From the NCBI RefSeq assembly GCF_006517815.1, contig NZ_CP041198.1, forward strand, positions 2,914,001-2,978,000: a DNA stretch of 64,000 bases. The letters are read 5' to 3'. The position numbers were made by a program, and so were the translations under genes. This document shows, one piece after another, positions 1 through 64,000 of this stretch (within the stretch, counting starts at the first letter, position 1; the number at the start of each line of letters is the position of its first letter). A model generated the notes under the pieces. It saw nothing but the letters and a program-made list of their open reading frames with translations, did no database searches and was not told the DNA's origin. Origin of the DNA: Pseudarthrobacter sp. NIBRBAC000502770. Its GTDB lineage: Bacteria > Actinomycetota > Actinomycetes > Actinomycetales > Micrococcaceae.

Positions 1-299
1 CCCACAGCTTCGGGCCCTGGCTCGCCGCCGCCGTCGTCCTTGGCCTGGGCACCGCCCTGGTCTACCCCACGCTGCTTGCCGCCATCGGGGACGTCGCCCA
101 CCCGGCCTGGCGGGCCCGCTCCGTGGGCGTCTACCGGTTGTGGCGCGACGGTGGCTTCGCCGTGGGCGCCCTCCTGTCAGGCGTCCTTGCAGACCTTTAC
201 GGCATCCCCGCAGCCATCGCCGCCGTCGCGGTGCTCACCGCCGCCTCCGGCGTCGTGGTGGCCGTCCGGATGCGCGGGAACGACCACGTCATGGGGTAG
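1..299 (+). CDS. MFS transporter, C-terminal fragment
   Basis: The reading frame is open from the left edge (first whole codon at base 3) to a TAG at 297-299, giving 98 residues. It shows two hydrophobic helices joined by a polar loop with the wording RARSVGVYRLWRDGGFAVGA, typical of the second half of major facilitator permeases. The substrate cannot be read from this fragment and the N-terminal part lies outside the window. Its last 103 bases overlap the 3' end of the convergent hydrolase gene on the other strand. Confidence 0.75.
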   Translation, partial: HSFGPWLAAAVVLGLGTALVYPTLLAAIGDVAHPAWRARSVGVYRLWRDGGFAVGALLSGVLADLYGIPAAIAAVAVLTAASGVVVAVRMRGNDHVMG

Positions 300-1273
300 T
301 ACAGGTCGGCCGGGGCCAGGAACCGCCGGATCTCTTCCGCCATCCGCCCTGCCTGCGTCCAGTGCAGGTAATGGCCGCCCGGCAGGGGCAGCACCTGGTG
401 CAGTGTGACGTTCTTGAGGAGTTCCTCCGCTGCAGCCGTTTTCGCGGCCGCCCTGCCGTCCCCTTCATCGGCGATGAAGGCCAGCACGGGCAGGTCCTCC
501 GGGTAGGTGGCTCCCCGGAGCGCCGCCGCGTTGTTGCCGATTCGCCCGGTTTCATCCGCCACCGCCGGATTGCCGAGGTTCCACAGCATCATGGTGCGCA
601 TCCGTTGCAGCTCTTCATCCGAATAGGCGTGGCTGTCCGGATCGAAGATCCCCGGAGCCACCGCGGCAGCCACGCGGACCAGCCCCGTGGAGGCCAGGAG
701 CTTCACCCAGTTGATGCCGGGCTCCGGTTCCGCCACCGGGTGGTCTCCGGGCTTGGGGATGGTGGCGTCAATGCCCACCACCGCGGCCACCTCCGGGCGG
801 TACCGGTTGGCGTAGTCCAGCAGGTAAAACCCGGCGATCGAGTGGCCCGCCAGGACGTAAGGCTGGCGGAGCTGGAGCTTTGACAAGGCCTCGTGGAGTT
901 CGTTGCTGATGTTCTCGTTGGTCCGGGCCTTGGCCTCCAGGTCGCTGTAGCCATAACCGAAGCCTTCCACCACCAAGACGTCGAAGTCGTGCAGTTCGCG
1001 CATCAGCGGGGCAAAGTCGAGGCCCGGGGCGGCAGTTCCCAGGCCGCTGAGCAGGACGATGGGCGGACCCTGGCGCCCGGCCCCGCTCCCGTTCCGGACC
1101 ACGTTCAACCACCCCCCGGCCACCGCTATCCGCTCCCCGTAGGAAGGGATGGTCGCCTTCTCCCGCGATTCCAGGGCCACATTGGCCAACGCAGAGGCCA
1201 TCAGCAGCACCAGGACAACTAGTGCCGGGATGCCCAGGCGGCGAAGCCAGCGCCGCGGCCTCCGGGGCTTCAT
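197..1273 (-). CDS. Membrane-anchored alpha/beta hydrolase
   Basis: This protein of about 358 residues has a basic N-terminus followed by one hydrophobic helix (residues 15-32), so it is probably anchored with the catalytic domain outside. The nucleophile elbow GHSIAG (Ser145), an oxyanion region around LLSGLGTA and a late GGHYLHW histidine mark the alpha/beta-hydrolase fold. The start is the ATG at 1273, 7 bases after the acyl carrier protein stop; the longer open frame upstream only mirrors that gene. It is the last gene of the seven-gene operon. A role in releasing an acyl group made by the preceding genes is inference. The C-terminal tail of about 34 residues is encoded opposite the MFS gene and looks low in information, so it may be a late extension. 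Confidence 0.8.
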   Translation of the reverse strand: MKPRRPRRWLRRLGIPALVVLVLLMASALANVALESREKATIPSYGERIAVAGGWLNVVRNGSGAGRQGPPIVLLSGLGTAAPGLDFAPLMRELHDFDVLVVEGFGYGYSDLEAKARTNENISNELHEALSKLQLRQPYVLAGHSIAGFYLLDYANRYRPEVAAVVGIDATIPKPGDHPVAEPEPGINWVKLLASTGLVRVAAAVAPGIFDPDSHAYSDEELQRMRTMMLWNLGNPAVADETGRIGNNAAALRGATYPEDLPVLAFIADEGDGRAAAKTAAAEELLKNVTLHQVLPLPGGHYLHWTQAGRMAEEIRRFLAPADLYYPMTWSFPRIRTATTTPEAAVSTATAAMAAGMP

Positions 1274-1280
1274 GGCAGCT

Positions 1281-1523
1281 CTATCCGTGCCCGGCCAAAT
1301 ACAGGACCAGGCCGCCCACCGTGGCCACGTCCGGGTAGTCCGCCTCCGGGATATCCACGCCCGTGGATTCCGCAATGACTTCCACCAGGCGGAGGAAATC
1401 CAGTGAGTCCAGCTCCAGGTCCTGGCGCAGGCGTGCACCGCTGTCCAGGTCTCCAGGCTCGACGTCGGGGGCGACCTTGCCGATCGCGGCCTCCACCGCC
1501 TGGCGTGCGTCCTGTTCGTTCAC
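1281..1523 (-). CDS. Acyl carrier protein
   Basis: This is an 80-residue acidic protein of the usual size for a discrete carrier protein. The phosphopantetheine attachment motif LELDSLDFL is present (Ser40), followed by the typical helix wording VEVIAESTGVDIPE. It is not next to fatty acid synthesis genes: it sits between the E2 acyltransferase (ends 1545) and an alpha/beta hydrolase (starts 1273), all on one strand with short gaps. The family carries acyl groups as thioesters on its prosthetic arm. That it accepts an acyl group from the neighbouring dehydrogenase complex is inference. A phosphopantetheinyl transferase gene is not seen in the window. Confidence 0.88.
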   Translation of the reverse strand: MNEQDARQAVEAAIGKVAPDVEPGDLDSGARLRQDLELDSLDFLRLVEVIAESTGVDIPEADYPDVATVGGLVLYLAGHG

Positions 1524-1544
1524 GGTTCCTCCTCGATTACGGAT

Positions 1545-2990
1545 TCACAGGTCCCCGGGCTTCTGCAGCAGCTCGTCAATGCGGGCCAGGAACCGCCCGC
1601 CGCGCAGGCCGTCGCTCACCCGGTGGTCCGCTGACAACGTGGCAATGGCCGCGTGCCGGATACCCAGCATCCCGTGGTGCGCCCACGGCTGCTCCAGCAC
1701 CTTGCCGAACCCCACCATGGCCACCTGCGGCGGATAGATCACGCCGTACACGCTCTCGACGCCGAGGTCCCCCAGGTTGGTCACGGTAATGGTGGGGTCG
1801 GCCATCTCCGCGCGCTGCAGCCGGCCGGCCCTGGCCCGGCCCACCAGGTCGCGCAGCTGGTCCATGAGCTGATCGAGCGTCAATGTGTCGGCGTCGTGTA
1901 GGGCCGGGGCCACCAGCCCGCCGGGCCGCAAGGCGACTGCCACGCCCAGGTGCACGCTGCTGCTGGCCTGGAAGGCGCCCCTGGTGAAGAACCCGTTCAT
2001 GTCCGGCACCTCCCTGGCCGCGAGCGCGGTGGCTTTCAGCAGCAGGGCCGACGGCACCAGCCGGGACGAAACCGGGCGCTGCTGGTTCGCCGCCTGCATC
2101 CACGCCATGGCCGCCGCCAGGTCCAGGGTGGTGGAGAGGTAGTAGTGCGGGATTTCCTTCTTGGAGCGGGACATCAGGGCACCGATCGCCTGGCGCAGGC
2201 TTTCGGCCTTGCCGCCGGCGTCCTTCCTGCCGGGGTGGGACGCCAGCTGCGGCTGGGGCGCGGGTGGCGCCGGGGCCTTCAGATCCGGCGTGGCCGGTTC
2301 CGTCGCTGGAACGGCCGACGGCGGTGCTGCCGCCGGCTTGTCCGCGCGGGTGCCCTGGGGTGCCCGTTCCCTGGGCGGGACGGCGGCCAGCACGTCCTCC
2401 TCGGTCACGGCACCCCCGGGGCCCGTTCCTGGGATGCCCGCCAGGTCGACCCCGAGTTCCAGCGCCAGCCGCCGGGCCAGCGGCGACGACCGGACCCGGT
2501 GGGCCGTGTCCTCCGCTGGCCCCGCCGGCGCTTCCGGGGCCACGGCGGGGGCAGGACCGGCGCTGGTGCCGGGTGCTGCCGCGGCGGCGCGTTCGACGTC
2601 GGCCCTGGTCACCTCGCCGTCCGTGCCGCTGCCGCTGATGCGTCCGACGTCGACCCCCAGCGTGTGCGCCAGGTGCCGCACCGGCGGCGCGGCCTTCGGG
2701 GACGGGGCGTCCGCTTGCGGGACGGGCGGGGTTGGGGCGGGCGGAAGTTCAGCGGGAGTGGCCGTGATCCGGGCAATGGGGGTGCCAACGTCCACGGTGT
2801 CGCCGAGGTCCACCAGGAACTCGGCCACTACGCCTTCCTCGAACGATTCGATATCCATGACTGTTTTGTCCGTGTCCACGGCCGCCACGATATCGCCCTT
2901 GTGGACGTAGTCCCCGGGTTTGACCAGCCACTCCACCACCTTGCCGTGCTCCATGTCCGCGCCCAGGGACGGCATCCGGAACTCAGCCAT
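1545..2990 (-). CDS. 2-oxoacid dehydrogenase E2, dihydrolipoyl acyltransferase
   Basis: This 481-residue protein shows, in order: a lipoyl domain (residues 1-78, lipoyl lysine in DTDKTVMD, Lys42), a Pro/Ala linker, a first peripheral-subunit-binding domain (about 103-136), a second one (about 166-203), another linker, and the catalytic domain (about 264-481) with the active motif SADHRVSDG near the end. It moves an acyl group from the lipoyl arm to an acceptor thiol, normally CoA. Two subunit-binding domains with a single lipoyl domain is an uncommon arrangement. The start ATG at 2990 overlaps the E1-beta stop by 8 bases, indicating translational coupling; the longer open frame upstream mirrors E1-beta. 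Confidence 0.93.
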
Positions 2991-3963
2991 TGGCCCCCAC
3001 GGCCCTTCGCGCGGCGGCCATGACCCGCTCCACGGACGGCAGCGCTGCCTGCTCAAGGTGCTTGGCGTACGGGACCGGCACCTCCAGGCTGCACACCCGT
3101 TCCACGGGCGCGTCGAGGTCGAAGAAGGCCTGCTCACAGATCCGGGCCGCGATCTCCGCGGAGATGCTGCCGCTGCGCCAGCCTTCATCCACCACCACGG
3201 CCCGGTGCGTCCTGGCCACGCTGTCCACGACGGTGTGGGCATCGAGCGGGCGGAGGGTGCGGAGGTCGATGACGTCCGCGTCGATGTCCTCCCCGGCAAG
3301 CCGGTTCGCGGCCTCCAGCACCATGGGCAGCGTGCCACCGTAGGTGACGAGGGTCAGGCCGTCCCCATGCCGGAGGACTGCTGCCTTGTCGATGTCCACG
3401 GCGCCGGCGTCGTCGTCGAGCTCCCCCGCAACGTTGTACAGCGAGCCGTGCTCGAAGATCAGCACCGGGTCCGGGTCCTGCAACGCGGTCCACAGCATCC
3501 CGCGGGCGTCCGCCAGGGTGGCCGGGGCCAGGATCCGGAGCCCGGGAATATGGGCGTACCAGCCCTCCAGGCTGTGGGAGTGCTGGGCACCGAGCTGGCG
3601 GCCGGCGCCGGTGGTCATCCGGATCACGATGGGCACGTTGAACTGGCCGCCGGACATGTGCAGCAGCGTGGCGGCGTTGTTGATGATCTGGTCCAGCGCC
3701 AGCAGGCTGAAGTTGACGGTCATGATTTCGACGACGGGACGCATCCCGCCCAGCGCGGAGCCGATGCCCGCGCCGACGAACCCGGACTCGGACAGCGGCG
3801 TGTCGCGGATCCGCTCCGGCCCGAATTCCTCCAGGAGGCCCAGGCTCACGGCGAAGCTGCCGCCGTACCGGCCCACGTCCTCGCCCATGAGGAACACCCG
3901 GTCATCGCGCTGCATGGCGTCGCGGAGGGCCGCGCGCATGGCTTCCCGGTATGTGGTTTTCAT
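2983..3963 (-). CDS. 2-oxoacid dehydrogenase E1 component, beta subunit
   Basis: This 326-residue protein has the standard length and wording of alpha2beta2 E1 beta chains: an N-terminal [12 protein letters not shown] helix, the GEDVGRYGG motif, [22 protein letters not shown] and a C-terminal transketolase-like domain with [12 protein letters not shown]. With the alpha chain it decarboxylates a 2-oxoacid using thiamine diphosphate and acylates the E2 lipoyl group. The sequence does not decide between pyruvate, acetoin-type and branched-chain substrates. It overlaps the alpha gene by 4 bases and the E2 gene by 8, so the three subunits are probably made in step. Confidence 0.93.
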
Positions 3964-5021
3964 CGTGCAGCCCCGCCTTTCCCAGTCGTCTCCCCATGGC
4001 CCGGACCCCCGCCGCTGCCCGCACTGCCGTCATCCGGCCGGTCGCTGTAGACAAACCGGCCGAGCTCGGAGACCGGCTCCAGCGTCCCGTTCTCGGCGAA
4101 TCCGACGGCGGTACTGATCTCTGCGGCCACGTCCGCCTGCAAGTCGGTCCAGTCCTTCTCCGCCAGCTGTCCCGCCGCCTGCATGGAACCCTGCAGCAGG
4201 CTGATGGGGTCCCGTTCCATCCACTGGGCCACCTCGGATTTCTCCCGGTACAGCTCCGGATCGAACATCGAGTGGGCGCGGAACCGGTAGGTGCGCAGCT
4301 CGAGGAAGTGCGGACCGCCGCCGGACCTCACCGCCTCCACCGCACGCCGGGCGGCTTCCTCCACGGCCAGCACGTCCATGCCGTCCACTGCCCAGGCGGG
4401 GATCTCGTACCCGGCGGCCTTGAGCGCGATGTCGGTCTGGGATTCGGAGCGGCCCAGCGCGGTTCCCATGGCGTAAAGGTTGTTTTCGCAGCAGAACAGC
4501 ACCGGCAGCTGCCACAGGGCGGCCAGGTTCATGCTTTCGTGGAACTCTCCTTCAGCCACGGCCCCCTCGCCGAAGAAGCAGACGGTCACCCGCTGGCGGC
4601 CGGCCATCCGGTCCGCAAGGGCCAGGCCGACGGCGAGGGGCAGCCCGCCGGCCACGATCGCGTTTCCGCCATAGAAGCGGGTGGCGGCATCGAAGAGGTG
4701 CATGGACCCGCCGCGGCCCCGGCAGCATCCTTCGGCGTGGCCGTACATTTCGGCGAGGATGGCACCGGCCGAGACACCGCGGAGGAGGGCGTGCCCGTGT
4801 TCGCGGTAGGTGGCCACCACTGCGTCCCCAGGCGCCAGGGTTTCCATCACTCCTGCGGCCACGGCCTCCTCGCCGATGTAGACGTGCAGGAAGCCGCGGA
4901 TCTTGGCGGCACTGTACAGCTCAATGCATTTCTCCTCGAGCCGGCGTACCCGCAGCATCTGCCGCAGCAGGTGCAGTGCATGCTCCGCGTCCGCGACGCC
5001 CTGTTTTTTGAGGCTGGTCAT
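3960..5021 (-). CDS. 2-oxoacid dehydrogenase E1 component, alpha subunit
   Basis: This 353-residue protein carries the thiamine diphosphate motif between [10 protein letters not shown] (151) and ENN (179-181), a slight variant of GDG...NN. It also has the conserved [18 protein letters not shown] and GGSMHLFD segments of the family and the late RFRAHSMFD loop. The C-terminal 25 residues are Gly-rich and probably disordered. It lies downstream of an AMP-forming acyl-CoA synthetase with a 4-base overlap. Compact length and the loop wording resemble acetoin/pyruvate-type E1 alpha rather than the single-chain AceE, but the substrate is not proven. No dihydrolipoamide dehydrogenase (E3) gene lies nearby, so E3 must come from elsewhere. 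Confidence 0.93.
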
Positions 5022-6850
5022 GGCTGGTCCTTCTGCAGGACGGCGGGGCCCGCCGGCGATTCGAGCGTTGACGTATCGCCTTCCGGCAAGCCGAGTTCGC
5101 GGGATTTCAGGAGCCTGCGGAGGATCTTGCCGCTGCGCGTCTTGGGCAGGGAAGTGGTGAAGTCCAGCAACCTGGGTGCCACGGCGGCGCCCAGGCGTTT
5201 CCGTGCGAACCCGATGATCTCCAGCTGGAGCTCCTCGGTGGGCCGGTTGCCGGTTTTGAGTTCCACAAAGGCCTTGACCACCTCGCCGGCCACCGGGTCC
5301 GGTACGCCGATCACGCCGGCTTCTGCCACGGCCGGGTGCTCCATCAGGCAGCTTTCCACCTCGAATGGGCCGATCAGGTGGCCGGAGGACTTGATGACGT
5401 CGTCACCGCGGCCCACGAACCAGAAGTAGCCGTCGCCGTCGCGCTTTGCCAGGTCGCCCGTGAGGTACCAGCCGCCGGCGAAGCAGCGCCGGTAGCGTTC
5501 ATCCTCGTTGAGGTAGCCGCGGAACATCGAGGGCCAACCGGGGCGGAGCGCCAGCTCGCCCAGGGCGTCCGGCTCGGTGACCAGGACCGCCTCGCCGTCC
5601 TTGACGATCGCCTTGCCGTCGGCGTCGCGGGCCACCAGGGTGGCCTCGATGCCGGGCAGCGGGCGGCCCATCGAGCCGGGGCGGATGTCCATGGCGGCGT
5701 AGTTGGCGATCATGATTCCGCCGGTTTCGGTCTGCCACCAGTTATCGTGCACCGGCAGGCCGAGTACGTCCCGCCCCCACACCACCGCCTCCGGGTTCAG
5801 CGGTTCCCCCACGCTGGCGATGAAGCGCAGCGCGGACAGGTCATGGCCGGACGCACGCTGCGCACCGGCTTTCATGAGCATCCGCAGGGCGGTGGGGGCC
5901 GTGTACCAGACCGTCACGCGCTGCTCCGCGAGGATCCTGTACCAGCGGTCTGCGTCCAGTTCCTCCTGGTCCACGATGGCGGTGACCCCGTGCACCAGTG
6001 GCGCGATGATGCCGTAGGACATGCCGGTCACCCAGCCCGGATCGGCGGTACACCAATAGATGTCGTCCGGGTGCAGGTCCAGCGCGAAGCGGCCGGTGGC
6101 GTAGTGGGCTGCCACCGCGTCATGGACGTGGATGGCACCCTTCGGTGTGCCTGTGGTGCCGCTGGTGAAGTGCAGCAGGGCCATGTCCTCCGGCTGCGTG
6201 GCTGCGATCTCTCCGCTGGGGTCAGCCAGGGCCAGGAGTGCTGCCAGGTCCAGGGTCCCGGGTTCGGGACTGCCGCCGGCGTCCACCAGCAGCACGTGCC
6301 GGAGCTCCGGCAGGGTGTCCCGCACCGGTGCCACCTTTTTGCGGTACAGCGCCTTGGTGGTCACCAGCACGCGCCCGGCCCCCAGGTGCAGCCGCTGCCG
6401 GACCGGTTCGGGACCGAAGGCGGAAAAGAGCGGGCAGAAGACGCTGCCGTTCTTGAACGTGCCCAGTACCGCCGTGTACAGGCCCGGGCTGCGTCCCAGC
6501 AGCGAAAAAACCCGCTCACCGCGCCCCACGTCCAGGTCCCTGAGGACTGCGGCGAACCTGGCGGATCCGTCCGCAAGGTCCCCGTAGCTCAGGGACCGGG
6601 TGCCACCGTCGGCCATCACGAACCGCAGCGCCTCCTTGGCGCCGCGGCCCTCCGCCACGTGCCGGTCCACGGCCTCGTAGGCGATGTTGACGCCGCGGCC
6701 GCCGGGCAGCCCGGCCAGCGCCTGCCGCGCCTGCTCCCAGTTGAAGTCCCGCCGGGCGGCGTCGTAATCCGGCATGTTGGGCTGGACCCTGAGGGCGGCC
6801 ACATCCTTGGCGATGGCGGCGATGGCCGGTCTGCCGGCGGAAACGTTCAT
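5018..6850 (-). CDS. AMP-forming acyl-CoA (acetate-CoA) synthetase
   Basis: This 610-residue member of the adenylate-forming superfamily has the ATP loop [12 protein letters not shown] (229-240), the WWQTETGG motif, the [20 protein letters not shown] hinge and the C-terminal [13 protein letters not shown] lysine. The WWQTE motif and overall wording place it with AcsA-type acetyl/propionyl-CoA synthetases. It converts a short carboxylic acid, ATP and CoA to acyl-CoA. The chosen ATG at 6850 overlaps the upstream fusion gene by 4 bases; the extra N-terminal frame is a mirror. Its position before E1/E2 suggests that it and the complex feed one acyl-CoA or acyl-carrier pool. Confidence 0.9.
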
Positions 6851-8187
6851 TCCCTGGCCTCCGGCACGGACCGGCCCACAGGCGAGGGCAGGAGGTAATG
6901 CCGGAACCAGTCCGCCGCCAGTGTGGCTGCCATGGCGAGGGTGCCGGGTTCCTCGAAGAGGTGCGAGGCGCCGGGGACGATCTCCAGCCGGGTGGGGGCC
7001 TGCATGGCCGCCATGGCCTGCCGGTTGAGGGCCAGCACCTGGGTATCGGCGCCGCCGACGATCAACAGCGTGGGGGCTTTGACCGCCGCAAGCCGCGGAC
7101 CTGCCAGGTCCGGCCGGCCGCCCCGGGACACCACGGCGGCAACCTGGGCGCCGGGCTCGGCGGCAGCCCACAGGGCAGCACCCGCGCCGGTGCTGGCCCC
7201 GAAGTAGCCGATCCGGCCGGCGGATCCGTCATGCCGCGCCTCCAGCCAATGCGTGGCGGCGGAAAGACGGCGTGCCAGCAGGCTGATGTCGAACACGTTG
7301 GCCCGGTTGACCTCCTCCTCAGGGGTCAGCAGGTCCAGGAGCAGTGTCCCCAGGCCGGCGGCGTGCAGCACGGAGGCGACGAAGCGGTTGCGCGGGCTGT
7401 GCCTGCTGCTGCCGCTGCCGTGCGCGAACAGGACCGTGCCTTCGCAGCGGGCCGGCAGGTAGAGGCTGCCGCGCAGCACCACCATTCCGTCGGGGATTTC
7501 GACGTCGTCCTCCAGGCTGCCATCTCCCCCATACGCGCCATTGGGATGCTCCGGAGCAGCAGCGGCGTCCAGGAGCTGAACCACCTCGCCGTCCTCGGTG
7601 GGCGAAAAGTCACGGTAGTAGTACCCCACGGCCTGGAAGTCCTGGGGCGAGACCAGGCAGACGACGTCGTCCGGTTCCTTGAGCTCCACGATGGCGCGGG
7701 CGGGGGCAACCGGAACAGCGAGGATGACTTTTGCGGCACCGAGTTGCCGTGCCACCTGGCAGGCCGCCCTGGCGGTTGAACCGGTGGCGATTCCGTCGTC
7801 GACGATGACCGCCGTACGGCCGGCGAGGTCGAGGCGGCTGCGCCCCTGGCGGAAGCGCGCCACCCTGCTTTCCAGCAGGGCGCGCTCACGGCGCTCCACC
7901 TGCTGCAGGTCCTCCTGGGAGACGCGGGCCATGGAGATGGTGCGCGGGTCCAGGACGCGGACGTTGCCCTCCCCGATGGCGCCCATGGCCACCTCCGGCT
8001 GGAAGGGAACCCCCAGTTTCCGCACCACAATCACGTCCAGCGGCGCCTCCAGGGCTTTGGCTACCTCAAACGCAACAGGGACGCCGCCCCTGGGCAGGCC
8101 CAGCACCACCACATCCGGTCCCCGCAGGCCGGCGAGCCGCTTTCCCAGCCGCCGCCCGGCGTCGGACCTGTCATGGAATGACACCAT
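6847..8187 (-). CDS. Phosphoribosyltransferase / dienelactone-hydrolase-like fusion
   Basis: This protein of about 446 residues joins two domains. Residues 1-205 form a phosphoribosyltransferase fold with the PRPP loop [12 protein letters not shown] (127-138). Residues about 235-446 form an alpha/beta hydrolase with FAHGSGSS and the nucleophile motif GASTG (Ser332), plus a late GASHLF histidine. The same fusion and length are known from Mycobacterium tuberculosis Rv0571c, a member of the DosR dormancy regulon; this comparison is from memory. The ATG at 8187 is preferred over an in-frame TTG at 8223 because its N-terminus is the usual one, although neither has a strong ribosome site. It is the first gene of the operon and overlaps the synthetase by 4 bases. 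Confidence 0.85.
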
Positions 8188-8324
8188 CGCCGTCACCCGT
8201 CGTGTGTGGTTTGGTCTGTCCAAAGTTGCGCGCGGGCGGAGTCCGCCATGGCCTCCGGTGCTGCGGGAACGGCCACGGATCCCACTCCGCAGCGCAGCAC
8301 CTCAGCCATGGCGGACTCCTCCTG

Positions 8325-8681
8325 CTAATGCGAGACGCGGTAGGTGTGGCGGAGGTCGGTGCTGGGCTTAATGGCCACCGCTGTTACCACCAGTGCCACT
8401 GCCCCTGCGATCCATGACGTCCAGGCCGCACCCGTTGCGCCCGTGTATGTCCCGAGCCATGGCGAGAGGACCAGTCCTGCTGCGAGGACGGCCTGCACGT
8501 ATTCCATGGCCGGAGTTCCCGGCATTGCCAGGTTGATGATTCCGCTGACCACCAGCAGGCCGCCGAAGGCGAGCATCAAGGTGGTGGACATGTTTTGCTG
8601 CCGCGTGAACAGGACCGCCACCGCGGTGAAGAGTCCGGCGGCGACTGCTACATAGTCCTGCCACCGATACCACTTTTTCAC
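8325..8681 (-). CDS. SPW-repeat membrane protein
   Basis: This is a 118-residue protein with four predicted membrane helices and the SPWLGTYTG motif (73-81) followed by AWTSWIAGA, as in SPW-repeat proteins. Only one clear SPW copy is present. The start is GTG at 8681 behind AAAGGAAA. Function is unknown; the family is a small integral membrane protein. It lies 137 bases upstream of, and in the same direction as, the seven-gene operon and could be co-transcribed with it. Confidence 0.75.
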   Translation of the reverse strand: MKKWYRWQDYVAVAAGLFTAVAVLFTRQQNMSTTLMLAFGGLLVVSGIINLAMPGTPAMEYVQAVLAAGLVLSPWLGTYTGATGAAWTSWIAGAVALVVTAVAIKPSTDLRHTYRVSH

Positions 8682-8822
8682 TGACTTTCCTTTCTGTTCG
8701 GGGCGGGACGCGTTGTGCGTTTCCGGCCCGCGGTCCCCAGCATCCCGCGTTTTAAGTCAACGCCTGCCGCTGTCCGGCTTGTAGGGCAGAAAGACCTACC
8801 CGGCCCTTGCACTCCCGGTACT

Positions 8823-8863
8823 CAGTGTTACTATTTACTAGTAGTCAGCGTTACTAGGTACTA
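8823..8863 (+). promoter_or_regulatory. Direct repeats upstream of padR
   Basis: The 11-mer CAG(T/C)GTTACTA occurs at 8823-8833 and 8846-8856, 23 bases apart, with an overlapping TACTAGTA palindrome between them and a third TACTA at 8859-8863. The patch is AT-rich against a GC-rich background and ends just before the padR ribosome site AAGGA (8863-8867). It is a good candidate operator for autoregulation by PadR, but that is inference. Confidence 0.5.
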
Positions 8864-8874
8864 AGGAACACCTC

Positions 8875-9225
8875 ATGGGCAAACAGATGACCGAGATGCT
8901 CAAGGGCACGCTGGAAGGCGTGGTCCTTGCCCTCCTCGCCCTGCAGCCCGCGTACGGGTATGACATCACGGCGCGGCTGCGGGAACAGGGCTTTTCCGAC
9001 ATCGCCGAGGGCACGGTGTACGCGCTGCTGGTCCGGATCGAGCAGCGTGGCCTGGTGGACGTGGAAAAGGTCCCCTCCGAAAAGGGGCCGCCCCGCAAGG
9101 TGTACACCCTCAATGCGGCAGGCAGCACCTACCTGGACGAATTCTGGAGCACCTGGAGCTTCCTTGCCGAACGGATCGAACACCTCCACCACAACAACAA
9201 CCAACCAACGGAACAAGGAGAATGA
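8875..9225 (+). CDS. PadR-family transcriptional regulator
   Basis: This 116-residue protein has the PadR winged-helix wording: LKGTLEGVVLALLALQPAYGYDI, then EGTVYALLVRIEQRGLV and the wing PPRKVYTL, with a short C-terminal helix for dimerisation. PadR proteins usually repress nearby efflux genes and are released by a ligand. The gene is the first of an operon with a DUF1048 protein and a two-part ABC exporter, and overlaps into the next gene's ribosome site. The start is supported by AAGGA 7 bases upstream. The ligand is unknown; the exporter downstream suggests a toxic small molecule. Confidence 0.9.
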   Translation: MGKQMTEMLKGTLEGVVLALLALQPAYGYDITARLREQGFSDIAEGTVYALLVRIEQRGLVDVEKVPSEKGPPRKVYTLNAAGSTYLDEFWSTWSFLAERIEHLHHNNNQPTEQGE

Positions 9226-9227
9226 CC

Positions 9228-9593
9228 ATGGCCCAGGGATGGCTCGAAAAAGTCACCGGCCCGCTCGAGGACAAGAAGCGCTGGCGCCAATACAAAGCGC
9301 GCAAGGAGCAACTGCCCGGCAGCTACCGCACTGCCATCGACGCCCTCGAACGCTACTTCACGTATGCCGGCGCAATCGTCAAGGGCGATGTCCTCATGCA
9401 GATGCTGGAGGACCTTGCTGACCTGATCGAACAGGCCGCCGCCAACAGCACCCCCGTCCGCGACGTCGTGGGGGACGACCCCGTGGAATTCGCCGAAACT
9501 TTCATCCGCAACTATTCCGGCGGCCAGTGGATCCAGAAGGAGCGGCAGCGCCTGACGGACTCCATCAACCAGGCCGCCGCAGGCGACGCCTGA
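9228..9593 (+). CDS. DUF1048 family protein
   Basis: This protein of about 121 residues is helical and charged, with the DUF1048 wording KRWRQYKARKEQLPGSYR and FAETFIRNYSGGQWI. The family commonly lies between a PadR regulator and an ABC exporter, as here. Two ATGs are possible (9222 and 9228); the second is chosen because the site GGAG (9217-9220) is then 7 bases away rather than one. No catalytic motif or membrane segment is visible and the function is unknown. Confidence 0.75.
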   Translation: MAQGWLEKVTGPLEDKKRWRQYKARKEQLPGSYRTAIDALERYFTYAGAIVKGDVLMQMLEDLADLIEQAAANSTPVRDVVGDDPVEFAETFIRNYSGGQWIQKERQRLTDSINQAAAGDA

Positions 9594-9620
9594 TCCCGCC
9601 AAACGTCGAAAGGACCAGCC

Positions 9621-10391
9621 ATGGCCACTGACCAGGCCCTGCAACCCGCCGTCCAGGTGCAGGGCATCGAGAAGTCGTTCAAGGACGTGCACGTGCTGCG
9701 GGGCGTGGACTTTGACGTCGCGCGGGGCAGCATCTTTGCGCTCCTCGGCTCCAACGGCGCCGGCAAAACCACCCTCATCCGGATCCTCTCAACGCTGTTG
9801 AGGGCGGATGCAGGCACCGCCTCCGTAGGCGGGTACGACGTCGGCGCAGAGCCGGCGGAGGTGCGCGGCTCCATCAGCCTCACGGGCCAGTTCGCCGCGG
9901 TGGACGAAGTCCTGACAGGCCGGGAGAACCTGGTCCTGGTGGCCAGGCTCCGGCACCTGCCGGATGCCGGCGCCATCGCGGACCGGCTCCTCAGCAGGTT
10001 CTCGCTGGCTGAGGCCGCCGGCAGGAGGGCCTCCACCTACTCAGGAGGCATGCGGCGCCGGCTGGACATCGCCATGAGCCTGATCGGAAACCCTCCAGTC
10101 ATCTTCCTCGATGAACCCACTACCGGCCTGGACCCGCAGGCACGGCTCGAGGTCTGGGACACCATCCGGCAACTTGCCGGCCAAGGCACCACGGTGTTGC
10201 TCACCACCCAGTACCTCGACGAGGCCGAACACCTCGCCGACCGGATCGCCATCCTGCACCATGGCACCATCATCCAGAACGGGACCCTGGCCGAGCTCAA
10301 GCGGCTCCTGCCGGCAGCCACGGTGGAATATGTCGAGAAGCAGCCCTCGCTGGAAGACGTCTTCCTGGCACTTGTAGGAGATGAATTGTGA
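9621..10391 (+). CDS. ABC exporter ATP-binding protein (DrrA-like)
   Basis: This 256-residue protein has Walker A GSNGAGKTT (43-51), the signature YSGGMRRRLDIA, Walker B VIFLDEPTTGLDP and a switch region. The wording and the C-terminal SLEDVFLALVG are those of DrrA-type drug-resistance ATPases, which power a separate ABC-2 permease. The start follows AAAGGA. The permease gene follows with a TGATG junction, so the pair is made together. PadR upstream is the probable regulator. The exported compound cannot be inferred. Confidence 0.9.
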   Translation: MATDQALQPAVQVQGIEKSFKDVHVLRGVDFDVARGSIFALLGSNGAGKTTLIRILSTLLRADAGTASVGGYDVGAEPAEVRGSISLTGQFAAVDEVLTGRENLVLVARLRHLPDAGAIADRLLSRFSLAEAAGRRASTYSGGMRRRLDIAMSLIGNPPVIFLDEPTTGLDPQARLEVWDTIRQLAGQGTTVLLTTQYLDEAEHLADRIAILHHGTIIQNGTLAELKRLLPAATVEYVEKQPSLEDVFLALVGDEL

Positions 10392-11155
10392 TGCATTCCC
10401 ATGCCCTCAGCGACACCCGCATCCTGACTGGGCGCTCACTCCGCCATATCCTTCGCAGCCCTGACACCATCATCACCACGGCTGTCACACCGGTGGCCAT
10501 GATGCTGCTGTTCGTCTACGTCTTTGGCGGCGCCATCAACACCGGCACCGGCGGGCCTTACGTCAATTACCTGCTGCCCGGCATCCTGCTCATCACCATT
10601 TCGTCCGGCGTGGCCTACACCGCATACCGGCTGTTCCTGGACCTCCAGGGCGGCATCTTTGAGCGGTTCAGGTCAATGCCGGTGGCCCGGTCCAGCGTGT
10701 TGTGGGCGCACGTACTCACGTCGCTGGCCGCCAACTTCGGCGCACTGTCGATCGTGGTGGGCGTCGCCCTGCTGATGGGCTTCCGCACTGGAGCGTCCGT
10801 GGCCGCCTGGCTGGCCGTCGTCGGAATCCTTGCGCTGTTCACCCTGGCCCTGACCTGGATCGCCGTGATTGCGGGGCTGCTCGCAAAGACGGTGGACGGC
10901 GCCAGCGGCTTCAGCTACCCGTTGATCTTCCTGCCGTTCATCAGTTCGGCGTTCGTTCCCACCGGGTCGATGCCGGGCCCGGTGGCCTGGTTCGCGGAGA
11001 ACCAGCCGGTGACCTCCATCGTGGACACCCTCCGTGCCCTGTTTACCCAGGAAGCGGTGGGAAGCGGCATCTGGACCGCCCTGGCCTGGCTTGCCGGGAT
11101 ACTCTTCGCAGCCAGCGCGGCCGCGGCGTTGGTCTACCGCCGAAAGACCGGCTGA
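10391..11155 (+). CDS. ABC-2 type exporter permease (DrrB-like)
   Basis: This is a 254-residue integral membrane protein with six hydrophobic segments and the ABC-2 wording NYLLPGILLITISSGVAYTA and FISSAFVPTGSMPGPVAWFAENQPVT, as in DrrB-type permeases. It pairs with the ATPase encoded immediately upstream. The start may be the GTG at 10388 (7 bases after AGGAG) or the ATG at 10391 (10 bases); the choice changes one residue. It is the last gene of the padR operon. Confidence 0.88.
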   Translation: MHSHALSDTRILTGRSLRHILRSPDTIITTAVTPVAMMLLFVYVFGGAINTGTGGPYVNYLLPGILLITISSGVAYTAYRLFLDLQGGIFERFRSMPVARSSVLWAHVLTSLAANFGALSIVVGVALLMGFRTGASVAAWLAVVGILALFTLALTWIAVIAGLLAKTVDGASGFSYPLIFLPFISSAFVPTGSMPGPVAWFAENQPVTSIVDTLRALFTQEAVGSGIWTALAWLAGILFAASAAAALVYRRKTG

Positions 11156-11270
11156 GTCCGGGCAGGCATAGCGGAGCGCCGGCACAGGATTCCCTGACAA
11201 CTCACAGGTTGTGCCCGGATGAAACGCGGTTTCGGTGTGCGAGAGTGTCGGCATCGCTGGGGAGCAAATA

Positions 11271-11307
11271 CCTGCCGGCCGGGCTGTCCAACATCCCGGC
11301 CGGCAGG
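11271..11307. other. Perfect 13-bp hairpin
   Basis: CCTGCCGGCCGGG at 11271-11283 pairs perfectly with 11295-11307 across an 11-base loop. It lies between the exporter operon and the next gene's ribosome site (AAGGAGG at 11323-11329). There is no T tract, so it may be a weak terminator of the upstream operon or a structured leader of the phosphoesterase gene. Confidence 0.5.
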
Positions 11308-11336
11308 TCACCCTAGACAGCCCAAGGAGGCCAGGC

Positions 11337-12542
11337 ATGGAACCAGGTTCAGCTCCGCAAAAAAGGCCGCGGGGGTGGCGGGCCGCGGTCCTGCTCCTGG
11401 CCCCGGCACTGTTGGCATCAGTCCTGGTTGGGTGCCAGCCCGCCGGCCCCGCACCTGCCCCGACGGGCAGCCCCAAAGCGGCGCCGGCCCAAAGTCCAAC
11501 AAAGACGGCGGCCCCGGCAAGCCCGGCGCCCTCCCCCGTCACGAATCCCGGGGGTCCTCCAGCCCAGGGAACCCCCGGGCACGTATTTGTCATCAACCTC
11601 GAAAACAAGAACTACGACACTGTCTGGGGTGGCAACTCTCCCGCACCGTACCTTGCGGAAACGCTCCGGAGCCAGGGCGTGCTGCTGACCAACTATTATG
11701 GGATATCCCATAACTCGCTGCCCAACTACCTGGCCCAAATCTCCGGACAGCCACCCAACGACACCACCAAGCAGGACTGCCGGACCTACACCGAGTTCCA
11801 TGCCACCGGCAATGGGCCGGACGGCACGCTGCAGGGCAACGGTTGCGTCTATCCTAAGGACACCCAAACTTTGGCCGGGCAGCTGAGCGCGCAAGGCAAA
11901 ACGTGGAAGGGCTACATGGAGGACATGCAACAACCGTGTGAGCACCCCAACATCGGGGAGGCCGATAACCACATCAGGGCCACCCGGGAGGAGATGTACT
12001 CCACCCACCACAATCCGTTCGTCTACTTCCATTCCATCCTCTCGTCCCCGGACTGCGCCAACAACGTGGTCAACTACTCCGCGCTCGCGGACGACCTGAA
12101 AAACGTGGACACCACGCCGAACCTTGCCTACATCACGCCCAACCTGTGCCACGACGGGCATGACGAATCCTGCGCCGACGGCACCGGGGGCGGCATGGGG
12201 ACGGTGGACAACTGGCTAAAGGACCAGGTCCCGGCCATCCTCTCCTCCCCGGCGTACCAACTGGACGGCATGCTGGTGATCACCTTCGACGAGGCCGAGG
12301 TCAGCTCGGTTGGCCCCTCCTCCGGAGACGCCGGCAGCCCTGCCGGCGGTGCTGCCGGCGGAAGGGTGGGAGCGTTGGTCCTCTCCCCGTTCAGCACGGC
12401 GGGCGCGTCCTCTGACCAGCCGTACAACCACTACAGCCTGCTGGCCACCATCGAGGACCTCTTCCACCTGCCCCGGCTGGGAATGGCCGGTGACCCCGGC
12501 GTAAAGACCTTCAACAGCGACGTCCTGAGGCAGGCATCCTAG
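11337..12542 (+). CDS. Phosphoesterase-family lipoprotein
   Basis: This 401-residue protein starts at ATG 11337 behind AAGGAGG. It has a lipoprotein signal (basic stretch, hydrophobic helix, lipobox LVGC with Cys33), a Pro/Ala/Thr-rich linker (35-75), then a phosphoesterase domain with VFVINLENKNYDTVWGG, GISHNSLPNYLAQISG and VITFDEAE. These features match the acid phosphatase/phospholipase C superfamily, which hydrolyses phosphomonoesters or phospholipids outside the cell using bound metal. The exact substrate is unknown. A second member of the superfamily follows with no gap, suggesting one extracellular phosphate-scavenging unit. Confidence 0.85.
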   Translation: MEPGSAPQKRPRGWRAAVLLLAPALLASVLVGCQPAGPAPAPTGSPKAAPAQSPTKTAAPASPAPSPVTNPGGPPAQGTPGHVFVINLENKNYDTVWGGNSPAPYLAETLRSQGVLLTNYYGISHNSLPNYLAQISGQPPNDTTKQDCRTYTEFHATGNGPDGTLQGNGCVYPKDTQTLAGQLSAQGKTWKGYMEDMQQPCEHPNIGEADNHIRATREEMYSTHHNPFVYFHSILSSPDCANNVVNYSALADDLKNVDTTPNLAYITPNLCHDGHDESCADGTGGGMGTVDNWLKDQVPAILSSPAYQLDGMLVITFDEAEVSSVGPSSGDAGSPAGGAAGGRVGALVLSPFSTAGASSDQPYNHYSLLATIEDLFHLPRLGMAGDPGVKTFNSDVLRQAS

Positions 12543-14189
12543 GTGAAGCTCTCCCGGGCGAAGCTTCATCGGGCAGGACGGCGGCGGGCAGTCCTGGCGG
12601 GCGCGGCGGCCCTGGTGCTGGTGATCCTCGCCCTCGCCGTCCCCCCTGCCATGCGGTCCGGAGCGCCGTCCGGGCCTGATGCTGGACTATCCAAAATCAA
12701 GCACGTAGTGATCATCACCCAGGAAAACAGGTCATTCGACAGCTACTTCGGCACGTATCCGGGCGCCGACGGGATTCCCATGCAGGACGGAAAACCCACC
12801 GCCTGCATTCCCGATCCGGCCAAGGGCGGCTGCGTGGCGCCGTTCTACAGCACCGCCGACGTCAACGCCGGCGGCCCCCACAGCCCGGACGACGCCACCG
12901 CCGACATCAACGGCGGGGCCATGGACGGCTTCGTGGCACAGGCAGAAAAAGACCTCGCCCATTGCGAGCCTACGGCCACTGACTGCAAGTACAAGCCGAA
13001 GGCCACCGATGTCATGGGCTACCACGACCGAAAGCAGCTTCCCACCTACTGGGACTACGCTGACAACTTCGTCCTGCAGGACCACATGTTTTCTTCCGCG
13101 GCGGCCGGCAGCCTGCAGGCCCACCTCTACATGGTTTCGGAATGGTCCGCCAAGTGCACCAAGGCCGGGGACCCGTCGTCGTGCGTCAGCTCCCTGCAAA
13201 ACCTCGATACCGAGCCTGAAAAGAAGGACTTCGATAAAAGCCTGATCGGTACCTGCCAGTCGGCCGCGGATCTGCAACCGTGCCAGGCTGCCCTGCAGGC
13301 CGCTGGCCTCAGTCCGGCCCTGGCCGGCCAGACCCAGCAGGTTGCGGCTGCTAGCTGCAAACGCACCGATACCCTCAGCGCCTGCAAGGCCGCCGTCCAG
13401 GCAGCGGACATCCCGGATGCGCTCAAGGCGAAACTCGCTTCAGCAGCACTGACCATCGGGCGCCCGGACTATGCCTGGACGGACCTGACCTACCTGCTGC
13501 ACAAGCATGCTGTCTCCTGGGCCTATTACGTCTTCAGCGGCACCGAGCCGGACTGCCGCAACGACGCCGCCACCTGCGCGCCCGTGAAACAGGACGCAGA
13601 GACACCTGGACGGTGGAACCCGCTGCCCTATTTCGACACCGTCAAACAGGACGGGGAGCAAGGCAACATCAAGCCGCTCAGCGGCTTGTACGACGACGCA
13701 AGGACGGGCAACCTTCCCGCGGTCACGTGGGTGGCGCCCACCGACGATGTCAGCGAACATCCCCCGGCGAAGATCAGCACCGGCCAGCAGTATGTTGCAG
13801 GGTTGGTCAACGCCATCATGAGCGGCCCGGACTGGGACAGCACCGCCATTTTCCTCAACTGGGACGACTGGGGCGGCTTCTATGACCACGAAGCCCCGCC
13901 GGCGGTGGACAACAATGGCTACGGCATGCGCGTCCCCGCCCTGGTCATCAGCCCCTACGCCAAGAAGGGGTACATCGACCACCAGGTCCTCAGCCAGGAC
14001 GCCTACTTCAAATTCATCGAGGACGATTTCCTGGGCGGCGAGCGGATCGACCCCGCCACCGACGGCCGGCCGGACAACCGTCCCGGCGTCCGGGAGAACA
14101 ACCCCCAGCTGGGTGACCTGGCCAACGACTTCGACTTCAACCAGGCACCCCGGCCGCCCCACCTCATCTCCGACGCGACAACCTACTGA
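12543..14189 (+). CDS. Exported phosphoesterase / phospholipase C-like enzyme
   Basis: This 548-residue protein begins at a GTG directly after the upstream stop. It has an N-terminal helix (16-36) that can act as signal or anchor, then the superfamily motif [18 protein letters not shown] (60-77), HNSAA-like positions near [16 protein letters not shown] and a metal/active-site segment [13 protein letters not shown] Cys-rich insert (about 205-300, with regularly spaced Cys) is unusual and probably disulfide-bonded, in keeping with export. The family includes AcpA-type acid phosphatases and non-haemolytic phospholipases C; substrate is not decidable here. Confidence 0.85.
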
Positions 14190-14219
14190 CGCCGGGCCCT
14201 CCGCCCGGCGACGGCCAGG

Positions 14220-15728
14220 TTATGTGGCAGCCCCCTCTGCAGGGTTTGCCGAACGCGGCGCATTGCCAGGTTGGCTCGTTTCCTTCGGCGCCGCTTCAGC
14301 CTGGAGTACGGCCGGACCTTCTGCCGGAATCGCAGCGGCTGCGGTGCCGGCGGGGGCGGGCTTGATGTTCTGGTTGACGTGGAAGAAGTTGTCGGGGTCG
14401 TACTTGGCCTTGAGTTCGGCAAGCCGCGCGTAGTTCGACCCGAGGGTGTCCTCGATCCTGGCCTGGTCATCCGAGTCCTGGAAGTTAAGGTAGCCGCCGG
14501 GCTCCGAGAATTCGTGGAGTGCGGTCCAGTACTCCCGGACCCAGGCGATGTTCCTGTCATTCTCGGACGGATCGGGCCACTGCGCCGCGATAACAGGCGC
14601 AAAGTCCACGTCACGGTAGGCGAAGGCGGTCGCCCCAGGCGCCACCCGCTGGACCGCCCCGTCGATCGGATAGAAGTGGTTGGCGGAGTGGACGCTGGGA
14701 ATGCCCGGTGCGTAGGCGACGGCGGTGCGGAGTGCGTCATCGCTGAGGGTGCGGAGGAAATCTGCCTTCCAATAGCCCTGCAGACCGGGGACGCCGCTGA
14801 GGCCGTCGAACATGATGTTCAGTGCCGGGTACGGCATCGGCGCAAAGAAGCTTCCCAGTACCTGCCCGGCGTCGAGCATTGCCTGCCAATGAGCGGGGCC
14901 GGCGTCAAGGTCACCGGTCCACATTCCCGCGATCACCGCCACGGGCTTCCCATGCCATTCCTCGGGAAGGAACGGAACCGGAGGACCCTGGTGGAAGCCC
15001 AGGAAGGCGCCCATTTCTTCTGGTTCGGCAGCAATCCACTCGCGGTAGGCCGCCCCCACCTCAGCTCCCATCGCGGCATCGAAGAACATGATCCCCACAT
15101 GGACCATGTCCACGGGGTGCAGGCGGAATTCCATCGACGTGACCACACCGAAGTTGCCGCTGCCGCCGCGGAGCGCCCAGAACAGGTCGCCGTTTTCCGC
15201 TTCACTGGCAATGACGAAGGTTCCGTCAGCGAGAACAACATCGGCAGAAACGAGGTTGTCGCAGGACAACCCATACTTGCGGGACAAGTACCCGATACCG
15301 CCACCGAGGGTGAGGCCGGCGACGCCGGTTGAGCCGATGATGCCGCCTGTGCTTGCCAGCCCGAACGCATGGGTGGCGTGATTGAAGTCGGCCCACGTTG
15401 CCCCGGGCTCCACCCGGGCCAGCCGTGCCGCAGGGTCCACGCGCACACCCCGGCGGGCCGAGAAGTCAAGGACCAGGCCGCCGTCGACCGTTCCGAATCC
15501 TGGTGCGCTGTGCCCGCCACCGCGCAGGGCAACCTCGATCCCCATCCCACGGGCGAACCGGACGGCCGCCAGAACATCCGCCACCTGCGACACCCGAAGG
15601 ACGGCTGCGGGACGACGGTCGATCATCCCGTTGTACACAAGGCGCGCGGCCTCGTACTCGGCGTCGCCTTCCTGCATGACCTGCCCGCGGACCTGTTCGC
15701 GGAGCACGTCGAAACGATCGCTACCCAT
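14220..15728 (-). CDS. FAD-linked oxidoreductase (berberine-bridge-enzyme type)
   Basis: This 502-residue protein has the FAD-binding PCMH domain with the covalent-flavin histidine in RGGGHSAPGF (His73), GGGIGYLSRKYGLSCDNL and RGGSGNFGVVTS, and the C-terminal BBE motif NFFHVNQNIKP. It oxidises an alcohol or related group with transfer to oxygen; the substrate is unknown. The chosen ATG at 15728 has GGAG upstream; the longer frame lacks family wording. A C-terminal Ala/Pro-rich tail of about 45 residues follows the BBE motif. It is convergent with the phosphoesterase gene, 30 bases away. Confidence 0.85.
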   Translation of the reverse strand: MGSDRFDVLREQVRGQVMQEGDAEYEAARLVYNGMIDRRPAAVLRVSQVADVLAAVRFARGMGIEVALRGGGHSAPGFGTVDGGLVLDFSARRGVRVDPAARLARVEPGATWADFNHATHAFGLASTGGIIGSTGVAGLTLGGGIGYLSRKYGLSCDNLVSADVVLADGTFVIASEAENGDLFWALRGGSGNFGVVTSMEFRLHPVDMVHVGIMFFDAAMGAEVGAAYREWIAAEPEEMGAFLGFHQGPPVPFLPEEWHGKPVAVIAGMWTGDLDAGPAHWQAMLDAGQVLGSFFAPMPYPALNIMFDGLSGVPGLQGYWKADFLRTLSDDALRTAVAYAPGIPSVHSANHFYPIDGAVQRVAPGATAFAYRDVDFAPVIAAQWPDPSENDRNIAWVREYWTALHEFSEPGGYLNFQDSDDQARIEDTLGSNYARLAELKAKYDPDNFFHVNQNIKPAPAGTAAAAIPAEGPAVLQAEAAPKETSQPGNAPRSANPAEGAAT

Positions 15729-15883
15729 TACAACTCCATTTTTGCGTCGGAGACCAGGGGCAGCCGGCTCCATCCAAGGCCCAGCGGGGGCCAGCATGAT
15801 GATGCTTTCGGTATACGCCCAGGCCTGGAAGGGGTCAAGAGCGCTCCTGCGCCGTCCGCGGGTGCGTTCACGCCGGGAGGGGG

Positions 15884-17029
15884 CTACGGCGTGGCAACCG
15901 TGCAGTCCGCCGCATCCTCCACCACCCGCTCCAGGTCACCGGTACGGTGCAGCACCTCCATCTGCCGCACCGCACCGGTACCGTCCGCCAGCAGCCCGTC
16001 CAACAGGTCCTCCACCCGGTGCAGGTCGCCCATGTCCTCCAGCGCCCCGCGGACATGGTGCAGCAGCGAGTTCACGACGGCGAGCGCGGGCGCCGGGCGG
16101 TGCGTTAGGGGATCGAGCAGCTCACCCCGGAGGCCCCACCGGCTTGCCTTCCAGCCGGCCAGCCTGAGCAGCGCCGACGGGACAGCCACAGGTTCGATCC
16201 CTTCCCGCCACTCCCTGGCGGCGGTTTCCACCAGTCCGCGGGCAATTCCCGCCAGCAGCACGGTGTTCTCCGGGCGAAGGCAGACGTCGGCCACGCGGAT
16301 TTCCACTGTGGGGTAGTGCCGCGACAAGCGGGCGTCGAAGTACACCATGCCCTCGTCCATGGCGACGCCGGTGCTCACCATGTCATGCACCAGCTGGTGG
16401 TAGGCGTCCGGGGAGCCCAGGAGTTCCAGCGGCCCGGCGGACGGCCAGCGGTTCCACACCTGCGAGCGGTAGCTGGCGTAGCCGGTGTCCTCGCCGTGCC
16501 AGAACGGCGAATTGGCGCTCAGCGCGACAAGCACCGGCAGCCAGTTGCGCATGCGGTCCAGCACGGCCACGGCCTCCTCCTGGGACTCGACCGAGACGTG
16601 GATGTGGCAGCCGCAGGTGAGCTGTTCCCTGGCGGTCAGCCCGTACTCCTCCATCATCGCGCGGAACCGCCGGAGCTGGACGGGATGGGGATCGGCAGGC
16701 AGGGGCGAGGTTCCCAGTGCCGCCACCCTGACGCCCACGTCCTCCGCCGCCTGGCGGGCGATGGCCCGGCCGGCCACGACGTCCTGCCCGAGCCGTGCCA
16801 GGGTGGCATGCGGGGGGCTGACCACCTCGATCATTTCCTGCTGGAACTCCGCTGTCAGGACGGGTCCGGACGCCGCCTCCAGCGGGCGGACGTAGAGGTC
16901 CAGGAGGGCACCTGCCAGGGGTACGGCTTCCCCTGTTCCGGGGTCCACCAGGAGCAGCTCCTCCTCGATGCCGAACGTCCGGCTGCCTGCACCCGCCCCG
17001 CCGGTGCCCTCATTGCCATAGGTGTCCAT
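15884..17029 (-). CDS. Carboxylate-amine ligase, glutamate-cysteine ligase type 2 family
   Basis: This 381-residue protein shows the GCS2 wording FGIEEELLLVDP near the N-terminus, the CGCHIHVSV motif, NSPFWHGEDTGYASYRSQVWNRWPSAG and an EIRVADVCL strand. These are the YbdK/GCS2 marks. Family members join an amino group to a glutamate-like carboxylate with ATP; many have only weak gamma-glutamylcysteine synthetase activity. The ATG at 17029 is preferred since upstream residues are not family-like. In actinobacteria such genes can belong to mycothiol, ergothioneine or other pathways, and nothing next to it decides the role. Confidence 0.85.
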   Translation of the reverse strand: MDTYGNEGTGGAGAGSRTFGIEEELLLVDPGTGEAVPLAGALLDLYVRPLEAASGPVLTAEFQQEMIEVVSPPHATLARLGQDVVAGRAIARQAAEDVGVRVAALGTSPLPADPHPVQLRRFRAMMEEYGLTAREQLTCGCHIHVSVESQEEAVAVLDRMRNWLPVLVALSANSPFWHGEDTGYASYRSQVWNRWPSAGPLELLGSPDAYHQLVHDMVSTGVAMDEGMVYFDARLSRHYPTVEIRVADVCLRPENTVLLAGIARGLVETAAREWREGIEPVAVPSALLRLAGWKASRWGLRGELLDPLTHRPAPALAVVNSLLHHVRGALEDMGDLHRVEDLLDGLLADGTGAVRQMEVLHRTGDLERVVEDAADCTVATP

Positions 17030-17128
17030 CGCCGTCGTCCCCTGTCCCCTGCGCCGTTGCAAGATCCTTCCAGCAGTGGGTGCACCCATCAGCACCCTGT
17101 CTCCAGGCGCCGTTGGAAGGGAACATTA

Positions 17129-17146
17129 TGATAAGCACCCTTATCA
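17129..17146. promoter_or_regulatory. Perfect palindrome upstream of the VIT transporter
   Basis: TGATAAG and CTTATCA form perfect 7-bp arms around CACC at 17129-17146, in an AT-rich patch within a GC-rich intergenic region. It is a candidate operator or start-region element for the VIT-family gene. Its sequence does not match the DtxR box found at 21462. Confidence 0.4.
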
Positions 17147-17239
17147 ATAGGTGGGAAGAGCTGCCCCGCCTGGGGCCCGCAGGGTTAGGGGATGCAAACC
17201 TTCATGGCGCCCCGGCGCGCATGGTGCTTTACTGCCAAC

Positions 17240-17962
17240 ATGTCCGAAACCCTCAAGCTCAGCCACAACGAACCCCATGACAGCAGCGTGGCCGCGCGCC
17301 TGAACTGGCTGCGCGCCGGCGTTCTTGGTGCCAACGACGGCATCGTCTCCGTCGCGGCTACCGTGGTGGGCGTCGCGGGAGTGACCAACGACCTCGCGCC
17401 CATCCTGGTGGCAGGTACCGCCGCCGTAGTAGGTGGAGCGGTATCCATGGCACTGGGCGAATACGTCTCCGTGAGCAGCCAAAGTGACAGCCAGCGCGCG
17501 CTGATCGAAAAGGAACGCCAGGAGCTCCGGGACGATCCCGAGGGCGAACTGGACGAACTGGCCCATATCTACCAGGCCAAGGGACTCAGCGAAGCCACCG
17601 CCCGGACCGTCGCCGAGGAACTGACCGCCAAGGACGCACTGAAGGCGCACCTTTCCGCCGAACTGAACATCGACGAGGAAGAAGTGGTCAGCCCCTGGCA
17701 CGCCGCGTTCGCTTCCGCCATCGCCTTCACCGTCGGCGCCATCCTGCCCATGCTGGCCATCATCTTCCCGCCGGAAGCGGCCCGCATCCCGGTAACCTTC
17801 GTTGCCGTCATCCTGGCGCTGGCCCTGACCGGCACCATCAGCGCCAAAATCGGCGGAAGCTCCAAGCGCAAGGCAACCATCCGGCTGGTGGTGGGCGGCG
17901 CGTTGGCCATGGCCTTCACGTTCGCGGTGGGAAGCCTGCTGGGCACCACCGGCATCGCATAG
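17240..17962 (+). CDS. VIT1/CCC1-family iron/manganese transporter
   Basis: This 240-residue protein has five hydrophobic helices and the VIT family wording LNWLRAGVLGANDGIVSVAATVVGVAG, then GGAVSMALGEYVSVSSQSDSQRA and a charged cytoplasmic segment rich in Glu between helices 2 and 3, which binds metal in the family. It exports or sequesters Fe(II)/Mn(II). An earlier in-frame ATG at 17192 has AGGG upstream and would add 16 residues; the ATG at 17240 is chosen because MSETLKLSHNEPH is the usual type of N-terminus. A palindrome lies upstream. Confidence 0.88.
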   Translation: MSETLKLSHNEPHDSSVAARLNWLRAGVLGANDGIVSVAATVVGVAGVTNDLAPILVAGTAAVVGGAVSMALGEYVSVSSQSDSQRALIEKERQELRDDPEGELDELAHIYQAKGLSEATARTVAEELTAKDALKAHLSAELNIDEEEVVSPWHAAFASAIAFTVGAILPMLAIIFPPEAARIPVTFVAVILALALTGTISAKIGGSSKRKATIRLVVGGALAMAFTFAVGSLLGTTGIA

Positions 17963-18006
17963 CAGCCTCCCGCCCAGCCCGCCACCTACCGCCCAGGAGC
18001 GTCCAC

Positions 18007-18495
18007 GTGCTCGAAATTGCCGGCCTTCCCGCCCACATCCTGCTGATTCACGGCGTGGTGGTCCTGGCCCCGCTGGCCGGGGTCCTGGCGGTGGTGTTCG
18101 CACTCCTTCGTCGCAGCAGGCGCTACCTGGCATGGCCGCTGGGCATCCTGGCGCTGCTGATGGTTCCATTGACGGTGGTTACCGCGGAGGCCGGGGAGCA
18201 GCTGGAGAAGGCCCGGCCGGCGTCACAACTCATCCAGGACCACGCCCACCAGGGAAGCTTCCTCCGCTATGTTGCGGCGCTGTTCCTGGTGGTGGCAGCA
18301 GTGCAGATCGCCGCCGCATTCCCCTCGCTCCTTGGCCGCCTGCCCGCCTTCCGCGGCCTGGCCATACTCCTCGAATCCCGCTGGGTCCTTCCTGCCACGT
18401 CCGTCCTGGGCGTCCTCGCGGGCCTGTTCCTGGTGTACCAGAGCATCGCCACCGGCCATTCGGGAGCAGCGTCAGTCTGGGCCGCGACCCGCTAG
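18007..18495 (+). CDS. DUF2231-like membrane protein
   Basis: This 162-residue protein starts with GTG and has four hydrophobic helices. The opening GLPAHILLIHGVVVLAPLAGVLAVV and a histidine-containing loop (QDHAHQGSFLRY) resemble DUF2231 proteins, a four-helix membrane family of unknown function sometimes found with oxidases or haem proteins. It sits 45 bases after the VIT transporter gene and upstream of cytochrome oxidase genes. No catalytic role can be read. Confidence 0.7.
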   Translation: MLEIAGLPAHILLIHGVVVLAPLAGVLAVVFALLRRSRRYLAWPLGILALLMVPLTVVTAEAGEQLEKARPASQLIQDHAHQGSFLRYVAALFLVVAAVQIAAAFPSLLGRLPAFRGLAILLESRWVLPATSVLGVLAGLFLVYQSIATGHSGAASVWAATR

Positions 18496-18673
18496 CGGAG
18501 CCAGCGCGGCGAACCGGCCCGTTTCGGGGACCGGTACATGCTCTTTCCGGGCGCGCTAAAAGCCCTTCACATCGCCATGCTCCGCGCGTAGGGTGGGGCT
18601 CACAACTGCCGGTCCCGGGGCCGGCGGCGGGCTCATACAGTCGGGCTTCTGGAGCATGCCGGAGGGACCACAG

Positions 18674-19561
18674 GTGGGAAAGAAACCGTTCCGAAACCAC
18701 AGTATGCGGCACTTCGCAGCGCTGGCCGCAGGGATTCTGGCCCTGCCGGCGCTGGCCTCCTGCTCCGCGGAAGTCTCCCGCGGCTTCCTCCCCGGAGCCC
18801 GTGACACCACCAACAACACCCAGCTGATCACGGACCTGTGGGTCAACTCCTGGATCGCCGCGCTGGTGGTTGGCGTCATCACCTGGGGGCTGATGATCTG
18901 GGTGATCGTTGCGTACCGGCGCCGGAAGAACACCGTGGGGTTCCCGCCGCAGCTGAGCTACAACCTCCCCCTCGAAGTCTTCTACCTGGCCATTCCGCTG
19001 ATTGTCATCGGCGTCCTGTTCGTCTTTACGGACCGGGAACAGCGTGCCATCGATGCGCGCTACCCCAACCCGGACGTGGTGATCGATGTCTTCGGCAAGC
19101 AGTGGTCCTGGGACTTCAACTACGTCAAGGAGCAGGTCCACGAGGACGCCGGACAGCAGGCCCACCTTAACGGGTCCTACGGCGCACCGGACAGGCTGCC
19201 CACGCTCTACCTCCCCGTAGGGAAGACGGTGGAACTGCACCTCCAGTCCCGCGACGTCCAGCATTCGTTCTGGGTGGTGGACTTCCTGCAAAAGCGCGAC
19301 CTCTACCCGGGCCACGAACAATACAACCCGTACATCAGCATCACCCCCAACCGCACCGGCGAGTACATGGGCAAGTGCGCCGAGCTCTGCGGCGAGTACC
19401 ACTCCGAGATGCTTTTCAAAGTCAGGGTGGTGACCCAGCAGGAGTACGACAGCCACATCGCCGACCTGAAGGCGAAGGGCAACACCGGCAACCTGGGCGC
19501 CGACTATGACAGGGTCCCGCAATCGGCCCCTGCGCCGCAGCCAGCGGAAGCGACAGAGTAG
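18674..19561 (+). CDS. ctaC: Cytochrome c oxidase subunit II
   Basis: This protein of about 295 residues has a lipoprotein signal (lipobox LASC, Cys30), two transmembrane helices, the conserved KQWSWDFNY aromatic segment and a cupredoxin domain with the CuA centre: His in VQHSFWV and the [12 protein letters not shown] motif. It receives electrons from cytochrome c and passes them to subunit I. GTG at 18674, 8 bases after GGAGG, is chosen as the start because it gives a normal lipoprotein signal; an ATG at 18656 lies upstream. Subunit I follows after 13 bases. Confidence 0.93.
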
Positions 19562-19574
19562 TGAGGGCATGGAT

Positions 19575-21335
19575 ATGACCACCACAGGCCAACGAATGGG
19601 CGGCGCTCCGGGCGCCGGAGTCCTGCCGGCACCCGTGGTACCCAAGTCCAAGGGGCGCCTCGTGGTCAACTGGATCACCTCCACGGACCACAAGACCATC
19701 GGGTACATGTACCTGATCTCGTCCTTCGTGTTTTTCTGCGCAGGCGGGGTGATGGCGCTGCTGATCCGCGCCGAACTCTTCGAGCCGGGAATGCAGATCC
19801 TGCAGACCAAGGAACAGTACAACCAGCTGTTCACCATGCACGGCACCATCATGCTGCTGATGTTCGCCACCCCGCTGTTCGCGGGGTTCGCCAACGTGAT
19901 CATGCCGCTGCAGATCGGCGCCCCGGATGTGGCGTTCCCGCGCCTGAACGCGCTGGCCTTTTGGTTCTTCCTGTTCGGCTCCACCATCGCCGTGTCCGGC
20001 TTCATCACCCCGCAGGGCGCGGCATCCTTTGGCTGGTTCGCTTACGCGCCCCTGTCCAACACCACATTTACGCCGGGCATCGGCGGTGACCTCTGGGTCT
20101 TTGGCCTGGCGCTGTCCGGCTTCGGCACCATCCTGGGCTCGGTCAACTTCATTACCACCATCATCTGCATGCGCGCTCCCGGGCTCACCATGTGGCGGAT
20201 GCCCATCTTCACGTGGAACACGCTGGTGACGGGCATCCTGGTGCTCATGGCGTTCCCGCCGCTGGCTGCGGCACTGTTCGCCCTGGGCGCGGACCGGAAG
20301 TTCGGTGCCCACATTTTCGATCCCGCCAACGGCGGCGCCATCCTGTGGCAGCACCTGTTCTGGTTCTTCGGCCACCCCGAGGTGTACATCATCGCGCTGC
20401 CGTTCTTCGGCATCGTCTCGGAGATCTTCCCGGTGTTCAGCCGCAAGCCCCTGTTCGGCTACAAGGGCATCGTGTACGCCACCATTGCCATCGCAGCCCT
20501 CTCGGTCACCGTGTGGGCCCACCACATGTACGTCACCGGGGCGATTTTCCTGCCGTTCTTCGCCTTCATGACCATGCTCATCGCGGTGCCCACCGGCGTG
20601 AAGTTCTTCAACTGGATCGGCACCATGTGGGGCGGATCGCTGACCTTCGAAACTCCCATGCTGTGGAGCATGGGCTTCCTTGCCACGTTCCTGTTTGGCG
20701 GCCTAACCGGAATCATCCTGGCTTCACCGCCCATGGACTTCCATGTCTCGGACACCTACTTCGTGGTGGCGCACTTCCACTACGTGGTCTTCGGCACCGT
20801 GGTATTTGCCATGTTCGCCGGCTTCTATTTCTGGTGGCCCAAATTCACCGGCAGGATGCTCAACGAGCGGCTCGGCAAGATCCACTTCTGGATGCTGTTC
20901 GTGGGCTTCCATGCCACGTTCCTGATCCAGCACTGGCTGGGCGTCCTGGGCATGCCGCGCCGGTATGCGGACTACATGCCGGAGGACAACTTCACCTTCA
21001 TGAACCAGTTCTCCACCGTCGGGTCCTACCTGCTGGGCGCATCCCTGATCCCGTTCTTCTGGAACGTCTACATCACGTCGCGTTCCGCGAAGAAGGTCAC
21101 CGTTGACGATCCCTGGGGCTTCGGGGCTTCGCTGGAATGGGCCACCTCCTGCCCGCCGCCGCGGCACAACTTCACTTCGCTGCCGCGCATCCGGTCCGAG
21201 CGTCCCGCCCTTGACCTGCACCATCCCGAGCTGAGTATCCGGCTCCATCCTTCGGAGGACGCGCCGGCGGAAAGCGTCCTGGGGGCCGCGGATATCGGGG
21301 AGCAGGACGTCCGCGACCCCAACCCGGACAAGTAA
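19575..21335 (+). CDS. ctaD: Cytochrome c oxidase subunit I
   Basis: This protein of about 586 residues has twelve membrane helices and all the haem-copper ligands: MHGTIMLL (haem a histidine), [11 protein letters not shown] (CuB His and cross-linked Tyr), [10 protein letters not shown] (CuB His pair) and [10 protein letters not shown] (haem a3 and haem a histidines). It is the catalytic proton-pumping subunit of an aa3-type oxidase. The ATG at 19575 lies 7 bases after GAGGG; an ATG two codons earlier is too close to it. No subunit IV (ctaF) or III (ctaE) gene follows, so this may be a second oxidase locus or a split one. Confidence 0.95.
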
Positions 21336-21461
21336 CCCGGCCTGGCTCCCGGCGCACCCCGCACTTTCCGAGTCGCTCACCCGCGTCCCGGTAATTACGT
21401 CACGCCATAGTTTCGTAATTGATGTGAACCTCGTCACTTAAAGCGGTTTTCGGCTTGGAGC

Positions 21462-21480
21462 TTAGGTTTGCCTACCCTAC
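21462..21480 (+). promoter_or_regulatory. DtxR/IdeR-type iron box
   Basis: TTAGGTTTGCCTACCCTAC matches the IdeR/DtxR consensus TTAGGTTAGGCTAACCTAA at 15 of 19 positions. It lies 83 bases upstream of the iron-ABC binding protein start, where repression under iron sufficiency would be expected. Confidence 0.7.
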
Positions 21481-21563
21481 AGTTTTCAGACATAGGCAAC
21501 ATTAGTGTTGCGCAATAGGACCCCGGTTCAAGCAGACTTTTTTCCCCACCGAAAGCAGCCTCA

Positions 21564-22616
21564 ATGAAGATCCGCAACAGCGCGCTGGCAGGCATCGCAC
21601 TCGCCGCCACCGCAGCTCTCGGCCTGACCGCCTGCGGCGGCGGCACCCCCGCAGGCAACGGCTCCTCCGCCTCCGGCGGCCCAGCCTCCGGCGAAATCAC
21701 CGTCTACAACGCCCAGCACGAAAGCCTCACCCAGGAATGGGTTGACGCCTTCACTGCGGAAACCGGCATCAAGGTGACCCTCCGCCAGGGCGATGACACG
21801 GAAATGTCCAACCAGATCATCCAGGAAGGCCAGGCCTCCCCCGCTGACGTGTTCCTGACCGAGAACTCCCCCGCCATGACGCAGGTTGAGAACGCCGGCC
21901 TGTTCGCGGATGTCAACAAGGACACCCTGGACCAGGTCCCCGCCGAGTTCTCTCCGTCCACCGGGAAGTGGACGGGCATTGCGGCCCGCTCCACCGTGCT
22001 GGTGTACAACAAGACCAAGCTCACCGAGGACCAGTTGCCCAAGTCCATGCTGGACCTGGCCAAGCCGGAGTGGAAGGGCCGCTGGGCTGCCTCGCCCACC
22101 GGCGCCGACTTCCAGGCGATCGTCTCGGCCCTGCTGGAACTCAAGGGCGACTCCGCTACGGAGGACTGGCTGAAGGCCATGAAGGACAACTCCAAGGCCT
22201 ACAAGGGCAACAGCACGGCCATGAAGGCTGTCAACGCCGGTGAAGTGGATGCGGCCCTCATCTACCACTACTACTACTACGGCGACCAGGCCAAGACCGG
22301 CGAGAACTCCAACAACGTCACGCCGTACTACTTCAAGAACCAGGACCCGGGTGCGTTCCTGTCCGTGTCCGGCGGCGGCGTGCTCAAGTCCTCCAAGAAT
22401 GCTGCCGCTGCGCAGGCGTTCCTGAAGTTCATCACGGGCAAGAAGGGGCAGGAAGTCCTGAAGAACGGTACGTCCTTCGAGTACGCCATCGGCTCCGACG
22501 TGCCCGCCAACGACAAGCTGGTTCCCATCAAGGACCTGCAGGCCCCCAAGGTTGACGCCGCAAAGCTCAACTCGCAGAAGGTCAGCGATCTGATGACGCA
22601 GGCCGGACTACTCTAA
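21564..22616 (+). CDS. Iron(III) ABC transporter substrate-binding lipoprotein
   Basis: This 350-residue protein has a lipoprotein signal ending in LTACGGG and a periplasmic-binding fold typical of Fe(III)-binding FbpA/FutA proteins. It includes ITVYNAQHESLTQEWVDAFTAETGIKV, ADVFLTENSP and the iron-ligand region ALIYHYYYYGDQ with consecutive tyrosines. It captures ferric iron for the permease and ATPase encoded next. An iron-box sequence lies in its promoter region. It is the first gene of a three-gene operon. Confidence 0.93.
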   Translation: MKIRNSALAGIALAATAALGLTACGGGTPAGNGSSASGGPASGEITVYNAQHESLTQEWVDAFTAETGIKVTLRQGDDTEMSNQIIQEGQASPADVFLTENSPAMTQVENAGLFADVNKDTLDQVPAEFSPSTGKWTGIAARSTVLVYNKTKLTEDQLPKSMLDLAKPEWKGRWAASPTGADFQAIVSALLELKGDSATEDWLKAMKDNSKAYKGNSTAMKAVNAGEVDAALIYHYYYYGDQAKTGENSNNVTPYYFKNQDPGAFLSVSGGGVLKSSKNAAAAQAFLKFITGKKGQEVLKNGTSFEYAIGSDVPANDKLVPIKDLQAPKVDAAKLNSQKVSDLMTQAGLL

Positions 22617-22620
22617 TTCC

Positions 22621-24210
22621 GTGACCTCCGATCTATCGGCTCCGCCAAGGGCGGGCGCGACGACGGCGGGCAGGGGCAGCAGCCCCCGCCCGCCTTTGGG
22701 CGTTTCCGCGGTATCTGTCCTGGCGGTGCTGATCGCCCTCTTCTCCCTCGTCCCGCTGGGGTACGTGGTCTACATGACGGTGGCAACCGGGTGGGATACC
22801 GCCGTCGGCCTCATCCTGCGGCCCCGCGTGGGCGAACTGCTCATGAACACGCTGCTCCTCATGGCCGCCACCATCCCGCTGTGCCTGCTGCTTGGCGTGG
22901 CGGGGGCGTGGCTGGTGGAACGGACCAACCTCCGCGGCCGCCGGATCTGGGCGGTCCTGCTGGCCGCGCCGCTGGCCGTCCCGGCGTTCGTGAACAGCTA
23001 CGCGTGGGTATCGGCCATCCCGTCGCTGGGCGGCCTGGGCTCGGGGATCCTGATCTCCACCCTGTCCTACTTCCCGCTGGTGTACATCCCGGCGGCCGCC
23101 ACCCTCAGCCGGTTGGACCCGGCCATTGAACAGTCCGCGGCCGCGCTGGGGCTGGGCGCCTGGCGGGCCTTCTTCCGGGTGGTGCTCCCCCAGCTGCGGA
23201 TCGCCCTGACGGGCGGCGCGCTGCTGGTGGGACTGCACCTGCTCGCCGAATACGGCGCATTCGCCATGATCCGCTTTGACACCTTCACCACCGCGATCAT
23301 GACCCAGTACCGGTCCACGTTCAACGGGGCCGCCGGGAACATGCTGGCAAGCGTCCTGGTGTTCTTCTGCCTGCTCCTGCTGCTGGCGGAGGTCCGCAGC
23401 CGTGGCACCGCCCGGTACGCCAGGATCGGCTCGGGAGTGCAGGCCAGGGCGCTGCGTCTCCCGTTGCACGCCTACCAGGTCCCGGGCCAGGTCTTCCTGC
23501 TGGCGCTGACGGCGCTGGCGTTCGGCCTCCCCCTGTATTACGTGCTCAAGTGGATTGTGGCCGGCGGCGCCGAGGTGTGGACCGCCACCGAATTCCTTCC
23601 CGCGCTTTTTGCCACCTTCGGGTACGGGCTCGCCGGTGCCGCGGCCACCATCGTGGTCGCGTTCCCCATGGCATACCTGGCGGTCCGGAAGCCCGGCTGG
23701 TTCAGCAAGTCACTGGAACTGTCCAACTACGTCACCAGCTCCATGCCCGGCATCGTGGTGGCCCTGGCCTTCGTCACCGTCAGCATCCGCCTTGTGCCCG
23801 GGATCTACCAAACGGCCGGCGTGCTGGTGGCAGCCTACGTGCTCCTGTTCCTCCCACGTGCCCTGGTGAACCTTCGGGCCGGACTGGCGCAGGCCCCCAA
23901 GGAACTCGATGAGGCAGCCCAGGCGCTGGGCAAGCCCCCGCTGCTTGCGTTCATCCGCGTCACCCTGCGGCTCACGGCCCCGGCCGCGGCCGGCGGCGCG
24001 GCCCTGGTGTTCCTGGCCATTGCCAACGAACTCACGGCCACCTTGCTCCTCTCCCCGAACGGCACCAAGACACTGGCCACCGAGTTCTGGAGCAAGAGCA
24101 GCGAGATCGATTACGCCGGCGCGGCGCCCTATGCCCTGCTGATGATCCTGCTTTCCGCGCCCATGACCTATCTCCTCTTCCAACAGTCCAAGAAAGTAGC
24201 CGGACAGTGA
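22621..24210 (+). CDS. Iron(III) ABC transporter permease (double-domain)
   Basis: This 529-residue protein has about twelve membrane helices and two copies of the inner-membrane permease module, each with an EAA loop (SAAALGLGAWRAFFRVVLPQLR and EAAQALGKPPLLAFIRVTLRL). This two-in-one arrangement is that of FbpB/SfuB ferric permeases. It starts at GTG 4 bases after the binding protein stop and ends in a GTGA overlap with the ATPase gene. Confidence 0.92.
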   Translation: MTSDLSAPPRAGATTAGRGSSPRPPLGVSAVSVLAVLIALFSLVPLGYVVYMTVATGWDTAVGLILRPRVGELLMNTLLLMAATIPLCLLLGVAGAWLVERTNLRGRRIWAVLLAAPLAVPAFVNSYAWVSAIPSLGGLGSGILISTLSYFPLVYIPAAATLSRLDPAIEQSAAALGLGAWRAFFRVVLPQLRIALTGGALLVGLHLLAEYGAFAMIRFDTFTTAIMTQYRSTFNGAAGNMLASVLVFFCLLLLLAEVRSRGTARYARIGSGVQARALRLPLHAYQVPGQVFLLALTALAFGLPLYYVLKWIVAGGAEVWTATEFLPALFATFGYGLAGAAATIVVAFPMAYLAVRKPGWFSKSLELSNYVTSSMPGIVVALAFVTVSIRLVPGIYQTAGVLVAAYVLLFLPRALVNLRAGLAQAPKELDEAAQALGKPPLLAFIRVTLRLTAPAAAGGAALVFLAIANELTATLLLSPNGTKTLATEFWSKSSEIDYAGAAPYALLMILLSAPMTYLLFQQSKKVAGQ

Positions 24211-25364
24211 CAGCACCATCAACCCGCAGGCTGCCCGAGCCGCGGGTGGCACCTTCAGTGGCAGCCACCACCAACAGCCACCTGCAGATCACGGACGTCA
24301 CCAAGAACTTCGGATCCCAGGCGGTCCTCAGGGGCGTCAACCTGTCTGTGGCCAAGGGCGGGACCACCGCGATCGTGGGTCCATCCGGTTCGGGCAAGAC
24401 CACCCTCCTGCGCCTGATCGCCGGGTTCGAGCACCCGGACACCGGCACCATCTCGCTTAACGGCACCACCGTGGCCGGCGACGGCGCATGGCTTCCGGCG
24501 CATAAGCGGCAGATCGGGTATGTGGCGCAGGATGGTGCCCTCTTCCCGCACCTGAACGTTGGACAGAACATTGCCTTTGGCCTGAATCCGGCCAGGCTTG
24601 AGGGCGGACGCCGCGCCGTGAACGCCCGCGTGGCGGAGCTGCTGGAAATGGTGTCCCTGGACCCCTCCATGGCCAAGCGCCGGCCACACCAGCTTTCCGG
24701 TGGACAGCAGCAGCGCGTTGCCCTGGCCCGGGCCCTTGCGCGCGAACCTGAGCTGATGCTCCTGGACGAGCCGTTCTCAGCCTTGGACGCGGGCCTGCGC
24801 GTGGCCACCCGCCGCGCCGTGGCCAAGGTCCTGGCCGAGGCCGGCGTCACCACCATCCTGGTCACCCATGACCAGGCCGAGGCATTGTCCTTCGCGGACC
24901 AGGTGGCCGTGATGCGCGGCGGCAAGCTGGCGCAGATCGGCAACCCCTTCGTGGTGTACACCCGGCCCGCGGACCGGGCCACCGCCGAGTTCCTGGGCGA
25001 CGCGGTCATCCTGGACGCCTGGCTGGAAGGGACCCTGGCCACCTGCTCACTGGGCGGGATCCCGGTACGCAGGCCGCCGGCTCAGGGCCGCGTCCAGCTG
25101 ATGCTGCGGCCGGAACAGATCCGCATTGCCGAGGACGGTCCCATCCGCGGCGTGGTGGTGGACACCGACTACTTTGGCCCCGAAACCACCGTGCGGCTGA
25201 AGCTCAATGTGCCCAAGGAAGTGGCCGAGCACGCCGACCACCGCTACCCGGGCGGCGGCGAAGTGATCACCATCCGGCACTGGAACGCCTCGATTGCCCG
25301 CCCCGGAATGGAGCTCTGCCTGCGGGTTGTGGGCGAGGCCGTGGCTTTCCCGATGGAGGAATAG
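24207..25364 (+). CDS. Iron(III) ABC transporter ATP-binding protein
   Basis: This 385-residue protein has Walker A GPSGSGKTT, the signature LSGGQQQRVALARAL, Walker B LMLLDEPFSALD and a C-terminal TOBE-like regulatory region (about 270-385, VQLMLRPEQIRI). It matches FbpC-type ferric import ATPases. It starts with GTG overlapping the permease stop by 4 bases and closes the operon. No clear terminator was seen in the 106 bases before the next gene. Confidence 0.92.
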   Translation: MTAPSTRRLPEPRVAPSVAATTNSHLQITDVTKNFGSQAVLRGVNLSVAKGGTTAIVGPSGSGKTTLLRLIAGFEHPDTGTISLNGTTVAGDGAWLPAHKRQIGYVAQDGALFPHLNVGQNIAFGLNPARLEGGRRAVNARVAELLEMVSLDPSMAKRRPHQLSGGQQQRVALARALAREPELMLLDEPFSALDAGLRVATRRAVAKVLAEAGVTTILVTHDQAEALSFADQVAVMRGGKLAQIGNPFVVYTRPADRATAEFLGDAVILDAWLEGTLATCSLGGIPVRRPPAQGRVQLMLRPEQIRIAEDGPIRGVVVDTDYFGPETTVRLKLNVPKEVAEHADHRYPGGGEVITIRHWNASIARPGMELCLRVVGEAVAFPMEE

Positions 25365-25470
25365 CCCCTCCAGCCACACAAGACACAGAAAAAACACCGG
25401 GCCGAAACACTCCGGCAACCTGTCCACGGCAAGCTGAGCTTACGGGGATACAACAGCAGGAGGCAGCCCA

Positions 25471-25716
25471 ATGGAGGCACAAGGAATACGCACCGCCCAG
25501 CTCCGCATCGGCGACCAGATCGAGGCGTGGCACCGGGGCAGGCTCTTCCACAAAGGCCGGGTGACCGACGTCGTCCCTGCCCTCGAACTCTTCTGGATCC
25601 TGGACGCCCGGACCGGCGCGCGCAAGCTGCTGGACCCCGAGGCCCTGGAGATCCGCCACGTCGAACCGGCACCGGCCGTTCCACCCACCCAGGCGAAGCC
25701 GCTCGCGACGGCCTGA
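25471..25716 (+). CDS. Small hypothetical protein
   Basis: This 81-residue protein starts behind AGGAGG. It looks like a small beta-rich domain (QLRIGDQIEAWHRGRLFHKGRVTDVVPALELFWILDARTG) followed by a Pro/Ala tail. No signal peptide, membrane helix or catalytic motif is visible. It is convergent with nhaA, 28 bases apart. The wording suggests a small SH3-like barrel but no function can be assigned. Confidence 0.65.
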   Translation: MEAQGIRTAQLRIGDQIEAWHRGRLFHKGRVTDVVPALELFWILDARTGARKLLDPEALEIRHVEPAPAVPPTQAKPLATA

Positions 25717-25744
25717 GCCGGGGGACGGCCCCAGGACCCGTGCC

Positions 25745-27097
25745 CTAAGTGCGCTGCTGGTAGACGTCCGGGACGCCGTCGTTGTCAGAGTCGACTTTTT
25801 CGAGCTCTTCGGCCAGCCGGTACTGGCGGTTGCGGGTGCGCAGCACGGCGGTGGCCAGCAGCGCGGCGATCAGTGACGCAGCCAGGATTCCCACCTTGGC
25901 GTGGTCATCGTGCAGGCTGCCGTGCCCAAAGCTCAGCTCTGCCACCAGCAGCGAGACGGTGAAACCGATCCCCGCCAGCAGGGCCACACCGAACACGTCG
26001 ATCCACTTGAACGAGCTGTCCAGGCTTGCCCGGGTGGCCTTGGTCAGGATCCACGTGGTGGCCAGGATGCCGATCGGCTTGCCCAGGACCAGGCCCAGGA
26101 TGATGCCCAGGGCCACGGGGTCTGCCAGGGCTGACCCCAGGCCAGCCCAGCCGCCAACGGCCACGCCCGCGGAAAAGAACGCAAAAATGGGGACGGCAAC
26201 GCCGGCGGAAATGGGCCGGAACCGGTGCTCGAAGATTTCCGCGAGCCCTGGGCCGGCCTCGGGCCCGCCGGACGCCTGCGAGCGGATCACGGGGATCGCG
26301 AAGCCCAGGAGCACGCCGGCCACGGTGGCGTGGATGCCGGACGCGTGCACCAGGGCCCAGGTGGCGGCACCCAGTGGCAGCAGGATCAGCCAGGCGGCGG
26401 CCGCATGGCGGCCGAAGAAACGACGGTATGCCTGCGCGAGGAAGGCATAGATGGCCAGCGGGATGAGCGCCAGCAGCAGCGGGGCCACCTGGATGTCGCT
26501 GGAGTAGAAGAACGCGATGATGGTGATGGCGATCAGGTCGTCCACCACGGCCAGCGTGAGCAGGAAGATCCGCAGGGCGCTGGGCAGGTGTGAGCCGATG
26601 ATCGCCAGCACGGCAACGGCGAACGCAATGTCCGTGGCTGTGGGGATGGCCCAGCCGCGGAGCGTGCCAGGGCTGGAAAAATTGACGACGGCGTAAATCA
26701 CCGCCGGGACAGCCACCCCTCCCACGGCGGCCGCCACGGGCACGATCGACTTGTTGAGCTGGCGCAGGTCACCGGCCACGAATTCCCGCTTGAGTTCCAG
26801 GCCCACCAGGAAGAAGAAGATGGCCAGCAGGCCGTCCGCCGCCCAGGCCCCCAGGCTGAGGTCAAGGTGCCACGGTTCGTAGCCCACCTTGAAGTCGCGG
26901 AGGGCAAAGTAGCTCTCCGACGCCGGCGAGTTGGCCCAGATCAGCGCGATGACGGCGGCTGCGACCAGGAGGGCCCCGCCCACTGTCTCCTTGCGGAGGA
27001 TCTCGCCGATCCGCAGCGCCTCGGAGTAACTGCCGCGGGAAAAGACGGTGGAACCGGGAAAGGTGTTCCGGCGCGGGGTGGGCGGCGTGGAGTTCAT
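25745..27097 (-). CDS. nhaA: Na+/H+ antiporter NhaA
   Basis: This 450-residue protein has about twelve membrane helices. Family marks include [27 protein letters not shown] with the discontinuous-helix threonine/aspartate, and [10 protein letters not shown] carrying the paired aspartates that bind sodium. It exchanges sodium for protons across the membrane. The start ATG at 27097 has AAGGA 6 bases upstream. The last 15 residues contain DSDNDGVPD (436-444), a spacing of acidic residues like a calcium-binding loop, which is unusual for NhaA. Confidence 0.94.
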
Positions 27098-27181
27098 GGG
27101 GCGTCCTTAAATCCGGGTTCGACAAATCCATGCCGACCAGACTTCCCGGCGCACCTGCTCCAATCCTACGGGCAACAGGCT

Positions 27182-27862
27182 TCAGCCCGCGCGGCGGCCC
27201 CCGGCGGAGTCCGGACGGCCATGCAGCTCGATGGCCCGCACGGCCCGGTCCAGGTAGGTCCGCGCCTCCGGTGAATTGGCCAGCTGCACAAGTTCCGCAG
27301 CCACCGCCACGAGTTTGACGTTCCGGTGGCTGCTGGTGGTCACCAGCAGTTGGAAGGCGTCATCAGAGCCAATCTTGAGCTGGCCCATGAGGATCCCCCG
27401 CGCCTGGTCAATTACGGTGCGGGTTGCCGTAGCGCCGGCCACGGCCTCGCGGGCGGTTTGCTCGGTTTCACGCTGCAGCGTCCGGCTCAGATCCACCATC
27501 ACGCCCTCGAGTGCCGTGACTGCACCGTCCGGGCCGAGGATAGCCTCGCCTGCTGTCAGCACCCGCCGGGTCCTGCCCTGGGCATCGACCAGCCGGTGGT
27601 ACAGGCAGAAGAAGCCGCCGGTGTTGCAGACCTGCGCCACGATCTCCTCGCACCGGTCGCGGTCATCGGGATGCTTGTGGGCGAAGACCAGCTCCATGGT
27701 GGGGACAACTTCGCCGCGGCGGTATCCGTGCAGCCGGTAGGTACCGTCGGACCAGTGGAAGGTTGGACCTGCCGGCTCGATGTCCACCCTGAAGGTTCCA
27801 GCATCGCTTTCGCTGTCCCCGAGGGCACTCGAGTATGTGTACAGGCCGCTGAGCTCCGTCAC
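27182..27862 (-). CDS. PAS-ANTAR domain regulator
   Basis: This 226-residue protein has a PAS fold (about 20-140; FHWSDGTYRLHGYRRGEVV, HPDDRDRCEEIV and the tail DGAVTALEGVMVDLS) and a C-terminal ANTAR domain (TVIDQARGILMGQLKIGSDDAFQLL). ANTAR domains bind paired RNA hairpins and prevent transcription termination; PAS senses a ligand or redox state. The start is GTG at 27862 with GGGAGG 7 bases upstream; the longer frame reads through the promoter region. Its RNA targets are not evident nearby. Confidence 0.88.
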   Translation of the reverse strand: MTELSGLYTYSSALGDSESDAGTFRVDIEPAGPTFHWSDGTYRLHGYRRGEVVPTMELVFAHKHPDDRDRCEEIVAQVCNTGGFFCLYHRLVDAQGRTRRVLTAGEAILGPDGAVTALEGVMVDLSRTLQRETEQTAREAVAGATATRTVIDQARGILMGQLKIGSDDAFQLLVTTSSHRNVKLVAVAAELVQLANSPEARTYLDRAVRAIELHGRPDSAGGRRAG

Positions 27863-28000
27863 AGGTCCACCTCCCGGCGTGCGCCGGCCCCCAGCGGGCC
27901 GGTTCTGTCCTCGCTCTTTCCAGTATGGCCGCCCCGGCGGAGGGAAGGTAGTGCGGGAGGCCCTATGGACGTCCTCCGGAAAATGCCCTAGCACACTTGA

Positions 28001-28027
28001 CCACCATACCCCCAGGGGGTATGGTGG
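28001..28027. promoter_or_regulatory. CsoR-type copper operator
   Basis: CCACCATACCCCC (28001-28013), one central A and GGGGGTATGGTGG (28015-28027) form a perfect 27-bp palindrome. The core ATACCCC...GGGGTAT is the type bound by CsoR-family copper or persulfide sensors. It lies upstream of the copper block. No csoR gene is present in the window. Confidence 0.75.
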
Positions 28028-28128
28028 CGGTGTTGTCAGTGAAGTGGTATGTCCCGGCTGGTGCCCACCGGCCTTCACAGCCGTTCAACCCCAGCACCCC
28101 TTGATTCCCTCAACGGATTGGAACTGAC

Positions 28129-28299
28129 ATGAACACCGGGAACCGCCCCCAACTCCCCCTCGCTTCCGCCGCCTGCAGCTGCTGCGGCCCTGCCCAGGCC
28201 GCCCGGCCGGGCGCCGCCCTCCCTGAACCTTCCGCGCACGCCTCTCCCGCCGCCGTCGTACCGTCCGACGCCGATGCGGCACCGCAGCGCGACTTCTGA
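28129..28299 (+). CDS. Cys-rich micropeptide, HMA-less copper chaperone remnant
   Basis: ATG at 28129 opens a 56-codon frame ending in TGA at 28297-28299. The protein begins with QLPLASAACSCCGPAQ and continues as an Ala/Pro-rich tail. Its N-terminus, as I recall it, resembles the Cys-rich leader of actinobacterial heavy-metal-associated (HMA) chaperones encoded beside copper ATPases, but the HMA domain itself is missing. It lies between the CsoR-like operator and copB. The ribosome site is weak. It could be a small metal-binding peptide in its own right or a decayed chaperone gene. Confidence 0.5.
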   Translation: MNTGNRPQLPLASAACSCCGPAQAARPGAALPEPSAHASPAAVVPSDADAAPQRDF

Positions 28300-28379
28300 G
28301 CCGCGCAGCATCACAGACACGCCCAAGATTCCGCAGCCCCGGACCAGGTCCGGGCGGCGACTGCCTCCCAGGAGGAAGA

Positions 28380-30524
28380 ATGCAGGACAATCACCACATG
28401 CACCATCAAGGCAGTTCCCCGGAGCACCACCAGCCACCCAGCGGGACGCTTACCCAGGCACCGGCACACGGCGCAGGGCACGCACACCATAATGGCCAAG
28501 CTGCCCACGGCGACGACGACCACACCGTCCACACCCACGGCCAGCACGCCGGGCACAGCACCGCCATGTTCAAGAACAGGTTCTGGCTGACCCTGGCCCT
28601 CGCCGTCCCCGTGGTCTTTTTCAGCCCCATGATGGGCCATCTCCTGGGCTACATGCCGCCGGAATTCCCAGGCGCCGCCTGGATCCCGCCGGTGCTGGGG
28701 ACGGTAATCTTCCTCTATGGTGGCCAGCCGTTCCTCAAGGGCGGCCTGCAGGAGCTCAAAGACCGTTCGCCGGGGATGATGCTGCTGATTGGCATGGCCA
28801 TTTCCGTAGCCTTCGCCGCGTCCTGGGTCACCAGCCTGGGGATCGGCGGGTTCGAGCTCGACTTCTGGTGGGAGCTGGCGTTACTGGTGGCCATCATGCT
28901 GCTGGGCCACTGGATCGAGATGCGCGCCCTCGGGTCCGCGCAGGGCGCGCTGGATGCCTTGGCGGCCCTGCTGCCGGACGAGGCCGAACGCATTACGGAC
29001 GCCGGCACCGAGACTGTCCCGGTGTCTGAGCTAAGCCCCGGGGACTTGGTCCTGGTCCGGCCCGGCGCCCGCATGCCGGCTGACGGCAGCGTGGTGGACG
29101 GGCAGGCCGAGTTCGACGAGTCCATGATCACCGGGGAGTCCAGGACCGTGGCCCGCGGCGCCGGGGACGCGGTGGTAGCCGGAACCGTGGCCACCGACAG
29201 CAGCGTCCGGGTCCGGGTAACGGCCGTTGGGGACCAGACCGCACTGGCCGGGATCCAGCGGCTGGTGGAGGAAGCGCAGGCCTCATCATCCCGCGCGCAG
29301 GCGCTGGCGGACCGCACCGCGGCGTTCCTCTTCTACTTCGCCGCCGGCGCCGGCCTCCTGACCTTCATCGCGTGGACATTGCTCGGCAGCGTCCCGGACG
29401 CTGTCACGCGAACCGTCACCGTATTGGTCATCGCCTGCCCGCACGCCCTGGGGCTGGCCATCCCGCTGGTGATTGCCATCTCCACCGAACAGGCCGCCCG
29501 CGCCGGTGTACTGATCAAGAACCGGATGGCACTGGAGCGTATGCGCACCATCGACGTTGTCCTGTTCGACAAAACCGGCACCCTGACCACCGGCGAACCG
29601 GAACTGAAGGACGTTGCCGTTGCGGACGGCGCGGATCCCGACGCAGTGCTGGCACTGGCCGCCGCGGTGGAGTCAGACAGCGAACATCCGGTGGCGCGCG
29701 CCATCGTGCGGGCCGCCAGGGAACGGAATCTAACGCTCCCGGCTGCCACCGGCTTCACCGCACTGACGGGCCGCGGCGTAAGGGCCGGCGTGGACGGACG
29801 TACGGTGCACGTGGGCGGGCCGGCGCTGCTGCGCGAACTCGGCGTCGTCGAGCCTGACTCTTTGGCGGCCAGTACGCGCACGTGGATGGACCGGGGCGCC
29901 GCCGTGCTGCACGTGGTCGACGACGGCAGGGTCCTGGGTGCCGTCAGCATGGAGGATGCCGTGCGGCCGGAGTCGCGGCAGGCCGTGCAGGCCCTGCAGC
30001 GGCGCGGCGTCAAGGTGGCCATGGTTACCGGCGACGCCCACCAGGTGGCGCAGGCGGTGGCGGCCGACCTGGGCATCGACGAGGTCTTCGCCGAGGTCCT
30101 GCCGGCAGACAAGGACAAGAAAGTCGCCGAGCTGCAGGGCCGCGGGATGAAGGTGGCCATGGTAGGCGACGGCGTCAACGACTCCCCTGCCCTGGCACGG
30201 GCCGAGGTGGGCATCGCCATCGGCGCGGGAACCGACGTCGCCGTGGAGTCCGCCGGCGTGGTGCTGGCCGGGAACGATCCCCGGGCAGTCCTGTCCATGG
30301 TGGACCTGTCCCGCGCCAGCTACCGGAAAATGTGGCAGAACCTGGTGTGGGCCACCGGCTACAACATCCTGTCCGTGCCGCTGGCCGCCGGCGTCCTGGC
30401 CTTCGCCGGGGTGGTCCTCTCCCCCGCGGCGGGTGCCGTGCTGATGTCCGCGTCCACCGTGGTGGTGGCACTGAACGCCCAGCTCCTCCGGCGCCTGAAA
30501 CTGAACCCGTCAGAGGTACGTTGA
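28380..30524 (+). CDS. copB: Copper-translocating P1B-type ATPase, CopB type
   Basis: This 714-residue protein has an N-terminal His-rich segment (16 His in the first 60 residues) instead of a CXXC HMA domain. It has eight membrane helices, the TGES phosphatase loop (251-254), the membrane metal site ACPHAL (CPH at 353-355), the phosphorylated Asp in DKTGT (Asp397) and GDGVNDSPAL. The CPH motif with a His-rich tail defines the CopB (P1B-3) group that exports copper, often Cu(II). It starts behind AGGAGG and is followed by two further metal-associated secreted proteins. Confidence 0.93.
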   Translation: MQDNHHMHHQGSSPEHHQPPSGTLTQAPAHGAGHAHHNGQAAHGDDDHTVHTHGQHAGHSTAMFKNRFWLTLALAVPVVFFSPMMGHLLGYMPPEFPGAAWIPPVLGTVIFLYGGQPFLKGGLQELKDRSPGMMLLIGMAISVAFAASWVTSLGIGGFELDFWWELALLVAIMLLGHWIEMRALGSAQGALDALAALLPDEAERITDAGTETVPVSELSPGDLVLVRPGARMPADGSVVDGQAEFDESMITGESRTVARGAGDAVVAGTVATDSSVRVRVTAVGDQTALAGIQRLVEEAQASSSRAQALADRTAAFLFYFAAGAGLLTFIAWTLLGSVPDAVTRTVTVLVIACPHALGLAIPLVIAISTEQAARAGVLIKNRMALERMRTIDVVLFDKTGTLTTGEPELKDVAVADGADPDAVLALAAAVESDSEHPVARAIVRAARERNLTLPAATGFTALTGRGVRAGVDGRTVHVGGPALLRELGVVEPDSLAASTRTWMDRGAAVLHVVDDGRVLGAVSMEDAVRPESRQAVQALQRRGVKVAMVTGDAHQVAQAVAADLGIDEVFAEVLPADKDKKVAELQGRGMKVAMVGDGVNDSPALARAEVGIAIGAGTDVAVESAGVVLAGNDPRAVLSMVDLSRASYRKMWQNLVWATGYNILSVPLAAGVLAFAGVVLSPAAGAVLMSASTVVVALNAQLLRRLKLNPSEVR

Positions 30525-30556
30525 TCACTGCACACCGAACGGAAGGAGGGACCGCC

Positions 30557-31036
30557 ATGACCACCCGCGCCGTGCCGGCCCTCCTTCGCAGGGCATGGCT
30601 GTTCGCCGCTGCCCTGGCCGTCATCGCGGGACTGCTGGGCATGCATGTGCTGACCTCCGGGCACGCTTCGCCCGGGGCCATGTCCCAGGGCGGTGCTTCG
30701 CACAGCACTGCTTCGCCCAGCACTCCTTCGCATGGCAAATTGCCCAACGCAGCTGCTTCGCCCAGCGCTGCTCCGCAGCCTGCCCACGCGCCGGCCGCAG
30801 CTGCCGTGGACACACCGGACCTGGCATGGGCCGCCTATGGCGGCTCCTGCCCGGGGGTAAAGGAATCGGGGGCGCCCTGCGTCCCCTCCGCTCCCAGCGG
30901 TCCCCTTACCATTTCCCCGCCGCAGGCAACCCTGGCCGTCCTGCCGCTGCAGCCGGCCTATGGCAATCCCGGGCCCACCTACGGCTACCTGCCGCCGGGC
31001 CCCACGCCCTGCGAGCTGTCCATCAGCCGGACGTAA
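30557..31036 (+). CDS. Small membrane protein downstream of copB
   Basis: This 159-residue protein starts at ATG 30557 behind AAGGAGGG. It has one N-terminal hydrophobic helix (WLFAAALAVIAGLLGMHVLTSG), a low-complexity segment in which Ala-Ser-Pro and Ser-Thr codons repeat, and a C-terminal region with three Cys (SCPGVKESGAPCVPS and PTPCEL). It resembles the loosely defined DUF6153 type of actinobacterial membrane peptides, but this is uncertain. Its position between copB and the DUF305 gene suggests a role in extracytoplasmic copper handling. Confidence 0.65.
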   Translation: MTTRAVPALLRRAWLFAAALAVIAGLLGMHVLTSGHASPGAMSQGGASHSTASPSTPSHGKLPNAAASPSAAPQPAHAPAAAAVDTPDLAWAAYGGSCPGVKESGAPCVPSAPSGPLTISPPQATLAVLPLQPAYGNPGPTYGYLPPGPTPCELSISRT

Positions 31037-31090
31037 ACCGGACTGCGCCACCCATCACGGCCCAGTTCCATTACTCGCTGAAGGACAACC

Positions 31091-31723
31091 ATGAACCCCA
31101 CTTTCAAGACCCTTTCCATCGCTGCCGCCCTGGCCGCCTCGCTCGGCCTCGCCGGGTGTGCCGCCAATGCCGGTGCGGGTAGCAGCATGCCCATGGACCA
31201 CGGCAGCTCCGGCGCCATGTCCAGCACCATGCCGAGCGCGGGCAGCACGCCCAACGCCGGCGCCGACCACAACCAGGCGGACATCATGTTTGCCCAGATG
31301 ATGATTCCGCACCACTCCCAGGCCGTGGAAATGAGCGACATCATCCTGGCCAAAGCAGGCATGCCGGCCGACGTCACCGCGCTTGCCACCAAGATCAAGG
31401 CGGCCCAGGCACCGGAGATCAAGCAGATGACCGGGTGGCTCACCGGCTGGAACGTGCCCACCATGATGAGTGACCATTCCGGGCACGGCATGGCAGGCGT
31501 GGTGGACGACGACGGGATCAACAAGCTCAAGTCCGCTTCGGGTACCGAGGCTGCCCGGCTGTTCCTCCAGCAGATGATCGGCCATCACGAGGGCGCCATC
31601 GACATGGCCCAGCAGGAAATCAGCGCCGGCAAATTCCCGGACGCGGTCAAGCTGGGCCATGACATCGTGGCTGCCCAGCAGGCGGAAATCACCCAGATGA
31701 AGCAGCTGCTGGCCGCACTGTAG
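31091..31723 (+). CDS. DUF305 lipoprotein
   Basis: This 210-residue protein has a lipoprotein signal (lipobox LAGC), a Ser/Gly/Met-rich linker, and a DUF305 domain with the paired motifs MFAQMMIPHHSQAVEMSD and FLQQMIGHHEGAIDMAQQE. The HH and Met residues are thought to bind metal; the family is common beside copper resistance genes. It is outward-facing and probably buffers or captures copper. It closes the copper block. Confidence 0.9.
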   Translation: MNPTFKTLSIAAALAASLGLAGCAANAGAGSSMPMDHGSSGAMSSTMPSAGSTPNAGADHNQADIMFAQMMIPHHSQAVEMSDIILAKAGMPADVTALATKIKAAQAPEIKQMTGWLTGWNVPTMMSDHSGHGMAGVVDDDGINKLKSASGTEAARLFLQQMIGHHEGAIDMAQQEISAGKFPDAVKLGHDIVAAQQAEITQMKQLLAAL

Positions 31724-31858
31724 CAGGCGGACCCGCGAATGCGCGCGGCGCGGCGGCGGCACCCCGGTTCGGGAGGCCGCCGCCGGGCAGCCGCGTGTTA
31801 AGTTGAAAGGCACGGGCCTGAGCGGGTCCGGCACCAGCTGGGAAAAGAGAACATCTCC

Positions 31859-32545
31859 TTGGACACTTCCACACCAGTACGGATCCTGACCGTCTGCACC
31901 GGGAACATCTGCCGGTCGCCGGTGGCCGAACGGCTGCTGCAGGCAGGATTGGACCAGGCGGTGCCGGGCGGCTTCCAGGTGTCCAGCGCCGGCACCCGGG
32001 CCCTGGTGGGCGAGCCGATGCAGCCTCTCTCCGCAGAGATCGTACGGACCTTCGGCGGGGACCCGGAAGGGTTCGCGGCGCGGCAGCTGACGCCGAAGAT
32101 CCTGCGCGGCGTGGACCTGGTGCTCACCATGACTTCCGGCCACCGCGGAGAGGTCCTCCAGCTTGACGCTTCCCTGCTCAAGCGGACGTTCACCATCCGC
32201 GAGTTCGCCCGCATGCTCGATGTCCTCGATCAACGGGAGGACCGCCAGCGGAGGGCCGGCGCGGACAGCCAGCCCTCCGCCGTCGTACCTTCGCAGGACG
32301 CCGGTTCCGACGTCGAAGGCGGCCTCGCTGCCAACGCCGCCTTGTGGCGGGGGCTGCCGGCGCGGGCCGCCGGAGTACGGCACCTCTCGCTGCCGGCCGA
32401 TTCCGCGGACAACGACATCGTGGACCCCTACCGCCGCGCTCCGGAGGTTTACCGGGAGATGGAGGACCAGCTGGCCCCTGCGATCGTCTCCATCCTGCGC
32501 CACGCACGGCTCAACTCTCCGGTCCATGGGGACGCTGCCCCGTAG
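31859..32545 (+). CDS. Low-molecular-weight protein-tyrosine phosphatase
   Basis: This 228-residue protein has the P-loop VCTGNICRSP (Cys13, Arg19) at its N-terminus, the SAGT segment, and an acid/tyrosine loop IVDPYRRAPEVY near the end. It dephosphorylates tyrosine residues; in actinobacteria it often serves exopolysaccharide or cell-wall control. No ATG or GTG precedes the catalytic motif, so the TTG at 31859 must be the start. It is longer than usual (about 150-190) owing to a charged insert at about 120-165. An LCP-type wall enzyme gene follows. Confidence 0.85.
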   Translation: MDTSTPVRILTVCTGNICRSPVAERLLQAGLDQAVPGGFQVSSAGTRALVGEPMQPLSAEIVRTFGGDPEGFAARQLTPKILRGVDLVLTMTSGHRGEVLQLDASLLKRTFTIREFARMLDVLDQREDRQRRAGADSQPSAVVPSQDAGSDVEGGLAANAALWRGLPARAAGVRHLSLPADSADNDIVDPYRRAPEVYREMEDQLAPAIVSILRHARLNSPVHGDAAP

Positions 32546-32672
32546 CTGAAGTGCGTTGCCGCAGTTCACGGGAGGGGCAGGCCTGCCAGGTGACAGTTTG
32601 GATACTCCTGTAGCCAATAGGGCCCTTCGGGACGGACACTGATCCCACCAGTCACAATGAGGTGGAGGCGTC

Positions 32673-32761
32673 ATGAGCGTTCCAGGCGGTCCTGATCCAT
32701 CCGGCGCCGGAAATCCAGGCTCCCGGCAACCGGGCCCAAGCAGTTCCCCCGGCCTGCCTGG
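32673..32761 (+). other. Out-of-frame 5' end of the LCP gene (probable frameshift)
   Basis: ATG at 32673 follows GGAGG (32664-32668) and opens MSVPGGPDPSGAGNPGSRQ, a Pro/Gly-rich cytosolic leader of the kind found before the membrane helix in wall enzymes. As given, this frame stops after 57 codons. Adding one C to the five-C run at 32746-32750 would join it to the LCP frame as SSSPRPAWMLALGRRRW. This suggests either a real one-base deletion or a sequence error. Confidence 0.55.
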
Positions 32762-33805
32762 ATGCTTGCCCTGGGGCGGCGCCGCTGGATCGCCGCGCTG
32801 GTGGCGTTGGTGCTGGTGGTGGCCGCCGGCGTCGCGGTCTTCAGCCTGAACCGGGCAGGCCAGGAAGCGCAGCCGGCAGCCACCCAGACCCAGTCACCCA
32901 GCCCGACGCCCACGCCCACGCCCTCTGAAACTCCTCCGCCGGCCCCTGCCCCACCGCCGCCACCTGCGCCCATTCCGGACCTGCCTGCGGCCCCAATGAA
33001 CATCCTCGTCATCGGCAGCGACATCCGTGACACCCCCGCCCGCGACGCTGCGGCCCACACCGCCGCCACCGGCGAACCCCAGGACCAGCGGGCCGATACC
33101 CTCATGGTGGTCCACGTCCCTGCCGACCGGCGGAACCTCTACCTCATCTCGATCAACCGGGACAACTGGGTGGACATCCCCGGATTCGGCAGCGCCAAGA
33201 TCAATGCCGGGCTGCAGTATGGGGGCATCGACATGCAGACCGCCGCCGTGCAGCAACTGCTGGGCATCACCATCGACCACACCCTGATGCTTGACTTTGG
33301 CGGTTTCAAACTCCTGGTGGACGGCCTGGGCGGCATCGACGTCAACGTGCCCATGGCCTTCCAGTCCAGCATCGAAACCCAGCACGTCTTCAGCGCGGGC
33401 GTGAACCACCTCGATGGCCAGGCCGCCCTGGAATTCTCCCGCGAGCGCTATGCCTTCTCCGACGGGGACTTCCAGCGGGTCCGCGACCAGCAGATCATGC
33501 TCCGGGCAATCCTGGCCCGGCTCACAGGGGGAGGTGCCCTGAACGACGTGACAGCGGTGCGGTCGCTGGTCGATTTCGCCTCCTGCTGCCTCACGGTGGA
33601 CAGGGCCTTTGACCCCGTCCAGGCTGCGATCCTGGCGTACAGCCTGCGCAACCTGGACGTGAACGCCATCGGAACCATGACCCTTCCCACGTTGGGCTCC
33701 GGCTTTGTGGCCGGGCAGTCCGTGCTGTTTCCCGATTACGCCGGCATTGCGGCGGTGGGTGCGGCCTTGCGGGAGGGCCGGATCGGCGACTTCGCAAAGC
33801 CATAG
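32762..33805 (+). CDS. LytR-CpsA-Psr family wall-polymer ligase
   Basis: The 347-residue open frame has one membrane helix (10-29), a Pro/Thr-rich linker (40-75), then an LCP domain: ILVIGSDIRD, RADTLMVVHV, ISINRDNWVDIPGFGSAKINAGLQYGG and LEFSRERYAFSDGDFQRVRDQQ with the arginines that hold the polyprenyl pyrophosphate. Family members attach teichoic-acid-like or arabinogalactan polymers to peptidoglycan. The ATG at 32762 has no ribosome site; a better site and start lie upstream in another frame at 32673. The gene may therefore be frameshifted at its 5' end. Confidence 0.8.
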   Translation: MLALGRRRWIAALVALVLVVAAGVAVFSLNRAGQEAQPAATQTQSPSPTPTPTPSETPPPAPAPPPPPAPIPDLPAAPMNILVIGSDIRDTPARDAAAHTAATGEPQDQRADTLMVVHVPADRRNLYLISINRDNWVDIPGFGSAKINAGLQYGGIDMQTAAVQQLLGITIDHTLMLDFGGFKLLVDGLGGIDVNVPMAFQSSIETQHVFSAGVNHLDGQAALEFSRERYAFSDGDFQRVRDQQIMLRAILARLTGGGALNDVTAVRSLVDFASCCLTVDRAFDPVQAAILAYSLRNLDVNAIGTMTLPTLGSGFVAGQSVLFPDYAGIAAVGAALREGRIGDFAKP

Positions 33806-33995
33806 TCCGGGCGGCGCGCTGCGGCATGGCCACGCAGCGACGCGCATACACGTTGCCGCGGCTGATATTCCTTTCCGCGGCCCACATCCCGGGGGCTCCA
33901 GGGAACCTGCGCGTCCCAGGTGAATTTGCGCGTCGTACACCCCGGGTTCACCCCATCGCCAGAATCCGTGTGCCCGCCCGGGAAACCCTGAGGAC

Positions 33996-35687
33996 ATGAC
34001 TGAGACTTCCCAGGCCGGGGTTTCCCGCCGCACCATCGTCAAGAGTTCCGTCCTCGCCGCCGCGCTGGCCTCCGTCCCCGCCGCGAACGCAACGGCCGCC
34101 ACCCAGTCTCCCGGCGGCGTAGCACTGGTCCGCAACAGGCTGACCCTGCCCAGCGGCATCGCCACCGGCGACGTCACCTCGGATTCAGCCGTCCTCTGGT
34201 CGCGTGCCTCGGGCGCCGGGCGCATGACGGCCGTACTGCGCGCCGTGGACGACGCCGGCCAGGTGCTCAGCGGGCGCGGCGCTTTCGAGCGGGTCCTCCG
34301 CGGACCCCGCGCCACCCAGGCGTCCGACTTTACTGCCAAGATCCACGCGGGGAACCTGCCCTCCAACACCCGGTTCTCGCTGGAGATCAGTTTCGAGGAC
34401 GACGGCGGCGCGGCGGGCGAGACGCTCCGCGGCGGCTTCCGCACGGCTCCGGACACGGGGACGGTCAACGGCAAGGGCCGCACCGGTGGGACGGGCAACG
34501 GAGGCGACGTCCCGGCGTCGTCCGCGCAAAGCTTTGTGTGGACGGGCGACACGGCCGGCCAGGGGTGGGGCATCAACGAGGAGATCGGCGGGATGCGCGG
34601 CTACCGGGCCATGCACCAGACCCGGCCGGACTTCTTTATCCACTCAGGCGACACCATCTACGCCGATGGCCCCATTTCGGAGACCGTCACCGAAAAGGAC
34701 GGGCAGGTGTGGAAGAACCTGGTCACCGAAGAGGTGTCCAAGGTGGCCGAGACCCTCACCGAATTCCGCGGCCGGCACCGCTACAACTCCATGGACGCCA
34801 ACATGCGGGCCCTGTTCGCGGACGTCCCGGTGATCGCCCAGTGGGACGACCACGAGACGCACAACAACTGGTACCCCGGCCAGATCCTTGACGACTCCCG
34901 CTACACCGTGCGGGACGTCAACACCCTCGCCGCCCGCGGCCGGCAGGCCTGGCAGGAGAACATGCCCATCGCGGACAGTTCGGCCATTTGGCGCCCGGGA
35001 ACATTCGACGACGCCGGCACTTACCAGCCGGCGCGAATCTACCGGAAGATTTCCCGTGGCCCGCAGCTGGAGATCTTCTGCCTGGACATGCGCACCTATA
35101 AGTCCCCCAACACGGACGGCAAGGAACCCTACGCCACCGCCATTTTGGGCCAGGAGCAGGTGGACTGGCTGGTCAGCGAGGTCAGCAAGTCCAAGGCCAC
35201 CTGGAAGGTGATCGCCAACGACCTGCCGCTGGGGGTGGTGGTGCCGGACGGCCCGGTGAATGAGGAGAGCGTGTCCAATCGCGACGCCGGCGCCCCCTTG
35301 GGCCGTGAGCTGGAAATCGCCGGGGTGCTCAGCGCGTTCAAACGCAACGGCGTCAAGAACACCGTCTGGCTCACCGCCGACGTCCACTACTGCGCCGCCC
35401 ACCACTACTCCCCCGAGCGGGCGGCCTTCACCGACTTCGATCCGTTCTGGGAGTTCGTGGCCGGGCCCATCGCTGCGGGATCCTTCGGTCCGAACGCGAT
35501 GGACGGCACCTTTGGTCCCGAAGTGGTGTTCTCCAAGACGGGACGCTTCGCCGGTGAGTCCCCGCGCGACGGCGAAAACCAGTTCTTCGGGCACGTCCAG
35601 CTGGGCGAGGACAACAGCTTCACCGTCAGCCTCCGCAACGCCAACGGAGCCACCGTATTCTCGAAAGTCCTGACCCCCGAGCGGTAG
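33996..35687 (+). CDS. phoD: Alkaline phosphatase D (PhoD)
   Basis: This 563-residue protein begins with a twin-arginine signal (VSRRTIVKSSVLAAALASVPA), so it is exported folded. After an N-terminal beta domain it has metal-ligand motifs HSGDTIYAD, IAQWDDHE, IANDLPLG and LTADVHYCAAHH, as in PhoD phosphatases, which use calcium and iron to hydrolyse phosphodiesters and monoesters. It is probably a phosphate-scavenging enzyme. The start ATG is preceded by GAGG. No Pho box was identified with confidence. Confidence 0.92.
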   Translation: MTETSQAGVSRRTIVKSSVLAAALASVPAANATAATQSPGGVALVRNRLTLPSGIATGDVTSDSAVLWSRASGAGRMTAVLRAVDDAGQVLSGRGAFERVLRGPRATQASDFTAKIHAGNLPSNTRFSLEISFEDDGGAAGETLRGGFRTAPDTGTVNGKGRTGGTGNGGDVPASSAQSFVWTGDTAGQGWGINEEIGGMRGYRAMHQTRPDFFIHSGDTIYADGPISETVTEKDGQVWKNLVTEEVSKVAETLTEFRGRHRYNSMDANMRALFADVPVIAQWDDHETHNNWYPGQILDDSRYTVRDVNTLAARGRQAWQENMPIADSSAIWRPGTFDDAGTYQPARIYRKISRGPQLEIFCLDMRTYKSPNTDGKEPYATAILGQEQVDWLVSEVSKSKATWKVIANDLPLGVVVPDGPVNEESVSNRDAGAPLGRELEIAGVLSAFKRNGVKNTVWLTADVHYCAAHHYSPERAAFTDFDPFWEFVAGPIAAGSFGPNAMDGTFGPEVVFSKTGRFAGESPRDGENQFFGHVQLGEDNSFTVSLRNANGATVFSKVLTPER

Positions 35688-35771
35688 GCCTTCCGTTATT
35701 TTCCGCCGCCCCGTGGGTACGCCGTGGGTAATGTTCCTGCATTTGGCACGGCGAGCGGACGGGGTGGTGTT

Positions 35772-36578
35772 GTGAAGGATGAGCGGGTGGCGGGTGCTGC
35801 GGCGGACGACGACGGCCTGACCCAGGCGGTCCAGGAGGCCGGGGCTGTGGAGCTGCTGTTGATCCGGCATGGGGAGAGCGAAGGCAACGTTGCGGCCACC
35901 GAGGCGCGGGAAGCCGGGGTGGAAGTCATCGAGGTTCCCGCCCGCGATGCGGACGTGAACCTGTCCGGGACGGGACGGGACCAGGCCAAAGCCCTGGGTA
36001 CCGCCCTGGGCCGGACCGCGGCGGAGTTTCGGCCGGACGCTGTGGTGTCCTCCCCCTACGCTCGGGCCCGGCAGACGGCGGAGATCGCGGTGGAAACCGC
36101 AGGCTGGCCGGTGCAGGTGCGCACGGACGAGCGGCTGCGGGACCGTGAGCTGGGCATCCTGGACCGGCTCACCCGGCTGGGCGTGGAGAGCCGCTACCCG
36201 GAGGAATCCGAGCGCCGGGACTGGCTCGGCAAGCTGTACTACCGGCCGCCCGGAGGGGAATCCTGGGCCGACGTGGCGCTGCGGCTCCGGTCCGTCCTGG
36301 CGGAGTTGAACAACCTGGGCACCGGACACCGGGTGATGCTGGTGTGCCACGACGCCGTCATCATGCTGTTCCGGTACGTGCTGGAGGGGCTCAGTGAAAA
36401 GGAGCTGCTGGACCTGGCCGCCAGGGAGGCCATCCTCAATGCGTCCGTGACCCGGTTCGTCCGCCCGTCCGGCGCCGGCCCGTGGACACTGGAGAGCTTT
36501 AATGTCGCGGACCACCTGGCCGAGCAGGGCATCGCGGTTACCGAGCATGCAGGAGACACCAGTGTCCGGCCGCAGTGA
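35772..36578 (+). CDS. Histidine phosphatase family protein
   Basis: This protein of about 268 residues has the phosphoglycerate-mutase-like core: LLIRHGESEGN with the catalytic histidine, DAVVSSPYARARQTAE, and MLVCHDAVIMLFRY with the second histidine. It hydrolyses phosphate esters; the substrate is unknown. The start is uncertain: GTG at 35772 is preferred, GTG at 35724 would add 16 residues, and neither has a strong ribosome site. Its 3' end overlaps the NnrD gene by 17 bases. Confidence 0.85.
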   Translation: MKDERVAGAAADDDGLTQAVQEAGAVELLLIRHGESEGNVAATEAREAGVEVIEVPARDADVNLSGTGRDQAKALGTALGRTAAEFRPDAVVSSPYARARQTAEIAVETAGWPVQVRTDERLRDRELGILDRLTRLGVESRYPEESERRDWLGKLYYRPPGGESWADVALRLRSVLAELNNLGTGHRVMLVCHDAVIMLFRYVLEGLSEKELLDLAAREAILNASVTRFVRPSGAGPWTLESFNVADHLAEQGIAVTEHAGDTSVRPQ

Positions 36579-37500
36579 CTCCTCTCCCGTCCCCGTTACG
36601 CCCTCGCTCCTGCGGGACTGGCGGTTGCCGGCACCGGGAGCTGACAAGTATTCCCGCGGCTCGGTGCTGGTGGTGGGCGGCGCCCGCTCCACCCCTGGCG
36701 CGGCCCTGCTGGCGGGCGTTTCAGCGCTGCGTGCGGGAGCGGGAAAACTTACGCTGGCAGTGGCGGGGTCGGTGGCCGTGCAACTTGGGGTGGCGGTACC
36801 GGAATGCGGGGCCATTGCCATGCCGGAAACGTCCGGCGGCTCGGTCAAGGCCGAACTCGACGGCATCTCCTCCTACCTTGACCGGGCAGACACCGTGCTG
36901 GTCGGGCCCGGCCTGGACGACCCTGACCTTGCCGGCGAACTGCTGCAGGCCCTGCTGAGCCGCGAGGCAGGCCGTGGCGGGGACGGCAGGTCCGGCGCTT
37001 CCGACGGCAGCCAAGGAGGCCCCGCCGTCGTCCTCGATGCCTACGCACTGGCCGCCTTGGTGCATCTGGAGGACCAGCTTGACCCTTGGCGCGGCCGGTT
37101 GATTCTCACACCCAATCCCACGGAAGCGGCCATCCTGCTGGGACGGGATGTGGCGGACCTCGAGCGGGACGTCGCCGGGATCTCTGAACGGTTTGGTGCC
37201 GTGGTCAGCTGCCAGGGGCTGGTCAGCAAGCCAACGGGGCCCGATGCGGACGGCTCCGGCCTGTGGAAGATCACCACCGGGTACGGCGGTTTGGGAACGT
37301 CCGGCAGCGGCGACGTGCTGGCGGGGGCGATTGCCGGGCTCCGGGCGCGAGGCACGACCTGCGCACAGGCAGCCTGCTGGGGTACGCACCTGCACGCAGC
37401 CGCGGCGGACCGGCTGGCCAGCAGGATGGGTCCCTTGGGATTCCTGGCCCGCGAGCTGGCGGATGAACTGCCCGCGCTGATGCTGGAACTCAGCGTCTGA
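36562..37500 (+). CDS. nnrD: ADP-dependent NAD(P)H-hydrate dehydratase
   Basis: This 312-residue protein of the ribokinase-like fold has KYSRGSVLVVGGARSTPGAA at the N-terminus, the LTPNPTEAAILLG segment and the ATP/ADP site GYGGLGTSGSGDVLAGAIAGL. It repairs hydrated NAD(P)H using ADP. The GTG at 36562 lies 6 bases after GGAG and is preferred to the ATG at 36547. The gene is coupled to the histidine phosphatase gene. The partner epimerase domain (NnrE) is not fused here. Confidence 0.9.
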   Translation: MSGRSDSSPVPVTPSLLRDWRLPAPGADKYSRGSVLVVGGARSTPGAALLAGVSALRAGAGKLTLAVAGSVAVQLGVAVPECGAIAMPETSGGSVKAELDGISSYLDRADTVLVGPGLDDPDLAGELLQALLSREAGRGGDGRSGASDGSQGGPAVVLDAYALAALVHLEDQLDPWRGRLILTPNPTEAAILLGRDVADLERDVAGISERFGAVVSCQGLVSKPTGPDADGSGLWKITTGYGGLGTSGSGDVLAGAIAGLRARGTTCAQAACWGTHLHAAAADRLASRMGPLGFLARELADELPALMLELSV

Positions 37501-37545
37501 ACGCCTAGCCGCAGCACGCCCGCAGCGGGAGTCCTGGGACATGGA

Positions 37546-37571
37546 TGGCCCCCGGCCGAAACCGGGGGCCA
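37546..37571 (+). terminator. Hairpin downstream of nnrD
   Basis: TGGCCCCCGG and CCGGGGGCCA form a perfect 10-bp stem around CCGAAA, 46 bases after the nnrD stop. There is no T tract. It probably ends the phosphatase/nnrD transcript. The stretch from here to 37695 holds no gene that I can support. Confidence 0.6.
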
Positions 37572-37695
37572 CCGTGGCGGGAGGGTAAGGCTTACGCTGC
37601 CGATGCGCTGTCTGGCGCTGTGGCGTGCACAGAATGGCGATTCGCCCCAAAAAGGCAGTCAACAGATGTGCCCGCCTCCCGGTCCTGTGGTGAAA

Positions 37696-38118
37696 CTAAG
37701 CGGCGATTTCCTGCTTTGCCCCCTTCGTTTCGATCTCGATCTTGCGCGGCTTGGCCTTTTCGGCAACCGGGATCCGCAGCGTCAGGACGCCGGCGTCATA
37801 GCTGGCCTTGATGTGGTCAGTGTCCAGCGTGTCGCCGAGGATCAGTTGGCGGCTGAAGACGCCGCGCGGCCGTTCAGAGGCGACCAATTCGGTGTCCTTG
37901 CCCACGGGGTCCGGGCGTTCGGCCCGCACCGTCAGGACATTCCGTTCAACATCCAGGTCCACCGAGTCCACCGAGACACCGGGCAAATCAAAGGCCACGA
38001 CGAATTCCTGGTCCTCTCGCCATGCATCCATCGGCATCGCCGCCGGGCGTGCAGCCGTGCCGAGGACCTGCTGGGCCAGCCTGTCCAGCTCGCGGAACGG
38101 ATCGGTTCGCATCAACAT
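37696..38118 (-). CDS. Small heat-shock protein, Hsp20 family
   Basis: This 140-residue protein has the alpha-crystallin domain: [34 protein letters not shown] at the front and [23 protein letters not shown] with the IxI-like tail at the back. It holds unfolding proteins in a soluble state. The start ATG is behind GAGGAGGGA. An 8-bp inverted repeat (38159-38184) and a single TTAGCACT half-site (38193-38200) lie in its promoter region, consistent with stress control. Confidence 0.92.
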
Positions 38119-38158
38119 GGCTTCCCTCCTCGTAAGAGATGGTCCAACATCATTCCCG

Positions 38159-38184
38159 TATCAGCCGATCTATGGTGGCTGATA
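38159..38184. promoter_or_regulatory. Inverted repeat in the hsp20 leader
   Basis: TATCAGCC (38159-38166) and GGCTGATA (38177-38184) are perfect 8-bp inverted repeats with a 10-base spacer, 41 bases upstream of the hsp20 start. The spacing fits a dimeric repressor site on one face of the helix. It does not match HAIR or a full CIRCE element. Confidence 0.45.
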
Positions 38185-38268
38185 TAGATTTTTTAGCACT
38201 GGAGAACCAAGTCCGCAAGGGTTTCCAGCAGCGGATTCCGGAGAATTTTAGGGCCACCGCGGGCATGG

Positions 38269-38317
38269 AAAAGGGCCCTCCCAGCCGTGCACGGAGCAGG
38301 CAGTGGAAGGGCCCTTT
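38269..38317 (-). terminator. Terminator of the Pro-rich peptide gene
   Basis: AAAGGGCCCTTCC on the minus strand pairs with GGAGGGCCCTTTT in a 13-bp stem with one G-T wobble and ends in four T. It lies 12 bases after the minus-strand stop at 38329, which supports that gene as transcribed. Confidence 0.65.
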
Positions 38318-38328
38318 GAGGTTGGCGG

Positions 38329-38526
38329 TCAGTCCCGGGTGGGGTCCGGGCGGAGCGGCGCCGGGCCGGGATCCGGGACGGGAAGCGGTCCCGGAGGCGC
38401 CGGTGCGGGGAACGGATTCGGGGATGGCGGGCCGGGAGGGTGCGGCTGGGTGGGGTCCGGGGAGGTGGGCTCCGGGCCCGGTTCCGGCGGGAACGGCTCA
38501 GGTTCGTGCACTGGCGGGATGGTCAT
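38329..38526 (-). CDS. Short proline-rich protein
   Basis: This 65-residue protein is almost entirely Pro, Glu and Asp with PEP and PDP units (MTIPPVHEPEPFPPEPGPEP at the N-terminus). It starts at ATG 38526 behind AAGGGAAG and ends just before a good terminator on the same strand, which is why this strand is preferred to the overlapping Gly-rich frame on the other. It is probably unstructured. Function is unknown. The 295 bases between its start and the oligopeptidase gene hold no other gene I can support. Confidence 0.55.
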   Translation of the reverse strand: MTIPPVHEPEPFPPEPGPEPTSPDPTQPHPPGPPSPNPFPAPAPPGPLPVPDPGPAPLRPDPTRD

Positions 38527-38821
38527 GAACTTCCCTTCTCACGCTGGGCGGATGTGCCTTGGACTGCCCAGCCTACGCTTGCGGTCCGCCTGCAACCACC
38601 CTCTTCTCCCCGGTTGCTCCATCAGTTTTGGTCCCTAAACGCCGGTTTTAGGAGCTATAGGTGATGGAGCATCACGACGGCGGGGGGGGTTGCCAACGTG
38701 CGGATCCGTTAGTCCCGGACCGGGCAGGCTGCCAGAGTCTTTCGCCCTCTTCCCGCCAAGGGCGTCTCCCCCGACAGCGAACGGCCCCCTGGCCCGCGGG
38801 GGTGGTGGATATATTGAATCC

Positions 38822-41044
38822 ATGACCTCCACTTCCCTGCAGGATTCCGCCGGTACTGCGGTCCCGGCTCCCCCGGCCGCCAAAAAGATCCCCACCGAGC
38901 GCACCCACCACGGGGAGACCTTCGTGGACAACTACGAGTGGCTGCGGGACAAGGAGTCGGCGGAGGTGGTGGAGCACCTGCGGGCCGAAAACGCCTACCA
39001 GGAAGCCGTCACGGCGCACCAGGAACCGCTCCGGGAGGCCATTTTCCAGGAGATCAAAGGCCGCACCCAGGAAACCGACCTGTCCGTCCCGCACCGCAAG
39101 GACGGCTGGTGGTACTTCAGCCGCTCCGCGGAGGGCAAGGAGTACGGCATCCACTGCCGGGTAAAGGCACAGGACTCCGGAGACAAGGTGGCCGACTGGA
39201 CGCCTCCGGCTGTAGAGGCCGGGGTGGAGATCCCGGGCGAGGAGATCCTGCTGGACGGCAATGTGGAGGCCGAAGGCAAGCCGTTCTTCTCCGTGGGCGG
39301 TACAGCGGTCACCGTGGATGGCAACCTGTACGCCTACGCGGTGGACAATGCCGGCGACGAACGCTTCACGCTGCGGATCAAGGACCTGCGCACAGGCGAA
39401 CTGCTGCCGGACGTCATTGAAAACATCTTCTACGGGGTGGCATTCTCCCCGGACGGCACCCGTCTCTTCTACACCGTGGTGGACGAGTCCTGGCGCCCCT
39501 ACCAGGTGAAGGCGCACGTCCTTGGCACCCCCGTGTCGGAGGACCTGGTGGTGTACCAGGAGGACGACGCGGCCATGTGGCTGGGCTTCGAACTCTCCGC
39601 GGACCGGCGCCATCTGGTACTGGGGATCGGATGCTCGGAGTACAGCGAAACCAGGCTGCTGCGCTTCGACGATCCCGCCGGCGCCATCACCACGGTCATT
39701 TCCCGCAACGAGCGCGTCCTGTATGAGGCCGAACCCTTCCTGCTCGACGGGCAGGAACGCATACTGCTCACGCACAACCGCGGTGCCATCAACTCCATGG
39801 TCTCGCTGGCGGACCCGGCCGAGCTGGAAAAGCCGCTGGCCGAACAGACCTGGCAGACCGTCGTCGGGCATTCCGACGACGTGCGCGTCAACGGCGCCGG
39901 CGTCACCGCCACGCACCTGGTGGTGTCCATCCGCAAGGACACCATCGAGCGGGTGCAGGTGATGGGACTGGCCGGCCTGGGCACGCCCGCCCAGCAGGAG
40001 CCCGTGGAACCGGCTTTCGATGAGGAGCTTTACACCGCCGGCGTGGGCGGCTCGGACTATGAATCCCCCGTCATCCGGCTGGGCTACACGTCCTACTTCA
40101 CGCCGTCGCGCATCTACGATTTCGTCCTGCCCACCCCGGAGCAGCCGGCCGGCGAGCTGCTGCTGCGCAAGGAAAGCCCGGTCCTGGGCGGCTACGACGG
40201 CAGCGACTACGTGGCCACCAGGGAATGGGCCACCGCCGGCGACGGCACGCGCATCCCGCTGTCCGTCCTGCGGCACAAGGGCGTGAAGCGGGATTCGACG
40301 GCGGCCGGCCTGGTCTACGGGTACGGCTCCTATGAAATGAGCATGGACCCGGGCTTCGGCATCGCACGGTTGTCGCTGCTGGACCGCGGCATCGTGTTCG
40401 TGATCGCCCACATCCGCGGCGGCGGCGAGCTGGGCCGGCACTGGTACGAGGACGGCAAGAAGCTCACCAAGAAGAACACCTTCACCGACTTCGTGGACGC
40501 CACTGACTGGCTGGCAGGCTCCGGATGGGTGGACCCGGCCCGGATCGCAGCGCTTGGAGGCTCCGCGGGCGGGCTGCTGATGGGCGCCATTGCCAACATG
40601 GCACCCGAAAAGTACGCCGCCATTGTGGCGCAGGTGCCGTTCGTGGACCCGCTCACCAGCATCCTGGACCCGGACCTGCCGCTCTCCGCGCTGGAGTGGG
40701 AAGAGTGGGGCAACCCGATCACCGATCCCCAGGCCTACGCCTACATGAAGTCCTATTCGCCGTACGAGAATGTGCGGGCGGTGTCCTACCCCAGGATCGC
40801 CGCCGTGACGTCCTTCAACGACACCCGGGTCCTCTATGTTGAACCGGCCAAGTGGGTGCAGGAACTGCGGAACAAGACGACGGGGACCGCGCCCATCGTC
40901 ATGAAGATCGAGATGGACGGTGGACACGGGGGCGCCTCCGGCCGGTACGTGCAGTGGCGGGAACGGGCCTGGGACTACGCATTCATCGCCGACGCCCTGG
41001 GCGCCACCGAGCTCCTCCCCGGCGCCGGCCTGAAACAGGACTGA
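38822..41044 (+). CDS. ptrB: S9 family oligopeptidase (oligopeptidase B type)
   Basis: This 740-residue protein has an N-terminal seven-bladed propeller (about 60-440) and a C-terminal alpha/beta-hydrolase domain. The nucleophile lies in GGSAGGLLMGAI; the acid and histidine are expected in SFNDTRVLYVEP and DGGHGGASGR. Preceding IAHIRGGGELGRHWYEDGK is typical of oligopeptidase B, which cleaves short peptides after basic residues. The ATG at 38822 is used because upstream residues are not family-like. A hairpin terminator follows the stop by 2 bases. Confidence 0.93.
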   Translation: MTSTSLQDSAGTAVPAPPAAKKIPTERTHHGETFVDNYEWLRDKESAEVVEHLRAENAYQEAVTAHQEPLREAIFQEIKGRTQETDLSVPHRKDGWWYFSRSAEGKEYGIHCRVKAQDSGDKVADWTPPAVEAGVEIPGEEILLDGNVEAEGKPFFSVGGTAVTVDGNLYAYAVDNAGDERFTLRIKDLRTGELLPDVIENIFYGVAFSPDGTRLFYTVVDESWRPYQVKAHVLGTPVSEDLVVYQEDDAAMWLGFELSADRRHLVLGIGCSEYSETRLLRFDDPAGAITTVISRNERVLYEAEPFLLDGQERILLTHNRGAINSMVSLADPAELEKPLAEQTWQTVVGHSDDVRVNGAGVTATHLVVSIRKDTIERVQVMGLAGLGTPAQQEPVEPAFDEELYTAGVGGSDYESPVIRLGYTSYFTPSRIYDFVLPTPEQPAGELLLRKESPVLGGYDGSDYVATREWATAGDGTRIPLSVLRHKGVKRDSTAAGLVYGYGSYEMSMDPGFGIARLSLLDRGIVFVIAHIRGGGELGRHWYEDGKKLTKKNTFTDFVDATDWLAGSGWVDPARIAALGGSAGGLLMGAIANMAPEKYAAIVAQVPFVDPLTSILDPDLPLSALEWEEWGNPITDPQAYAYMKSYSPYENVRAVSYPRIAAVTSFNDTRVLYVEPAKWVQELRNKTTGTAPIVMKIEMDGGHGGASGRYVQWRERAWDYAFIADALGATELLPGAGLKQD

Positions 41045-41046
41045 AG

Positions 41047-41077
41047 GTACGACGGCGGGCGGGTCCCGCCGTCGTAC
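41047..41077 (+). terminator. Terminator hairpin after the oligopeptidase gene
   Basis: GTACGACGGCGGG and CCCGCCGTCGTAC form a perfect 13-bp stem with a 5-base loop, starting 2 bases after the stop codon. The T tract is short (CTTCCTTT). Confidence 0.75.
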
Positions 41078-41109
41078 GCTTCCTTTGCCGCGCCGCAGCA
41101 GGCAGCGCT

Positions 41110-41420
41110 TCAGGGCTGCAGGTGCTCCGCCAGCCACTCAGCGAGTGTTTCAAGGTAGGCGCGGACGGTGCGCCCCTGGGCGCGCTCTACCAGGGGATCG
41201 GCGATCTTGCCAAAGATGCCGCCCAGGCCGGAAACGGCATCGATCCGCTGGGTGACCCGGGTCCCGCCACCGGCCGGTTCAAGGGTGAACGTCACCGTGA
41301 AGTTCAGCTTCCCTTCAACGGAGCGGGACACCATCCGCCTTGGCGGGTCGAACTCCACCACCTCGACAGTCCAGTCGAAGCGCCGGCCCATCACTCAACG
41401 GATTCTTCTACTACTGGCAT
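41110..41420 (-). pseudogene. SRPBCC-domain protein with internal deletion
   Basis: A ribosome site AGGAG precedes ATG at 41420, which opens MPVVEESVE and stops at once (41391-41393). Downstream, in another frame, comes GRRFDWTVEVVEFDPPRRM and the rest of a START/SRPBCC fold ending at 41110 (94 residues at most). Intact relatives are about 145 residues and, as I recall them, have about 50 residues of ligand-pocket fold between these two pieces. The gene therefore seems to have lost its middle and its frame. A short C-terminal product from the GTG at 41394 is possible but unlikely to fold. Confidence 0.65.
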
Positions 41421-41582
41421 CGGATTCTCCTGGAACAGCACCTGCTGCCGACGCGGCTCGGCCGGCAGGTAGGCACAGCGCCAGCTTGGACCGCTGCCGC
41501 GCCGCTGTCAATGCGCCAATAAGCTCACCATGCTTACCATTGGGGGGCACTTGTTTTCCGGCACGGATACAGAGGAGCAGGC

Positions 41583-41789
41583 ATGTCATTGAGCAAGGGA
41601 ACGCAGGTGGAGTGGAACACTTCACAGGGCAAGACGCACGGCAGGATCGTCGAGAAGAAAACCAGCGACTTCGAGCTCGACGGCAACACCCACCGCGCCA
41701 GCGAGGATGAGCCGCAGTATGTGGTGGAATCGGACAAGACCGGCGCCCGGGCGGCGCACAAGGCATCCGCACTGACCGAGAAGAAGTAA
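41583..41789 (+). CDS. DUF2945 (HVA1/TUDOR-like) small protein
   Basis: This 68-residue basic protein follows GAGGAG by 5 bases. The wording VEWNTSQGKTHGRIVEKKTSDFELDG and EPQYVVESDKTGARAAHKASAL is that of DUF2945, a small barrel-like domain of unknown function. It is followed after 4 bases by an SQR-like flavoprotein gene, so the two are probably co-transcribed. Confidence 0.85.
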   Translation: MSLSKGTQVEWNTSQGKTHGRIVEKKTSDFELDGNTHRASEDEPQYVVESDKTGARAAHKASALTEKK

Positions 41790-41793
41790 TACC

Positions 41794-42990
41794 GTGGCTG
41801 CCCAGCACGAGGTTGTGGTCATTGGTGGCGGCAACGCCGGCATCTCCCTGGCCGCCCGGCTGCAGCGCTACGGCGTCAAGGACGTCGCAGTGATCGAACC
41901 CCGGGACCACCACCTCTACCAGCCGCTTTTCTCGCACATCGCGGGCGGCCGGGCGCAGGCCGGAGAGGCCATCCGGCCACAGCAATCCGTCATACCCAAC
42001 GGCGTCACCTGGATCCGGGATGCCGCCGCCGGCGTGGATGCGGTGGGCAATACCGTCACGCTGGAATCGGGGGCCCGGGTGGCTTACGGGCAGCTGGTGG
42101 TATGCCCGGGGCTGCAGTACGACTGGGACGCTGTGCCAGGGCTCGCCGAGGCCGTCCATTCGCCGAACGGCGCCTCCCACTATGAGTTTGAACTAGCTCC
42201 CAAAGCCTGGACGCTGCTGAGCGCCATGACCTCCGGGACCGCTGTGTTCACCATGCCGGCAGGCCCCATCAAGTGCGGCGGCGCCGCCCAGAAACCCATG
42301 TACCTGGCCTGCGACTACTGGCGGGAACAGGGGGTCCTGGACAAGATCCGGGTGGTGATGGTGCAGCCCTACCCCACAGTGTTCGGGGTGCCGGAGGTGG
42401 ACCGGGAACTGGACCGCAAGATCGCTGAGTACGGGATCGAACTGCGGACCAACAGCGAACTGGTGGCGGTCAGCCCTTCCGGGCGCAGGGCTACCATCCG
42501 GGACCACGCCGCCCACACCACGGAGGACCTGGCGTACGACTTCATCAACGCCGTCCCGCCGCAATCGGCCCCGAACTGGCTCAAGGCCACGGACCTGCCG
42601 GCTCCCGGTGACGCGGGCGGCTTCGTGGAATTGGACCGGCAGACGCTGCGGCATCTCCGCTACCCCAACGTGTGGTCCCTGGGCGACGCCGCGGGCACCA
42701 CAAACTCTAAGTCCGGCGGTGCGCTGCGCAAGCAGACCAAGGTGGTGGCCAAAAACCTGGTGGCCGCCAGGAAAGGAAAGCCTCTGCGCGCCAAGTATGA
42801 CGGCTACTCGGTCTGTCCATTCACCGTGTCACGGGACACCGTGGTGTTCGCCGAGTTCGATGACACGTACCGGCCCAAACCCACCATCCCCCGGGTACCT
42901 ACCTGGAACGAGAGCAGGCTGTCCTGGGTGGTGGACCGGGATCTCTTTCCCCGGATTTACTGGAACCTGATCCTCAAAGGCCGGGCGTAG
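41794..42990 (+). CDS. Sulfide:quinone oxidoreductase-like flavoprotein
   Basis: This 398-residue protein has the FAD-binding GGGNAGISLAARL near the N-terminus and a second FAD strand NVWSLGDAAG. Two conserved cysteines sit in PIKCGGAAQKPMYL and in YDGYSVCPFTV, the pair used by type II (SQOR-like) sulfide:quinone reductases. It probably oxidises sulfide to persulfide or polysulfide at the membrane and reduces quinone. The start is GTG. The C-terminal RIYWNLILKGRA could be an amphipathic membrane foot. Confidence 0.85.
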   Translation: MAAQHEVVVIGGGNAGISLAARLQRYGVKDVAVIEPRDHHLYQPLFSHIAGGRAQAGEAIRPQQSVIPNGVTWIRDAAAGVDAVGNTVTLESGARVAYGQLVVCPGLQYDWDAVPGLAEAVHSPNGASHYEFELAPKAWTLLSAMTSGTAVFTMPAGPIKCGGAAQKPMYLACDYWREQGVLDKIRVVMVQPYPTVFGVPEVDRELDRKIAEYGIELRTNSELVAVSPSGRRATIRDHAAHTTEDLAYDFINAVPPQSAPNWLKATDLPAPGDAGGFVELDRQTLRHLRYPNVWSLGDAAGTTNSKSGGALRKQTKVVAKNLVAARKGKPLRAKYDGYSVCPFTVSRDTVVFAEFDDTYRPKPTIPRVPTWNESRLSWVVDRDLFPRIYWNLILKGRA

Positions 42991-42993
42991 CGG

Positions 42994-43554
42994 CTACCGG
43001 GCGGAGCCGATGCGCCATTCAGCGGCCAGGATGGCGTAAACCAGCTCGGTAGCCCACTGTCCCTTGTACCGCCATTTGTCGATGTGCCGTGCCTCCAGCC
43101 GCATGCCCAGCCGGCTGCAGAGTGCGGCCGAGGCATGGTTGAGTTCATCCAGCCGTGCCTCGATCCGGTGCAGGCCAAGTTCCTCGAAGCCAAGGCTGAG
43201 CACGGCGTCGGCGGCCTCCGTGCCGTAGCCCTTGCCGCGGGCCGCCGGCGCCAGGGTCCATCCAACTTCGGCCTGGCCCTCGCCGGGGAGCCATTTCAGG
43301 ACCACTTCACCCAGCAGGCCCGGTCTTTCGGCGGCTTCGATAGCCAGGGCCACCCAGTCGCCCTCCTTCTCGAAGACAAAGTTGGCGTACCTGCCCACCC
43401 GCTCCATGGACTGCGTATAGGTCTTGGCCGGCCCGGGCAGGAAGCGCGCGGTATCCGGCAGCGAGTGGTAGGCGTGGAAGGCGTCCAGGTCACCGCCGTT
43501 GAACCGGCGCAGGACCAGCCGTTCGGTGGTGATGGGCAGGCGGATCTCAGGCAT
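42994..43554 (-). CDS. GNAT acetyltransferase (RimJ/RimL type)
   Basis: This 186-residue protein has the RimJ/RimL opening ERLVLRRFNGGDLDAF, the EVGWTLAPAARGKGYGTEAADAVL acetyl-CoA loop and the helix LHRIEARLDELNHASAALCSRLGM. It transfers an acetyl group to an amine, possibly a protein N-terminus; the substrate is unknown. It is convergent with the SQR-like gene with only a few bases between stops. Confidence 0.9.
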   Translation of the reverse strand: MPEIRLPITTERLVLRRFNGGDLDAFHAYHSLPDTARFLPGPAKTYTQSMERVGRYANFVFEKEGDWVALAIEAAERPGLLGEVVLKWLPGEGQAEVGWTLAPAARGKGYGTEAADAVLSLGFEELGLHRIEARLDELNHASAALCSRLGMRLEARHIDKWRYKGQWATELVYAILAAEWRIGSAR

Positions 43555-43716
43555 GGATCGAGGTTACGCCACCGCCCCGCAAAGAACGACGACGGCTCCC
43601 ACCCCGCGTGGCTGGAGGGCTCTTGCCCCGGCGAACCTCCGGGAGTACCGTTCGCGTACGGCTCGCTGGCGCCCGTGTTGTCGCATCTACCGTTCCCTTG
43701 GAAAGTAGGGGCAAGA

Positions 43717-44829
43717 GTGAAGTCCGCACAGCCCTGGGCAGCCCTCGTCGTCATCGGCATTCTGCTGGGCGCCACTTCCTGCACGTACGAGGACTCCACG
43801 GAGGACCCCACCCGGGCAGCAACCACAACAGCTCCCAGCCCCAAAGTGCTCCGCATCGGCACCCAGGACGATGCAATCGGGCCCACCCGCGGCCAGATCG
43901 AAGAATTTGCCCGGCAGGTGCAGGCCCGTTCCCACCGGACCTTGGTGGTTGACCCGGTGTACCGGGCGGGAGGGGACTCGGGCAAAGGCTGGGACCAGGT
44001 GGTTGCCCGACGGGTGATGGGCGGAGACCTGGAGATGGCCGTAGTGCCGGCCCGGACGTGGGACACGGAGGGCGTCCTGGACTTCCGGGCACTCTCCGCG
44101 CCCTTCCTGGTGACATCAAGCGCAATGATCAAGGAAGTAGTGAAACCGGAGCATGCCCGCGGGATGCTGGCCAGCCTCGAGAGTGCCGGGGTCACAGGCC
44201 TGGCGCTCTTTCCGGACGGCCCAAGGATGCTGTTCTCCTTCACCACACCCATCCTCACCCTCGCGGATGTCAAGGGCATGGTGGTCAGGGCGCCCCTGTC
44301 CGACACCACCTTCGCCATCCTCGCGGCCCTGGGTGCCATACCCGTGGACCTGGCCGACCAGGAGTTCGGTGACGGCGTGGAGAGGGGAACGGTGGGGGGC
44401 GCCGAATCGTCCATGGCCTACGCCCAGGATTTGCCGACGGCACGGAACGCAACGGGCCGTGCCATCGCCACCGGAAACCTTGTGGTTCATTCGAAGATCA
44501 GCACCTTGGTGATCAATAACAAGGCCAGGGCCGCCCTCACCGGGGACGAACAGCGGATTCTCCAGGAGGCTGCCGATTCCACCAGGGAATGGGCCTCCGC
44601 CCTTCTCGCACCGCTTTCAGCGGAAGCCCGGAAGTACTGCGAGGGTGGCGGCAAGGTGGCCATGGCAACAGAGCAGGAGCTCGCCGCTTTCCGTGCGGCC
44701 TTGGCACCGGTCTACGGGGTCCTGGAACAGGATGCGGAGACCAGGGAGCTCATTGGACGGCTCCAGGATTTGGCCGCCAGGACTCCGGCAGACCCCGCGG
44801 TCAGACCCTGCGACTACGACACCTACTGA
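43717..44829 (+). CDS. TRAP-type (DctP-like) solute-binding lipoprotein
   Basis: This 370-residue protein starts at GTG 43717 behind AGGGG and has a lipoprotein signal (LLGATSC). The fold wording, such as VVARRVMGGDLEMAVVPARTW, LFPDGPRMLFSFTTPILTLADVKGMVVRAP and VHSKISTLVINNKARAAL, is that of DctP-family receptors of TRAP transporters. No DctQ or DctM membrane gene is adjacent, so it is an orphan receptor or has another role. It is convergent with ackA. Confidence 0.8.
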   Translation: MKSAQPWAALVVIGILLGATSCTYEDSTEDPTRAATTTAPSPKVLRIGTQDDAIGPTRGQIEEFARQVQARSHRTLVVDPVYRAGGDSGKGWDQVVARRVMGGDLEMAVVPARTWDTEGVLDFRALSAPFLVTSSAMIKEVVKPEHARGMLASLESAGVTGLALFPDGPRMLFSFTTPILTLADVKGMVVRAPLSDTTFAILAALGAIPVDLADQEFGDGVERGTVGGAESSMAYAQDLPTARNATGRAIATGNLVVHSKISTLVINNKARAALTGDEQRILQEAADSTREWASALLAPLSAEARKYCEGGGKVAMATEQELAAFRAALAPVYGVLEQDAETRELIGRLQDLAARTPADPAVRPCDYDTY

Positions 44830-44842
44830 GGATCAGGCGGGA

Positions 44843-46006
44843 TCAGGAGGCAGCTGACCCGACGACGGCGGCGGTCGCCTCCGCGATGGCGCGCTCCTCG
44901 TCGGTGGGAACCACCAGGACGGGGATCGCCGAGCCCGGCGTGGATATGACGCGCGGTTCCTTTGACCGCTCAGCGTTCAGGCCGCCGTCGAGCTCGATGC
45001 CCAGGGCGCCGAGCCGGTCCGCCACATGCGCCCGGAACTGCCGGGAGTTCTCGCCGATTCCGGCGGTGAACACCAGCGCCTTGGCCCCGCCGACGGCCAC
45101 GTGGTAGCCGCCGATGTACTTGGCCAGCCGGTAGGACGCCACCGCGAGCGCCATGCTGGCCTTCTCGTCGCCGGACTCGGCGGCCTCCACCACGGAGCGC
45201 ATGTCGTTGTTGCCGGCCAGGCCTTTCAGCCCGGATTCACGGTTCAGCATGGTGTCGATGTCCTCCGGCGTCCACCCGGCACGGCCCAGGAACACCAGGA
45301 TGGACGGATCCAGGTCGCCGGAGCGGGTGCCCATCACCAGGCCTTCGAGCGGAGTGAAACCCATGGAGGTGTCCACGGAGAGGCCGCCCCGGATGGCGGT
45401 GGCGGACGCGCCGTTGCCCAGGTGGGCGATGACGCCGTCGAACTCCTCGATGGGGACGTCCAGCAGCGCCGCGGCCCGGCGCGCAACATACTCGTGCGAG
45501 GTGCCGTGGAAGCCGTACCGGCGGATGCCGTGGTTGGTGTACAGCTCGTCCGGGACGGCGTAGCGCCAGGCATGCTCGGGCAGGGTGCGGTGGAAGGCGG
45601 TGTCGAAGACGGCCACCTGCGGCATCTTGGGCCATTTCCTGGTGATCGCACGGATGCCCAGGACATTGGCGGGGTTGTGCAGCGGCGCCAGCGGGTTGAG
45701 GCGTTCGATCGCACGGGTGATTTCGTTGTCCACCAGCACGGGCTCGGCGAACCGCTCGCCGCCGTGGACCACCCGGTGCCCCACGGCGCCCAGTTCCCGG
45801 TCCCCCAGCTCCCGGTGGATCGCCGCGTCAACCTGTTCCAGGGCCTCGGCGTGGTCCCGCGGGCCTTCGACCTCACCGTCCCCGCCGCCGCCGTTGCCCA
45901 TGCCGATCTTCTCGATCAGTCCCTCTGTGAGTACTGTCCCGGCCGCCACGTCACGGACCTGGTACTTCAACGACGACGAACCGGAGTTGATGACGAGCAC
46001 GAGCAT
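44843..46006 (-). CDS. ackA: Acetate kinase
   Basis: This 387-residue protein has VLVINSGSSSLKYQ at the N-terminus, VGHRVVHGGERF, the catalytic region FDTAFHRTLPEHAWRYAVP, YGFHGTSHEYV, IAHLGNGASATAI and VFTAGIGENS. It interconverts acetyl phosphate and acetate with ADP/ATP. It normally pairs with phosphate acetyltransferase; here pta lies on the same strand but 7.1 kb upstream, with other genes between. A short acidic insert (GNGGGGDGEVEG) follows residue 36. Confidence 0.96.
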   Translation of the reverse strand: MLVLVINSGSSSLKYQVRDVAAGTVLTEGLIEKIGMGNGGGGDGEVEGPRDHAEALEQVDAAIHRELGDRELGAVGHRVVHGGERFAEPVLVDNEITRAIERLNPLAPLHNPANVLGIRAITRKWPKMPQVAVFDTAFHRTLPEHAWRYAVPDELYTNHGIRRYGFHGTSHEYVARRAAALLDVPIEEFDGVIAHLGNGASATAIRGGLSVDTSMGFTPLEGLVMGTRSGDLDPSILVFLGRAGWTPEDIDTMLNRESGLKGLAGNNDMRSVVEAAESGDEKASMALAVASYRLAKYIGGYHVAVGGAKALVFTAGIGENSRQFRAHVADRLGALGIELDGGLNAERSKEPRVISTPGSAIPVLVVPTDEERAIAEATAAVVGSAAS

Positions 46007-46144
46007 GCGGGGCCTCCTCAGCCTGGCGTCTGCAGTTCAACCCCACTATATGTGGCCGCGCTCCCGCGCCGTTCCTTGCGCCGACAGGCGGGCTGTGCCT
46101 ATGGTCGGCGGACAAGGCTGGCCCACGTCGAGAGGACTTTCCGA

Positions 46145-46438
46145 ATGACGAACGAACCCACTTCGGGCGAAGAGAACGATCCCACCAACACCGGATCCAG
46201 CAGCACGGCGCCGCTTCAATCCGGCTCCGGCTCCGGGTCCGGCTCCAAGGACCCTACCGTCGTTGAGGGCGCCAACCCGGCGCTGGACGATACCGGCAAC
46301 CTTAAGGCTGCGGAAACCGGTGAGGCGCCGGAAGCACCGGAGAACCCCGAAGACCTGGACCTCACGCCGCAGGGTCTCTCCGACGAGCCTGCCAAGGAGG
46401 AGGATCCGGAGAGCATAGCCAAGCCGGACAACAGCTAG
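46145..46438 (+). CDS. Small acidic hypothetical protein
   Basis: This 97-residue protein is rich in Glu, Asp, Pro, Ser and Thr with a GSGSGSGS run and no hydrophobic core, so it is probably disordered. The start is preceded by AGAGG. It ends 13 bases before a strong bidirectional terminator. It is divergent from ackA. Function is unknown. Confidence 0.6.
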   Translation: MTNEPTSGEENDPTNTGSSSTAPLQSGSGSGSGSKDPTVVEGANPALDDTGNLKAAETGEAPEAPENPEDLDLTPQGLSDEPAKEEDPESIAKPDNS

Positions 46439-46451
46439 GCTCCCCCAAGCA

Positions 46452-46495
46452 AAAGGACGACGACGGCACTTGCGAAAGTGCCGTCGTCGTCCTTT
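46452..46495. terminator. Bidirectional terminator, copy 1 of a 49-bp repeat
   Basis: AAAGGACGACGACGGCACTT pairs perfectly with its complement over 20 bp around a four-base loop, with A and T runs on both sides. It lies between two convergent genes (ends at 46438 and 46507). The surrounding 49 bases (46444-46492) recur at 53061-53109 with 3 mismatches, so the two copies bracket the sugar-acid block. Confidence 0.85.
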
Positions 46496-46506
46496 ATCTG
46501 TAAAAA

Positions 46507-47703
46507 CTAGGCCCAGGCGCCCTGTCCCTGCCTCGCCAGGTACTCGAAGAGCCGGCGGAGGCCGAAGGTCCATTCCGGCAGTTCCTCGCATGGACCCACT
46601 GTGTTGACCAAGGCGCCCAGGTGGCGGCTGCGGATGGTGACGACATCGCCGTGCTTGTGGGTGAAGCCCTGTCCCGGCACGTCCCGGTCCTGCGTGGGCG
46701 CAAAGAGGGTCCCCGTGAACAGCGCGAAGCCGTCCGGATACTGGTGGTGCTTCCCGTGGGTGGCGGCCACGAGTTCCTCGAAGGGCCTGCTGATGCGGGC
46801 AACGCTGTTCCGGCCCTCCAGCAGGTACCCGTCCGAACCGTCCACGCGGAGCAGGATCTCCTCATCGCGGAGCGTCTCCAGCGTGAAGGTCCCGTCGAAC
46901 AACCTGATGAACGGCCCCAGCGCGCTGGACGCGTTGTTGTCCTTGGCCTTGCCCAGCAGCAGGGCGCTCCTGCCTTCCACATCGCGCAGGTTCACGTCGT
47001 TGCCCAGCGTTGCCCCCACCACGCGCCCGCTGGCGGTGGCAATGAGCACCAGCTCCGGTTCGGGGTTGTTCCAGGACGAGAAGGCCGGGATGCCGATTCC
47101 ATCGCCGAGGCCGACCGATGACAGGACGGGCGCCTTGGTGAAGACCTCGGGGTCCGGGCCGATCCCTACCTCCAGGTACTGCGACCAGAGCCCTTCGGCG
47201 ACCAGGACCCGCTTGGCTTCGGCGGCTTCCGCCGAGCCGGGCCGGAGGTCGGCCAGGCTGCCGCCCAGCGCGCGGCCCACCAGCTCCCGCACCTCAGCAG
47301 CCCGCCCGGCGTCGCCCGCGCAGCGCTCCTCGATGACGCGCTCGACCATGCTGTCCACGAACGTCACGCCGCAGGCTTTGATGACCTGGAGGTCGATGGG
47401 TGCCAGCAGGCGGGTCCGGGGGTGGTCACCCGCCAGGGAGGCATTGACGACGTCGGCGGTCGCCCAGCGCGGTTCGGCGAGGGTGGGATCCGGCAGGGCA
47501 GAGCGGACGGCAGCGGCGGGGTCCGGCAGTTCCAACAGCCCGGCAACGGTGGGGGCCAGGCGGTGCAGGTCGTAGACGGTGTTCCCGCTGACGGCCACCA
47601 CGCGCGGCCCCGCCGTTTCCCCATCCCAGACCCGGCCGATGAGCAGTGCGTCGTCGGCGTCGTCGGGAAGGACGGAGCGTGCTGCCCCGGACACCGGGCT
47701 CAC
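46507..47703 (-). CDS. FAH-family enzyme, likely 2-keto-3-deoxy-aldonate dehydratase
   Basis: This 398-residue protein starts at a GTG overlapping the aldehyde dehydrogenase stop by 4 bases, behind GGAGGG. It has the fumarylacetoacetate-hydrolase-like core: SSWNNPEPELVLIA with metal-binding Glu residues, GATLGNDVNLRD, and a long N-terminal domain (LLIGRVWDGETAGPRVVAV). This long form resembles XylX of the oxidative xylose pathway, which dehydrates 2-keto-3-deoxy-pentonate to 2-oxoglutarate semialdehyde. The neighbouring semialdehyde dehydrogenase supports that role; a hydrolase role remains possible. Confidence 0.8.
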   Translation of the reverse strand: MSPVSGAARSVLPDDADDALLIGRVWDGETAGPRVVAVSGNTVYDLHRLAPTVAGLLELPDPAAAVRSALPDPTLAEPRWATADVVNASLAGDHPRTRLLAPIDLQVIKACGVTFVDSMVERVIEERCAGDAGRAAEVRELVGRALGGSLADLRPGSAEAAEAKRVLVAEGLWSQYLEVGIGPDPEVFTKAPVLSSVGLGDGIGIPAFSSWNNPEPELVLIATASGRVVGATLGNDVNLRDVEGRSALLLGKAKDNNASSALGPFIRLFDGTFTLETLRDEEILLRVDGSDGYLLEGRNSVARISRPFEELVAATHGKHHQYPDGFALFTGTLFAPTQDRDVPGQGFTHKHGDVVTIRSRHLGALVNTVGPCEELPEWTFGLRRLFEYLARQGQGAWA

Positions 47704-49244
47704 TGCGGTCCCTCCGTCCCGGCTGCGCCAACGGAGGCGCGTCCGGCCGGATGCTGCCATGCGCCGTCGACCCTTTGCGGGACCCGCCAGGGGTTGCTGT
47801 CCTGCAGGGGTTCGGGCAGCCGGGACGCAGGAAACGACTGGTAAGCCACCGGGCGGAGGAAACGGCGGATGGCGGCCGTGCCCACGGACGTGGTGTTTGA
47901 GGTGGTGGCCGGGTACGGGCCGCCGTGGTGCTGGGCGTAACTGACCGTGACGCCCGTGGGCCACCCGTTCCACAGGACGCGCCCGCTGATGTCTGCGAGC
48001 CGGGCAGCGAGTTCGGAGACGTCGTCGTCCTCCTCGGCCTGGAGGGTCGTAGTCAGCTGCCCTTCCAGCAGGTCCGCCAGCCCGGGCAGGTCGGCCTGGT
48101 CGCGGTACTCCACCACCAGGCTGGCGGGGCCGAACATTTCCTGCCGGAGCAGGTGCGGATTCTTCCGGACTTCCTCTGCAGTGGTGTGCAGGACCGTGGG
48201 GGCCGGTTCCTCCGCAAAGTCGCCCGCCACCAGGACATCCACGCCGGCGCTGTCGTGGAGCGTGGCCACGGCATCCGCATAGCCGGCGTGCAGGCGGTCG
48301 CTCAGGAGCCTGGCAGGCGCGAAACCGGCCAGGGCCTCCCCCAGCTGGTCCCGGATCTCCGCCGCGTCCCCGGCGGGCACGAACAGGAGTCCCGGCTTGG
48401 TGCAGAACTGTCCCATGCCCAGGGTGAAGGAACCGGCGTACCCCGTGAGGATCTCCGCGCGCCGGGCCGCCCATGCGTTGGGTGCCACGAAGACGGCGTT
48501 GATGCCACCCAGTTCACCGAAGAACGGGATAGGCTCGGGACGGGCGGCAATCCTGTCGAGCAGGGCACGGCCGCCCGCGGTGGAGCCGGTAAAGCCGATG
48601 GCCTTGACCAAGGGGTGGTCCACCAGCCCTTCGCCCGCCTGCCGGCCGGTCACCAGGGAGAACAGGCCCGACGGCGCCCCGGCAGTATCCAGGGCATCGG
48701 CCACTACGCGGGCGGTGCGGGCGGCGAGTTCGCGGTGTGCGTCGTGTGCTTTGTGCACCACGGAGCAGCCGGCGGCGAGGGCCGAGGCACTGTCCCCTCC
48801 CATCACGCTGAACGCGAAAGGGAAGTTTGACGCGCCGAAAACGCCCACGACGCCGAGGGGCACGTTGTACCGCCGGAGGTCCGGCCGCGGGCCCATGCCC
48901 CAGGCCGGGTCCTGGTGATCGATGGTGGCGTCAAAGTGCTCGCCCCGGCGGATTTCCGCTGCGAACAGCCGCAGCTGGAAGACGGTCCGCTTCAGTTCCC
49001 CCTCCAGCCGGGCGGTACCAAGGTGGGTTTCACGGACGGCCGTTTCCACCAGTCCGACGGCGTCCTGCTCCAAGCCGGCGGCGATCGCTTCGAGCCAGCC
49101 GGCACGGGTGGCCGGATCCACGCGGCGGCCCTGGTCAAAGGCAGCTGCCGCGGCTTCCACGGCCGTGTCCAGGCCACCGGGCGTCGTGAACCCGGCGGTG
49201 CGGTCCGGGGCGAGGCCGACGGCGGCACTTGCTCCGGCGGTCAT
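47700..49244 (-). CDS. 2-oxoglutarate semialdehyde dehydrogenase
   Basis: This 514-residue aldehyde dehydrogenase has [27 protein letters not shown], the glutamate in [13 protein letters not shown] and the catalytic cysteine in [13 protein letters not shown]. These are marks of the KGSADH group, which oxidises 2-oxoglutarate semialdehyde to 2-oxoglutarate with NAD(P). The ATG at 49244 overlaps the dehydratase stop by 4 bases (ATGA). It lies between the two other catabolic genes, in line with sequential steps. Confidence 0.88.
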
Positions 49245-50587
49245 CTGCCGGCTCCGGCAGGGGCAGGGGCAGGGCCGGTAACCGCGGCGCGGTTGCCCAC
49301 TTCCTGCCACCCGGCGCCGTTGGGGAATTCCCAACGCGAGCGGGAGGCGCTGAATATCTCCGCGCCCGTGCCCGGGAGCCCAGGCGCAGCGTAGCGGCCG
49401 TTGATGATCCGGACGGGTTCGGCGAAGTGCTCGTGCAAATGGTCCACGAATTCGATCATGCGGTTTTCCAGGCTCCGGCCCACCACTGCGTAGTCGAAGA
49501 AGGAGAAATGCTGGACCAGTTCGCACAGGCCCACGCCGCCGGCGTGCGGGCAGACGGGCACCCCGAATTTGGCCGCCAGCAGCAGGATGGCGATGTTCTC
49601 GTTGACACCGGCCACGCGGGTGGAGTCGAGCTGGAGCACGTCGATGGCGCCCGCCTGGAGCAGCTGCTTGAACACGATCCGGCTTGCCACGGCTTCACCG
49701 GTGGCCACCCGGACCGGCGCCACACCCCTGCGGATTTCTGCGTGGCCCAGGATGTCGTCCGTGCTGGTGGGTTCCTCGATCCAGTAGGGGTTGAATTCCG
49801 AGAGCTGGTTGACCCATTCAACCGCCTCGGAGACCTCCCACCGCTGGTTGGCGTCGATGGCGATGGGCAGGCCGCCCACGGCGTCGCGGGCCAGGGCCAT
49901 CCGCCGGCGGTCGTCGTCGATGTCCCCGCCCACTTTGAGCTTGATCATCGAGAAGCCGTCGGCCGCGGCCTCCTTGCTCAGCCGGACCAGTTTCTCGTCG
50001 CTGTAGCCCAGCCAGCCCGGGGAGGTGGTGTAGGCGGGGAACCCATCGGCCTTGAGTTCGGCGATGCGCTGGTCCTTGCCTTCCTGGCCGGCGCGGAGGA
50101 TTTCCAGTGCTTCTTCGGGGCTGAGGGCGTCGCGGATGTGGGTGAAGTCCACCACGCTGACCAGTTCCTCGGGTGTCATTTCGGCGAGGAGGAGCCAGAG
50201 CGGCTTGTTTTCGCGGCGCGCACGGATGTCCCAGAGGGCGCTGACCAGGGCGCCGCAGGCCATCTGGGTGACGCCCTTCTCGGGTCCGAGCCAGCGCAGC
50301 TGGGAGTCATGGACCAGGAGCCTGGAGGCCGCGCCGAGGTCGCCGATGAGCTCATCGATGTCGCGGCCCACCAGCAGGCGGGCGTAGGCGTCAATCGCGG
50401 ACGTCAGGATGTCATTGCCGCGGCCGCAGCTGAAGATGAAGCCGTGGCCCTCATCGCCCACGTCGGTGCGGATGACCACGTAGGCAGCGGAGTAATCGGG
50501 GTCTACGTTGACCGCGTCTGAACCGTCAAGCTCAAGGGACGTGGGGAAGCGGACGTCCTGGGTGTTGATGGACGTGATGGAAGGCAT
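49241..50587 (-). CDS. fucD: L-fuconate/D-arabinonate-type dehydratase (enolase superfamily)
   Basis: This 448-residue protein follows L-fuconate dehydratase wording closely: [47 protein letters not shown], the KLK base motif in MIKLKVGGD, metal ligands in IDANQRW, WIEEPT and ATGEAV, and [14 protein letters not shown]. It removes water from an aldonate to give the 2-keto-3-deoxy acid. L-fuconate and D-arabinonate share the relevant stereochemistry and both fit. The ATG at 50587 is preferred to a TTG at 50596. Operator-like repeats lie just upstream. Confidence 0.92.
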
Positions 50588-50630
50588 GGATCTCAACTTT
50601 CGGAGCAGAACTGGAGAAGGGAAAGATTCG

Positions 50631-50664
50631 ATTCCTATACGAATTTATAAAATCATATAGGAAT
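50631..50664. promoter_or_regulatory. Paired operator sites upstream of fucD
   Basis: ATTCCTATACGAAT (50631-50644) and AATCATATAGGAAT (50651-50664) are inverted copies of one motif, giving ATTCCTATA...TATAGGAAT. The motif recurs twice at 51605-51637. The region is strikingly AT-rich for this genome. The GntR regulator encoded next door is the likely binder. Confidence 0.7.
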
Positions 50665-50711
50665 TGCAATTCAGGTCAACCCCCGCAGCGGAGGCCCGGG
50701 CACGGAAACGC

Positions 50712-50739
50712 AAAACCCCGGCCCTTGCGGACCGGGGCT
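50712..50739 (-). terminator. Terminator of the GntR gene
   Basis: On the minus strand AGCCCCGGTCC, loop GCAA and GGGCCGGGG are followed by TTTT. It begins 14 bases after the gntR stop and separates that gene from the fucD promoter. Confidence 0.8.
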
Positions 50740-50752
50740 GTTCGCCAAATTC

Positions 50753-51478
50753 CTAGGATGTGATGATGCGCCTGCGCGGCGGGCCGCCGTCCTCCAGCGG
50801 TGGCAGCTCACCCTCGAACGCCTGGGCGAAGCGGTCAAAGGAGTTGCGGATATGGGTGGTCATGGCCGCCTCAGCCCGCTCCGGATCGCAGGCCTCGATG
50901 GCTTCCCGCACAGCCGTATGCTCAGCCACGGTGATGGCGCCGTCCACGTCCGCCGGGTACAGCCGGAAGGTGTGCAGGTGGCAGTGGGTCTGCGCAAAAG
51001 CATGCCGGACCACGGGGTTGCCGGAGGCGGCAAGGATGGTGTCATGGAAGCGGGTGTCATGGGCCACCAGGTCCTGCCGCAGGTCGCTGGTCCGCTTCAT
51101 GGTCGCCCGGAAACTGCGCAACTCCCTCTCCAGCGAGCCGGCAGGATTGGCAAGGCGGTCCACGGCCGCGGCCCGGGCTGCCCACGGTTCCACTAGGAGC
51201 CTGAATTCAAAGAGCGAGCGCAGCTCCGGCAGGTCAAGCAACGGGGTGGTGCTGTAGCCGCGGCCGGGGTTGTAGACCACAAGGTTGTCACCTTCAAGCC
51301 GCTGCAGCACCTCACGGACGGGCGTCTGGGACACACCCAGGCCGCGGGCTACGGCATCGATGTTAATCCGGGTGCCGGGAGCGATCTCCCCTTCCAGGAT
51401 GGAGGCACGCATCGCCGAATAGACATCAGGCACGGCCGCCTTGCCGCGGGAAGTTTCGGACGATTGACGTGGGGGCAC
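50753..51478 (-). CDS. GntR-family (FCD/FadR type) transcriptional regulator
   Basis: This protein of about 241 residues has an N-terminal winged helix (VYSAMRASILEGEIAPGTRINIDAVARGLGVSQTPVREVLQRLEGDNLV) and a C-terminal all-helical FCD ligand domain with metal-binding histidines in VAHDTRFHDTIL and TVAEHTAV. The GTG at 51478 is chosen since AGAGG lies 7 bases upstream; the frame extends to a GTG at 51547. It is divergent from the MFS gene, and the same operator motif flanks both promoter regions of the block, so it probably represses them until the sugar acid or a breakdown product is present. Confidence 0.9.
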   Translation of the reverse strand: MPPRQSSETSRGKAAVPDVYSAMRASILEGEIAPGTRINIDAVARGLGVSQTPVREVLQRLEGDNLVVYNPGRGYSTTPLLDLPELRSLFEFRLLVEPWAARAAAVDRLANPAGSLERELRSFRATMKRTSDLRQDLVAHDTRFHDTILAASGNPVVRHAFAQTHCHLHTFRLYPADVDGAITVAEHTAVREAIEACDPERAEAAMTTHIRNSFDRFAQAFEGELPPLEDGGPPRRRIITS

Positions 51479-51604
51479 GCGGTTACCTCTTGCACTGGGT
51501 TGCTGGTACTGGACGGCGGGAAGCCGCTTGGGGGAATCATAAGCCACGGGGCACCGCAGTCATCATCGAAGCATTTTTCGGCGGGGACTTGATCCGGGTC
51601 ACAC

Positions 51605-51637
51605 TTTCTATATGATTAACCCGATTCCTATATGATT
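51605..51637. promoter_or_regulatory. Tandem operator sites upstream of the MFS gene
   Basis: TTTCTATATGATT (51605-51617) and ATTCCTATATGATT (51624-51637) are direct copies about 20 bases apart, the same motif as at 50631-50664. They lie in the divergent gntR/MFS promoter region, consistent with co-regulation and autoregulation. Confidence 0.7.
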
Positions 51638-51717
51638 TTGGCGCAGATATCTTCCGCGTCTCCCCCTCCCGCCGTGCGCACCGCACCCGAAGCCATGTAT
51701 ATGTCGAAGGAGACCGC

Positions 51718-53049
51718 ATGACTACGCTCGGAAGTAAAACCTCCATCACCACCTCATCCCGGCAACCCCGCCTCATGACCCGCAAACGCTGGGTGATTAT
51801 CTGGCTTGCCTTCATTGGCCTGAGCATCAACTACCTTGACCGCTCCAGCCTCAGCGTCGCCCTCCCCTTCATGGGCAAGGATTTTGAACTCAGTGCCACC
51901 CAGCAAGGCTTGATTTTTGCAGCGTTCTTCTGGGCCTACGACTTCTTCCAGCTCGCCGCCGGCTGGTACGTGGACAAGGTGGGCCCGCGCCGCTCATTTT
52001 CCCTGGCCGCCCTCTGGTGGTCCGTCTTCACCATGGTCACGGCCGCAGCTTCCAGCTTCTGGTCGCTTTTTGCGGCCCGCTTCCTCCTGGGCGTCGGCGA
52101 AAGCCCGGCCCCCAGCACTGCGGCCAAGGTGGTGGCTACCTGGTTCCCGGTCCGCGAACGCGCCTTCGCCACCAGCATTTGGGACTCCGGTTCGCGGGTG
52201 GGAGCAGTGATCGCGCTGCCGATCGTCACCCTGATCGTCGCCTTCACATCCTGGCACGCGGTGTTCATCATCATCGGCGTCCTTGGAATTATCTGGGCCG
52301 CCGTGTGGTGGAAGTACTACCGCAACCCGGAGGAGCACACCGGCGCCAATGCCGCCGAAGTCAGCTACATCCAGGAGGGCGGTGCCCGCGGAGCGGCAAG
52401 CGACGACGAAACCGCGGCCAAGCTCCCCTGGCGTTCGCTCTTCAAGTACCGGACCATCCTCAGCATGATGTTCGGCTTCTTCTGCCTGAACAGTGCCATC
52501 TATTTCTTCATCACGTTCTTCCCCAGCTACCTGGTCAAGGAACGCGGCTTCGACCTCCTCAAGCTCGGCTTCTTCGGCGCGATCCCCGGCATCTGCGCCG
52601 TCCTGTTCGGCTGGCTTGGCGGCTACCTGGCGGACCGTGCCGTGCGGGCAGGATCTCCCGTCAGCAAGGTCCGTAAGACGGCCATCGCCGGTGGCCTCGC
52701 CGGCGGCTCCGTCATCATGTTTGCCGCCCTGGTTCCGGAGGCCTGGATGGCCCTGGGCCTGCTGTCCATCGCCTACTCCAGCCTCACGGTGGCCGCCACC
52801 GGCATCTGGTCGCTTCCGGCCGATGTCGCACCGAGTTCACGCCACGTCGGTTCCATCGGCGGGCTGCAGAACTTCGCCTCCAACCTGGCCGGCATCTTCA
52901 CGCCCATCCTGATCGGTGTGCTGGTGGACCAGACCGGATCCTTCGTGGCGCCGCTGGCCGTGATCGGCGCAATTTCCCTCATCGGGGCCGCCAACTACCT
53001 GTTCGTCATCGGCAAGATCCAGCCGCTGCAGGTCAAGGCAGCCGCCTAG
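51718..53049 (+). CDS. MFS sugar-acid transporter (anion:cation symporter type)
   Basis: This 443-residue protein has twelve helices and the hexuronate/galactonate-transporter wording INYLDRSSLSVALPFMGKDF, LGVGESPAPSTAAKVVATWFP and GGLQNFASNLAGIFTPILIG, as in GudP and DgoT. It imports a sugar acid with protons. It starts behind AAGGAG and is the divergent partner of the gntR gene. With the three enzymes on the other strand it completes uptake and breakdown. A bidirectional terminator follows its stop. Confidence 0.92.
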   Translation: MTTLGSKTSITTSSRQPRLMTRKRWVIIWLAFIGLSINYLDRSSLSVALPFMGKDFELSATQQGLIFAAFFWAYDFFQLAAGWYVDKVGPRRSFSLAALWWSVFTMVTAAASSFWSLFAARFLLGVGESPAPSTAAKVVATWFPVRERAFATSIWDSGSRVGAVIALPIVTLIVAFTSWHAVFIIIGVLGIIWAAVWWKYYRNPEEHTGANAAEVSYIQEGGARGAASDDETAAKLPWRSLFKYRTILSMMFGFFCLNSAIYFFITFFPSYLVKERGFDLLKLGFFGAIPGICAVLFGWLGGYLADRAVRAGSPVSKVRKTAIAGGLAGGSVIMFAALVPEAWMALGLLSIAYSSLTVAATGIWSLPADVAPSSRHVGSIGGLQNFASNLAGIFTPILIGVLVDQTGSFVAPLAVIGAISLIGAANYLFVIGKIQPLQVKAAA

Positions 53050-53071
53050 GATTTCCCGGCCCCAAGCAAAA

Positions 53072-53109
53072 GGACGACGACGGCACCCGCGGAAGTGCCG
53101 TCGTCGTCC
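53072..53109. terminator. Bidirectional terminator, copy 2 of the 49-bp repeat
   Basis: GGACGACGACGGCAC and its complement form a perfect 15-bp stem between the convergent MFS gene (ends 53049) and pta (ends 53125). The 49 bases at 53061-53109 match 46444-46492 at 46 positions. Confidence 0.85.
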
Positions 53110-53124
53110 GTTGTGCGTGGTGTT

Positions 53125-55245
53125 CTAGGAGGCCGGCGCCTCTGCAGGGACCTGCGCCCGTTCCTGCCCGGCATCGCGGGCTTGCGCCTGGATGGCCGTG
53201 ATGGCCACCGTGTTCACGATGTCCTCCACCGTGCAGCCCCGGGAGAGGTCGTTGACCGGTTTCCGCAGCCCCTGCAGGACCGGGCCCACCGCCACCGCCC
53301 CGGAGCTCTGCTGGACCGCCTTGTAGGTGTTGTTGCCGGTATTCAGGTCCGGGAAGATGAACACCGTCGCCTGGCCGGCCACGGAGGAGCCGGGCATCTT
53401 GGACGCGGCGATCGAGGCGTCCACGGCGGCGTCGTACTGGATGGGGCCTTCCACTGCGAGGTCCGGGCGGCGCTGGCGCACCAGTTCGGTGGCCTGCCGC
53501 ACCTCGTCCACGGCTTCACCCGCGCCCGAGCCGCCGGTCGAGTACGAGAGCATGGCCACCCGCGGCTCCACCCCGAACTGGGCCGCGGTCTCGGCCGACG
53601 CCAGGGCGATATCCGCCAGCTGCTCCACGTTGGGGTCCGGATTGACTGCGCAGTCGCCGTAGACCAGCACGCGGTCCGGCATCAGCATCAGGAAAACCGA
53701 GGACACAATCTTCACCCCCGGACGCGTCTTCACGAACTCCAGGGCCGGCCGGATGGTGTGCGCCGTGGTGTGGGCCGCACCGGACACCATCCCGTCCACC
53801 ACGCCCAGCTGTACCATCATGGTGCCGAAGTAGCTGACGTCCTGCATGATCTCCAGCGCCTTGGGCAGGTCCACGCCCTTGTGCGCCCGCAGTTCCGCGT
53901 ACTTCTCGGCGAACTTCGGCCGAAGGTCTGAAGTGGCGGGGTCGATGACCGTGATGCCGGACAGGTCGATGCCGTTGGCGGCTGCCAGCTCCCGGACGTC
54001 GGACTCCGGGCCCAGGAGCGTCAGGTCGCAGACGTCCCGCCGGTGCAGGATCTCGGCGGCCCGCAGGATCCTCACGTCGGTCCCCTCGGGCAGTACCACA
54101 TGGCGGCGCTGCGCCCGGGCCCGCTCGATTAGGTCGTGCAGGAACCGCAGCGGGGTCATCCGTTCCGCCCTGGGAAGGTGCAGCCGCTCCACCAGCTCTG
54201 CTTCGTCCACGCGGCGGGACCAGAGGCCCAGCGCGGAGGCTACCTTGCGCCGGTGCCCGGACCAGATTTCGCTGCGCACCTCCGACACCCGTCGGGCGGT
54301 CTGGTACGTGTCCTCGTCCGCGGCAAAAACAGGGAACGGTGCCTGCGCCAGGAGCGGGTAGATGTTGGCGTCCGGGGCCAGGCCGCCGGTGAGGATGAGC
54401 GCCGAGGCCACGGGAAATTCGGGCGAGAAGGACGAGGCCAGGCAGGCCACCATCACGTCCGCCCGGTCCCCGGGCACGATCACCAGGGCGCCCTCGTCCA
54501 GGACGTTCAGGAAGTTGCCCACGTTCATCGCGGCAACCTTGATGTCCCTGACGTCGCGTTCCATGTCCGGCGTTCCAGCAATTTGGCGGACGCCCAGCGC
54601 CGCGGCCACCTCACCGGTGGTGGGGCGGGCGATTTCCTCAAGCTCCGGCAGGATGTAAACGGGGCGGCCGGAAGCTCCGGGCTTCAGGGCTGCCGCGATG
54701 GCGTCCAGGTCTCCGGCGGCGGCCCGGTTGACCATGATGGCAAGCAGTGCGCACCGTTCGGCGGCGAGTTCCTTGCGGGCAACTTCGACGGCGGCAGCGG
54801 TCTCGGCGACGGTCCGCCCCTTGGCGCCCACCACCGCCACCACGGGCGTGGCGAGGTTGTTGGCCAGCCGCGCGTTGAGGTCGAATTCGACGGCGGAATC
54901 CTGCCCTACCAGGTCCGTCCCCTCCACGATCACCACATCGCAGTGCCGGGCGATGTCCGCGAAAATCTCCACGCACCGGGCATCGATTTCCGCCCGGTTT
55001 CCTTCTGCGAGCAGGGTGCGGACCTCTTCGTGGGTCAGGCCTCCGCGGCAACGCTCGTCCTCCAGGGCAAACCGGGCCTTCATCAACGCCACCATGGGGT
55101 CATCGGCAGCCAAGGGCCCGTGGACTACCGGCTTGAAGAAGCCGATCCTGTCCGCATGCCGGTGCAGGGTGTCCGCCAGGCCCAGGGCCACGAGGGACTT
55201 GCCCGACCCGGGGGTGGTTGCGCTGACATAGATGCCTGTGGCCAT
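53125..55245 (-). CDS. pta: Phosphate acetyltransferase, long form
   Basis: This 706-residue protein has an N-terminal P-loop/dethiobiotin-synthetase-like domain (YVSATTPGSGKSLVALGLAD), a central DRTGG-like regulatory domain (about 215-330) and a C-terminal catalytic domain with MLSYSTGGSGAG and FIFPDLNTGNNTYKAVQQSSG. It converts acetyl-CoA and phosphate to acetyl phosphate and CoA. The ATG at 55245 starts the family-like sequence; the open frame upstream is not family-like. It is on the same strand as ackA but separated from it by the sugar-acid block. Confidence 0.95.
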   Translation of the reverse strand: MATGIYVSATTPGSGKSLVALGLADTLHRHADRIGFFKPVVHGPLAADDPMVALMKARFALEDERCRGGLTHEEVRTLLAEGNRAEIDARCVEIFADIARHCDVVIVEGTDLVGQDSAVEFDLNARLANNLATPVVAVVGAKGRTVAETAAAVEVARKELAAERCALLAIMVNRAAAGDLDAIAAALKPGASGRPVYILPELEEIARPTTGEVAAALGVRQIAGTPDMERDVRDIKVAAMNVGNFLNVLDEGALVIVPGDRADVMVACLASSFSPEFPVASALILTGGLAPDANIYPLLAQAPFPVFAADEDTYQTARRVSEVRSEIWSGHRRKVASALGLWSRRVDEAELVERLHLPRAERMTPLRFLHDLIERARAQRRHVVLPEGTDVRILRAAEILHRRDVCDLTLLGPESDVRELAAANGIDLSGITVIDPATSDLRPKFAEKYAELRAHKGVDLPKALEIMQDVSYFGTMMVQLGVVDGMVSGAAHTTAHTIRPALEFVKTRPGVKIVSSVFLMLMPDRVLVYGDCAVNPDPNVEQLADIALASAETAAQFGVEPRVAMLSYSTGGSGAGEAVDEVRQATELVRQRRPDLAVEGPIQYDAAVDASIAASKMPGSSVAGQATVFIFPDLNTGNNTYKAVQQSSGAVAVGPVLQGLRKPVNDLSRGCTVEDIVNTVAITAIQAQARDAGQERAQVPAEAPAS

Positions 55246-55296
55246 GGTCCGCCCTTTGCTCTTGGTGCCGGTCCCTCCAATCCTTGCACTTCCAGC

Positions 55297-55360
55297 CCGC
55301 GAGATGGCACTTGATGGTGGTGTCCACGCCCGGAAACTGCCGTGAGGTGCCATCTCGCGG
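55297..55360. repeat. Spaced inverted repeat in the pta-paaI intergenic region
   Basis: CCGCGAGATGGCA (55297-55309) and TGCCATCTCGCGG (55348-55360) are perfect 13-bp inverted repeats 38 bases apart. They lie in the 342-base gap between pta and paaI (55246-55587), which otherwise holds only the PaaR-like site at 55543 and no gene I can support. It looks like an intergenic repeat unit rather than a terminator, because both flanking genes point away from it. Confidence 0.5.
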
Positions 55361-55542
55361 AAGTCTGCAGCGGAAGGTGCGTGCCGCCGTCGTGCTTTCC
55401 AGCCCAGTTGCTTTCCTAGGCACCGTGCGGCGCGCCGCGGACGACGGCGTGTCCCCGGTTTGGTGCGGAAGACGGGCCGGGCAACAGGGCGGGAAGGCCC
55501 GCCCGCGGGGCGCCTCCCCTTGACACCGGACCCCCTCATGGG

Positions 55543-55567
55543 ATTACCTAATGAACATTCGGTAAAT
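55543..55567. promoter_or_regulatory. PaaR-like operator upstream of paaI
   Basis: ATTACCTAATGAACATTCGG continued by TAAAT contains the inverted arms TTACC and GGTAA. Its TTCGGTAA end is shared with the site at 61370-61393 in front of paaZ. It lies 21 bases before the paaI start, where binding would block transcription. Confidence 0.6.
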
Positions 55568-55587
55568 AAAGCTGGAGGCAATGACGC

Positions 55588-56064
55588 ATGGCTGAAACTA
55601 CACTTTCCGGGGCTACCCACCCCATCCTGGAAAACGACTACGCCTCCGAGTGGATGGGAATCGAGGTCCTCGCCCTCAGCGACGGCCACGCCACCATCCG
55701 GATGACGCTCCGGCAGGAAATGCTCAACGGCTTCGGCATGGCCCACGGCGGAATGATCTTCGCCTTCGGCGACACTGCCTTCGCCTTGGCGTGCAACCCC
55801 ATCCACCCTGCACCCGGCGAGGAAAACACCATCACCGTTGCCTCCGGCGTCGACATTAATTTCCTCAAGCCCGCTTTCCGCGGCCAGGTGCTCACCGCCG
55901 TCGCGGACCGCCGCTCCAGCGCCGGCCGCAGCGGACTTTACGACATCCAAATCTTCGCCGCCGACGCCGGTGCGCCGACTCCCGAAGGCCAGCCCAGTTC
56001 CAGCAGCCCGGGCGAGCTCATCGCCGAGTTCCGCGGACGCAGCCGCACCATCCCCAAGAAGTAG
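55588..56064 (+). CDS. paaI: Phenylacetate-pathway thioesterase PaaI
   Basis: This 158-residue hotdog-fold protein has the PaaI wording NGFGMAHGGMIFAFGDTAFALACN, with the catalytic-region HGG and Asp, and INFLKPAFRGQVLTA. It hydrolyses dead-end CoA thioesters in phenylacetate breakdown to free CoA. The start lies 9 bases after GGAGG. paaK follows after 7 bases. A probable PaaR operator overlaps its promoter. Confidence 0.92.
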   Translation: MAETTLSGATHPILENDYASEWMGIEVLALSDGHATIRMTLRQEMLNGFGMAHGGMIFAFGDTAFALACNPIHPAPGEENTITVASGVDINFLKPAFRGQVLTAVADRRSSAGRSGLYDIQIFAADAGAPTPEGQPSSSSPGELIAEFRGRSRTIPKK

Positions 56065-56071
56065 GAAAATC

Positions 56072-57424
56072 ATGACCCTGCATGCCCCCGAAACCCCCGC
56101 CGCTGCCGGCATCGATCCTGGCCTGGACCGCGAGGAGACCATCTCCCGCGATGAGCTCGAGGCCCTCCAGCTCACCCGCCTCCAGCACACCGTGGCCTAC
56201 GCCTATGAGCGCGTGCCGCTGTACAAGCGCAAGTTCGACGAAGCCGGGATCCACCCCAGCGACCTGCGCGAACTCGAGGACCTTGGCAACTTCCCCTTCA
56301 CCACCAAGGACGACCTGCGGGAGGAATACCCGTTCGGCATGTTCGCGGTGCCGCAGAACCAAGTAGCCCGGATCCATGCCAGTTCCGGCACCACCGGCCG
56401 GCCCACCGTCGTCGGCTACACCAAGCAGGACCTGGCCGACTGGGCCAAACTCGTTGCCCGCAGCTTCCGTGCCTCCGGCATCCGCCCCGGCATGAAGGTC
56501 CACAACGCCTACGGCTACGGCCTCTTCACCGGCGGCCTCGGCGCGCACGCGGGGGCCGAAGCCCTGGGCTGCACCGTCATCCCCATGTCCGGCGGCCAGA
56601 CCGAGCGCCAGATCCAGCTGATCCAGGACTTCAAACCGGACGCCATCCTTGCCACGCCCACGTACCTGCTCACCATCGCCGACGCCATGGCACACATGGG
56701 CATCGACCCCGCCTCCACCTCGCTGAAGTTCGCCGTCCTCGGCGCCGAGCCGTGGACCCAGGAGATGCGCCACGAACTCGAAGTGATGATGAACATCAAG
56801 GCGTGCGACATCTACGGCCTGTCCGAGGTCATGGGCCCGGGCGTGGCGGGCGAGGCCGTTGAAACCCAGGACGGCAGCCACATCTGGGAGGACCACTTCC
56901 GCCCCGAAATCATCGATGCCTTCAACCCGGCGCCGGGCAAGGAAAACGTCCTGCGCGACGGCGAGCACGGCGAGCTGGTCTTCACGTCGCTCACCAAGGA
57001 AGCGCTGCCCATCATCCGCTACCGGACCAAGGACCTCACCCGCCTGCTGCCCGGATCGGCGCGTCCGGCGCACCGCAGGATGGGCCGCATCACCGGCCGC
57101 AGCGACGACATGATCATCCTGCGCGGCGTGAACCTGTTCCCGTCCCAGATCGAGGAAATCGCCCTCCGCATCCCCGAGTTGAGCCCGCATTTCCAGCTCG
57201 AACTGACCCGCCCGGAAGGCCAGCGCATGGACCAGCTGACGGTCCGGATCGAGCGCCGGGACGCGGTCACCGTTGAGCAGAGCACGACGGCGGCGCGCAC
57301 CTTGAAGGAGCAGATCAAGATCCACGTGGGTTCTTCGTGCACCGTGAACGTGGTGGAACCCGGCTCGCTGGAGCGGTCCAACGGCAAGCTCCGCCGTATC
57401 TACGACATGCGGCCCAAGGCGTAG
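56072..57424 (+). CDS. paaK: Phenylacetate-CoA ligase
   Basis: This 450-residue protein has the PaaK signature: HTVAYAYERVPLYKRKFDEAG, the ATP loop HASSGTTGRPTVVGYT, YGLSEVMGPGVAGEA and RSDDMIILRGVNLFPSQIEE, with a C-terminal GKLRRIYDMR. It activates phenylacetate to phenylacetyl-CoA with ATP, the first step of the aerobic hybrid pathway. The paaABCDE epoxidase genes are not in the window. Confidence 0.96.
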   Translation: MTLHAPETPAAAGIDPGLDREETISRDELEALQLTRLQHTVAYAYERVPLYKRKFDEAGIHPSDLRELEDLGNFPFTTKDDLREEYPFGMFAVPQNQVARIHASSGTTGRPTVVGYTKQDLADWAKLVARSFRASGIRPGMKVHNAYGYGLFTGGLGAHAGAEALGCTVIPMSGGQTERQIQLIQDFKPDAILATPTYLLTIADAMAHMGIDPASTSLKFAVLGAEPWTQEMRHELEVMMNIKACDIYGLSEVMGPGVAGEAVETQDGSHIWEDHFRPEIIDAFNPAPGKENVLRDGEHGELVFTSLTKEALPIIRYRTKDLTRLLPGSARPAHRRMGRITGRSDDMIILRGVNLFPSQIEEIALRIPELSPHFQLELTRPEGQRMDQLTVRIERRDAVTVEQSTTAARTLKEQIKIHVGSSCTVNVVEPGSLERSNGKLRRIYDMRPKA

Positions 57425-57444
57425 TGAGACATGCTGCGGGGCGT

Positions 57445-57472
57445 GGCCGGCCGGGGTCCCTCCCGGCCGGCC
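57445..57472 (+). terminator. Hairpin between paaK and paaR
   Basis: GGCCGGCCGGG and CCCGGCCGGCC form a perfect 11-bp stem around GTCCCT, 20 bases after the paaK stop. There is no T tract, so termination may be partial. Confidence 0.55.
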
Positions 57473-57486
57473 CGGGCTCCCGGACC

Positions 57487-57499
57487 GACCGACCGTTCG
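57487..57499. promoter_or_regulatory. Possible PaaR half-site upstream of paaR
   Basis: GACCGACCGTTCG closely matches GACCGTCCGTTCG in the paaZ site (61376-61388). It lies 17 bases before the paaR start and may serve autoregulation. Only part of the palindrome is kept. Confidence 0.4.
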
Positions 57500-57515
57500 T
57501 GAGAAACTAGCCACT

Positions 57516-58145
57516 ATGCCCAGCACCAGCCAGACCACCAGCCCCGCCGTCGGCGGCGCCGCCAAGCGCGGCCGCCCCGGATACGACCAGCAGTCCGTGC
57601 TGCGCATCGCCGTCGACGTTTTCAACCGCCATGGTTACGACGCCACGTCCATGGGGATCCTGGCGGACAACCTGGGCATCTCCAAGTCCGCGATCTACCA
57701 CCACGTGCCGTCCAAGGGCGACCTGCTCAAGCTTGCCCTTGACCACGCGCTCGGCGGCCTTGAGTCCATCCTTGAGCAGCCGGAGGCCGCCTCAGGGGCC
57801 GCGGATGCCCGGCTGGAGTTTGTCCTCCGCCAAACGGTGGCGGTGCTGGTGGACCGCCTGCCCTTCGTTACGCTGCTGCTGCGGCTGCGCGGCAACACCG
57901 AAATCGAGCGGGACGCACTGGAACGCCGCCGGACCTTCGACCACAAGGTGGCCGTGCTGATTTCGGCCGCCCGCGACGAGGGTTCGCTCCGCCAGGACAT
58001 CGATCCCCGCACCGTCACGAGGCTCCTGTTCGGCATGATCAACTCGATCGTGGAATGGTACAAGCCGGGCGGGCCCCTCTCCCCGCAGCGCCTGGCCGAC
58101 GACGTCATCTCCATGGCATTCGACGGCCTGCACGCAGACTTATAG
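57516..58145 (+). CDS. paaR: TetR-family repressor PaaR
   Basis: This 209-residue protein has a TetR helix-turn-helix (YDQQSVLRIAVDVFNRHGYDATSMGILADNLGISKSAIYHHVPSKGDLLKLALDHAL) and a C-terminal TetR ligand domain. By its position after paaK it is most likely the phenylacetyl-CoA-responsive repressor known from actinobacteria and Gram-positive bacteria. Related palindromes occur upstream of paaI, paaR and paaZ. Confidence 0.85.
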   Translation: MPSTSQTTSPAVGGAAKRGRPGYDQQSVLRIAVDVFNRHGYDATSMGILADNLGISKSAIYHHVPSKGDLLKLALDHALGGLESILEQPEAASGAADARLEFVLRQTVAVLVDRLPFVTLLLRLRGNTEIERDALERRRTFDHKVAVLISAARDEGSLRQDIDPRTVTRLLFGMINSIVEWYKPGGPLSPQRLADDVISMAFDGLHADL

Positions 58146-58248
58146 GCCACGCAGCCCCGGGACGCAGCAAAGTACTAAGCGTGCTTGGTATTTGGCGGCT
58201 CCCCGGCTACGGTGGTAGGAAACCAGTGATTCCAGGGAGGTAGGGAAG

Positions 58249-58554
58249 ATGAGCACCCATAAAGAAGAGCCCGACGGAGGATTCATCATCCCGGATCCGT
58301 CAAAGCTCCGCGAAGACATCCCCGGCGACGCCGGCGACGAGGCCAACGCAATCCGCTTCAGCGAAGAGCAGGCCCTGATCGAGGAGCAGTCGCACGGAAT
58401 CCGCCCCGACACCTACAGCGTCCCGCCGGGCGGCCCCACCATGGACGAGGCCCGCGGCAACATGGACCTCTCCGACCGCAGCGAAGACGGCCACGGCACC
58501 GGCCGCGAGGATGACAGCAGCGACGACGGCCTGCACGGCGGCGCCGAAAGCTAA
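58249..58554 (+). CDS. Small acidic hypothetical protein
   Basis: This 101-residue protein starts behind GGGAGG. It is strongly acidic (many Asp, Glu, Gly) with no hydrophobic core and ends in a DDSSDDGLHGG stretch. It is probably disordered. It is followed by a strong terminator. No function can be assigned. Confidence 0.65.
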   Translation: MSTHKEEPDGGFIIPDPSKLREDIPGDAGDEANAIRFSEEQALIEEQSHGIRPDTYSVPPGGPTMDEARGNMDLSDRSEDGHGTGREDDSSDDGLHGGAES

Positions 58555-58572
58555 CGCCGCGGCAACCACTGC

Positions 58573-58617
58573 AACAGCAGGGGCACCCCGATCCGACCGG
58601 GGCGCCCCTGCTGTTTT
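58573..58617 (+). terminator. Rho-independent terminator
   Basis: AACAGCAGGGGC and GCCCCTGCTGTTTT form the outer stem, with an inner CCCCG/CGGGG pair, ending in four T. It lies 19 bases after the acidic protein stop and before the convergent VOC gene. Confidence 0.85.
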
Positions 58618-58639
58618 CGTTTGTCAGCGTGCAGAATGC

Positions 58640-59047
58640 CTAGACCTGGTACTCCGGCCCGCTGCCCAGGTTCTGGTGGACGCAGAGGATATTGTGCTCG
58701 GTGTCCATGAACCATGCGCACTTCTCGGATGCCGTGGTGCAAATGTGGTTTTCCGTCTTCAGCGTGGGCAGGTCGTAGTCCTGGAACATGACGCCCCGCG
58801 CCTCCATGTCACGGACCGCAGCCTCGATGTCCGCCACCTCAAAACTCAGCGCCGTGTGGTCCGAATGCCTGCCGTCGGAGACCGGCATCAGCTGCAACAG
58901 CGGCCCGCCGTCGGTGCCGAGCAATTCGCTGCCATCGTCCGTCATTCCGCGGTGCGGGATCCCCAGCTTTTCGGTATAGAAACTGCGGGCACGGGCTGCA
59001 TCATCGACAGGAAGGATGGTTGTGGCTGCGTTCATTTTCAGGGTCAT
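58640..59047 (-). CDS. VOC-family (glyoxalase-like) protein
   Basis: This 135-residue protein has the paired beta-alpha-beta units of the VOC superfamily: TTILPVDDAARARSFYTEKLGIP and ALSFEVADIEAAVRDMEARGVMFQDY, with a late WFMDTEHNILCVHQ strand. Many such proteins bind metal and act on small electrophiles or bind antibiotics. The ATG at 59047 lies 8 bases after GGAGG; the GTG at 59056 is too close. Substrate unknown. Confidence 0.85.
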   Translation of the reverse strand: MTLKMNAATTILPVDDAARARSFYTEKLGIPHRGMTDDGSELLGTDGGPLLQLMPVSDGRHSDHTALSFEVADIEAAVRDMEARGVMFQDYDLPTLKTENHICTTASEKCAWFMDTEHNILCVHQNLGSGPEYQV

Positions 59048-59112
59048 TGGGGCCACCTCCTACGGGCAGAATCATACGCCCGGCGGCCCCAAAAAGAACC
59101 GCATCCAATTGC

Positions 59113-59205
59113 CCCATCACCTCCCGCCCACCAAACCCAAACGTCCCATCACTTTCTTCAAAGAAGTGATGGGGCGTGTGGGAAGAACCGACAGTAAGTG
59201 ATGGA
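59113..59205. repeat. Cluster of CCCATCACTT-type intergenic repeats
   Basis: The motif occurs as CCCATCAC (59113-59120), CCCATCACTT (59145-59154), AAGTGATGGG (59164-59173) and AAGTGATGGA (59196-59205). Copies 2 and 3 form a perfect 10-bp stem with short tails. The cluster sits between the VOC gene and the paaZ stop. It resembles a dispersed intergenic palindromic element and might also end transcription from paaZ. Confidence 0.55.
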
Positions 59206-59213
59206 ACGTGTGG

Positions 59214-61325
59214 CTACTTTTCGACGAGGGTGAGGACGTCGTAGGTGGCCACGATCTCGTCATCCTGGTTGGTGAGCACGGCGTCCCAGGCCACTTCACC
59301 GTATTCGTCGGTTTCGCGCGGCGTGATCTTCTTGGCGGTGAGGGTCACGCGGATGGAATCGCCGGCGGCAACCGGCTTGGTGAAGCGTGCGTTCTCCAGG
59401 CCGTAGTTGGCCAGGACGGGGCCCGGCGCAGGCTCCACGAAGAGTCCGGCGGCCCAGCTCAGCAGCAGGTAGCCGTGCGCCACGATGCCCGGGAAGATCG
59501 GGTTGGCTGCCGCGGCCTCTTCGTTCGTGTGGGCGTAGAAGGTGTCTCCGGTGGAGTTGGCGAACGCCGTGATGTCCTCCAGGGTGACCTGCCGGAGGTC
59601 CGAGCGGACGGCGTCGCCGATCCGCAGGGTGGACAGGTGCTTCCGGAACGGGTGGGTTCCTTCGGTCTCCACGGTGAAGTTGCGGTCAGCCCCGGTGTGC
59701 CACACGCCGGTGACGGCGGTGAGCATGTTCGGGGAGCCCTGGATGGCGGTCCGCTGCATGTGGTGCAGCACGGACCGGATGCCGCCCAGTTCCTCGCCGC
59801 CGCCGGCGCGTCCCGGCCCGCCGTGGACCAGGTGGGGAACGGGTGAGCCGTGCCCCGTGGAGGAGCGGGCGTCCTCGCGGTTGAGCATCAGGACGCGGCC
59901 GTGGTGGGCTGCGATCCCGGTGACCAGTTGGCGGGCCGCCTCAGGATCGTTGGTGCACACCGAGGCCACCAGGGAACCGCCGCCGCGGGCGGCGAGGCGG
60001 ACGGCGTCGGCCAGGTCCTTGTAGCCGATCACGGAGGACACCGGCCCGAAAGCCTCGAGCGAGTGGATTGCCTCGGCTTCCGGGTTGTCCCAGTTCAGGA
60101 CCACTGGTGCCATGAAGGCCCCACCGTCCACTACCCCGGTTGTTCCATCGGCGGAGGTGACCGACGGCGAATCGAGCGTTCCATACGCAAGCTCACCGCC
60201 GGCGTCGAGCATTGACTGCACGGCGGCACGGACATCCTGCAGCTGTTCCACGGACGCGAGGGCGCCCATGGTGACGCCTTCGCCGCGGGGGTCACCCAGG
60301 ACCACGCGCTCGGCGATGCGCTTGCCGATGGCCGCGGACACGGCCGGCACCAGTTCCTGCGGAACGATGGCCCGGCGGATGGCGGTGCATTTTTGGCCTG
60401 CCTTGACCGTCATCTCGGTGACCACGGACTTGACGAAGGCATCGAATTCCGGGGTCCCCTCCACAGCGTCCGGGCCAAGGATGGCGGCGTTCAGGGAGTC
60501 GGTCTCCGAGGTGAACCGGACGCCGCCCTCCACAACGTTCCGGTGGGCCTTCAGGGACTTGGCCGTGGAGGCGGAACCGGTGAAGGCCACCAGGTCGCGG
60601 TAATCCAGCACGTCCAGCAGGCCGCGGACCGACCCGGAGATGAGCTGCAGGGAGCCCTTGGGCAGGATGTTGGATTCCACGATGGCCTTGACCACGGCTG
60701 CGGCAACATATCCCGTTGGGGTGGCCGGCTTGACGATGGTGGGGACACCTGCGAGGAAGGCGGGGGCGAACTTTTCGAGCATGCCCCAGACCGGGAAGTT
60801 GAAGGCGTTGATCTGTACGGCGACGCCGGGGATGCGGGTGTAGATGTGTTCGCCGGCGAATGACCCGTCCTTGGAGAGGACTTCCATGGGGCCGTCCACC
60901 ACCACCTGGGCGTTGGGCAGTTCGCGCCGGCCCTTGGAGCCGAAGGTAAACAGGACGCCGATGCCGCCGTCGATGTCCACCATCGAGTCGATCTTGGTGG
61001 CACCGGTCTGGTAGGAGAAAGCGTAGAAGTGCTCGCGGCGCGCGTTGAGGTACTGCGCCAGCTCCTTGAGCTTCAGGGCGCGCTGGTGGAATGTCAACTG
61101 GCCCAGTCCGGCCTGGCCGGTGGTGCGGCCGTACTCCACGACGGCGCCGAGGTCCAGCCCCTCCGTGCTCACCTTGGCCAGGATCTCCCCCGTGCTCGCG
61201 TCCCGGACGGGGACCGCGGAAGCCGAGGAGCCGGCGTCGGGCGTCCACCAGGCGTCCATGACAAAACTGGGCACTGTCTCCACGGTGTCGACCGTGGCCT
61301 GGGGAGCTGTGGCTGTGGTGGTCAT
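59214..61325 (-). CDS. paaZ: Bifunctional ring-opening enzyme PaaZ
   Basis: This 703-residue protein has an aldehyde dehydrogenase domain (about 20-530; INAFNFPVWGMLEKFAPAFLAG, catalytic Cys in AGQKCTAIRRA) and a C-terminal MaoC-like hydratase domain (about 555-703; NSTGDTFYAHTNEEAAAANPIFPGIVAHGYLL with Asp and His). PaaZ opens oxepin-CoA and oxidises the resulting aldehyde. The chosen ATG at 61325 starts MTTTATAPQ. It is divergent from a thioesterase gene across a PaaR-like operator. Confidence 0.95.
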   Translation of the reverse strand: MTTTATAPQATVDTVETVPSFVMDAWWTPDAGSSASAVPVRDASTGEILAKVSTEGLDLGAVVEYGRTTGQAGLGQLTFHQRALKLKELAQYLNARREHFYAFSYQTGATKIDSMVDIDGGIGVLFTFGSKGRRELPNAQVVVDGPMEVLSKDGSFAGEHIYTRIPGVAVQINAFNFPVWGMLEKFAPAFLAGVPTIVKPATPTGYVAAAVVKAIVESNILPKGSLQLISGSVRGLLDVLDYRDLVAFTGSASTAKSLKAHRNVVEGGVRFTSETDSLNAAILGPDAVEGTPEFDAFVKSVVTEMTVKAGQKCTAIRRAIVPQELVPAVSAAIGKRIAERVVLGDPRGEGVTMGALASVEQLQDVRAAVQSMLDAGGELAYGTLDSPSVTSADGTTGVVDGGAFMAPVVLNWDNPEAEAIHSLEAFGPVSSVIGYKDLADAVRLAARGGGSLVASVCTNDPEAARQLVTGIAAHHGRVLMLNREDARSSTGHGSPVPHLVHGGPGRAGGGEELGGIRSVLHHMQRTAIQGSPNMLTAVTGVWHTGADRNFTVETEGTHPFRKHLSTLRIGDAVRSDLRQVTLEDITAFANSTGDTFYAHTNEEAAAANPIFPGIVAHGYLLLSWAAGLFVEPAPGPVLANYGLENARFTKPVAAGDSIRVTLTAKKITPRETDEYGEVAWDAVLTNQDDEIVATYDVLTLVEK

Positions 61326-61369
61326 CGTTGACGGTCCTTCCAACAAGGGGGCAGGCAAACCGGCCGGTC

Positions 61370-61393
61370 ATTACTGACCGTCCGTTCGGTAAT
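61370..61393. promoter_or_regulatory. PaaR-like operator between paaZ and the thioesterase gene
   Basis: The 24-base element begins ATTACTGACCG and ends CCGTTCGGTAAT, an imperfect palindrome with ATTAC/GTAAT ends. It lies 45 bases before paaZ and 75 before the divergent thioesterase gene, so one site could control both. Confidence 0.65.
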
Positions 61394-61467
61394 ATATTCA
61401 CCATACATGACGTGCCGTGCTGCAGACTAGAAGGCCAGCACTGAATTGGCCGCCCCAAAGGAGAACC

Positions 61468-61938
61468 ATGAACGCCCCTGCCCCGAAAGATGATGCCGGA
61501 AGCCAGCCCTCGGAGCACGAACTCTGGAAGATCACCCTTGGGGAGCTGGACGAGAAGATGGGCGTGAAGATCCTGGAAGAGTCCGTGGAGCGCGTGGTGG
61601 CCACCATGCCCGTGGCGGGGAACAGGCAGTCGTTCGGACTGCTGCACGGCGGCGCTTCCCTGGCGGTGGGCGAGGCAGTGGGGTCCTGGGCCGCGGTGAT
61701 CCATGCCAGCACCATGGGCAAGACAGCCGTGGGGGTGGATGTCTCCGCCACCCACCACCGCTCTGCGCGTGAGGGCCAGGTGACCATCACCGCCACGCCG
61801 ATCCACCTGGGCGGCACACTCACCACCCACGAGGTGCTGATCACCAACGAGGCCGGCCAGCGGCTGTGCACGCTGCGCATCACCAACCTGCTGAGAAGCG
61901 CCACAAGTAGCAGCGGCGGCTGCCCTCACGGGCCCTAG
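61468..61938 (+). CDS. Hotdog-fold thioesterase (4HBT/PaaI-like)
   Basis: This 156-residue protein starts behind AAAGGAGA. It has SFGLLHGGASLAVGEAVGSWAAV and HHRSAREGQVTITATPIHLGG, as in small acyl-CoA thioesterases near paaI and the dihydroxynaphthoyl-CoA hydrolase group. Divergence from paaZ across a shared operator suggests a role in phenylacetate or related aromatic-CoA breakdown. It is distinct from paaI at 55588. Its stop overlaps the end of the convergent protease gene by 4 bases. Confidence 0.88.
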   Translation: MNAPAPKDDAGSQPSEHELWKITLGELDEKMGVKILEESVERVVATMPVAGNRQSFGLLHGGASLAVGEAVGSWAAVIHASTMGKTAVGVDVSATHHRSAREGQVTITATPIHLGGTLTTHEVLITNEAGQRLCTLRITNLLRSATSSSGGCPHGP

Positions 61939-64000
61939 TCCGACGGCCTCTTCCTGCGGCGGACAATGACCGTCAGCAGGATCCCGATGACCAGCGCAGC
62001 GCCCGCACCAGCCACCGCTGGCACCAATCCGGATGGTCCGGTATAGGCCAGTCCGCCGCTGCCGGCATCCCCGCTTCCGCCCGTGTTGGCAAGTCCGGCG
62101 GGAGGTGCGCTGGTGGCCGGGCCGGCTGCCGGCGGAGGTACGACGGCGGGAGTTTCAGCGGGCGGCATGGGTGACGGATCTGCGGGGGCAGGGACAGCCG
62201 GAGCAGGCACGGTCGCGGTGGAAGCGGGCGGAGCGGGCGTAGCTGGCGCGGGTGATGACGGGGCCGGTGTTGCTGGCGGCGCGGTCGGTGCCGGGCTGGC
62301 CGGAGGAACCGGCGGCGAAGCGGACGCGAATTCGAAGCTGTTCGCACCGGACCTGCTGTACCCGTTGACCGTTTCCGCGGTGAACCGCAGCGTGCCCGCA
62401 TCCTGCGGAGCTGTGAAGGTCCACGTCCCGGCGTCCACGGGCACCTCAAACGGATCCTTTCCCTGGAACGTGATACGGACCGAGGATCCTGCCGCGACCG
62501 CAGATGCTGGAGCCGCCGGAACCTGGCCGCTGATCTGTTGGCCAGGCTGGTAGGCCATCCCGGAAGCGGGTGCCGTGACGGCAGGCTTGTTGAGGAACAA
62601 TTCCAGTTGGTAGCCGGGCAGCACCGCAAGGGCGTCCTGCAGGGTAGCTGCGATGGCCCGGGTCTGGACGCCGTTCTCGCTCTCGGCACCGGTGTGGGTC
62701 CCAACGGCAAAGTTGCCGCTGATCCACGGGCCGCCGGAGTCCCCTCCGGCCGACTTGACCGTCGATGAATCAAAGGCGCGGACCGGCCGGAGATCGTTGT
62801 CGTAGTTGGGCGGAAGACTCTTTTCGCCCGGCATCATCCAGATGCCCACGGCATCGACCGTGCCGCATTTCCAGCCCGACGTGCGGCCGGACCTGCAGAC
62901 GTCCTGGCCTTGGAAGGGCGCCATGGTTCCGATGATTTTGACTGGGTCCGGTGCCGCCGGAGACGCCCAGGTGGTGGTTGCCGGCAGGGGGGTCACCGAC
63001 GGTGCGATGTTTTGGATGACGGCGATATCAGTTCCGGCCACGGATCCGTCCGCCGCTGCGGCCGAGTTGCCGGGGCCGCCGAACTGGCTGAACCCAAAGG
63101 TGCCCAAGGGTGCCAGCGGAGGCAGCGGTTGGGGCGTGGCGGCACCGGGGCCGCTGGCGGGCGCCCACGAGGGGGGCTCCACGGCCGCCTGCCGTGCCAG
63201 TCCGTCAGCAGTGCAGTGGCCGGCAGTCAGGACCAAGGGCAGCCCCGCCGGGCTGAACGCGCTGAAACCGGCCGAGCAGATCGCGGTGTTGTCGGCGTAG
63301 TACCCCTGTCCGCCCAGGAGATCCCCCTCGGTTTTGACCGCGGCGCCCTTCTCCAGTTTTACGTTGGTGTACAGGGCAACAAACTGCGCCGGCGTCATCT
63401 TGCCGGTGCCGGTTGGCCCGCTGGTGGCCGGGGTGGCCTCCGGCTGGTTTGTCTGGGTTCCGGACTCAGGAGTATTGACGGACCCTGTGCGGATGACGAA
63501 ATGGCCGCCGGTGTAGGCGATTGCCTGGAGGCCCTGGGGTCCGACGTCGCGGAGGTAGGCCCTGTACAGCTGGTCGATGTCGCCCGCGACGAGCACGGGT
63601 GCCGGCGGAGATGCCTGCGGCGTGTCCTGCAGGGCGGCGGCGGACGGGGCAGCCGGTGTTGGCGCGGGCGTGGCCATGGGTGGAACCAGCACAAAGTCCG
63701 GGTGGCCTGAGCGGTTCAGTTCATCCACTTTGGCCCGAAGCTCCGGCCCGACACCCTGCACCTTGATCGTGCCGGCGTCCAGGCTGATGCCCACGAAGCC
63801 AGGCAGGGTCCGTAAGCCGGGCGCTGCCTCAGCGGCCCGGCGGCCGAGCTCGCCGGCAGCATTGAATTGGGCCATGCTGATGCCGAGATCACGGCGAAGC
63901 GCCTCAGCCAGACCGGCGCTGGAGGGCCCCGTGGTGTCCACGGGAATATCCGGGGTGGCCTGCACGGGCTGGGCCATTGCGGGTCCGGCAGCCAACCCGA
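61935..64000 (-). CDS. Exported S1-family serine protease with LAxTG-type sorting signal (5' end cut)
   Basis: The 687 residues visible begin inside a signal peptide (GLAAGPAMA then QPVQA), so the true start lies beyond 64000. After a propeptide-like region (about 20-225) comes a trypsin-like protease: LTAGHC (His), GTDIAVI (Asp) and SAGGDSGGPW (Ser), plus paired cysteines (CSAG/GHC and VCRSG/KCGTV). A beta domain (about 480-565) and a Pro/Ala-rich stalk follow, then LANTGG, LAYTGPSG, a membrane helix and RRRKRPSD. The end is a sortase-type anchor of the LAxTG kind. It is probably displayed on the cell wall. Confidence 0.88.
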   Translation of the reverse strand, partial: GLAAGPAMAQPVQATPDIPVDTTGPSSAGLAEALRRDLGISMAQFNAAGELGRRAAEAAPGLRTLPGFVGISLDAGTIKVQGVGPELRAKVDELNRSGHPDFVLVPPMATPAPTPAAPSAAALQDTPQASPPAPVLVAGDIDQLYRAYLRDVGPQGLQAIAYTGGHFVIRTGSVNTPESGTQTNQPEATPATSGPTGTGKMTPAQFVALYTNVKLEKGAAVKTEGDLLGGQGYYADNTAICSAGFSAFSPAGLPLVLTAGHCTADGLARQAAVEPPSWAPASGPGAATPQPLPPLAPLGTFGFSQFGGPGNSAAAADGSVAGTDIAVIQNIAPSVTPLPATTTWASPAAPDPVKIIGTMAPFQGQDVCRSGRTSGWKCGTVDAVGIWMMPGEKSLPPNYDNDLRPVRAFDSSTVKSAGGDSGGPWISGNFAVGTHTGAESENGVQTRAIAATLQDALAVLPGYQLELFLNKPAVTAPASGMAYQPGQQISGQVPAAPASAVAAGSSVRITFQGKDPFEVPVDAGTWTFTAPQDAGTLRFTAETVNGYSRSGANSFEFASASPPVPPASPAPTAPPATPAPSSPAPATPAPPASTATVPAPAVPAPADPSPMPPAETPAVVPPPAAGPATSAPPAGLANTGGSGDAGSGGLAYTGPSGLVPAVAGAGAALVIGILLTVIVRRRKRPSD

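Follow-up and report, generated by a model that had tools for sequence, protein, structure and literature searches.

A recurring gene block in Actinomycetota and on proteobacterial plasmids joins pyruvate dehydrogenase-type E1 and E2 genes with genes for an acetate–CoA ligase and an acyl carrier protein

Gene content of the operon

The window, i.e., the whole stretch of DNA that was analysed, comprises 64,000 nt of contig NZ_CP041198.1 (positions 2,914,001 to 2,978,000) from Pseudarthrobacter sp. NIBRBAC000502770. The organism that harbours the operon is a soil bacterium. Seven genes, all with open reading frames, lie on the minus strand between positions 8187 and 197 in the following order:

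6847..8187, minus strand, phosphoribosyltransferase-dienelactone hydrolase fusion (PRT-DLH), 446 aa (Pfam PF00156, PF01738)
5018..6850, minus strand, AcsA, AMP-forming acetate–CoA ligase type, 610 aa, core gene 1 (NCBIfam NF003313)
3960..5021, minus strand, E1-alpha, pyruvate dehydrogenase type, 353 aa, core gene 2 (TIGR03182)
2983..3963, minus strand, E1-beta, 326 aa, core gene 3 (NF006667)
1545..2990, minus strand, E2, 481 aa, core gene 4 (PF00364, PF02817 in two stretches, PF00198)
1281..1523, minus strand, acyl carrier protein (ACP), 80 aa, core gene 5 (PF00550)
197..1273, minus strand, N-terminally anchored alpha/beta hydrolase with GHSIAG, 358 aa (PF00561/PF12697)

The successive junctions from PRT-DLH to the hydrolase measure −4, −4, −4, −8, +21, and +7 bases. 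These coordinates confirm the single-strand operon with overlaps of four and eight bases that had been described in the initial annotation, and Pfam and NCBIfam profiles concur with the domain assignments made there for the seven genes. AcsA clearly exceeds the cut-off of its equivalog model NF003313 (909.8 versus 729 bits), and its best match among solved chains is an acetyl-coenzyme A synthetase (9g79_B, 539 bits). Both E1 subunits lie above NCBIfam cut-offs for the pyruvate dehydrogenase (PDH) type, with 441.6 versus 393.85 bits for E1-alpha (TIGR03182) and 407.7 versus 321 bits for E1-beta (NF006667). E2 passes the cut-off of none of the NCBIfam E2 models; according to Pfam, it consists of one lipoyl domain, two E3-binding domains and a catalytic domain with the motif DHRVSDG, and thus has the combination of domains and the DHRxxDG signature expected of a PDH E2. 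Among solved structures, the best matches for E1-alpha and E2 are from mitochondrial PDH, those for E2 being PDH E2 chains. The ACP gene starts with GTG, preceded by GAGGAGG. Its product contains the sequence DLELDSLDFL and a PP-binding domain with the carrier serine (PF00550, 29.6 bits versus a cut-off of 20.8), and reaches 32.8 bits with the equivalog model TIGR00517, below the cut-off of 70.45.

The absence of an E3 gene from the operon, already pointed out on first inspection, was borne out: the only E3 of the genome that scores above the lipoamide dehydrogenase cut-off is encoded elsewhere, beside a different E2. When this E3 was searched against 48 loci containing the module described below, no match was obtained at E 1e-10, with its own locus being recovered as a control. 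The module thus lacks the E3 gene that would be expected alongside a PDH complex, while the E2 in the window retains E3-binding domains.

No RNA element reached the gathering score in the whole window, and none was found in positions 1–9000 at E 0.5. Positions 1–9200 contain no sigma-70-like promoter and five terminator-like sites, compared with a mean of 3.8 in shuffled sequence. A candidate phosphotransacetylase, the open reading frame at 46507–48474, was rejected, as Pfam identified it as FAA hydrolase only.

Conservation of a five-gene module

The exact seven-gene order recurs in relatives for the central genes and not for those at both ends, and the conserved unit consists solely of the middle five, encoding AcsA, E1-alpha, E1-beta, E2, and ACP. 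Their order was found in Micrococcaceae, in other Actinomycetota and on alpha- and betaproteobacterial plasmids, the proteobacterial evidence being plasmid records. It is present in every complete locus, i.e., in 14 loci from the family search, 11 uncut loci from named Micrococcaceae, 10 plasmid records, and 12 loci from other Actinomycetota, with one contig probably being counted twice, in the family search and among the named Micrococcaceae.

For a set of 49 loci, chosen for holding both E2 and ACP, the two genes reside on one strand at most 46 bases apart in all cases, with a four-base overlap in 28. AcsA is encoded within 200 bases of E1-alpha in 46 of 46 loci. The carrier serine is present in all 49 ACPs, embedded in DS[LM]D in 46 and in DS[FI]D in three. 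The set keeps locus L037 (from G084) and omits L053, which is probably the same contig as L029, L060, which stops short of ACP, loci L140, L146, L155, and L157, in which a cut or remnant E2 is located alongside ACP, the orphan-ACP loci L036, L141, L151, and L156, and the exception L200.

Among the matches listed for plasmid records, 29 have an E1-alpha with at least 60% identity, in all of them ACP follows about 2.2–2.4 kb past E1-alpha, and the next E1-alpha shares 48% identity. In 396 Actinomycetota genomes, E1-alpha scores drop from 491 to 399 bits, and ACP is located about 2.1–2.5 kb past E1-alpha in 13 of the 16 genomes above this gap. Forty ACP-linked E1-alphas, including that from the window, form one clade with a support of 100/100. 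Furthermore, module E2s share a longer loop, LRxGGL-AP, in place of the T[PD]xGL present in 10 of 12 comparable controls.

An intact AcsA-E1-E2 copy without an ACP gene after E2 occurs in genome G220, and four ACPs of the module clade stand alone (the orphan loci listed above). Locus L037 was rejected as a case of E2-ACP without E1, since its E2 is broken and no more than a short remnant of E1-beta is present, as in a decayed or misassembled copy. Two apparent E2-ACP fusions (P0121 and P0122, two of 312 candidates at E 0.001) were rejected as frameshift products in GC-rich sequence; P0121 departs from the E2 frame ahead of the DHRxxDG motif.

Genes flanking the module

In five of the 49 loci, PRT-DLH is encoded no more than 200 bases from AcsA and in the same orientation; it is an accessory, lineage-specific neighbour and no fixed member. 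Among 29 Micrococcaceae loci, the terminal hydrolase is found in nine, all of them from close relatives, and it yielded no match in the 30 loci outside this family. Its gene is located within 200 bases of ACP in seven of the 49 loci, three of which exhibit a four-base overlap. The N-terminus carries seven K/R and no D/E in residues 1–13, followed by a hydrophobic segment (about residues 12–33), which suggests an anchored, outward-facing protein with an extracytoplasmic catalytic domain.

Control by hypoxia or starvation had been considered plausible in the initial annotation. Other module loci are often situated among genes of the hypoxia and stress type: several have neighbours for Usp, Hsp20, BON/phospholipid-binding proteins, PpsA, PncB, acetate kinase, and PfkB. 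A neighbour test gave 17 of 27 module loci versus two of 22 control stretches (p 1.2e-4), a result that is suggestive only, as the controls were picked by position and unmatched. The EreA counts in this survey mirror those for PRT because the EreA query includes the PRT domain; when PRT and EreA were left out, 11 of 27 loci compared with the same two of 22 position-picked, unmatched controls (p 0.02). The pattern GGGACNNNNGTCC, which we take to be a DosR-like box, is not enriched: with up to one mismatch it occurs 24 times in the window versus 43 times expected from shuffling. One such one-mismatch site, at 8725–8737, precedes an SPW gene upstream of the operon and is a chance-level match to the presumed pattern. 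Comparable systems include DosR-type stress gene sets and the low-oxygen-activated (lxa) locus of Burkholderia, with which several module loci have the kinds of neighbours named above in common; among the genes named in Table 2 on that locus, none is called AcsA, PDH, or ACP (PMC4981469).

Proposed function and alternatives

The conserved order and the overlaps, found in two phyla, uphold the earlier notion that the carrier protein belongs with E1/E2 and the synthetase, and they make a carrier-linked acyl route an economical reading. The recurrence of the block suggests that acetyl groups may be handled by the carrier protein as well as by coenzyme A. With moderate confidence, we propose that a PDH-like complex passes acetyl groups to, or shares them with, a dedicated holo-ACP, that E3 is borrowed, and that AcsA acts on the same pool. 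E1 would decarboxylate a 2-oxoacid, most likely pyruvate, and acetylate the lipoyl arm, E2 would then acetylate the phosphopantetheine arm of the holo-ACP, instead of CoA or in addition to it, and a housekeeping E3 would dock on the E3-binding domain and reoxidise lipoate. AcsA would use acetate and ATP to charge either CoA or the same carrier; alternatively, it would work in reverse and form acetate and ATP at high AMP and PPi. The outcome would be an acetyl pool separate from CoA.

Pyruvate dehydrogenase is textbook acetyl-CoA chemistry, and the module resembles the complex with E1-alpha/beta in both E1 subunits, E2 domain order and catalytic motif; it differs by the missing E3 gene, the dedicated ACP and AcsA, and the LRxGGL-AP loop. 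Judging from the ordinary acetyltransferase motif of E2 and the closeness of AcsA to CoA-using acetate ligases, CoA may stay the acceptor. The set could be an ordinary second PDH producing acetyl-CoA, with ACP being merely co-transcribed as the partner of AcsA or a remote enzyme, e.g., providing acetyl-ACP for lipid or storage metabolism. The scores of E1-alpha, E1-beta, and AcsA above NCBI cut-offs for CoA-type enzymes speak for this possibility, as do the orphan ACPs and the ACP-free copy in G220, which show that ACP is separable. Nevertheless, we consider it less likely than the proposed reading, because ACP directly follows E2 in complete loci, often with translational overlap, and AcsA is just as tightly tied to E1-alpha, so that the whole set resembles one unit.

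PDH-like enzymes that load ACPs have precedents, such as NapB/NapD from a natural-product pathway. In PMC5384830 and PMC6335953, carrier priming by such enzymes belongs to natural-product pathways. For QncN/QncL/QncM, ACP loading from ketose phosphate is stated as shown, and for SclQ1-4 it is proposed (PMC6335953). By analogy, E1 of the module could accept a ketose phosphate and load a glycolyl unit onto ACP. The parts list is indeed alike (E1-alpha, E1-beta, lipoyl E2, discrete ACP, no E3 named), by gene content, not by sequence. However, these systems serve peptide natural products, whereas the module occurs in two phyla, has an E1-alpha above the pyruvate dehydrogenase cut-off, carries AcsA in complete loci and, at least in the window, has E3-binding domains in E2, which the table on SclQ4/QncL does not name (PMC6335953). 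Nor is a peptide synthetase a fixed neighbour: in nine of ten annotated regions none is listed in the (incomplete) gene tables, and the remaining one, from Cupriavidus USMAHM13, has two AMP-binding proteins upstream. We regard a ketose phosphate substrate as improbable. The Photorhabdus pepteridine locus, as outlined in PMC5384830, is likewise similar in its PDH-like E1/E2, the lack of E3 in the pathway and a carrier proposed to replace CoA as acceptor; it differs in that the carrier is fused to E2 and a condensation domain (E2-T-C) and in serving secondary metabolism. The module would instead be an accessory metabolic one, often residing amid stress genes.

Lipoylation usually draws on octanoyl-ACP, and the ACP gene adjoins that of a lipoyl protein; a role as dedicated octanoyl donor for the module E2 is all the same quite improbable, as a housekeeping ACP would suffice, AcsA would be left unexplained and a lipoylation enzyme is annotated in none of ten regions (incomplete PLSDB gene tables). 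The full scheme of the initial annotation, in which the loaded ACP is relieved of its acyl group by release or transfer through the terminal hydrolase, fits the seven-base spacing in the window and the closely linked loci, but is highly improbable given the restricted distribution and presumably extracytoplasmic domain of that enzyme.

Returning to acetyl transfer onto the dedicated ACP, a more far-reaching version appears rather unlikely in its entirety: a CoA-sparing route of primary metabolism, in which pyruvate and acetate converge as acetyl-ACP, a stressed or hypoxic cell oxidises pyruvate and regains ATP via reversed AcsA or stores acetyl units without CoA, and a transferable five-gene cassette spreads these abilities across phyla. 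The unit is apparently a mobile module. Precedent for the reverse direction is provided by Acs1 of Syntrophus aciditrophicus, an AMP-forming acetyl-CoA synthetase operating in reverse for ATP, in connection with which the relevant text of PMC4992975 names no ACP or PDH operon. A search with narrow terms retrieved no open-licence paper describing an AcsA-E1-E2-ACP operon in title or abstract. If the proposal is true, the central metabolism of some bacteria would include a second acetyl currency, used probably under stress, and annotations as pdhA, pdhB, acsA, and 'acyl carrier protein' would need reinterpretation. A carrier-bound version of PDH would then be widespread and transferable. The carrier family itself has many members, with 7590 of 8000 scored candidates matching at E 0.001 irrespective of gene context, and other uses are therefore likely.

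The operon and its proteins

The operon comprises seven genes, all on the minus strand, that run from position 8187 to position 197 of the window with junctions of -4, -4, -4, -8, +21 and +7 bases, in agreement with the overlapping, co-directional arrangement proposed in the initial annotation, whose domain assignments were likewise borne out for all seven genes by Pfam and NCBI family models. The E1-alpha and E1-beta proteins score above the NCBI cut-offs for pyruvate dehydrogenase (PDH) subunits, and the synthetase AcsA lies far above that for AMP-forming acetate--CoA ligase. In E2, a single lipoyl domain and two E3-binding domains are joined to a catalytic domain that ends in DHRVSDG; the protein reaches the cut-off of none of the NCBI E2 models. 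The acyl carrier protein (ACP) passes the Pfam PP-binding cut-off and none of the NCBI ACP cut-offs; its closest named relatives stem from Pseudarthrobacter and Arthrobacter.

Conservation of a five-gene module

AcsA, E1-alpha, E1-beta, E2 and ACP form a fixed partnership. This is evident from 49 loci that were selected for holding E2 and ACP and are not independent of each other (26 from Micrococcaceae, 10 from plasmids and 13 from other Actinomycetota; in several, the E2 reading frame is interrupted in draft sequence and was used unmended). E2 and ACP are encoded on the same strand and at most 46 bases apart in all 49, with a 4-base overlap in 28. Distances of 200 bases or less separate AcsA from E1-alpha in 46/46 loci holding both, E1-alpha from E1-beta in 44/47 and E1-beta from E2 in 46/47. 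The serine motif of the ACP reads DS[LM]D in 46 cases and DS[FI]D in three, and DHR is present in every E2, the Asp of DHRxxDG being replaced in four (L069, L078, L071 and L058: Gly in two Leisingera, His in Sinorhizobium and Asn in A. nitrophenolicus proteins). Conservation of the full gene order stood for the five-gene core, which is kept across two phyla, and failed for the genes at the ends: the terminal hydrolase was matched in only 9 of 29 Micrococcaceae loci, and the gene for the PRT-dienelactone hydrolase fusion (PRT) is often separate, on the opposite strand or absent there. In Pseudarthrobacter sp. Fe7 (L054, 3007-4098), an open reading frame that by eye resembles the erythromycin-esterase family lies between PRT fusion and AcsA; the window has no such gene at this place.

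With E1-alpha as the query, 72,556 plasmid records yielded 631 matching records, 30 of them with 60-80% identity, of which 29 were listed; the next listed protein shares 48%. A search with ACP retrieved 35 records, including all 29 of these accessions, and in each of the 29 the ACP is encoded on the strand of E1-alpha, about 2.2-2.4 kb beyond it. Five of the 35 are not among the records found with E1-alpha, and for one more Leisingera record an ACP adjoining E2 is known from the ACP list only. The matches listed include a gammaproteobacterial (Photobacterium) plasmid. Ten of the 29 regions were opened (two each from Leisingera and Rhodococcus, and one each from Sinorhizobium, Streptomyces, Sulfitobacter, Burkholderia savannae, Methylocystis and Cupriavidus), and all ten have the order acsA, E1-alpha, E1-beta, E2, ACP. 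In the three roseobacter records among these ten, E1-alpha and E1-beta are annotated as a single gene.

When 40 ACP-linked E1-alpha proteins were placed in a tree with 24 others, all ACP-linked sequences fell into one clade (support 100/100), and ACP linkage required one change as compared with 19.7 in shuffles. The controls of this tree include neither ordinary proteobacterial PDH nor QncN. The ACP-linked E2s also share a loop, LRxGGL-AP (L in 46/49, R in 48/49), that is one residue longer than in the controls, which read T[PD]xGL in 10 of the 12 with letters at this position (5 of 17 are gapped); human-type PDH E2 has TPAGL.

Distribution in Actinomycetota

Among 197 Micrococcaceae genomes, that of the window included, 15 encode the ACP (E 1e-8 or better). 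These hold it at 16 places, 15 of which have an adjoining E2: 14 complete five-gene sets and one decayed copy (L037). An E2 scan of named genomes yielded 13 loci in 12 Micrococcaceae genomes, one being spread over two contigs, and ACP follows E2 in all 11 uncut loci, of which L053 is probably the same contig as L029. The remaining eight matches are distant E2s of about 25-33% identity, none with an ACP match.

When the best five first-look candidates were scored in each of 396 Actinomycetota genomes, E1-alpha was found at E 1e-100 in 59, with a gap between 491 and 399 bits. Above it lie 16 genomes (own included), and in 13 of these the contig with E1-alpha also carries the ACP gene, some 2.1-2.5 kb further on; two, G573 and G539, cannot be assigned because the contig stops inside E2 and E1-beta, respectively. 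The exception is G220, with intact AcsA, E1 and E2 genes and no ACP after E2 (L200, G220:C155:25000-44500); other contigs of this genome hold one ACP adjoining an E2 remnant and one orphan ACP. An open reading frame resembling AMP-binding synthetases lies about 1.2 kb further along from the ACP-free copy. Below the gap, none of the genomes listed has an ACP near E1-alpha (ACP matches to about E 2e-11). Three genomes (G398, G389 and G530) have the ACP and no E1-alpha in the E 1e-100 scan; a cut E2 adjoins it in the first two, and none was found beside that of G530.

Orphan ACPs belonging to the same clade as the module ACPs are encoded at four loci:

L036, 10056-10271, the orphan among the 16 Micrococcaceae places, after a glycosyltransferase-like gene (by eye)
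L141, 5544-5861, amid CBS-domain and P-type-ATPase-like genes (by eye)
L151, 4596-4805
L156, 4371-4595

Given such solitary members and the large size of the carrier family, the ACP may have more than one partner.

Possible function

Transfer of an acetyl group from lipoyl-E2 to the ACP would be the simplest reason for the fixed E2-ACP pair. Precedents are carrier loading by the PDH-like QncN/L/M and homologues (PMC6335953) and the E2-carrier fusion of the pepteridine pathway, whose authors propose a carrier primed instead of CoA and note that the pathway lacks an E3 (PMC5384830). AcsA could charge either this carrier or CoA; for an acetyl-CoA synthetase of Syntrophus, operation in reverse with formation of ATP is reported (PMC4992975). 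Judged from sequence, we infer a complex of PDH type that is linked to a carrier and does not belong to secondary metabolism. Since its core is kept across two phyla and our literature search found no description of this operon among searchable papers, the module is genuine and of more than local interest.

The absence of E3 (lipoamide dehydrogenase), already noticed in the initial annotation, extends to the other loci: with the genome's own E3 as the query, 0 of 48 module loci were matched at E 1e-10, and the control, its own locus, was recovered. The above-cut-off E3 of the genome adjoins a different E2, away from the operon, and as the operon's E2 carries E3-binding domains according to Pfam, E3 is probably borrowed.

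A role of the terminal hydrolase in acyl release, as originally suggested, is unlikely. Of its first 13 residues seven are K/R and none is acidic; a hydrophobic stretch follows. According to the positive-inside rule, the catalytic domain would be outside, apart from the cytoplasmic ACP, and the protein is missing from most other loci.

Stress-related gene neighborhood

At least one gene annotated as universal stress protein, Hsp20, BON, CBS, PpsA, nicotinate phosphoribosyltransferase or acetate kinase is present in nine of the ten opened plasmid regions; that of Cupriavidus USMAHM13 has none by annotation. By tblastn, such genes were found at 6/10 plasmid and 17/27 actinobacterial loci as compared with 2/22 unmatched control stretches. 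Many of these kinds of genes also make up a low-oxygen-activated locus of Burkholderia, which has been likened to the DosR regulon (PMC6127331) and a mutant of which is reported to have poorer survival under anoxia (PMC3759415); the published gene table of this locus names no module gene. The Sulfitobacter copy (L073, 1-4591) lies near genes annotated as alpha/beta hydrolase, FabI, enoyl-CoA hydratase/phosphate acetyltransferase and acetate/propionate kinase; the hydrolase is, at a guess, PhaC-like, and these neighbors may point to a fermentative storage-polymer route.

Stress-type neighbors of the window operon are few, namely the PRT fusion and an SPW-repeat protein; two further genes lie at a distance:

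8325-8681, minus strand, SPW-repeat protein (Pfam), upstream of the PRT fusion
37696-38118, minus strand, Hsp20-family gene, distant from the operon
44843-46006, minus strand, gene for acetate kinase, located about 37 kb away from the operon

The Rhodococcus qingshengii island likewise has an annotated SPW-repeat protein, encoded near a gene of the erythromycin-esterase family.
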